Part shown: positions 1-33,947 of the stretch, one piece after another | Position numbering within the stretch: the first letter of the stretch is position 1 | Layout: every line of letters begins with the position of its first letter | DNA from: Nitrospinota bacterium | Lineage (GTDB): Bacteria; JADFOP01 | Reading direction: 5' to 3' | Length of the DNA: 33,947 nucleotides | Assembly: GCA_022562795.1 (NCBI GenBank) | Contig: JADFOP010000021.1 | Coordinates: 1-33,947, forward strand | The notes under the pieces: model-generated | What the model saw: only the letters and a program-made list of their open reading frames with translations | The model's database searches: none | Told to the model about the DNA's origin: nothing | Position numbers and translations under genes: made by a program

Positions 1-1103
1 TGCGCCATGCCGGCCTCTGGCGCAATCTTCGCGGGCGATTGTGCGGAGTTGAACATCTCCTCAAATACGGTTTTTGCCATATTCGAGCTCAGGGTCCCGG
101 ATTCGATCAGCTGAGACAACTCGCGGTAATGTTGCGGATGAATCTTGACGTCTTGAATGCGCGTTCCAGTTGCGTTGAGCAACCTCGACAACTCTCCCAA
201 TACCCAGTTGCTTACAAATTTGGCGAACTGCGCTTGCGGCTCCCGATCAAACCGGCTGTCGACGACTGCGGCTTCAAAGTGGTCTGCCATTTCCTTCGAG
301 GATGTCAATAGGCTGGCGTCGTATTCAGGCAATCTGAACTCCTCGACGAATCGATACATGCTCTTTGTAGCAAACTCACCAGGAGGTATCTTTTCGTAGA
401 CGAGTTTCTGCCAGCCCGTTAGACCTGACGGATCAGGGATAGTCGGTCTTGGCAGGCGATCCTCTTTTCTGCTGAGAGACGCTATCATCTTATTTGTAGA
501 CTTCGATGAAAGGGTTCTATCACGTGTCTTCCGCACATGACGGGTTAATTCTTCATATCCCTCGATATACGCTTCATTCGGCGTAAATAGCCCTTCCTGG
601 TATTTGAAATCGGCATATATGTCCCTCACCGCGTTGACCGTTTCAGAATCGTAGCGGTCTCTTATAATGACGTTTAACTCGATATTTTCTTTCAACCCGC
701 CCCCAGTTAAATTTGAAGAGCCAATGATAGCTGTCGCAAAGGAACCCCTTTTCAATAAGTAGAGCTTAGGATGAAAGGTGGGGCCAACATCTTTCAGCGG
801 GTCCCTGAAGCAAAAGAAAGACAACTTATCCGTCTCGCCTGCTGTTTCTCTCAGCCACCTCAAGGCCTTCCCATCGGTTATCGAGAAATCAAGTCCCAAA
901 AGGAACTCCAAATGGACGCCCCTTTCGAGACACCTCAACAGTTCCTTCTTAAGGAGCACTAGGCCAGAATGCTTAACAAAGGCCACGGCAAATCTGGCTT
1001 CGGTTGCTTTCCTCAACTCCGCCAGTAGAACATCGACGAGAGGCTGTTTAATGTTCTCTGAAAACAAATGTCTCATTTCACCTACCTGCGGGCAAAGGGC
1101 CAT
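1..1103 (-). CDS. PLD-like nuclease domain fused in frame to GatB C-terminal region (partial, runs off left edge)
   Basis: Reading the minus strand from an ATG at 1103 (good GGGGAGG site) or at 1076, the frame stays open to base 1. Counting from 1076, residues 1-236 look like a phospholipase-D-superfamily domain: an N-terminal helix/strand pair, then FHPKLY (101-106) and GSSNLTGGG (119-127), which form the HxK...N/GG catalytic signature. Residues 240-358 instead match the end of GatB, subunit B of Asp/Glu-tRNA amidotransferase: RFVEEF, LPEYDASLLTSS, KEMADHFEAAV, then the helical tRNA-binding tail (NWVLGELSRLLN, SGTLSSNMAKTVFEEM). The switch lies near base 360. Residues 221-238 (GWQKLVYEKIPPGEFATK) recall the start of alkyltransferase-like DNA-binding domains, so the original PLD gene may have continued differently. 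A PLD-GatB fusion is not an architecture I know. It may be a real rearrangement or an assembly join; the frame itself is certain. Confidence 0.72.
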   Translation of the reverse strand, partial: MALCPQVGEMRHLFSENIKQPLVDVLLAELRKATEARFAVAFVKHSGLVLLKKELLRCLERGVHLEFLLGLDFSITDGKALRWLRETAGETDKLSFFCFRDPLKDVGPTFHPKLYLLKRGSFATAIIGSSNLTGGGLKENIELNVIIRDRYDSETVNAVRDIYADFKYQEGLFTPNEAYIEGYEELTRHVRKTRDRTLSSKSTNKMIASLSRKEDRLPRPTIPDPSGLTGWQKLVYEKIPPGEFATKSMYRFVEEFRLPEYDASLLTSSKEMADHFEAAVVDSRFDREPQAQFAKFVSNWVLGELSRLLNATGTRIQDVKIHPQHYRELSQLIESGTLSSNMAKTVFEEMFNSAQSPAKIAPEAGMA

Positions 1104-1268
1104 GTCCCTCCCCTGCCCATAGCATGATGATCTCTCCTGATTTTAGGTAATCGAAAATGTTTTCTATAGAAGCTCCTGGTGCGTCTAATCCTCGAACCTT
1201 CGTCGAACCTAGGTCTGGATTAGTTTGCTCTCTTCCGCGTGGGGGTTCTCTCTGCTTCCTTCAGGCAT
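1078..1268 (-). pseudogene. Small unknown gene broken by a one-base frameshift
   Basis: An ATG at 1268 has a perfect AAGGAGG site eight bases upstream but stops after 19 codons. Adding one C to the CCCCC run near 1240 would merge it with the frame that continues through DLGSTKVRGLDAPGASI and IFDYLKSGEIIMLWAGEG to a TGA at 1080-1078, giving about 63 residues. That stop falls one base before the ATG at 1076 of the PLD gene, the spacing expected in an operon. The second half has no start codon of its own. The product is not recognised. This could be a sequencing error in a homopolymer or a true pseudogene. Confidence 0.45.
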
Positions 1269-1270
1269 TT

Positions 1271-1537
1271 TTATGCCTCCTTATCCAAAACTCCTTCTTC
1301 TATGCTAGGATCTACTCCATCCCATTTTATGTACAATAAGGCTATGACAGAGGGACTTATGTATCCGTTGGTCTTATCCAAGGTTTCTTCTAACCCACAA
1401 TCAAGGGATAGAAAATAGGAAGCTCTCCCCCCTGAGACCCAGCAAAGGATTTCTCCAGCCTTATCACTGGAGAAATATCCATTTCTTATACATCCTGCAG
1501 GGATTTTGTAACAGAAGGGAATTTCGGGGTGGTTCAC
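1271..1537 (-). CDS. Hypothetical 88-residue protein
   Basis: GTG start at 1537 with GAGAGG about nine bases upstream. The GTG overlaps the stop of the preceding remnant as GTGA, and the stop lies inside the ribosome binding region of the next small gene, so this looks like the middle of a tightly packed operon. The protein has no transmembrane stretch and no motif I recognise; it starts NHPEIPFCYKIPAGC and ends in an acidic tail (DPSIEEGVLDKEA). Three cysteines are scattered without a metal-binding pattern. The base composition is lower in GC than the core genes to the right, matching the PLD chimera downstream. Gene status rests on the coupling and start signals. Confidence 0.5.
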   Translation of the reverse strand: MNHPEIPFCYKIPAGCIRNGYFSSDKAGEILCWVSGGRASYFLSLDCGLEETLDKTNGYISPSVIALLYIKWDGVDPSIEEGVLDKEA

Positions 1538-1614
1538 TTTTTCGTTCCTCTCATTCGTTCCCTGGTTTTCGCTTCGAGAAGCTGAGGATTACGAGCGTAG
1601 ATCTCCTCAATACG
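1534..1614 (-). pseudogene. 26-codon 3' remnant of an unknown gene
   Basis: Immediately upstream of the 88-residue gene, and overlapping it by GTGA, is a short open stretch ending in TGA (1536-1534). It reads IEEIYARNPQLLEAKTRERM followed by a basic end, a composition typical of a helical protein tail. A TAG at 1617-1615 closes it upstream and no suitable start exists, so only a 3' end remains. The base composition changes to the GC-rich core style just beyond, so the accessory patch probably joins the core chromosome near 1,615-1,655. Confidence 0.35.
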
Positions 1615-1658
1615 CTAGTTATCGGACTTCCGGCCTGCGGAGGACACGAGGCCCCCCC

Positions 1659-2363
1659 CTACAGCTCCGGAGGCATGAGGTGTTGGGGCTTGAGGCCTCG
1701 GGTGAGGTCGCGGGCCAGGTCGGCGGCGGCCGCTCTCAGGGTGCGGCGAAGGGCGGCACGCATGACCTCTCCATTATTGGCCAACTCTTCAAGGTTGGCC
1801 CGGGCCCCGCCTGTCTCCACCAGCTCCCGCCTCCATATGAGCTTCTCTCCGCCTGAGGCGGACAGGTGCATCCGGCCCACCACCACGACCTCGGCCGAGA
1901 GCTTCCCTTCGGTTGCGTAAGTGAAACCCCACCGGTCCACCTCTAGATCGATGCGGGCATCGTACGGGCCGCCGGACCCCAAGGCCCCCTGCGCCCCGCG
2001 TCGCTCCACGCGGCGGAAGACCCTCGCCTGCCGGAGAGTCTCGACGAAGGAGGTGGTCATCTCCCCGGCGGGATCAAGCCCCAGCAAGTGGGGCCTAAGC
2101 TGCTCGGTCTCCTTTTCGTCTGCCCAGCTTCGGTACATGGTTAAGGGCATGAAGGTGTAGGGCGTCGCCCCCAGGAAGCTCCAGCGCCCTGGAGGATGGC
2201 GCCTGTGGTAGTAGGTTTCCATCGGGGGGAGGTCAGCCAAGGCCACCTCGACGGAGCGGATGGCCATCGGGCCGTGAAATGCAACCGGGCTGCTCGAGGC
2301 GCAGCCGCTTAAAATTAGGCTTGCGGCAAGCGCGGCCACCCCCCGGTAAATGCGGCCGGTCAT
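1659..2363 (-). CDS. Predicted outer-membrane lipoprotein of unknown function
   Basis: The ATG at 2363 gives a clean lipoprotein signal: basic n-region (TGRIYRG), hydrophobic core, and lipobox LSGC with Cys21. The frame is open back to 2513, but that would add 50 residues ahead of the signal peptide, so the shorter start is preferred although its ribosome site is weak. The mature part has about 210 residues with alternating strands, including DARIDLEVDRWGFTYATEG and AEVVVVGRMHLSASGGEKLIW, resembling small envelope lipoproteins that assemble beta sheets. It ends with a helical, Arg/Ala-rich tail. It follows atpC by about 216 bases and could share its transcript. No functional family is recognised. 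Confidence 0.75.
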   Translation of the reverse strand: MTGRIYRGVAALAASLILSGCASSSPVAFHGPMAIRSVEVALADLPPMETYYHRRHPPGRWSFLGATPYTFMPLTMYRSWADEKETEQLRPHLLGLDPAGEMTTSFVETLRQARVFRRVERRGAQGALGSGGPYDARIDLEVDRWGFTYATEGKLSAEVVVVGRMHLSASGGEKLIWRRELVETGGARANLEELANNGEVMRAALRRTLRAAAADLARDLTRGLKPQHLMPPEL

Positions 2364-2579
2364 CGGGTGGCGGAGGTTCGTCCTTCCTCTCACAGGCCCA
2401 CCTCCATATAGGCAGGATGACTCCACTGCATTATACACAGAAAGAGGCTTCGGAAAGCGGGCTCTTTTGGGGGGAGGGCCTGAGTAAGGCCCATGTCTTG
2501 AATCCTGAAGCACTGAAATAGGCGGTTTGGATAATTTTGGAGGAGAAATACCCGTACAGGCTTCAGGGGCGCCAGAAAT

Positions 2580-4432
<1,853 letters not shown>

Positions 4433-4453
4433 TCAAAATTTCCCATTGTCATC

Positions 4454-5353
4454 CTACCCCTTCAAGGCGTCGGCGCCGCAGACGACCTCGATAATCTCAG
4501 TCGTAATGCCTGCCTGGCGAACCCGGTTGTACTGGAGGGTGAGGTGGGCGACCATCTCGACGGCGTTCTCCGTGGCGGCGTCCATGGCCGTCATTCGAGC
4601 CCCGTGCTCGCTTGCCTCGCTCTCAAGCAGCGCCCGCCAAATCTGTGTGTGGACGTGGCGCCTGAGCGCTGCGTCCAGCAGGGTCGCTGAGTCGGGCTCG
4701 TAAAGATAGTCTCCCCCGTGCTCGGCAGGGGCCTCAGACTCATTACCCTCTTCGTCCTCCTCTGTGTAGCGAACGGGCAGGAGCTCCCTGACGACAAGCC
4801 GTTGGCTGAGGGCGCTGCGAAACTCGTTGTAGACGAGGCGCACGCTCCGAACATCGCCCTCCGCGTATGCCTCAACAACCTCGTCTCCGATGCCACGGGC
4901 GTCGTCGAACGAGAGTTTTGCGAAAAGGCCTAGGTAATGACTCACTATCGGAAATGGCCTATGGCGAAAGAAATCGAAGGGCTTTTTTCCGATGATGAGT
5001 AGCTGGCCCAGCCCAGGCTCTCCTCCATCAAAGTTCGCCAGGTGAGTGAGCACAGCCCTGTGGATGTTGGTGTTAAAGGCCCCGCAAAGGCCCCGGTCGG
5101 CGCCCACAACGACGAGGAGCACGGGCCCGGCCTCCTTGGGGGTAAGCAAAGGATGGCTCTCAGGCTGCGTCCTCAAGGCCAGGCCCCTGGCAATTTCATC
5201 CATCCGCTTGGCCCAGGGTCGAGCCGAGATAATCGCCTCTTGCGCCCGCCTGAGCTTAGCCGCGGCCACCATCTTCATGGCCCTGGTAATCTGCTCGGTG
5301 CTTTTGACGCTACGTATTCGGCGCTTGATGTCGCGCAGGCCCGCTCCGGCCAT
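4454..5353 (-). CDS. atpG: F-type ATP synthase gamma subunit
   Basis: Gamma is the central rotor shaft. The protein opens with the family signature GLRDIKRRIRSVKSTEQITRAM and ends with the long C-terminal helix (TENAVEMVAHLTLQYNRVRQ, then ITTEIIEVVCGADAL). Other family marks are DRGLCGAFNTN near residue 90 and GKKPFDFFRHR. At 299 residues it is slightly longer than typical; the extra length is an acidic insert (EEDEEGNESEAPAEHGG) at about residues 200-220, before YLYEPD, where insert lengths are known to vary. It sits ten bases downstream of atpA. Confidence 0.98.
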   Translation of the reverse strand: MAGAGLRDIKRRIRSVKSTEQITRAMKMVAAAKLRRAQEAIISARPWAKRMDEIARGLALRTQPESHPLLTPKEAGPVLLVVVGADRGLCGAFNTNIHRAVLTHLANFDGGEPGLGQLLIIGKKPFDFFRHRPFPIVSHYLGLFAKLSFDDARGIGDEVVEAYAEGDVRSVRLVYNEFRSALSQRLVVRELLPVRYTEEDEEGNESEAPAEHGGDYLYEPDSATLLDAALRRHVHTQIWRALLESEASEHGARMTAMDAATENAVEMVAHLTLQYNRVRQAGITTEIIEVVCGADALKG

Positions 5354-5363
5354 AACTCGCTCC

Positions 5364-6953
5364 TCAGCTCGCGGCTTCCTCCTCGGTCCCGGGCGTGACC
5401 AGCGCCCCTTCGGCGTCCCCGGCCTCTTCCTCCACCATTCCGTGGCGGGCGACGAAGTCCTTCTTGAAAGCGCCGATGGCTTCCTTCAGCTCGGCCTCCG
5501 CCTCATCCGAAATTTCCTCTGTCTCGGCGATGCCCTTGAGCAGGCCGGGGTGGTGCTCGTCGAGGAAGCCGTAAAACTCCTCCTCAAAGGGCAGGCAGAG
5601 CTCCAAGGGAATGTCGTCTAGGTAGCCGTTGACGCCCACATATATGATCGCCACCTGGTTTTCCATCGAGAGGGGAGCGTACTGGTCCTGCTTTAGAACC
5701 TCCACCATGCGGGCCCCGCGGGCGAGCTGGGCTTGTGTGGCCTGGTCGAGCTCGCTTCCGAACTTGGCGAAGGCCTCCATCTCCCGATACTGAGCCAAAT
5801 CGAGCCGGAGTCGGCCGGCGACCTGCTTCATGGCCTTGGTTTGCGCCGCCCCCCCGACCCGGCTTACCGAGAGCCCGACGTTGATGGCCGGTCGAACACC
5901 CCCATAGAAGAGGTCGCTCTCTAAGTAAATCTGGCCGTCGGTGATGGAGATGACGTTGGTCGGGATATAGGCCGAAACGTCGCCAGCCTGGGTCTCAATC
6001 ACAGGCAGGGCCGTCAGGCTCCCGCCTCCGAACTCGTCGTTGAGCTTGGCGGCTCGCTCCAGCAGGCGGGAGTGAAGATAGAAGACGTCGCCAGGGTAGG
6101 CCTCCCGGCCGGGTGGCCTCCTTAAAAGCAGGCTCATCTGCCGGTAAGCGGCAGCGTGCTTGGAGAGATCATCGTATATAACAAGCGCGTGCATGGAGTT
6201 GTCGCGGAAGTACTCGCCCATCGCGCATCCGGCATAAGGAGCAACGAACTGAAGGGGTGCGGGCTCGCTGGCGTTGGCCGCGACCACGATAGTGTAATCC
6301 ATCGCACCATGCTCCTCCAAGGTGTGGACAACCTGGGCCACGGTGGAGGACTTCTGGCCGATGGCGACGTAGATGCAGTAGATGTCGGTGTCCTTCTGGT
6401 TGATAATCGCGTCAATCGCGAGGGCGGTCTTGCCCGTCTGCCGGTCGCCGATGATGAGCTCGCGCTGACCTCGACCGATGGGAATCATGGAGTCGATAGC
6501 CTTAAGGCCCGTCTGTACCGGCTCCTCCACCGGGAGTCTGTCGACCACGCCTGGCGCGAGGCGCTCAATAGGCAAGAACTTATCGGTCTCGACGGGACCT
6601 TTGCCGTCCAGGGGAGTCCCGAGCGGGCCGACGACCCGCCCGAGGAGAGCCTTGCCGACGGGCACCTCGACGATTCTCCGGGTGCGCTTTACATCGTCGC
6701 CCTCCTTGATGTCAGTGTCCGGGCCCATAAGGACCGCGCCCACGTTATCCTCTTCGAGGTTGAGCACCATCCCGTACACATCACCTGGGAACTCCAGCAG
6801 CTCCCCCGCCATGGCCTTCTCCAGCCCGTAAATCCGTGCGATACCGTCCCCCACGGCGATGACATGCCCGATCTCCTCGAGCTCCACCTCCAACTCATGT
6901 CCAGCGATGCGTCGCTTGATAATCTCGCTTATCTCTTCGGCTCGAATCTCCAT
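5364..6953 (-). CDS. atpA: F-type ATP synthase alpha subunit
   Basis: Non-catalytic nucleotide-binding subunit alternating with beta in the F1 ring. The 529 residues include the P-loop GDRQTGKT (169-176), the [12 protein letters not shown] beta-barrel stretch near residue 35, and the signature [17 protein letters not shown]. The C-terminus carries about 20 extra acidic and small residues ([15 protein letters not shown] onward) after the usual family end. ATG start at 6953, ten bases after atpH. Confidence 0.99.
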
Positions 6954-6962
6954 CGCCTCTCC

Positions 6963-7508
6963 CTAGCCCCGCACCAACGACTCACGCATTGCGGCCAGTT
7001 GATGTCTGATGCTTCCGTCGAGCACCTGCCCCCCAATTCTCACGACGAGCCCGCCGATGAGAGCAGGATCGACAATGGTCTCCATCAAAATAGTCTTGCC
7101 CGTGGCTTTTTTAAGCTCGGCCGAAAGCTTCTTGATGTTGGTTTTTGTCAGAGGGGTGGCACTTCTTACGGTCACTTTCAGCCTTCCCATGCGCTCGTTG
7201 GCCATCTCCCCGAAGGTCTCTGCTATGGAACCTAAGTACCGAAGCCGCCCCTTCTCGAGCAACAGTTTCACAAAGGTAGACGAAAGGGCCGAGAGCTCGA
7301 CCCGCCCCAGAAGGTCCCCCATGATTTCTCCCTTGACATCGAGCCGGACCGATGGGCTATAGAGCAGGTGTCTGAGGTCCCGATGGCCATCAATGACAGC
7401 AGCCAGCCCTCGAAGCTCCGCATGCACGGCCTCGTAGTCCCCCTCCTGTTCGGTCACCGTCTCGACCATTGCCTTAGCGTAGCGTCGAGCCACGACGTTC
7501 CCAGTCAC
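6963..7508 (-). CDS. atpH: F-type ATP synthase delta subunit
   Basis: Delta caps the F1 head and ties it to the peripheral b stalk. The 181 residues match the family, starting VARRYAKAMVETV and ending with the sheet PALIGGLVVRIGGQVLDGSIRH, the best-conserved part. The start is GTG, overlapping the atpF stop as GTGA, which implies coupled translation. The position between b and alpha is the usual bacterial order. Confidence 0.96.
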   Translation of the reverse strand: MTGNVVARRYAKAMVETVTEQEGDYEAVHAELRGLAAVIDGHRDLRHLLYSPSVRLDVKGEIMGDLLGRVELSALSSTFVKLLLEKGRLRYLGSIAETFGEMANERMGRLKVTVRSATPLTKTNIKKLSAELKKATGKTILMETIVDPALIGGLVVRIGGQVLDGSIRHQLAAMRESLVRG

Positions 7509-8089
7509 TTAAGACCCTCCAGCTTCTCGACGGTCTCTTCAAAGAGCTTTCGGTGGTGCTTTTTTTTCACCCGTTCCTTAATTAGCCCCTCGGCAAGCTC
7601 CAAGGCCAGTAGGCTCGCCTCACGCTGAAGATCGGCCCGTGCCCGGTTGAGCTCAGATTCGATGCGCTCCTCGGCATCGTGAGCTACCCGCTCGGCAGTC
7701 GCCTCAGCGGCCTGAGTCAGTTCAACTCGCATCGACTCGATCCTGCGGTCTCTCTCAGCATCTATAACGGCTATGTCCTGCTCGACCTGAGCAATCTTGG
7801 CTTCGTACTCTGCCCGCCTCTCATCACCTTTAGCCTTTGATGCATTGGCCTCCTTTATAGCCTGGTCGATCTTAGCCCGCCTATCGTCGAAGAATTTAGG
7901 AACCCTATCCTTCAGCAACCACCAAAGCACCCCCACAACAACGAGGAAGTTTACGTACCTCAATGCTTCCTTCTTCCAATTAAAGGCATGATGGACGACC
8001 TCCGCTGCCATGGCGCCGGGAGCCATCACAAGCAGGATCGGCGCGGCTGCGAACAACGCGATGAGCAGAACCCGGCGACTCCGGCTCAC
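7505..8089 (-). CDS. atpF: F-type ATP synthase b subunit, with extra N-terminal signal-like segment
   Basis: The b subunit forms the peripheral stalk. The 194 residues have two hydrophobic segments: residues 6-28 look like a cleavable signal peptide (ending in AMA-AE) and residues 43-60 (YVNFLVVVGVLWWLL) are the membrane anchor of the family. From residue 62 the protein is a long charged coiled coil. The signal-like leader is absent from E. coli b, but I recall it from deltaproteobacterial homologues. It lies 13 bases after the b' gene and overlaps atpH by four bases. Confidence 0.95.
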   Translation of the reverse strand: MSRSRRVLLIALFAAAPILLVMAPGAMAAEVVHHAFNWKKEALRYVNFLVVVGVLWWLLKDRVPKFFDDRRAKIDQAIKEANASKAKGDERRAEYEAKIAQVEQDIAVIDAERDRRIESMRVELTQAAEATAERVAHDAEERIESELNRARADLQREASLLALELAEGLIKERVKKKHHRKLFEETVEKLEGLK

Positions 8090-8102
8090 GTCATCTCCTC
8101 CA

Positions 8103-8528
8103 TCATACTAACCGCCCGAGAACCTTTTCAGCGATTGCCTCTGCCAGGGCCTGTGCTTGGCCGCGAAGGTCCTCTCTTACGTTCTCGCCCGTCTCCCGGA
8201 TGGAGACCGTTGCGGCGGTGGTCGCCTCGCCGGCCCGCCGTTCCGCCTCGGCAAGGTGCCCGCGATGCCCTTCCTCGATAGCGACCTGCACCTCTGCGAA
8301 GCGAACATCTGCAGCACTCCTGGCTGCCGCCAGCAAATCGTGATACCGCTTTAGAGTCTCATCTGCCACGGTCTCAGCCGCTCGTCCCTCTTCCAGGGTT
8401 TGATCGATCATCGCTCTACGTCGAGCCATTAAGGCAATGACCGGCTTAAAAAGCAGGACGTTAAGAATAAACATGAGGACGATAAAATTAAGAAACTGAA
8501 TAAAGAAGGTGAAGTTAATATCAAGCAT
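8103..8528 (-). CDS. F-type ATP synthase b' (second b-type) subunit
   Basis: A 141-residue b-family subunit with one N-terminal membrane span (residues 6-28, FFIQFLNFIVLMFILNVLLF), followed by a charged coiled coil (RRRAMIDQTLEEGRAAETV onward). The pair b' plus b suggests a heterodimeric peripheral stalk, as in photosynthetic bacteria and many Deltaproteobacteria. This is the first gene of the ATP synthase operon. The a and c subunits are not in this window and must be encoded elsewhere. Its ribosome binding site is weak (GGGGC). Confidence 0.92.
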   Translation of the reverse strand: MLDINFTFFIQFLNFIVLMFILNVLLFKPVIALMARRRAMIDQTLEEGRAAETVADETLKRYHDLLAAARSAADVRFAEVQVAIEEGHRGHLAEAERRAGEATTAATVSIRETGENVREDLRGQAQALAEAIAEKVLGRLV

Positions 8529-8675
8529 TGTGCCCCGACCGTTAACCTACAAACCTGGACTAGCTACGGTAAAAAGCTAGCCCCATGATCAAGTGTTTAT
8601 GCTTAGAACAGGCCCCGTCCCTGGAACAGCCGGGGCAAGGCGAGCTTCGACTATCCCACTCAAAAAAGCGGCGCA
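8529..8675 (-). promoter_or_regulatory. Structured leader of the ATP synthase operon
   Basis: Between the promoter and the first ATP synthase gene lies about 140 bases with two inverted repeats. At 8612-8636 GCCCCG pairs with CGGGGC (6 bp perfect, with an inner CTG/CAG). At 8560-8580 CTAGCT pairs with AGCTAG across a nine-base loop. Neither has a following T-run on the minus strand, so they are not typical intrinsic terminators. They may affect mRNA stability or translation. Confidence 0.4.
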
Positions 8676-8704
8676 TTTGTATCACACACACCCAGTGGTG
8701 TCAA
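8676..8704 (-). promoter_or_regulatory. Sigma70-type promoter for the ATP synthase operon
   Basis: On the minus strand a perfect TTGACA (8704-8699) is followed after exactly 17 bases by TACAAA (8681-8676). The -35 starts 25 bases downstream of the bactofilin stop, so the ATP synthase genes have their own promoter independent of the parAB-bactofilin transcript. Expected transcription start is near 8,669. Confidence 0.65.
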
Positions 8705-8728
8705 GGGATTTTCGCCCGACGGATAGAC

Positions 8729-9202
8729 TTATGGTCCGATATCGGCTTCCTCGGATTCTAGCATCTCCTCGACCGGTGTCTCGGCAACAGGAGAACCAGA
8801 GGTGATAGCTGAAAGAAGTGTTACCTTGTCTCCGGCCTGGGGCATCTCGCATGACCCGTGAAATATTGCTCCTTCAGAAATCATAAGCTGCGGTGTAGAG
8901 ATATTGCCCCTGAGCTCGCTCGTCTCGTGAAGCTCAATGCGTCCCGACGCCTTGACATTGCCACTGACCTGACCGCGGCACACAAGCACTCCCACGTTAA
9001 TCTCAGCATCCACCTCGGCATTCTCGCCGACGACGAGCGTATCTTGACTTATGACCTCACCAGAGACCTTACCATCAATCCGAATAGTGCCTTCAAAAGT
9101 CAGCGTACCGTTAAACTCCGTGCCCGTTCCAAGAAAGGCTGCAACTTCAGTATCAGCTTCGCCTTTATCCCGAACCTTCTTCTCCCCATAATCCGTTTCC
9201 AT
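8729..9202 (-). CDS. Bactofilin (polymer-forming cytoskeletal protein)
   Basis: Bactofilins polymerise without nucleotide into filaments that position other proteins at the envelope. The core from FLGTGTEFNGTLTFEGTIRI to about residue 125 is the repeating beta-helix (IDGKVSGEV, VVGENAEVDAEI, VLVCRGQVSGNV, RIELHETSELRGNI, LMISEGAIFHGSC). The ends are unstructured and acidic, as in the family. ATG at 9202 is preferred because GGGAGGGAG lies just upstream; an in-frame ATG at 9220 lies inside that region. It follows parB by 20 bases. In Myxococcus, bactofilins are known to anchor ParABS, so the linkage here suggests a role in chromosome segregation or polar organisation. Confidence 0.92.
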   Translation of the reverse strand: METDYGEKKVRDKGEADTEVAAFLGTGTEFNGTLTFEGTIRIDGKVSGEVISQDTLVVGENAEVDAEINVGVLVCRGQVSGNVKASGRIELHETSELRGNISTPQLMISEGAIFHGSCEMPQAGDKVTLLSAITSGSPVAETPVEEMLESEEADIGP

Positions 9203-9222
9203 GATCTCCCTCCCTAACATAT

Positions 9223-10083
9223 TTATCCTCGGATTTTCGCTCGAAGACCTTCCAACTCCTCATCGGAAAAATAGTGAATTTCAACAACTCCACCCTTGCG
9301 CCGTGGTCGAATGACAACCCTTGTGCCAAGGTTGCGGGTAAACTCTTCTGCAATAGATTGGATAAAAACGTCATGCTGGCGATTTTGACGGCCCTTTTTA
9401 AAGCCACTCATCCTCCGTGCTCTCACCTCAGTAGCCCGAACCGAAAGACCCTCCCTTTGAATGGCCCGGCCAAGGGCTTTTTGGTCATCTGACCTCTCCA
9501 GCATTAGGATCGCCCGGGCGTGACCCGCGCTAATACCGCCAATTCCTATCTCCTCTTGAAGCTCGTCAGGTAATGTGAGTAGACGCAATGTATTGGACAC
9601 CGTAGACCGATCACGACCCACCCGCTTCCCGACCTCCTCCTGGCTAAGGCCGTAATTTTCAATTAATGTTATAAAAGCTCTAGCCTCTTCAATTGGACTG
9701 AGATCCTCCCGAAGTATGTTCTCCACCAAGGCAATTTCAAGGGCCTCTCCGTCATCCGCATCTCTCACTACGGCTGGGATCAACGACAGCCCAGCTTGGA
9801 GAGCTGCCCTTAACCGACGTTCTCCAGCAACAATTTCGTATGTTCCCTCCTCCATCGGACGAACCACGATAGGCTGAACAACACCATGGATACGGATAGA
9901 TGCCACCAGCTCCTCCATCGATTTATTGGTGAAACGGGCCCTAGGCTGATGCCGGTTGGGTTTTATCTGATGGATGGGGAGCTCTACGGGTGCCCTAGAC
10001 GTCTGGCCTGCCTCAACTATTTCCGCTTCCAATATATCGGGTATCAGGGCCGCTAGACCCCGCCCTAGAGGTTTGCGCTGCAT
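9223..10083 (-). CDS. parB: Chromosome-partitioning protein ParB (Spo0J)
   Basis: ParB is a CTP-dependent clamp that loads at parS and spreads over the origin region. The 286 residues start with the ParA-stimulating peptide KPLGRGLAALIPD, then IHQIKPNRHQPR, the CTP-binding GERRLRAA box, and a helix-turn-helix (LSQEEVGKRVGRDRSTVSNTL), ending in the dimerisation domain. The start is fixed by the conserved N-terminus, which puts the first 71 bases inside parA. The matching parS is at 11621-11636. Confidence 0.97.
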   Translation of the reverse strand: MQRKPLGRGLAALIPDILEAEIVEAGQTSRAPVELPIHQIKPNRHQPRARFTNKSMEELVASIRIHGVVQPIVVRPMEEGTYEIVAGERRLRAALQAGLSLIPAVVRDADDGEALEIALVENILREDLSPIEEARAFITLIENYGLSQEEVGKRVGRDRSTVSNTLRLLTLPDELQEEIGIGGISAGHARAILMLERSDDQKALGRAIQREGLSVRATEVRARRMSGFKKGRQNRQHDVFIQSIAEEFTRNLGTRVVIRPRRKGGVVEIHYFSDEELEGLRAKIRG

Positions 10084-10837
10084 GGGCTAGCACCTCCTTG
10101 GTAAGATCGAGATATGCCTGCGCACCACGGCTTCGTGCATCGTAAAGAACCGCCGGTAGGCCGTGGCTCGGCGCTTCGCTAAGCCTGACATTACGTGGAA
10201 CTACGGTTTTAAAAACCCGACTCCCAAATAGTTCCCGCACCTCTCTAGCCACTTGATGGGCCACAGCCGTACGGCTATCAAACATTGTCAAGACAATCCC
10301 CTCAATAACTAGGGAGGGATTAAAGGCATTCCTCACAAGGTTGACCGTTTTTAATAATTGTGAAAGTCCTTCAAGGGGATAGTATTCACATTGTAATGGG
10401 ATGAGCACGCTGTCTGCAGCCGCCAAGGCATTGATTGTAAGTAACCCGAGTGATGGTGGGTTGTCGATGAGGATGAACTCGTAGGTATTCCTAAGCGGTT
10501 CCAATGCCATCCGAAGCCGGGCCTCCCGATCTTCAACGCCCACAAGCTCTATCTCGGCCCCAATGAGATCTATTGTGGACGGGAGGACCTCCAGGTGGGA
10601 CAGCTTTGTCGGCTGAATGGCCCCAGCCGTATCGCCGTTGTCTAAAAGAGCGTTATATACGGTCTTGGTTAGTCGAGAGCGGTCCACCCCAAGGCCGCTG
10701 CCTGCGTTTCCCTGTGGGTCAAGGTCTATTAGGAGGGTCCTCCTTTCGTTGATAGCGAGGCCGGCACCGAGGTTGACGGCGGTCGTGGTTTTGCCCACGC
10801 CCCCCTTCTGATTAGCTATGGCGATAATTTTGCCCAC
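10013..10837 (-). CDS. parA: Chromosome-partitioning ATPase ParA (Soj)
   Basis: ParA binds ATP and nucleoid DNA and pulls ParB-parS complexes. The deviant Walker A (KGGVGKTTTAVN, residues 11-22) opens the 274-residue protein. Further motifs are LLIDLDPQGNAGSGLGV, FILIDNPPSLGLLTINAL and ADSVLIPLQCEYYPLEGLSQLL. The start is GTG at 10837 with GAGGA upstream. The family usually ends soon after YLDLTKEVL; here about 20 further residues continue over the start of parB. Confidence 0.97.
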   Translation of the reverse strand: MGKIIAIANQKGGVGKTTTAVNLGAGLAINERRTLLIDLDPQGNAGSGLGVDRSRLTKTVYNALLDNGDTAGAIQPTKLSHLEVLPSTIDLIGAEIELVGVEDREARLRMALEPLRNTYEFILIDNPPSLGLLTINALAAADSVLIPLQCEYYPLEGLSQLLKTVNLVRNAFNPSLVIEGIVLTMFDSRTAVAHQVAREVRELFGSRVFKTVVPRNVRLSEAPSHGLPAVLYDARSRGAQAYLDLTKEVLAHAAQTSRAGSSGPDTRYIGSGNS

Positions 10838-10858
10838 TTAATCCTCGACAGCTATCCC

Positions 10859-11545
10859 TTAGCCCTCCTTCTTGTAGCCCTCCTTCTTGGCAGCCACTAC
10901 GGTCATTTTTCGACCGCCTGGAGAGGCGGCTAGCTTTCCAGCCTCCTCAATAGCGTAACGCTTACGCATGGCTGCGGGAAGGCCGACGGCCAACTCGCTC
11001 TCCCACTGGCGACCCTTCAGTGTCACCAGGCGCCCGCCCGGGGCGAGAAATGGGTCGGCCAGGGCGATTAAGTTTCCGAGCTTGGCCGTCGCACGGGATA
11101 ACACCGCATCATAGGCCCACCGATAGCTGACCTCCTCGGCAAGCTCCTCTGCCCTGGCGTTGAGAACCTTGACATTTGCGAGGCCTAGGCTACGGGCCAC
11201 ATGTTTTAGAAAGGCCACTTTTCGCTTATTGGGCTCCAGCAGGTCAAGCCTCCAATAAGGGTGTACTACGGCAAGCACTAGCCCCGGGGCCCCGTTGCCC
11301 GCACCGATGTCGAGGACCATAAGCTCGCGGCTTGGTGGAACGGCCCGGTCCATCTGTAGACTTTGGACGACGAGCACGGTCACCCGTTCCAGGTCGGTTT
11401 CAAGGGCCGTTAGGTTTGTTTTCTCGTTCCAGCGGGCGAGCTCGCCCAAGTAGGCGGCCAGCTTCGCCTCTTTTCCTCGCTCGACCCCAAGCCGGGCTCG
11501 CTGAATTTCTCGTCGTAACGTGGCCGACAACGACGGCTCAGTCAT
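10859..11545 (-). CDS. rsmG: 16S rRNA (guanine527-N7)-methyltransferase RsmG
   Basis: RsmG (formerly GidB) methylates G527 of 16S rRNA with S-adenosylmethionine. The 228 residues show the family entry LARWNEKTNLTA, the SAM-binding loop LDIGAGNGAPGLVLAV, LLEPNKRKVAFLKHVA, and the Rossmann stretch to LVTLKGR. The last codons are duplicated: a 15-base tandem repeat (10860-10889) makes the end KKEGYKKEG. It lies 21 bases before parA, the common rsmG-parA-parB order. No mnmE is found next to it. Confidence 0.95.
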   Translation of the reverse strand: MTEPSLSATLRREIQRARLGVERGKEAKLAAYLGELARWNEKTNLTALETDLERVTVLVVQSLQMDRAVPPSRELMVLDIGAGNGAPGLVLAVVHPYWRLDLLEPNKRKVAFLKHVARSLGLANVKVLNARAEELAEEVSYRWAYDAVLSRATAKLGNLIALADPFLAPGGRLVTLKGRQWESELAVGLPAAMRKRYAIEEAGKLAASPGGRKMTVVAAKKEGYKKEG

Positions 11546-11954
11546 AGTTTCAACCCTTGCGCGGAATAGATATGGCTCGCCTCAGCCAACAGTCGCAGCA
11601 CTTGGTAGGACGCACCACAATGTTTCACGTGAAACATTTGACCGAGACCTTTTGATTACAATGAATTACACCAGTATTTTTCGGCTAACGCCTGAATGGA
11701 ACCCTTGCGGTGTGGCACTTTCAGATCCTCTGCTCCCCCCCTTCACTTATTCACGGAAAAACTGCCCTGGCGATTATTATACACCACTTGCCAGACTTGT
11801 GCTTAAATATTCCACGTTAAACTGAAAAAACTGTCAAACTCCGATAACCTGCAGGATGTCGTTGCAACAAACACTCCCATGATTTTACGAACAATGAAAG
11901 GCAAACTCGAACACCATGCTCCGCTGCATCATCCATGTGGCCGCTCCTGTGGAG
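11546..11954. other. Intergenic region between rsmG and yidC
   Basis: About 410 bases. It holds the parS site, a TATAAT on the minus strand (11781-11776) that could be a -10 element for rsmG-parAB although no good -35 stands 17 bases upstream, and AT-rich stretches. No gene is seen; jag and mnmE, which often occupy this place, are absent. Confidence 0.6.
11621..11636. other. parS centromere site
   Basis: TGTTTCACGTGAAACA, a perfect 16-base palindrome identical to the bacterial parS consensus bound by ParB. It lies just upstream of the rsmG-parA-parB genes and about 3.3 kb from dnaA. I saw no second exact copy in the window. Confidence 0.96.
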
Positions 11955-13634
11955 CTAAGATGCTCGGGACTCCTCTGGAGGCATGCGCCGCTTAATAATG
12001 AACTGTTCGCCTATGCCAAGGACGGTGTACACGGTCCAATATAGGTTGAGCCCCGCTGGAAACCCCCAAAATATAAAAAGAAAGATGATGGGCATGTACT
12101 TTAACATTTGCTGCTGTCTAGGATCGCCGCCCGCACCGCCCATTGCTGTGGCTGGCGCTATGTGATTCTGGAGGAGCATCATCCCACCCATCAATATTGG
12201 GAGTACATGGAACCAGGGAACGAAGAGGCTCTCGGGAACCGAGAGGTCAGTAATCCATAGAAAGAAGTGAGCGCCTCTAAGCTCCAGCGCCTCTCCCAAA
12301 ACTGTGTAGAGGGCGATGATAACGGGAAATTGAACCAGGAGAGGAAGACATCCACCCAGCGGGTTGACTTTCTCCCGCTTGTAAAGGTCCATGGTCTCCT
12401 TGTTTAGTTTCTGCTTATCGTTCTTATATCGATCCTGAAGAGCCTTTAGCCGGGGCTGGAGCTTTGTCATTTGGCGCATACTTTTTTGCTGCTTTACGCT
12501 CAGCGGGAAGAAAAGAGCCTTAACTGCGATAGTCAACAAAATGATTGAGACACCATAATTGCCGATAGGACGATTAATTAGCAGCAGCAAAGCCAAGAGT
12601 GGGCGGGAAACAGGCCCGAACCAACCGTGGTCAATAACACGCTCCAGCTTGGACCCGTATGATTTGAGGCGTACGGGGAGCTTTGGCCCAGCGAAAACTA
12701 AGATTCGTTCGCGAGAAGCCTCGCCAGTGTTGGTATATGCCAGTCCGGGAGCAAGCTCGGAGACTTTTTGGATTGTTGTCCTTTTCTGAAACGTCCACGA
12801 TGTTTTGGTTATGGGCTTCTCCCTCGTTTGCTTCGCCACCGCAGCTGCAGCAACCCCATTCCGTGCCGCCAATATAGCCGTAAAGTACTTCGTTTGGATT
12901 GCGGACCACGCGGCCGAGCCTTTGTGAACCGTCAGGGGCAATAGCTTTCCCGGCTTGTCCACGCTCCGATCTTTTCCAATAAGATGGCTTACGGTCGTAT
13001 ATGCCCCATAGCCACTATTCCCACCGCCTAAACCGTAGGCCCAGAGAACCCGATGGTCTATCGGCGCCTTAGAATCGTCAGGTCGCTTCACGTAAGTGTC
13101 CATTTCAAAGCCGTATTTGCCGTCGTGGAAGGTAAGACGTTTAATCAGTCGAGACCCTTTAGGGCCGACGTAGGTAAAGGTCACTTCCCCTGAAGCTTTC
13201 GCCTCCGACAACTCCAGGCTTTCGGCGCTCACGGCAAATATACCCTCCATAGATGCCTTGCGCAGGCCCGGGTCATCGAAGTCCAGGACGAGGGCCCTCT
13301 CACCTGTAGGAATCAAATCGACCAGCTCCTTGCCCTTTCCAGGGGTGAGAGGATATTTTCTGAGTTTGAAGCTGACAAGAGCCGCCCCGCGCGTAGAAAA
13401 TGTTGCCTCATACAGGCTAGTCAGAACCCGTACGTATTCCTCATCAAAGGTCAAAGACGGCTGCGAGGCTACGATGGGTGGCATCGCCTGGGCCGGTGGC
13501 CTTTCGGTAACCTCGACTGTGGAGGGGAGCTTCGGTCTCTTGGGCCGTTTTTGGAACCGTTCTACGTAAAATATTTGATACGCCACGAGAACGATAAACA
13601 TCAAGACGATAGCGAGAAGCTGCCTTCGCTCCAT
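11955..13634 (-). CDS. yidC: Membrane protein insertase YidC
   Basis: YidC inserts proteins into the inner membrane, alone or with Sec. The 559-residue length is of the Gram-negative type: an N-terminal anchor (LLAIVLMFIVLVAYQIFYV, residues 5-23), a basic linker, a large periplasmic domain of about 300 residues, and a C-terminal core with five membrane segments (GNYGVSIILLTIAVKALFFP; then KQQKSMRQMTKLQPRLKAL, CLPLLVQFPVIIALYTVL, YMPIIFLFIFWGFPAGLNLYW). One substrate class is the F-ATPase c subunit. It lies ten bases after yidD. Confidence 0.97.
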   Translation of the reverse strand: MERRQLLAIVLMFIVLVAYQIFYVERFQKRPKRPKLPSTVEVTERPPAQAMPPIVASQPSLTFDEEYVRVLTSLYEATFSTRGAALVSFKLRKYPLTPGKGKELVDLIPTGERALVLDFDDPGLRKASMEGIFAVSAESLELSEAKASGEVTFTYVGPKGSRLIKRLTFHDGKYGFEMDTYVKRPDDSKAPIDHRVLWAYGLGGGNSGYGAYTTVSHLIGKDRSVDKPGKLLPLTVHKGSAAWSAIQTKYFTAILAARNGVAAAAVAKQTREKPITKTSWTFQKRTTIQKVSELAPGLAYTNTGEASRERILVFAGPKLPVRLKSYGSKLERVIDHGWFGPVSRPLLALLLLINRPIGNYGVSIILLTIAVKALFFPLSVKQQKSMRQMTKLQPRLKALQDRYKNDKQKLNKETMDLYKREKVNPLGGCLPLLVQFPVIIALYTVLGEALELRGAHFFLWITDLSVPESLFVPWFHVLPILMGGMMLLQNHIAPATAMGGAGGDPRQQQMLKYMPIIFLFIFWGFPAGLNLYWTVYTVLGIGEQFIIKRRMPPEESRAS

Positions 13635-13644
13635 TATAAACCTT

Positions 13645-13869
13645 TTACGCCTCCCAACCCGGCGGGAGGTCTACTCCTCCCGGATGGAAGGGATGACAGC
13701 GGACAATGCGCCTCAGACTTAGCAAGGAACCGCGGGTTAGTCCCTTAGAGTTAATGGCCTCCCATGCGTATACGGAGCAACTAGGGTAAAACCGACATAC
13801 TGAAGGAAGCCAAGGTGACACGCAGCGGCGCCATAACATAATCAATACGAGAGCTGGGATTCTTATCAT
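13645..13869 (-). CDS. yidD: Membrane protein insertion efficiency factor YidD
   Basis: A small membrane-associated protein that assists YidC-dependent insertion. All of its 74 residues fit the family, including CRFYPSCSVYAWEAI (three conserved cysteines counted with RCHPFHPGG), and the end LPPGWEA. An N-terminal hydrophobic stretch (ALVLIMLWRRCVSP) is probably amphipathic. The gene sits 12 bases after rnpA in the usual rpmH-rnpA-yidD-yidC order. The ribosome site ahead of ATG 13869 is weak. Confidence 0.94.
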   Translation of the reverse strand: MIRIPALVLIMLWRRCVSPWLPSVCRFYPSCSVYAWEAINSKGLTRGSLLSLRRIVRCHPFHPGGVDLPPGWEA

Positions 13870-13881
13870 GACATTTCGTGC

Positions 13882-14244
13882 TTAGCCATTCTTCTCGGGG
13901 GATAACTCATAAGACTTGACGGCTTTTTCTAGCACTTGGGCGGCGCCCTGCATCGTTATGGTTTTTGGTGAAGAACGAACGTAAATGACTAGATCCCAAT
14001 TTTGATGCCAGCCGCCCCTGGTTAGCCGGAAGGCCTCCCGGAACGTTCGCTTGATGCTGTTGCGGACAACTTGCGTTCCGGTCCTGCGGGGCACAATGAC
14101 AACAATACGGCTTCCTGCAGACAAGGTAGCCTGTTGGCCGTATACAATGTAGGGGCCAGCCTTAACTCGACGGCCCCCTCGAATGACACGTCTAATTTCA
14201 GCGCCTACATGGAGGCGCGCACCCTTGGTCAATTTCCTCCGCAC
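13882..14244 (-). CDS. rnpA: Ribonuclease P protein component
   Basis: Protein subunit of RNase P, which trims tRNA 5' ends with the RNA subunit. The 120 residues include the basic entry KLTKGARLHVGAEIRRVIRGG, GSRIVVIVPRRTGTQVVRNSIKRTFREAFR and a final helix. In the central motif, usually RNRxKR, the third position is Ser (RNSIKR), a departure from the common consensus. GTG start at 14244, 23 bases after the rpmH stop, with AGGGAGG in the gap. Confidence 0.92.
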   Translation of the reverse strand: MRRKLTKGARLHVGAEIRRVIRGGRRVKAGPYIVYGQQATLSAGSRIVVIVPRRTGTQVVRNSIKRTFREAFRLTRGGWHQNWDLVIYVRSSPKTITMQGAAQVLEKAVKSYELSPEKNG

Positions 14245-14267
14245 GGCCTGCCAAGCTAACCTCCCTT

Positions 14268-14402
14268 TCAGGGGGCGAGGGTTTTTCGGCCCTTGGAGCG
14301 GCGACGATTCAACACCGCACGCCCCCCCCTGGTTTTCATTCTTGCTCGGAAACCGTGGGTCCGCTTACGCTTTACAACCTTTGGTTGATAGGTTCTCTTC
14401 AC
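14268..14402 (-). CDS. rpmH: 50S ribosomal protein L34
   Basis: A 44-residue, highly basic protein: [39 protein letters not shown], ending TLAP. This is the L34 signature in full. The start is GTG at 14402; the ATG a few bases upstream is out of frame. The gene contains a run of eight G on the coding strand (ACC AGG GGG GGG CGT). Its ribosome site is poor. First gene of the rpmH-rnpA-yidD-yidC unit, divergent from dnaA. Confidence 0.96.
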
Positions 14403-14430
14403 GGCGCATCCGATGAAATAGACTAAACAC

Positions 14431-14459
14431 GATTAACAAAATGGTCCAATTTTCGTCAA
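14431..14459 (-). promoter_or_regulatory. Possible promoter for rpmH-rnpA-yidD-yidC
   Basis: On the minus strand TTGACG (14459-14454) is followed after 17 bases by TTAATC (14436-14431), a weak -10. A second, perfect TTGACA lies upstream at 14520-14515 but has only GTATCA/TATCAA at 18-19 bases. Either could drive the rpmH unit. Confidence 0.35.
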
Positions 14460-14772
14460 GCACGCATAAACTCATATACACCTAAACGTTTGATACTACC
14501 ACCAACTATTCCCCTGTCAAGGACAAAAACATTGCAATCCTCCTAAGAGGCAGTGGTCATGCGCCAAAACCAAGAAAAACAAAAGCATCCATTCTGGTAA
14601 GTGAACGGCTTAAAACCCCAAATTTACAGAAATAATATTCTAAAAAAACCGTTGCATCGCCCAAGCATATGGGTATAATCTACAAGATAGGTAATTCACT
14701 CGTCGCAAATATTCCTCTGAAAAAGAGCGCACCGAGGAATTGTAACACATTAAAAAGTATGGGGTGTCTGGT

Positions 14773-14804
14773 TTATCCACGGGTGTGGAAAACCCTGTGT
14801 GTAA
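14773..14804. promoter_or_regulatory. DnaA-box cluster
   Basis: Three 9-mers related to the DnaA box TTATCCACA in 32 bases, the first on the plus strand and two on the minus strand, with three-base spacers between adjacent boxes. Known roles of such clusters upstream of dnaA are origin recognition and autoregulation of dnaA. No other close matches were noticed in the window. Confidence 0.65.
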
Positions 14805-14948
14805 GCCTGCGGGACATACCCAAATACCACGCGCCGCTGGTCCCGCCCCCATAAACTACAAATTGTCTGGGTGGCGAGACACCTGGGGCATCACTGGCTC
14901 TAATAAATCCGTTGTGGTTATAAGGATGAGAGGGAGGACGCGGCTATT

Positions 14949-16283
14949 ATGCAAGACGTTTGGAACAAAAGCCTTTCTAGAATCGAATCTGCGATAAGCA
15001 AACAATCTTTCGACACATGGATTCGCCCGACACGCATCATAGCGTGGGGGGACAGCGAGGTCACCATCGGGGTCCCCAATCGGTTTTTCCGGGATTGGGT
15101 GGCCGACAACTATTCGGACCTGATAGCGAGCTCGTTATCGAGCGCCATGGGCCAAAGGCCCGCCGTAAAATTTATCATCGACCCGCCGATCGAAAGAGAT
15201 GAGCCCCCCCCTGAAGAAGATAACGAGCCCCAGGCTTTCATGGCTCCCACAACCTATGTTCCACCACCATTCCTAAACCCTAAGTACACCTTTTCAAACT
15301 TCGTCGTAGGATCATCCAACCAGTTCGCTAACGCTGCCTGCATGGCGGTCGCCGATGTACCGGCGAAAGCTTACAATCCACTCTTCCTATACGGAGGGGT
15401 CGGCCTCGGCAAAACCCATTTGCTCCACGCCATCGCCCACCACATTCTGAGTCGGGACCATGGCGTGAGAATTTGCTATATTTCCAGCGAGAGGTTCATC
15501 AATGATCTCATAAGCTCCATCCAGCACGACAAGATGGCAGACTTCCGAAATCGCTACAGGAACATGGATGTGCTGCTCGTCGATGACATCCAGTTTATCG
15601 CCGGCAAAGACAGGACACAGGAGGAGTTCTTCCACACATTCAACACTTTGTACGAGAGCCACCGGCAAATCGTCGTCTCCTCCGACTCCTTCCCGAAGGA
15701 CATCCGGGGCTTGGAGGAGCGTCTCCGCAGCCGGTTTGAGTGGGGTCTTATTGCAGACATCCAGGCCCCGGACCTAGAGACAAAAATTGCCATCCTCAAC
15801 CGTAATGCTGCAGTCCAGAATATACCTCTCCCCAGCGAGGTGGGCCATCTAATCGCTGACCGAGTCAAGTCCAATATTAGAGAGCTCGAGGGTTGCCTTC
15901 TCCGCATATCAGCCTACTCTTCCATCACCGGCCGACCCATTGACCTGGCTATGGCCGAAGAGGTGCTTGAAAAGATATTTACCAGCAGAGAGCGCCGCAT
16001 TACCATCGATGCAATTATGCGAGCAGTAGCTAAGCACTTCGAGATTAGAGTCAGCGACCTGAAAAGCAAAAAGCGAGTGCGATCCATATCTGTCCCTCGT
16101 CAAATCGCAATGTTCATTGCTCGAACACACACTAAGGCTAGCCTTCCGGAAATTGGTCGCCACTTCGGAGGCAAAGACCATACCACCGTAATCCACTCGT
16201 ATAACAAAATAGATCGTCTTATAAAAATAGACAAAGAGACCGAACGTCATATTCAAGACATAGTCAATATGTTAGAGGAGTAA
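14949..16283 (+). CDS. dnaA: Chromosomal replication initiator DnaA
   Basis: DnaA binds DnaA boxes and opens oriC. The 444 residues hold all four domains: N-terminal interaction domain (VWNKSLSRIESAISKQSFDTW), short proline/glutamate-rich linker (80-110), AAA+ core from YTFSNFVVGSSNQFA with Walker A GGVGLGKT (149-156) and Walker B VLLVDDIQFIAGKDRTQEEFF, and the C-terminal box-binding domain with the signature GGKDHTTVIHSYNKI. ATG at 14949 with GAGAGGGAGG upstream. dnaN does not follow; gyrB is next. Confidence 0.99.
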   Translation: MQDVWNKSLSRIESAISKQSFDTWIRPTRIIAWGDSEVTIGVPNRFFRDWVADNYSDLIASSLSSAMGQRPAVKFIIDPPIERDEPPPEEDNEPQAFMAPTTYVPPPFLNPKYTFSNFVVGSSNQFANAACMAVADVPAKAYNPLFLYGGVGLGKTHLLHAIAHHILSRDHGVRICYISSERFINDLISSIQHDKMADFRNRYRNMDVLLVDDIQFIAGKDRTQEEFFHTFNTLYESHRQIVVSSDSFPKDIRGLEERLRSRFEWGLIADIQAPDLETKIAILNRNAAVQNIPLPSEVGHLIADRVKSNIRELEGCLLRISAYSSITGRPIDLAMAEEVLEKIFTSRERRITIDAIMRAVAKHFEIRVSDLKSKKRVRSISVPRQIAMFIARTHTKASLPEIGRHFGGKDHTTVIHSYNKIDRLIKIDKETERHIQDIVNMLEE

Positions 16284-16866
16284 TATGATCTTTTTCCCCA
16301 TGGAGCCTATTAATAATTTGTTAATGCTCTATTGCCTTATGTTCTCCATCAAACATAAAGGTTTTCATCACATCCGTTAGTGTTATAAGTACCTAACTTT
16401 CAAATCATTCCCATCTTATTAACATTCCAACACGCCTTATTATTACTAATATATTTATAAAGACTAATAATAATTATATATATTCATCTGTAATCATGCA
16501 TAAAAGACCCTATGAATTAGACACGCACTAATTATAAACATTCCTAAACAATGATAAAACACATTAATTTATTATAAGTATAAAGTGCATTCAATCAGCT
16601 TTGATATTTCGCTCTAAATATTTATAGCCCAAAGTGCAAAATAATAGTGGTAATCTAGGGATAGCCATGGTATATTAAATTCAGCTTATAGACCTACCGC
16701 TTGATGGTTGTAACTCGTTATAGCGCCTGCCGTTATCACCATCATGGTTCGGATGATAGACATCAGCCAGGACCCACATTGGGCAATGGGGTGCGCTTAG
16801 GTCTTGGTCGGACCATTTATCACCAGCGAAGATCAATTAAATGCTAACCAAATAGGATATGTCTGA
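16284..16866. other. AT-rich dnaA-gyrB intergenic region, candidate DNA-unwinding region
   Basis: About 580 bases without a credible gene. The first 400 are strikingly AT-rich against a GC-rich chromosome, with runs of mixed A/T near 16,440-16,500 and 16,540-16,590. Further right there are two copies of TTATCACCA (16733-16741 and 16817-16825), each two mismatches from a DnaA box, and a small inverted repeat ATCAT/ATGAT near 16,741-16,757. The gyrB promoter should also lie here. Together with the DnaA boxes upstream of dnaA this suits a bipartite origin. Confidence 0.5.
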
Positions 16867-19317
<2,451 letters not shown>

Positions 19318-19402
19318 TCGTTCTTCTTAGCGTCCGGATATAGGCGAACGGCTCACCGGCTCCGCACAAGCCGGCCACGCCCCCCATTATGGCTGAGGGA
19401 CG

Positions 19403-21838
19403 ATGGAAACGATAGAGAGTCGGATACCCGTTGATATAGACCGCGAGATGCGTAGCGCCTACCTAGGCTACGCCATGAGCGTCATCGTCGGCCGGGCGCT
19501 GCCGGATGTCCGAGACGGCCTTAAGCCCGTACACCGCCGAACCCTCTTTACAATGCATGAGATGGGCATGGAGTGGAACCGGGCGTATAAGAAGAGCGCG
19601 CGGGTGGTCGGTGAGGTCATGGGGAAGTATCACCCCCATGGCGACGCTGCGATCTACGAGACCATCGTCCGTATGGCCCAGGACTTCTCGCTTCGCTATC
19701 CGCTTGTAGACGGCCAGGGCAACTTCGGCTCTGTTGACGGCGACGCGGCCGCCGCCATGCGCTACACCGAGGTGCGAATGGCCAAGATCTCCCAGGAGCT
19801 GTTGCGCGACATCGAGCGCGAGACGGTGGAGTTCGGCCCTAACTACGACGACTCCCTTGAAGAGCCCCTCTACCTCCCAGCAAGAATTCCCAACCTGCTG
19901 GTCAACGGCTCGAGCGGCATCGCCGTCGGGATGGCAACCAACATCCCGCCCCACAACCTTGGGGAGGTGGTGGATGCGATGGTCCATCTCCTTGATAACC
20001 CGGAAGCCAGCGTGGAGGACCTTATGGCCTTCATCCGGGGGCCCGATTTTCCCACCGCCGGTATCATCTTGGGTGCCGACGGGATCGGGGCGGCCTACCG
20101 CACCGGCAGGGGTATTATTAAGGTTCGGGCACGGGCCACCATCGAGCGGCCCACCTCTCCGAAGGCGAAAGCGACCATCGTGGTCACCGAGCTTCCCTAC
20201 CAAGTAAACAAGGCCAGGGTGGTGGAGCGCATCGCCGAGCTCGTACGCGACAAGAAGGTTGAAGGCATAACCGACCTCAAGGATGAATCGAGCCGCGAGG
20301 GAATGCGGATCGCCATCCAGGTGCGCGACGAAGACTACGCTGAAGTCATTCTCAACCAGCTCTATTCCCACACTCAGATGGAGACGACCTTCGGCATCAT
20401 CATGCTGGCGCTGGTGGATAACCAGCCTAGGGTCCTAGATCTGAAGGAGCTCTGCCGATACTTCCTCGACCACCGCCGGGCCGTCGTTGTCCGCAGAGCC
20501 CAGTACGAGCTCCGACGGGCCGAGGAACGGGCCCATATACTGGAGGGGTTGAGCAAGGCGGTCGAGAGGCTCGATGAGGTTATATCCCTCATTCGCGCTG
20601 CCGCCAACCCGCCCGAGGCTCGAGAGGGCCTCGAGCGCCTGCTTACCATTGACGAACGTCAGGCTCAGGCCATCCTGGATTTGCGCCTCCAGAGGCTCAC
20701 GGGCCTGGAAAGGAACAAAATAATCGACGACCTCGAAGAGACCCTCGGGCTCATTCGAGGCTACATGCGGCTGCTCAAGAGCGAGAAGCGCCAGAGACAG
20801 CTAATCAAGGATGAATTGGAAGAGGTTCGTCACGCTTACTCCGACCAACGCAAGACCGAGATCGTTGCCACACCTGAAGAGCTTACGGTCGAGGACCTCA
20901 TCGTTGAGGAGGACATGGTGGTTACAATCAGCCACCAGGGCTACATCAAGCGCAACCCGGCCTCTCTCTACCGACGCCAGCGCCGCGGCGGCAGGGGGAT
21001 AAGGGCCGCCTCCACCAAGGAAGAGGACTTCGTCGAGCAACTCGCGGTGGCCTCGACCCACGCCACGTTCCTCTTTTTCACGACCGCCGGGCGGGTCTAC
21101 TGGAAGAAGGTCCACGAGATCCCCCAGGCCTCGCGGGCCTCCAAGGGCAAGGCCATCGTTAATTTCCTTAACCTCCAGCCCGGCGAGGGCGTCTCGGCGG
21201 TTATACCCGTGCGCGAGATCGACTCAGGCCGCTACCTGGCCATGGTCACCCGCCTGGGTATCATCAAACGCACCGCCCTGGAGGCCTTCTCCAACCCACG
21301 CAAAGCGGGCATTATCGCTTGCACCCTGGGCAAGGGGGACGAGCTCATGGCCGTTCGCATGACCGATGGCCACCAGGACATCTTGCTCGCTACGCGCCGG
21401 GGCATGTGCATCCGGTTTTCCGAGAGCGATGTTCGGGTAATGGGTCGCACCGCCCGCGGGGTCAAGGCCATCGCGCTGGCAAAGGGTGACAAGGTCGTTG
21501 GGGCCGAGGTCGTCTCGGCTGGCTCCTTCCTCGTTACTGTCACTGAGCGGGGCTACGGCAAGCGGACCGCAGAGGCTAGCTACCGCTCGCAGCGCCGCGG
21601 CGGTAAGGGCGTCATCGATATTAAGACGACCAAGCGCAACGGCCAAGTCGTAGGGGCGCGGCAGGTTTCGGGAGACGACGAGGTGATGGTTATTACCTCC
21701 GAGGGCATCATGATTCGCTCCTCCGTGGCCGACATTCGTCCCATCGGGCGCAACACCCAGGGCGTTCGTATCATCGGCCTCGACAAGGGCGACCGAGTGG
21801 TGGCCCTCGCGCGGCTAGAAGAGGCGAAAGAGGACTGA
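19403..21838 (+). CDS. gyrA: DNA gyrase subunit A
   Basis: DNA-cleaving subunit of gyrase. The 811 residues carry [21 protein letters not shown], the catalytic [10 protein letters not shown] with Tyr121, a coiled-coil tower, and the C-terminal DNA-wrapping pinwheel with a canonical GyrA box QRRGGRG near residue 530 plus a second QRRGGKG near 730. The GyrA box separates it from ParC. In the quinolone-determining region the residues matching E. coli Ser83 and Asp87 are Ala82 and Glu86. ATG start with GAGGGA upstream. Confidence 0.98.
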
Positions 21839-21954
21839 GGTGGGGGGAGGCCCAGGAGGAAAACAAACGCTAATCTCTGAGGATTAAGTCAAACGCTCCC
21901 TGCCCTTTTCCTTTTTCCGTTGTCTCCCGCCGGGTTTTTCCGTAATCTCTTCCC

Positions 21955-22752
21955 ATGAGTTTCAGAAGCATCTGGCGAAGTCTAATGGCGCTCCTCTTGC
22001 TTGGTGCCCTTGTGGCCTGTGAGCGGGCGCCCGATCGGCTCGTCCGAGAGGCGCGGGCGGCTATGGCCCGGGGTGACACAGAGCTTGCAAAATTGCGGCT
22101 GGCGGCCATCGTCGATCGCTTCCCTGACCACCCAAAAGCGGCCGAGGCCCGCTATTGGCGGGCTGAGATCGCTCGGACAATCGAGCGTGACTTCCGGTTG
22201 GCTGAGCTTGATTACCTGGGGCTGGCTCACCGGTTCCCGGCTTCGGCCTTTGCCCGCCGGGCCCAGTGGCGGCTTGCCGAGCTATATGAGAAGAACTTCC
22301 ATGAGCCCCGCCGGGCGGCTGTTGAGTACTCCCGCCTGGCTGAGACGGCCCGCGAGCCCTTCGAGCGAAGCCGCGCCCACCGGGCGGCGGGCCGCTCTTA
22401 CGAAGCTTTGCGTGACTATGTGCAGGCCCTCGTGGAGTATGAGGAGGCTCTGGCCGATGGGCCCGCCCCGGCCGAGCTCGCCGAGACCCTCTGGCGCAGG
22501 GCCTCGGTCCTATACATCATGGGGCGCTGCCGCGAGGCCAACGAGGTTTTCGGAAGGCTCACCGCTGAGCGGCCCGAAAGCCCTTGGCGTCTCGACGCCG
22601 GGCTTTCGGCGGCATCCTGCCTGGAGGAGCAAGAGAAACTCCCAGAGGCCATTGAGGCCTACCGGGCCCTGGCTGAGCGGTACCCTGACAACCACGTCAT
22701 CCCTAAGCGCCTGAGCGCCGCCAAAAACCGCCTTGCGAAGAGGAAGAAGTAA
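21955..22752 (+). CDS. TPR-repeat outer-membrane lipoprotein (BamD/CpoB-like)
   Basis: A signal peptide of basic start and leucine-rich core ends in the lipobox LVAC (Cys22), so the protein is lipid-anchored. The rest, about 240 residues, is helical with repeats of TPR type: DRLVREARAAMARGDTELA, AEARYWRAEIARTIERDFRL, RRAQWRLAELYEKNFHEP, RAAGRSYEALRDYVQALVEY, and EAIEAYRALAERYPDNHVIP at the end. The layout resembles BamD and CpoB-type periplasmic scaffolds, but is not specific enough to name it. Its base use matches gyrA upstream (116 bases away). Confidence 0.8.
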   Translation: MSFRSIWRSLMALLLLGALVACERAPDRLVREARAAMARGDTELAKLRLAAIVDRFPDHPKAAEARYWRAEIARTIERDFRLAELDYLGLAHRFPASAFARRAQWRLAELYEKNFHEPRRAAVEYSRLAETAREPFERSRAHRAAGRSYEALRDYVQALVEYEEALADGPAPAELAETLWRRASVLYIMGRCREANEVFGRLTAERPESPWRLDAGLSAASCLEEQEKLPEAIEAYRALAERYPDNHVIPKRLSAAKNRLAKRKK

Positions 22753-22806
22753 TCGTTTTTGGGACAGGGCATAAACCTGTACATATCCTGTGTGGTCGAG
22801 GTCGCC

Positions 22807-22949
22807 CCTTAGACACCTATCCGAAATTAGACACGTTTTGGATGCCCTTAATGTCCCATAACCGATTGAATATAAAGACATAACGGCTCTGTTGGTCGCG
22901 CATGGACAGATGTACAACGTGTCTAAATATGTCTAATGTGTCTAAGGTG
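22807..22949. repeat. Imperfect terminal-inverted-repeat element (MITE-like)
   Basis: Left arm at 22807-22840 contains CCTTAGACAC, ten bases, then TTAGACACGTT. The reverse complement of 22914-22949 contains CCTTAGACAC, eleven bases, then TTAGACACGTT, so both arms carry the same two motifs with near-identical spacing. The right arm has one more partial copy (ATTAGACAT). The core between the arms is about 73 bases and encodes nothing. It lies between two convergent genes. This could be a nonautonomous mobile element, a protein-binding array, or a bidirectional terminator. Confidence 0.6.
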
Positions 22950-22953
22950 TGAC

Positions 22954-22984
22954 GGACGGATGGCTAGCAGGCTTCTGCTCGTCC
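22954..22984 (-). terminator. Possible terminator hairpin downstream of the ferredoxin gene
   Basis: GGACG and AGCAG on one side pair with CTGCT and CGTCC on the other, with a GCTT loop and a seven-base bulge. It begins about ten bases after the ferredoxin stop on the minus strand. There is no T-run, so factor-independent termination is uncertain. Confidence 0.3.
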
Positions 22985-22993
22985 GGTCTAGTC

Positions 22994-23191
22994 CTACTCG
23001 TACTTAATCACGTCAACAGGACATTCCTCGGCGGCGGCTTTGATCTGCTCCACGTATGGAGCGAAATCAATGCCCTCGATGACTCTGGAGGTTCCTTGGT
23101 CGTATTCGACATTGAAGACCTCCGGGCAGTTGGCCTCCGAGGCGCCGCAGGTGATGCAGCCTTTTTCAATCCAGACACGCGTGATGGACAT
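22994..23191 (-). CDS. Small ferredoxin of the single-cluster type
   Basis: A 65-residue electron carrier. ATG 23191 has GGGAGG upstream and gives a typical ferredoxin N-terminus; the open frame continues upstream to 23476 but that part is not ferredoxin-like. The cluster motif reads CITCGASEANCPEVF with a distant CPVD near the end: Cys12, Cys15, Cys22 and Cys57. In the common pattern CxxCxxCxxxC the third position is Cys; here it is Ser18, encoded TCG. The acidic composition fits ferredoxins. Neighbours give no hint of a redox partner. Confidence 0.85.
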   Translation of the reverse strand: MSITRVWIEKGCITCGASEANCPEVFNVEYDQGTSRVIEGIDFAPYVEQIKAAAEECPVDVIKYE

Positions 23192-23259
23192 GAATGTCTT
23201 CCTCCCTGATTCCCTGAATCCCTGAATGTGTCCGTTGGCCCTCGCGGGCCGAGTGATGG

Positions 23260-23288
23260 AGTGTACCAATAATATGGGGTGGGGACAA
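23260..23288 (-). promoter_or_regulatory. Possible ferredoxin promoter
   Basis: Minus strand TTGTCC (23288-23283) and TACACT (23265-23260) are separated by exactly 17 bases, four of six matches each to the sigma70 consensus. The start would be about 65 bases upstream of the ferredoxin ATG, in a stretch that also contains three tandem TCAGGGA copies (23204-23226). Confidence 0.45.
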
Positions 23289-23394
23289 GATGTCGGGTAG
23301 ACGGACCTAGCCTCTTGACGGCTCCGGGTCGCTGGCCCACCTTTGAAGGAGATGTCCCGCTCCCTCCTCGGGCAATGAGTGGAAGGAGACAACG

Positions 23395-23760
23395 GTGAGC
23401 CGGACCGTATACGCTTTGGTGGACGACCTCCTCTTCGCCAGCAAGCTCGATACCGCCTCCAGAGGCGTCGGGGCAACAGTGGTCTGCTGCCTCTCCAAAG
23501 ACGATCTAGTCGCCAAAGCCCGTGAGAACACCCCGGACCTCATTGTGCTAGACCTCAACGCCGAGCACCTTGAGCCGATTGAGCTATTGGGCGACCTCGC
23601 GGCCGACGGCGCCCTCGCTCCCATACCCACCGTGGGCTACTGCTCGCATGTGGACACCCATCTCATAGAAGCGGCCGAAGAGGCGGGCTGCGGCGCGGTG
23701 CTCCCCCGTAGCGCATTTACCGAAAACCTCCTCGCCATCCTTCAGGGCCAACCGTTTTAA
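23395..23760 (+). CDS. Degenerate response-regulator receiver-like protein
   Basis: GTG start at 23395 with AAGGAG upstream; 121 residues, one domain only. It follows the receiver fold: first strand with Asp10-Asp11, Asp53 at the end of DLIVLDLN as the possible phosphorylation site, PIPTVGYCSHVDT as the fourth strand, and AAEEAGCGAVLPRSAF as the fifth. The invariant Lys at the fifth strand is replaced by Arg105, so phosphorylation switching may be lost or altered. No output domain or histidine kinase is nearby. It could act as a stand-alone or pseudo-receiver protein. Confidence 0.7.
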   Translation: MSRTVYALVDDLLFASKLDTASRGVGATVVCCLSKDDLVAKARENTPDLIVLDLNAEHLEPIELLGDLAADGALAPIPTVGYCSHVDTHLIEAAEEAGCGAVLPRSAFTENLLAILQGQPF

Positions 23761-23762
23761 TA

Positions 23763-23846
23763 CTAAGGGGATTGGACAAAAAAATCGCCCCGCTCAACCG
23801 CCTGGATGACCTTGCGGGGCGTGAGTATCGGCAGACGGCGACTCAT
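23763..23846 (-). pseudogene. hicA: Truncated hicA toxin gene
   Basis: The minus-strand ATG at 23846 overlaps the hicB stop by four bases (ATGA). It reads SRRLPILTPRKVIQAVERGD then FFVQSP and a TAG after 27 residues. This matches the start of HicA mRNA interferases, which normally continue for another 30-50 residues with a GSH active-site histidine, absent here. The T-run around 23780 could mark the frameshift, but downstream sequence in the other frames does not recover HicA, so the 3' end seems lost. Confidence 0.6.
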
Positions 23847-24097
23847 ACCGCCTTAAGCTGCACCGACACTTTATCTCTGATGGGCTCGGCCGTTTGGTCT
23901 TCGCTTTCAGGCAAGGGGCGGCCCAGTTCTTGAAGAGTTTCCAAATAGCCCTGCAGACAATCGGCCGCCATCTCCCGCGCTTCCTCCAGGGTATCGCCTT
24001 CCGTAACGAGTCCTGGAAGGGCAGGGCACGTGACGACGTACCCACCTTCCTCGGCCGGCTCAAATAGCACCGTGTATGTATACTCGACTGCTTTCAC
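23843..24097 (-). CDS. hicB: HicB-family antitoxin
   Basis: An 84-residue protein with GTG start at 24097 and AGGAG upstream. It has the HicB RNase-H-like core: YTVLFEPAEEGGYVVTCPALPGLVTEGDTLEEAREMAADCLQ. The family antagonises HicA, an mRNA-cleaving toxin. No separate C-terminal DNA-binding domain follows the core; the tail is short and charged. It lies upstream of, and overlaps, a truncated hicA, so the antitoxin may now be orphaned or act on another locus. Confidence 0.85.
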   Translation of the reverse strand: MKAVEYTYTVLFEPAEEGGYVVTCPALPGLVTEGDTLEEAREMAADCLQGYLETLQELGRPLPESEDQTAEPIRDKVSVQLKAV

Positions 24098-24109
24098 GTT
24101 TTTTCTCCT

Positions 24110-24122
24110 GTAAAATCTTTAC
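24110..24122. promoter_or_regulatory. Possible operator upstream of hicB
   Basis: GTAAA-ATC-TTTAC, a perfect five-base inverted repeat with a three-base centre, placed 12 bases upstream of the hicB GTG, overlapping the edge of the ribosome binding region. Antitoxins commonly bind such palindromes; the link is inferred from position only. Confidence 0.35.
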
Positions 24123-24236
24123 ACAACACCTGCGAGCTGGAAGGTTGTAAATTTAACCTCAGCAACTGGAATCTACAACATTCTACCACCGATTCAGCTC
24201 CGAGAGGAAGGGTTTTCGACCCTAGACCTCAAACCC

Positions 24237-24265
24237 TTGCCCTTGCCCCGGCAAATGTCTATAAT
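24237..24265 (+). promoter_or_regulatory. Promoter for mfd
   Basis: TTGCCC (24237-24242) and a perfect TATAAT (24260-24265) are 17 bases apart. The expected start near 24,272 leaves about 50 bases before the ATG at 24322. It also shows that the open frame's earlier TTG at 24265 cannot be the translation start. Confidence 0.7.
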
Positions 24266-24321
24266 TGGCGACCCGGCTTTACCGGACTGTTGGTATTCCT
24301 CGCGAGTTGGTCAAACCCTCC

Positions 24322-27300
24322 ATGACACAAACCCTTAAGACTTTCCAAGAGGCCGCCGCCGAAGCCGTCGCCGGTCTTACCGAGCCTGGCTTCTACGAGG
24401 TGGCAGAGGTCGCCTCGCCCGCTGCGGCTCTCCTGCTCGCTCATGCATTGGTCGTCGCTGGAAGGACCTTATTGGTGCTTACGCCTGAGGTCAGCCTGGC
24501 CGATGAGCTGGTGAGCGACCTCCGAGTCGTCCTCGGCGACGAGGAGGAGCAAGGAGAGGCGGCCTGGCGTGTCTACTCTCTTCCGGCTTGGGATATTCTT
24601 CCCTACGAGGAGGCCCTTCCAGACCGGGAGCTCGTGGGCGAGCGGATGGCGGCCCTTGCCGCGCTTCGGTCGGGGGAGCCCTGCATTGTGGTCGCTCCTT
24701 TGAAGTCGGCCCTCCAAAAGACCCTCCCCGTCGGCCATGCTGCCCTGCTGGGCATGGGGGTCGAGGCGGGGCAGACGTGGGAGCGGGACGAGTTGGTCGA
24801 GGCATTGCTTGCGGCCGGCTATCGTAGGGTGGATGTGGTCGAGGAGGTGGGCGAGTGCGCCGTCCGTGGGGGGATCGTCGACGCCTATCCGCCATTGGCG
24901 GACCTTCCCGTCCGCGTGGAGCTTGACGGCGACAAGGTCGCGAGCCTTCGGACCTTCGACCCGTCTGACCAAAGGAGCGTCGAGCCTTTAGGCGCTGTTC
25001 ACCTGTGGCCGACGAGGGAAGACGGCCTGGCGGGGCCGATTACGAAGATAGCTGCCGAACGTCTTAAGAAGGAAGCCCTTGAACTTGGAGTTGCCCGGAG
25101 GCAGGCCAAGGAGATCGTCGAACGGCTCGAAGAGGGCCAGCCCACCGAGGAGGCGGCCTTCCTCATGCCGCTTCTCACAGAGGGGGCTTCAAGCTTGTTC
25201 GATCACCTGCCTCCTTCGGCCAGGGTTTGTCTCTTTAACCCCGGCGAATTTGGCGACCGGATCGAGGGGGTCTGGGATCAGGCCGAGAAAGGCTGGAGGC
25301 TTGCCCGCGAGGCGAAGAGGCTCGCCTGCCCTCCCGCTGAGCTATACCTGAAAGGGGACGATCTCTTTCGGGCGGCGCGCGAGCGGGCGGGGTGGGCCGT
25401 CTCAAGCCTGCCGCCTGAGGGGGAGGAGGCCGGGGTGCTGCCTCTGAGGTCGGCCTCGCCTGAGACTTTTTTCGGCCGCCTTGAGGCCTTTGGGCGCTGG
25501 GCGGCTGAGCGCGCGCGCGATGGAGAGAGGGTTGGCGTCCTCTGCATCAACGAGGCGAGCGCAGGCAGGCTCCAGGCGGTTTTGTCCGAGTACGATCTCA
25601 ACGTCCCCGTATTAAAACCCTTCGCCGCCCGCGAGCCCTCGCCGCTCGAAGCCCTGGAGGAGCTACCGCCGCTGGCCCTCCTGGTAGGTCGACTTTCGGC
25701 CGGGGTGAGCCTGCCCGTTGCCGGGGTCCACTTGGTGACTGAAGAAGAGCTTTTCGGGGTGCGCAAAATCGTGAGGCGCCGAAGGCTCCGACGGGCCGAG
25801 GCGGTATGGTTTCGAGCCGCCGAGCTATCGCCAGGTGATTTCGTTGTGCACGCGGATTACGGCATCGGCTGCTTCCGGGGCCTGGAGGCTGTTCCCGTCA
25901 AGGGCGATCCGACCGAATGCCTCGTCCTGGAATACGCCGAAGGAGACCGTGTATACGTCCCCCTGGAGCAGTTTCGCCTGGTGGAGCGTTATGTAGGGGC
26001 CGATGGCGAGCCGTCCCTTGCCAGGCTCGGCACGGCCGCCTGGGAGCGGACCAAGAAGCGTGTAAAGGCCGCCGCCCGCGAACTGGCTGAGGAGCTGTTG
26101 GGAGTCGCCGCCAAACGCGCAGCCGCTGAGGGAATCGCCTTCAGCCCCGATGGCGCCTCGCACCGAGAGTTCGCCGCCGCCTTCCCGTACGAGGAGACCG
26201 AGGATCAGGCCCGGGTAATTGAAGAGGTGGCCGTCGACATGGAGTCTCCCAGGCCTACCGACCGGCTCGTGTGCGGCGATGTCGGCTACGGCAAGACGGA
26301 GGTCGCGATGAGGGCGGCCTTCAAGGCGGTCTACGACGGCCGACAGGTGGCGGTCCTGGTTCCCACCACGGTGCTCGCCGCCCAGCACTACCAGACCTTT
26401 CGCGCACGTTTCGCCGCATACCACGTTAACATCGGCATGCTGAGCCGATTTTTGCCCCGAGCTCGCCAGAAGGCCGTCCTCGAAGGCCTCGCCTCAGGAG
26501 CCGTGGACCTAGTCATCGGCACCCATCGTCTTTTGCAGGGCGATGTGGCCTTCGCCAACCTTGGTCTGCTCATCATCGATGAGGAGCAGCGCTTCGGCGT
26601 CGCCCACAAGGAACGCCTCAAGAAAATGCGCTCCGGCGTCGATGTTCTCACAATGACAGCCACCCCCATTCCACGAACCCTGCACATGGCCCTGGCGGGG
26701 ATACGGGACCTCTCGGTCATCGACACTCCTCCTGAGGACCGCTTGGCGGTCAAGACCTACATTAAGCCTTTTGACCCCCGGGTCATCGAAGAGGCTATCG
26801 GCCGTGAGCTTGCCCGAGGGGGCCAGGTGTTCGTGGTCCACAACCGGGTGGAGACAATTGAGACCTTCGCGGAGTATCTGCGAGGCCTTGTCCCTCACGC
26901 CCGTGTGGTCGTTGCGCACGGCCAGATGTCGGAGCGGGCCCTGGAGCGGGCCATGGTTGACTTCCTCGACAGGGCCTACGATGTCCTGTTGTGTACGACC
27001 ATCATTGAGAACGGCCTCGACATACCCAGCGTCAACACCATCATCATCGACCGGGCAGATCGGATGGGCCTGGCTCAGCTCTACCAGCTTAGGGGACGGG
27101 TCGGTCGGGACCGGCATCAGGCCTACGCCTACCTCCTCGTTCCCCCGCCCCGCGCGCTGACGGGAGTGGCCCGCCAGCGGCTTCGGGCCGTCGGGGAGCT
27201 GACGGCATTGGGCAGCGGGCTTCGCCTCGCCGCCCGGGATATGGAGATCCGGGGCGCCGGCAACGTTCTTGGGTCTGAACAGAGCGGCCACGTCGCCGCG

Positions 27301-27837
27301 GTCGGCTTTGAACTCTACTGCCGGCTGCTGGCCGAGGCGGTGGGTGAAATTAAGGGAGAGGATTCCGGGGAGGCCGTCGAGCCGACCCTGAGCCTGCCTC
27401 GGGCGGGAGCCGTTCCCACCGACTACCTCCCCTCACCAACCCAGCGGCTGGAGATATATGCGAGGCTCGGCCGGGTGAGGACGCCATCGGCCCTCGATGC
27501 GTTGAGCCAGGAGGTGCTAGACCGCTATGGGCCGCCCCCGCCCGCCGTTGAAGCGCTCTTCGACGCCGTCTCAGTCCGCTTGGCGGCCCGCAGGCTTGTA
27601 ATCGAGGCGGTTGAGGATTCCGACGGGCGTGTCACCCTGACCCTGGCCGTCTCCAGCCCAATGCTGGGAGGGCCTCCGCCGACGCCCGAGGCCGCCGCGG
27701 GGCTCGCCTGGAGGGCTATCCCCCCTCGGGGCCTCGTCTGGGATGGCACTGGCCTGGCGCCGCGCGAGAGGCTTCAACGACTTAGAAAATCCTTGCAGGC
27801 GATGGCTGAATTTGGTATGAGTGAGGAAACCAAATGA
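24322..27837 (+). CDS. mfd: Transcription-repair coupling factor Mfd
   Basis: Mfd releases RNA polymerase stalled at lesions and recruits UvrAB. From ATG 24322 the protein has 1,171 residues, the usual size. In order: UvrB-like module (WRVYSLPAWDILPYEEALPD, GRTLLVLTPE), the CarD-like RNA-polymerase interaction domain starting ELSPGDFVVHADYGIGCFRG (residue 501), helicase domain with Walker A GDVGYGKT (652-659) and DEEQ (753-756), TATPIPRTLHMALAG, the second helicase domain to LYQLRGRVGRD, and the C-terminal TRCF domain. The ribosome site is weak. The downstream gene overlaps it by ATGA. Confidence 0.97.
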   Translation: MTQTLKTFQEAAAEAVAGLTEPGFYEVAEVASPAAALLLAHALVVAGRTLLVLTPEVSLADELVSDLRVVLGDEEEQGEAAWRVYSLPAWDILPYEEALPDRELVGERMAALAALRSGEPCIVVAPLKSALQKTLPVGHAALLGMGVEAGQTWERDELVEALLAAGYRRVDVVEEVGECAVRGGIVDAYPPLADLPVRVELDGDKVASLRTFDPSDQRSVEPLGAVHLWPTREDGLAGPITKIAAERLKKEALELGVARRQAKEIVERLEEGQPTEEAAFLMPLLTEGASSLFDHLPPSARVCLFNPGEFGDRIEGVWDQAEKGWRLAREAKRLACPPAELYLKGDDLFRAARERAGWAVSSLPPEGEEAGVLPLRSASPETFFGRLEAFGRWAAERARDGERVGVLCINEASAGRLQAVLSEYDLNVPVLKPFAAREPSPLEALEELPPLALLVGRLSAGVSLPVAGVHLVTEEELFGVRKIVRRRRLRRAEAVWFRAAELSPGDFVVHADYGIGCFRGLEAVPVKGDPTECLVLEYAEGDRVYVPLEQFRLVERYVGADGEPSLARLGTAAWERTKKRVKAAARELAEELLGVAAKRAAAEGIAFSPDGASHREFAAAFPYEETEDQARVIEEVAVDMESPRPTDRLVCGDVGYGKTEVAMRAAFKAVYDGRQVAVLVPTTVLAAQHYQTFRARFAAYHVNIGMLSRFLPRARQKAVLEGLASGAVDLVIGTHRLLQGDVAFANLGLLIIDEEQRFGVAHKERLKKMRSGVDVLTMTATPIPRTLHMALAGIRDLSVIDTPPEDRLAVKTYIKPFDPRVIEEAIGRELARGGQVFVVHNRVETIETFAEYLRGLVPHARVVVAHGQMSERALERAMVDFLDRAYDVLLCTTIIENGLDIPSVNTIIIDRADRMGLAQLYQLRGRVGRDRHQAYAYLLVPPPRALTGVARQRLRAVGELTALGSGLRLAARDMEIRGAGNVLGSEQSGHVAAVGFELYCRLLAEAVGEIKGEDSGEAVEPTLSLPRAGAVPTDYLPSPTQRLEIYARLGRVRTPSALDALSQEVLDRYGPPPPAVEALFDAVSVRLAARRLVIEAVEDSDGRVTLTLAVSSPMLGGPPPTPEAAAGLAWRAIPPRGLVWDGTGLAPRERLQRLRKSLQAMAEFGMSEETK

Positions 27838-28862
27838 CGGTTGGTTATCCCAAAAAATACCAGGAGCGCACCAAGAGGAAAGGATCGAGTCGAAGGCGTC
27901 GGAACGCCTCCTCTGACGTTGAGACGAGTCTCAAACGGTGGTTGATTTGTGTTCTTGTCCTTGCCCTGGCTGGTTGCGACTCCGGGTCTGTCGAGCCGCG
28001 GGGGGCTGTCGCCACAGTTAGCGGCCAGGAGATTACGGCGGAGGCGTTTGAGGAAGCCCTGACCCTGCGGCGGGCAAATCTGGCCCCGGAGCTATTGGCC
28101 AGGCCTGAAGTGCAGTGGGCCCTGGAAGAGAGGGTGCTGGAAGATCTCATCACCCGTCATCTTCTGCTCCAGGAGGCGGCCCGTCGGGGGATATCATCTT
28201 CACAGGAGGCCGTGGAACGTCGCCTGAAGGTGCTGGCCGAGGGTTATTCCTCTGCAGAATACGAGGCTATGCTAGCGGAGCGGGGCCACTCGCTCCAGTC
28301 CTTCAGGGCCAGCCTGGCAGAGGATCTTGCCATCGAACGCCTACTGGAGGAAGTGGTCGGCAGGCCTGAGCCGCCGAAGCCCGGTGTGGTCAAAACCTAC
28401 TACATGAGCCACAAAGGGGAGCTTCATAGGCCAGTTAGGGCCCGGACCCTCCACCTCGTGGTTTCCACCGCCGATGAGGCGAAAAGCGTACGGGAGGCTA
28501 TCCTTGCCGGAGGCGACTTTGCAGAGACGGCCCGTCGCCGCTCCCTGGGGCCCGAGGCGGTCCGGAACGGGGAGCTCGGCTGGGTCAGCCCAGGTCAGAT
28601 GCCGGAGGCCTTCGACGAGGCCATTTTCTCCCTACAGCCTGGTGAGGTTAGCCCGGTTGTAGCCTCCCCGTACGGTTACCACCTCTTCAAGCTTGTAGAG
28701 ATGGTGCCGGCGGGTGTGCCCTCCCTTGAGGAGGCTCGTTCAGAGATCGTCGCCCTCCTGGGGGGCGAGGCCCACGAGGCGCGCTATCGGCAGTGGGTGG
28801 CCGAGCTCCGTGCACGGACCACGGTCATCGTCCACCCGACGGTGGGGGGGCCCAGACGATGA
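27834..28862 (+). CDS. SurA/PpiC-type peptidyl-prolyl isomerase, lipoprotein
   Basis: A 342-residue protein overlapping mfd by ATGA. After an unusually long basic n-region (about 35 residues with Arg/Lys runs) comes a hydrophobic stretch and the lipobox LAGC with Cys48; no better start codon exists in frame. Residues about 60-185 resemble the SurA N-terminal chaperone domain (VSGQEITAEAFEEALTLRRA, EERVLEDLITRHLLLQEAAR), and about 200-295 form one parvulin domain (VRARTLHLVV, GGDFAETARRRS, NGELGWVSPGQMPEAFDEAI, YGYHLFKLVE). A role in folding outer-membrane proteins is likely. It is followed by a second paralogue-like gene with ATGA overlap. Confidence 0.85.
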   Translation: MTVGYPKKYQERTKRKGSSRRRRNASSDVETSLKRWLICVLVLALAGCDSGSVEPRGAVATVSGQEITAEAFEEALTLRRANLAPELLARPEVQWALEERVLEDLITRHLLLQEAARRGISSSQEAVERRLKVLAEGYSSAEYEAMLAERGHSLQSFRASLAEDLAIERLLEEVVGRPEPPKPGVVKTYYMSHKGELHRPVRARTLHLVVSTADEAKSVREAILAGGDFAETARRRSLGPEAVRNGELGWVSPGQMPEAFDEAIFSLQPGEVSPVVASPYGYHLFKLVEMVPAGVPSLEEARSEIVALLGGEAHEARYRQWVAELRARTTVIVHPTVGGPRR

Positions 28863-30055
28863 GGCGTGCACAATGTGCGGCGGCCCTTGGTCTGGTTATC
28901 GCCGTGGCTTGTGGGTGCGGCAGGACGGCAACCACGACCACCAGGTTGGAAGATATACCGGCTGCCAGCGGATCTGGTGTACCCTACCGGGGTTTAGCCC
29001 CCACTTTAGGAATCGTGGATGAGGGGCCTTGGAGGATATTTGGGATCGAGCCGCCTGAGCTATTGACCCCTGGATCGGAGGAGCTCCCGCTGCCGTCGCG
29101 CGTTACCGTGTTAAAAGGGGAGCGCCCCAAGACTATCGACAGGGTCCTAGGGAGGGTCAACAAGGACATTATAACCTTGAGCGAGGTCCAGGAGTTGGCT
29201 CAGCCCTTTATAGCGCGCATCCGGAGCCAAGTGCCCCCCGAGCGTCAGGAGGAGGAGATTCGCAGAGTCCAATCAGCCCTGCTCGATCGCATCATCGACC
29301 TCCGCCTTCAGGTTCAGCTTGCCGAGCGCCTCGGGGTGGAGGCCTCCGATAAGGAGCTGGACGAAGCCGTGGCCGACGTGATGGCCAAGAATAACATGAC
29401 TCCCGAGCAGTTTGACCTGCTCCTCGCGCAGGAAGGGATCACCATTGATCAATACCGCGAGAAGTTACGAGAGCAGATCGTTCGCCGCCGAGTATACAAC
29501 TTCGAGGTCGTCTCCCGCGTGCAGGTCTCCGATGCCGACGTGCAGGATTACTACCTCAGCAACATAAAGGAGTTCATCCCGCCCCCAGCGGTGGAGATAA
29601 GCCAGATATTTATAGCCCTGCCGGCCAACGGAGATGAGGCTGCCCTTAGGGAGGTCGACCAGAAGGTTGAGGGCGTCATGGCGGCCCTGGAGCGTGGGGA
29701 ACCCTTGGGGGTGGTGGCCCGAGCAAAATCCGATGACCCCACGGGGTCTCATGGAGGGCGGGTCGGGCGCTTCAAGCGGGGCGAAATGGTCCCCGATCTT
29801 GAAAAAGTAGCCTTTGAGATGTGGGAGGGGGAGATTCGCGGGCCCATCGCCACCGACCGGGGTTTCCACGTCCTTAAAGTTGACAAGCGGTGGGGTGATA
29901 AGCCCCTCCCCCTCGAGCAGATAGCTTCTCAGATTCGGGCCAAGCTATTGGATTTGAAGCGTGAGGAGCGATACAATGAGTTTATAGAGAGTCTGCGGGG
30001 GGACGCCTTTATTGAGCGGGCGGACCTGGGCAAGGCACCCGCAGAGGGCCGCTAG
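28859..30055 (+). CDS. SurA-like periplasmic chaperone/peptidyl-prolyl isomerase
   Basis: ATG 28859 overlaps the previous stop by four bases; an earlier in-frame start at 28793 lies within the upstream gene and is rejected. The 398 residues begin with a signal-like stretch (LGLVIAVACGCG) with Cys18 or Cys20 as possible lipidation sites, neither with a textbook lipobox. A SurA N-terminal domain follows (RVLGRVNKDIITLSEVQELA, ALLDRIIDLRLQVQLAERL), then a parvulin domain (AVEISQIFIALP, GEPLGVVARAKSDDP, GGRVGRFKRGEMVPDLEKVA, DRGFHVLKVDKRW). It is a full-length SurA homologue with one rotamase domain. Confidence 0.87.
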   Translation: MRRAQCAAALGLVIAVACGCGRTATTTTRLEDIPAASGSGVPYRGLAPTLGIVDEGPWRIFGIEPPELLTPGSEELPLPSRVTVLKGERPKTIDRVLGRVNKDIITLSEVQELAQPFIARIRSQVPPERQEEEIRRVQSALLDRIIDLRLQVQLAERLGVEASDKELDEAVADVMAKNNMTPEQFDLLLAQEGITIDQYREKLREQIVRRRVYNFEVVSRVQVSDADVQDYYLSNIKEFIPPPAVEISQIFIALPANGDEAALREVDQKVEGVMAALERGEPLGVVARAKSDDPTGSHGGRVGRFKRGEMVPDLEKVAFEMWEGEIRGPIATDRGFHVLKVDKRWGDKPLPLEQIASQIRAKLLDLKREERYNEFIESLRGDAFIERADLGKAPAEGR

Positions 30056-30083
30056 ACGGACCCATACGAGACGAGGAGGAGGT

Positions 30084-30875
30084 ATGGAAGCGCCCGGAAG
30101 GAAAAGCCCGCCAGTCGTCAAGGCCGTGGACCACGCCTTCGAGGTTCTCGAGGCCCTGGGTGGAGACAGCGAGGAGCTGGGGGTCACGGAGCTCGCGAAG
30201 GAACTCGGTTTCTCTAAGAATAATGTTTTTCGCCTCCTAGCGACATTCCAGGAGCGGGGCTATGTCGTTCAGAACCCCAAGACCGAGAACTACCGACTGG
30301 GGCTCAAGGTCTTCGAGATGGCCCAGGTCTACCTCCACAAGAGCGGCCTCATCCGCCACGCCCGGTCCGTTCTCCGCGAGGTGGTGATGAAATGTAATGA
30401 GAGCGTGTATATTTCCATTCTCCGGGAGGGCGAGATCGTCTACCTCGACTTAATCGAGAGCAGACATACGATCAAGCTCATCTCTCGGACCGGCCGCCGT
30501 CTTCCCTCATACTGCACGGCTGCGGGGAAGATTCAACTCGCCTACCAGAGTGAGGACGACCTTGAGCGCCTCTTCAAAGATCGACCCCTCGTGCGTTACA
30601 CAGACAACACCGCAGTCGATCTCGACGCTCTTTCAGAAGATCTCACCCGATGCGCCGAGCTGGGCTACGCCTTGGACAACCAGGAGTACGAAGACGATGT
30701 CAGGTGTGTGGCCGCCCCCGTTAGGGACTACACAGGCCGAGTGGTGGCCGGCATCTCCATCGCAGGGCCTTTATTCCGAATGGATGACGAGCGCATCAAT
30801 GAGGAGCTAGTCCCCCTGGTCGTCGATGCGGCCCGGAAGGTCTCGGCCAAGCTCGGGTATCCGGAGAACGATTAG
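30084..30875 (+). CDS. IclR-family transcriptional regulator
   Basis: ATG 30084 with a strong GAGGAGGAGG site; earlier in-frame starts lie inside the previous gene. The 263 residues have an N-terminal winged helix (KAVDHAFEVLEALGG, LGVTELAKELGFSKNNVFRL, LLATFQERGYVVQNPKT) and the IclR effector domain (YLDLIESRHTIKLISRTGRR, YCTAAGKIQLAY, then YALDNQEYEDDVRCVAAPVR with AGISIAGP). Family members bind small carboxylates or aromatics to regulate catabolic operons. No catabolic genes are in view, so the target is unknown. It may be co-transcribed with the SurA-like genes (28-base gap). Confidence 0.92.
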   Translation: MEAPGRKSPPVVKAVDHAFEVLEALGGDSEELGVTELAKELGFSKNNVFRLLATFQERGYVVQNPKTENYRLGLKVFEMAQVYLHKSGLIRHARSVLREVVMKCNESVYISILREGEIVYLDLIESRHTIKLISRTGRRLPSYCTAAGKIQLAYQSEDDLERLFKDRPLVRYTDNTAVDLDALSEDLTRCAELGYALDNQEYEDDVRCVAAPVRDYTGRVVAGISIAGPLFRMDDERINEELVPLVVDAARKVSAKLGYPEND

Positions 30876-30956
30876 CCAGTAGCCATAAGCCGGTGCCTAG
30901 ACGTGGGCCAAAACCCCATTCCATGTAATAACTCAGAAAATAAGCGGTTAGATTAA

Positions 30957-30994
30957 ATATTCGGAATATTCGGAAAATCGCGGAAAATCGCGGA
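30957..30994. repeat. Short tandem repeats ahead of the pyr promoter
   Basis: ATATTCGGA twice, then AAATCGCGGA twice, head to tail, forming four 9-10-base units that all end in CGGA. They stop eight bases before the -35 element, where an upstream promoter element or operator could act. Confidence 0.55.
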
Positions 30995-31001
30995 AATAGG
31001 C

Positions 31002-31030
31002 TTGCTTTATCCCTCTTTGTATCGTATAAA
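31002..31030 (+). promoter_or_regulatory. Promoter of the pyrR-pyrB-pyrC operon
   Basis: TTGCTT (31002-31007) and TATAAA (31025-31030) with a 17-base spacer. Transcription would start near 31,037, giving a leader of about 208 bases before pyrR. Confidence 0.65.
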
Positions 31031-31058
31031 AGGGGGGAACGAGTTTCGTTCCGACGTA

Positions 31059-31094
31059 ACCCTTATAAATCTGTCCCGTGAGGCGATTAAGGGT
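31059..31094 (+). promoter_or_regulatory. PyrR-binding RNA element
   Basis: The RNA folds as ACCCTT/AAGGGT (31059-31064 with 31089-31094), a purine-containing bulge, then AATC/GATT (31068-31071 with 31085-31088), and a loop segment TGTCCCGTGAGGCG (31072-31085). This matches the PyrR recognition consensus ARUCCNGNGAGGYU at 12 of 14 positions; the two differences keep a wobble pair. Its place upstream of pyrR itself supports the call. Confidence 0.75.
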
Positions 31095-31117
31095 GATTGC
31101 AGGAGCTAAATATTGCG

Positions 31118-31808
<691 letters not shown>

Positions 31809-31822
31809 GGAGGCGCGTCGAG

Positions 31823-32767
31823 ATGCAGAGGCGGTGGCAGCGCAAAGACCTGCTGGGCTGTGCGGACTTAGAAGACAAGGAGATCATGGCGGTCCTCGAG
31901 CAGGCGGACGCCTTCAAGGAAATCTCCTCCCGGGAGATTAAAAAGGTGCCTACCTTACGGGGCAAGACCGTCATAAACCTCTTCTACGAGCCCTCCACTC
32001 GCACCCGGGCCTCTTTTGAGATTGCGGGAAAGCGCTTGAGCGCAGACGTGGTGAACGTCGCGGCCTCGGGCTCCAGCGTCTCTAAGGGCGAGACGCTGCT
32101 CGATATGGCCCGCAACCTCGAGGCCATGTCGCCCGATGTGGTGGTGGTCCGCCACGCCTCTGCCGGGGCGCCCCACTCCCTAGCCCGCGTCTTGGCCTGC
32201 GGGGTCGTCAACGCCGGGGACGGCGCCCACGAGCACCCTACCCAGGCGTTGCTTGATTGCTACACCATTCGAGAACACGCTGGAAAGCTGGAGGGCCTGA
32301 AGGTCGCCATTGTGGGCGATATCACCCACAGTCGGGTGGCCCGAAGCAACATCTTCGCGATGCGGTCCCTGGGAATGCGGGTCACAGTCTGCGGCCCGCC
32401 GACCCTCCTGCCGGTGGGCATCGAGGCCCTGGGGGTCGAGGCCACATCCATCATGGAGGAGGCCGTCGCCGGTGTCGACGTCATTATGATGCTTCGGGTC
32501 CAGTTCGAGCGGATGGGAATGGCATACTTCCCGTCGCTTAGGGAATACAGCCGGTTTTGGTGTCTCACTTCCGATCGGCTGAGCCTCGCCAAGCCGGATG
32601 TTCTCATCATGCACCCGGGGCCGATCAACCGGGGTGTGGAGATCGCCCATGAGGTTGCCGACGGGCCCCACAGCGTCATCCTTGAACAGGTAACCAACGG
32701 GGTGGCGGTTAGAATGGCCCTGCTCTATCTCTTAGCAGGAGGACGGCGCGATGCGTCTGCTGATTGA
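31823..32767 (+). CDS. pyrB: Aspartate carbamoyltransferase catalytic subunit
   Basis: Joins carbamoyl phosphate and aspartate, the first committed step of pyrimidine synthesis. In 314 residues all key motifs are present: carbamoyl-phosphate loop STRTRASFE (58-66), SKGET with Lys88, HPTQALLD (138-145), the aspartate-domain MLRVQFERM and HPGPINRG (264-271). ATG 31823 has GGGAGG upstream. Its last 17 bases overlap pyrC. No pyrI regulatory subunit is seen next to it. Confidence 0.97.
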
Positions 32768-33947
32768 GGGAGGCCGTCTCATCGATCCCGAATCGGGGAC
32801 CGACGATGACCTCGACCTCCTTATCGAAGAGGGCAGCCTGAACGCTGTTGGGCCAGGGCTTCGAGCCCAGCTTCCCGCAGGGAGTGTTATAGAGCCCTTC
32901 GACCCGGCTGCGCCTCCCCCTCTCGACGGCATCGTCGCCTTGGATGCCCGGGGGTGTGTAGTGGCCCCTGGGTTTGTGGACATCCACGTCCATTTGCGCC
33001 AGCCGGGCTTCGAGCACAAGGAGACCATCGAGAGCGGCACGAGGGCGGCGGTGGCGGGGGGCTTCACCTCCGTCTGCTGCATGGCCAACACCGACCCGGT
33101 GAATGACAACGGCACGGTAGCGGAATTCATCTTAAAGGAGGCCGCCGCCCGCGGGGCCTGCAAGGTCTACCCGATCGGGGCGGTCTCTAAGAAGCTCGAG
33201 GGCCGCGAGCTTGCCGAGATCGGAGAGCTGGCCGAAGTCGGCTGCGTGGCCTTGAGCGATGATGGCCGACCGGTGCTCGACTCAGGCCTCATGCGCCGGG
33301 CCATGGAGTACGCGAGTCGCTTCGGGCTCACAATCGTGCAGCACTGCGAGGATACGGGCCTTACCCGGGGGGCGGTCATGCACGAGGGGCCTGTGGCGAC
33401 GGAGCTCGGCCTCGTCGGCTGGCCCGCGGCGGCCGAGGAGATTTTGGTAGCTAGGGACATTCTGCTCGCCGAGACCCTGCGGCTGCCCGTTCACCTGGCC
33501 CACCTCTCTTCGGCAGGCAGCGTGCGGCTGCTTCGGGAGGCCAAAGCGCGGGAGGTCCCGGTGACCGCCGAGGTGACCCCCCATCACCTGATGCTGACCG
33601 ACGAGGCCGTCCGAGGCTACGATACCCTTGCGAAGATGAATCCGCCGCTGCGGTCGGCCGAGGACCGCTCAGCGCTACGCGCGGCGCTGGCCGAGGGGGT
33701 TATCGACGCTGTGGCCACCGACCACGCGCCCCACGCGGAGGCGGAAAAGGAGGTCGAGTTCGACCAGGCGGCCTTCGGCGTAGTGGGCCTGGAGACGGCC
33801 CTGCCGTTGGTGCTCCGGCTCGTCGAGGAAGGCCTCATGGGCCTCCCTGAGGCCGTCGAGCGCCTGACCTTGGGGCCGGCCCGCTGCCTGGGCCTTCCCG
33901 CCGGGACCTTGTCCGTCGGGTCGCCGGCCGGTGTGGTGGGCTTTAAC
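32751..33947 (+). CDS. pyrC: Dihydroorotase (partial, runs off right edge)
   Basis: Closes carbamoyl aspartate to dihydroorotate, the third step of the pathway. ATG 32751 has AGGAGG upstream and overlaps the pyrB end by 17 bases. The 399 residues present contain the metal-binding [13 protein letters not shown] (His79, His81), [31 protein letters not shown] and ATDHAPH (Asp324), as in the class I, Aquifex-type enzymes. A proline-rich loop (about residues 40-62) is inserted in the N-terminal beta domain. The end is missing; little should remain. Confidence 0.96.

Follow-up and report, generated by a model that had tools for sequence, protein, structure and literature searches.

The apparent PLD nuclease-GatB fusion at the end of a Nitrospinota contig is most likely not a real feature

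The stretch of DNA analysed here (the window; 33,947 nucleotides) covers the whole of one contig of a Nitrospinota bacterium (G000:C21:1-33947), taken from an assembly that comprises 84 contigs and 2.15 Mb. At its beginning lies one minus-strand open reading frame with an ATG start, which runs without a stop or a frameshift, passes in a single frame from a PLDc_2 domain into GatB, and is still open where the contig ends at base 3 (Table 1). The initial annotation had described this uninterrupted frame correctly, albeit with 358 instead of 367 codons, and the two motifs that it had reported as intact, FHPKLY and GSSNLTGGG, are both found in the open frame; HxK and GSSN can also be seen in the alignment with homologous proteins. 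The Pfam GatB_YqeY match (residues 294-366, E 1.2e-17) spans profile positions 13-85 of 148 and is partial because the contig ends there.

Table 1. Features at the beginning of the window.
Feature	Window positions	Strand	Basis
Chimeric frame of 367 codons, without a stop up to the contig end	3..1103	-	ORF reading
PLD-like nuclease domain, residues 52-156, HPK and GSSN motifs	636..950	-	Pfam PLDc_2, E 1.5e-9; PADLOC type IV REase and DrmC models
DpnI_C winged helix, first half, residues 228-257, LTGWQKLVYEKIPPGEFATKSMYRFVEEFR; second half missing	333..422	-	Homolog alignment
Junction, eight codons (YRFVEEFR) compatible with either family	333..356	-	Alignments, base matches
Fragment of a Chloroflexota-type GatB helical domain (residues 258-367) with an extra loop of about 8 residues; YqeY end beyond contig	3..332	-	Pfam, insert, tree, identity
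Low-GC contig end	1..1600		G+C profile

The neighbors of the open frame are housekeeping genes of the atp, par, dnaA and gyr groups. The G+C content of the contig end is about 43-55%, while that of the following 5 kb is about 52-70%, mostly over 57%, and the two halves of the open frame differ in their GC3 values (0.52 vs. 0.66, p = 0.02). No other copy of bases 1-1660 is present within the assembly. Positions 1104-1658 form a low-GC stretch that separates the chimeric frame from a lipoprotein-like reading frame with 65% G+C; this stretch contains only one doubtful open reading frame of 88 codons (1271-1537, minus strand).

Residues 1-257 fit the PLD-winged-helix (PLD plus DpnI_C) family of type IV restriction endonucleases. 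Residues 10-257 are most similar to one protein each of Candidatus Methanoperedenaceae and Candidatus Aenigmatarchaeota (42-46% identity) and to four others recovered in searches of Chloroflexota genomes; taken together, the archaeal and Chloroflexota proteins are 34-46% identical to residues 9-257. The matches stop at residues 256-261, and the homologous proteins go on into the remainder of the winged helix. Six homologs, five of them apparently intact, possess the full winged helix and read YPxN..KVRQILQQLRDLG at the point where our open frame turns into GatB (five were included in the alignment; the sixth, the L171 reading frame, was added separately). Each of them has the same layout: a PLD domain, a variable linker, and the signature GWQKLVYEK(L/I)P.G.F.T..(M/I)Y.(F/Y)E.EF...YP(E/Q)N..I..K(V/I)RQ.LQ.L...G. 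The Pfam DpnI_C model (Dam-replacing HTH) was called on the last part of all six homologs vs. no match in the open frame itself. The latter follows the winged helix through MYRFVEEFR (residues 249-257), where the match ends, with 61% identity to the L058 winged helix over 28 residues; the open frame lacks the rest of the domain and with it the conserved KVRQ.LQ helix. A search for the missing half in another reading frame nearby was negative, as no remnant of it is present in the window. Hence, the join splits the winged helix in the middle, since the homologs continue this fold exactly where the open frame switches. The preceding IPPGEFATK stretch, which had been thought to look interrupted, is ordinary sequence for the first part of a DpnI-type winged helix and is conserved in the homologs. 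As judged from these alignments, the first 257 codons are a truncated gene for a predicted PLD-winged-helix (type IV, modification-dependent) restriction endonuclease.

No DpnI_C match was found elsewhere in the assembly, a weak negative because the control genomes gave no match either. When 392 genomes around that of the archaeal homolog were searched for PLD-winged-helix proteins, that homolog alone was returned. The reading frame of the Methanoperedenaceae homolog (L057:4253-5106) is disturbed near its 5' end and might represent a pseudogene or a sequencing error. Four apparently intact restriction-type genes of this family came from the Chloroflexota-genome searches (L153:1399-2607, L171:1390-2274, L151:1495-2355, L152:1387-2319).

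The initial annotation had placed the join near base 360; the switch from PLD to GatB is present in the sequence, but we locate it to the eight codons for residues 250-257 (TATCGATTCGTCGAGGAGTTCAGA on the gene strand), a stretch acceptable to both families. On the PLD side the cut falls inside the winged-helix fold, and on the GatB side near the beginning of the helical domain. The GatB piece takes up the terminal 332 bases of the contig. Eighteen of the 24 junction bases match the PLD-winged-helix gene of L057, and up to 16 match gatB genes. Known PLD-winged-helix and gatB relatives have at most 14 of 24 bases in common at the anchored overlap; the mean number of shared bases is 9.0 there vs. 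6.3 at random in-frame windows, which lends modest support only.

The frame can be read securely as GatB from about residue 249 onward (RF..E(Y/F).LPEYDA..LT). Residues 226-245 lack the GatB consensus save for W231 and P240-E243; with this consensus essentially missing upstream, the open frame therefore contains no GatB linker or cradle, and the catalytic GatB_N (cradle) domain is likewise absent from it. A phmmer hint that GatB homology might reach back to about residue 190 was rejected, as this stretch aligns with the PLD-winged-helix homologs. An additional loop in the tail (VVDSRFDREPQAQFAK) recurs in the GatB proteins of SAR202, Dehalococcoidia and other Chloroflexota, and the best identity of the tail is to GatB proteins of the Chloroflexota type (52-56%). 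In a phylogenetic tree it falls inside a Chloroflexota GatB clade of 30 rows (support 98/98), apart from the GatB proteins of a genome of the same genus (G001) and of one of the same class (G002); since this tree is short of columns, only the broad Chloroflexota placement is used here. The tail is just 37% identical to the GatB protein of G001, which carries a complete gatB gene, and 36% identical to that of G002, despite the fact that the GatA proteins of the host genome and of G001 are 85% identical. Because of this discrepancy, the tail is, on sequence comparison, foreign to the host lineage and of the Chloroflexota type.

The initial annotation had proposed looking for a second, complete gatB gene in the genome. 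We found no GatB_N domain across the assembly, although gatC and gatA are both present on contig C69; the genome's own gatB gene thus probably lies in an assembly gap. Beyond gatC-gatA, contig C69 continues for about 870 bases to its end (L140:4577-5445) with 49% G+C and without gatB. In G001, gatA and gatB are several kb apart with unrelated sequence between them, and in G002 they are adjacent.

The two origins of the open frame, the cut in the middle of a domain, the foreign type of the GatB piece and its position at the contig end were all directly observed, and they bear out the suggestion, already made in the initial annotation, that the join might be a rearrangement or an assembly artefact. 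We consider it likely that the apparent fusion is a chimeric contig end, that is, a misjoin made during short-read metagenome assembly. We infer from its 84 contigs that the assembly is of this type, for which chimeric contigs are common (PMC8171044). The assembler would have walked from a PLD-winged-helix gene into a Chloroflexota-type gatB gene, and the two genes would have been joined in register over about eight codons whose product, YRFVEEFR, is compatible with either family; we thereby assume that the two true parents share an identical k-mer. The preservation of the frame without a stop has to be counted against a misjoin; a short stretch common to both genes would keep the frame across the join, whether an assembler or recombination had made the passage between them. 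The low-GC contig end may derive from a Chloroflexota bacterium that lived in the same community, since both halves resemble Chloroflexota genes.

The principal alternative is a real rearrangement in the cell: a PLD-winged-helix gene would have become linked to a foreign gatB fragment, through illegitimate recombination or the transfer of a foreign segment, and a broken, probably inactive gene would have been left behind. Restriction genes are often acquired horizontally; the region is low in G+C, and searches of G001 and G002 returned only GatB as a match and no PLD protein, all of which would fit such an event. However, it demands that the foreign gatB fragment be placed exactly at the contig end, and the product, with its winged helix destroyed, is seen in no relative. 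We therefore regard a rearrangement as unlikely; a misjoin is the likelier event, and it was, we infer, the assembler and not an event in the cell that produced the join.

A functional protein was also envisaged in the initial annotation, namely a nuclease that borrows the GatB tail and could act on tRNA. In such an enzyme the GatB helical/YqeY tail would have replaced the second half of the winged helix, and the PLD nuclease would bind and cut tRNA. The PLD motifs are intact, the frame is kept, the join enters GatB near where its helical domain begins, the one feature of its position that speaks for a genuine module, and the helical and YqeY domains of GatB are known to anchor tRNA (PMC4027206). 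Yet the cut on the PLD side lies within the winged-helix fold, a position not expected in a working fusion, and the protein's own DNA-reading domain is destroyed; the tail is foreign, and the YqeY domain lies outside the contig. Nor was a second example encountered: no PLD-GatB frame is present among the matches listed for about 1,170 genomes (partly overlapping sets of 386 genomes sampled broadly, 393 from a Chloroflexota class and 400 from the whole phylum; best matches only in the larger searches), none is present among the plasmid, phage or viral-contig matches, and a scan of viral contigs found no relative. If true, the fusion would add a tRNA-directed effector of new architecture, but the evidence points the opposite way, and we judge such an enzyme to be highly improbable. 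That the tail is the genome's own gatB gene, truncated and misjoined, is scarcely credible: no other GatB piece exists in the assembly, but the tail is far less similar to the same-genus GatB than GatA is to its counterpart, and it groups with Chloroflexota, away from G001 and G002.

The PLD-GatB fusion is thus most likely not a real feature; such a protein probably does not exist, and no product is to be expected in nature. A stop-free open frame at a contig end can mimic a new fusion enzyme, and three checks exposed it here: whether homologs finish the fold past the join, how the kinship of each half compares with the genome's own relatives, and how far the join lies from the contig end.

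The PLD-winged-helix class has been described as N6-methyladenine-dependent type IV restriction enzymes, of which two genes have been cloned, one from an Anaerolineaceae bacterium and one from a Chloroflexi bacterium (PMC11037411). Like the endonucleases Aba4572I and CbaI, by their published description (PMC11037411), the open frame begins with a single PLD domain, carrying HxK and GSSN, which is followed by a DpnI-type winged helix; in contrast to them, its winged helix ends after the first half, so that a complete DpnI_C domain is lacking, and continues as GatB. The PLD domain with these two motifs also resembles the PADLOC DrmC and mREase_IV PLD proteins, but there is no helicase, and no DISARM gene was found in the neighboring reading frames. 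Residues 258-367 correspond to the helical domain, with its loop insert, of the Chloroflexota-type GatB subunit of the Asp-tRNA(Asn)/Glu-tRNA(Gln) amidotransferase; unlike GatB, the open frame has no catalytic N-terminal domain, and its C-terminal YqeY end would lie outside the contig.
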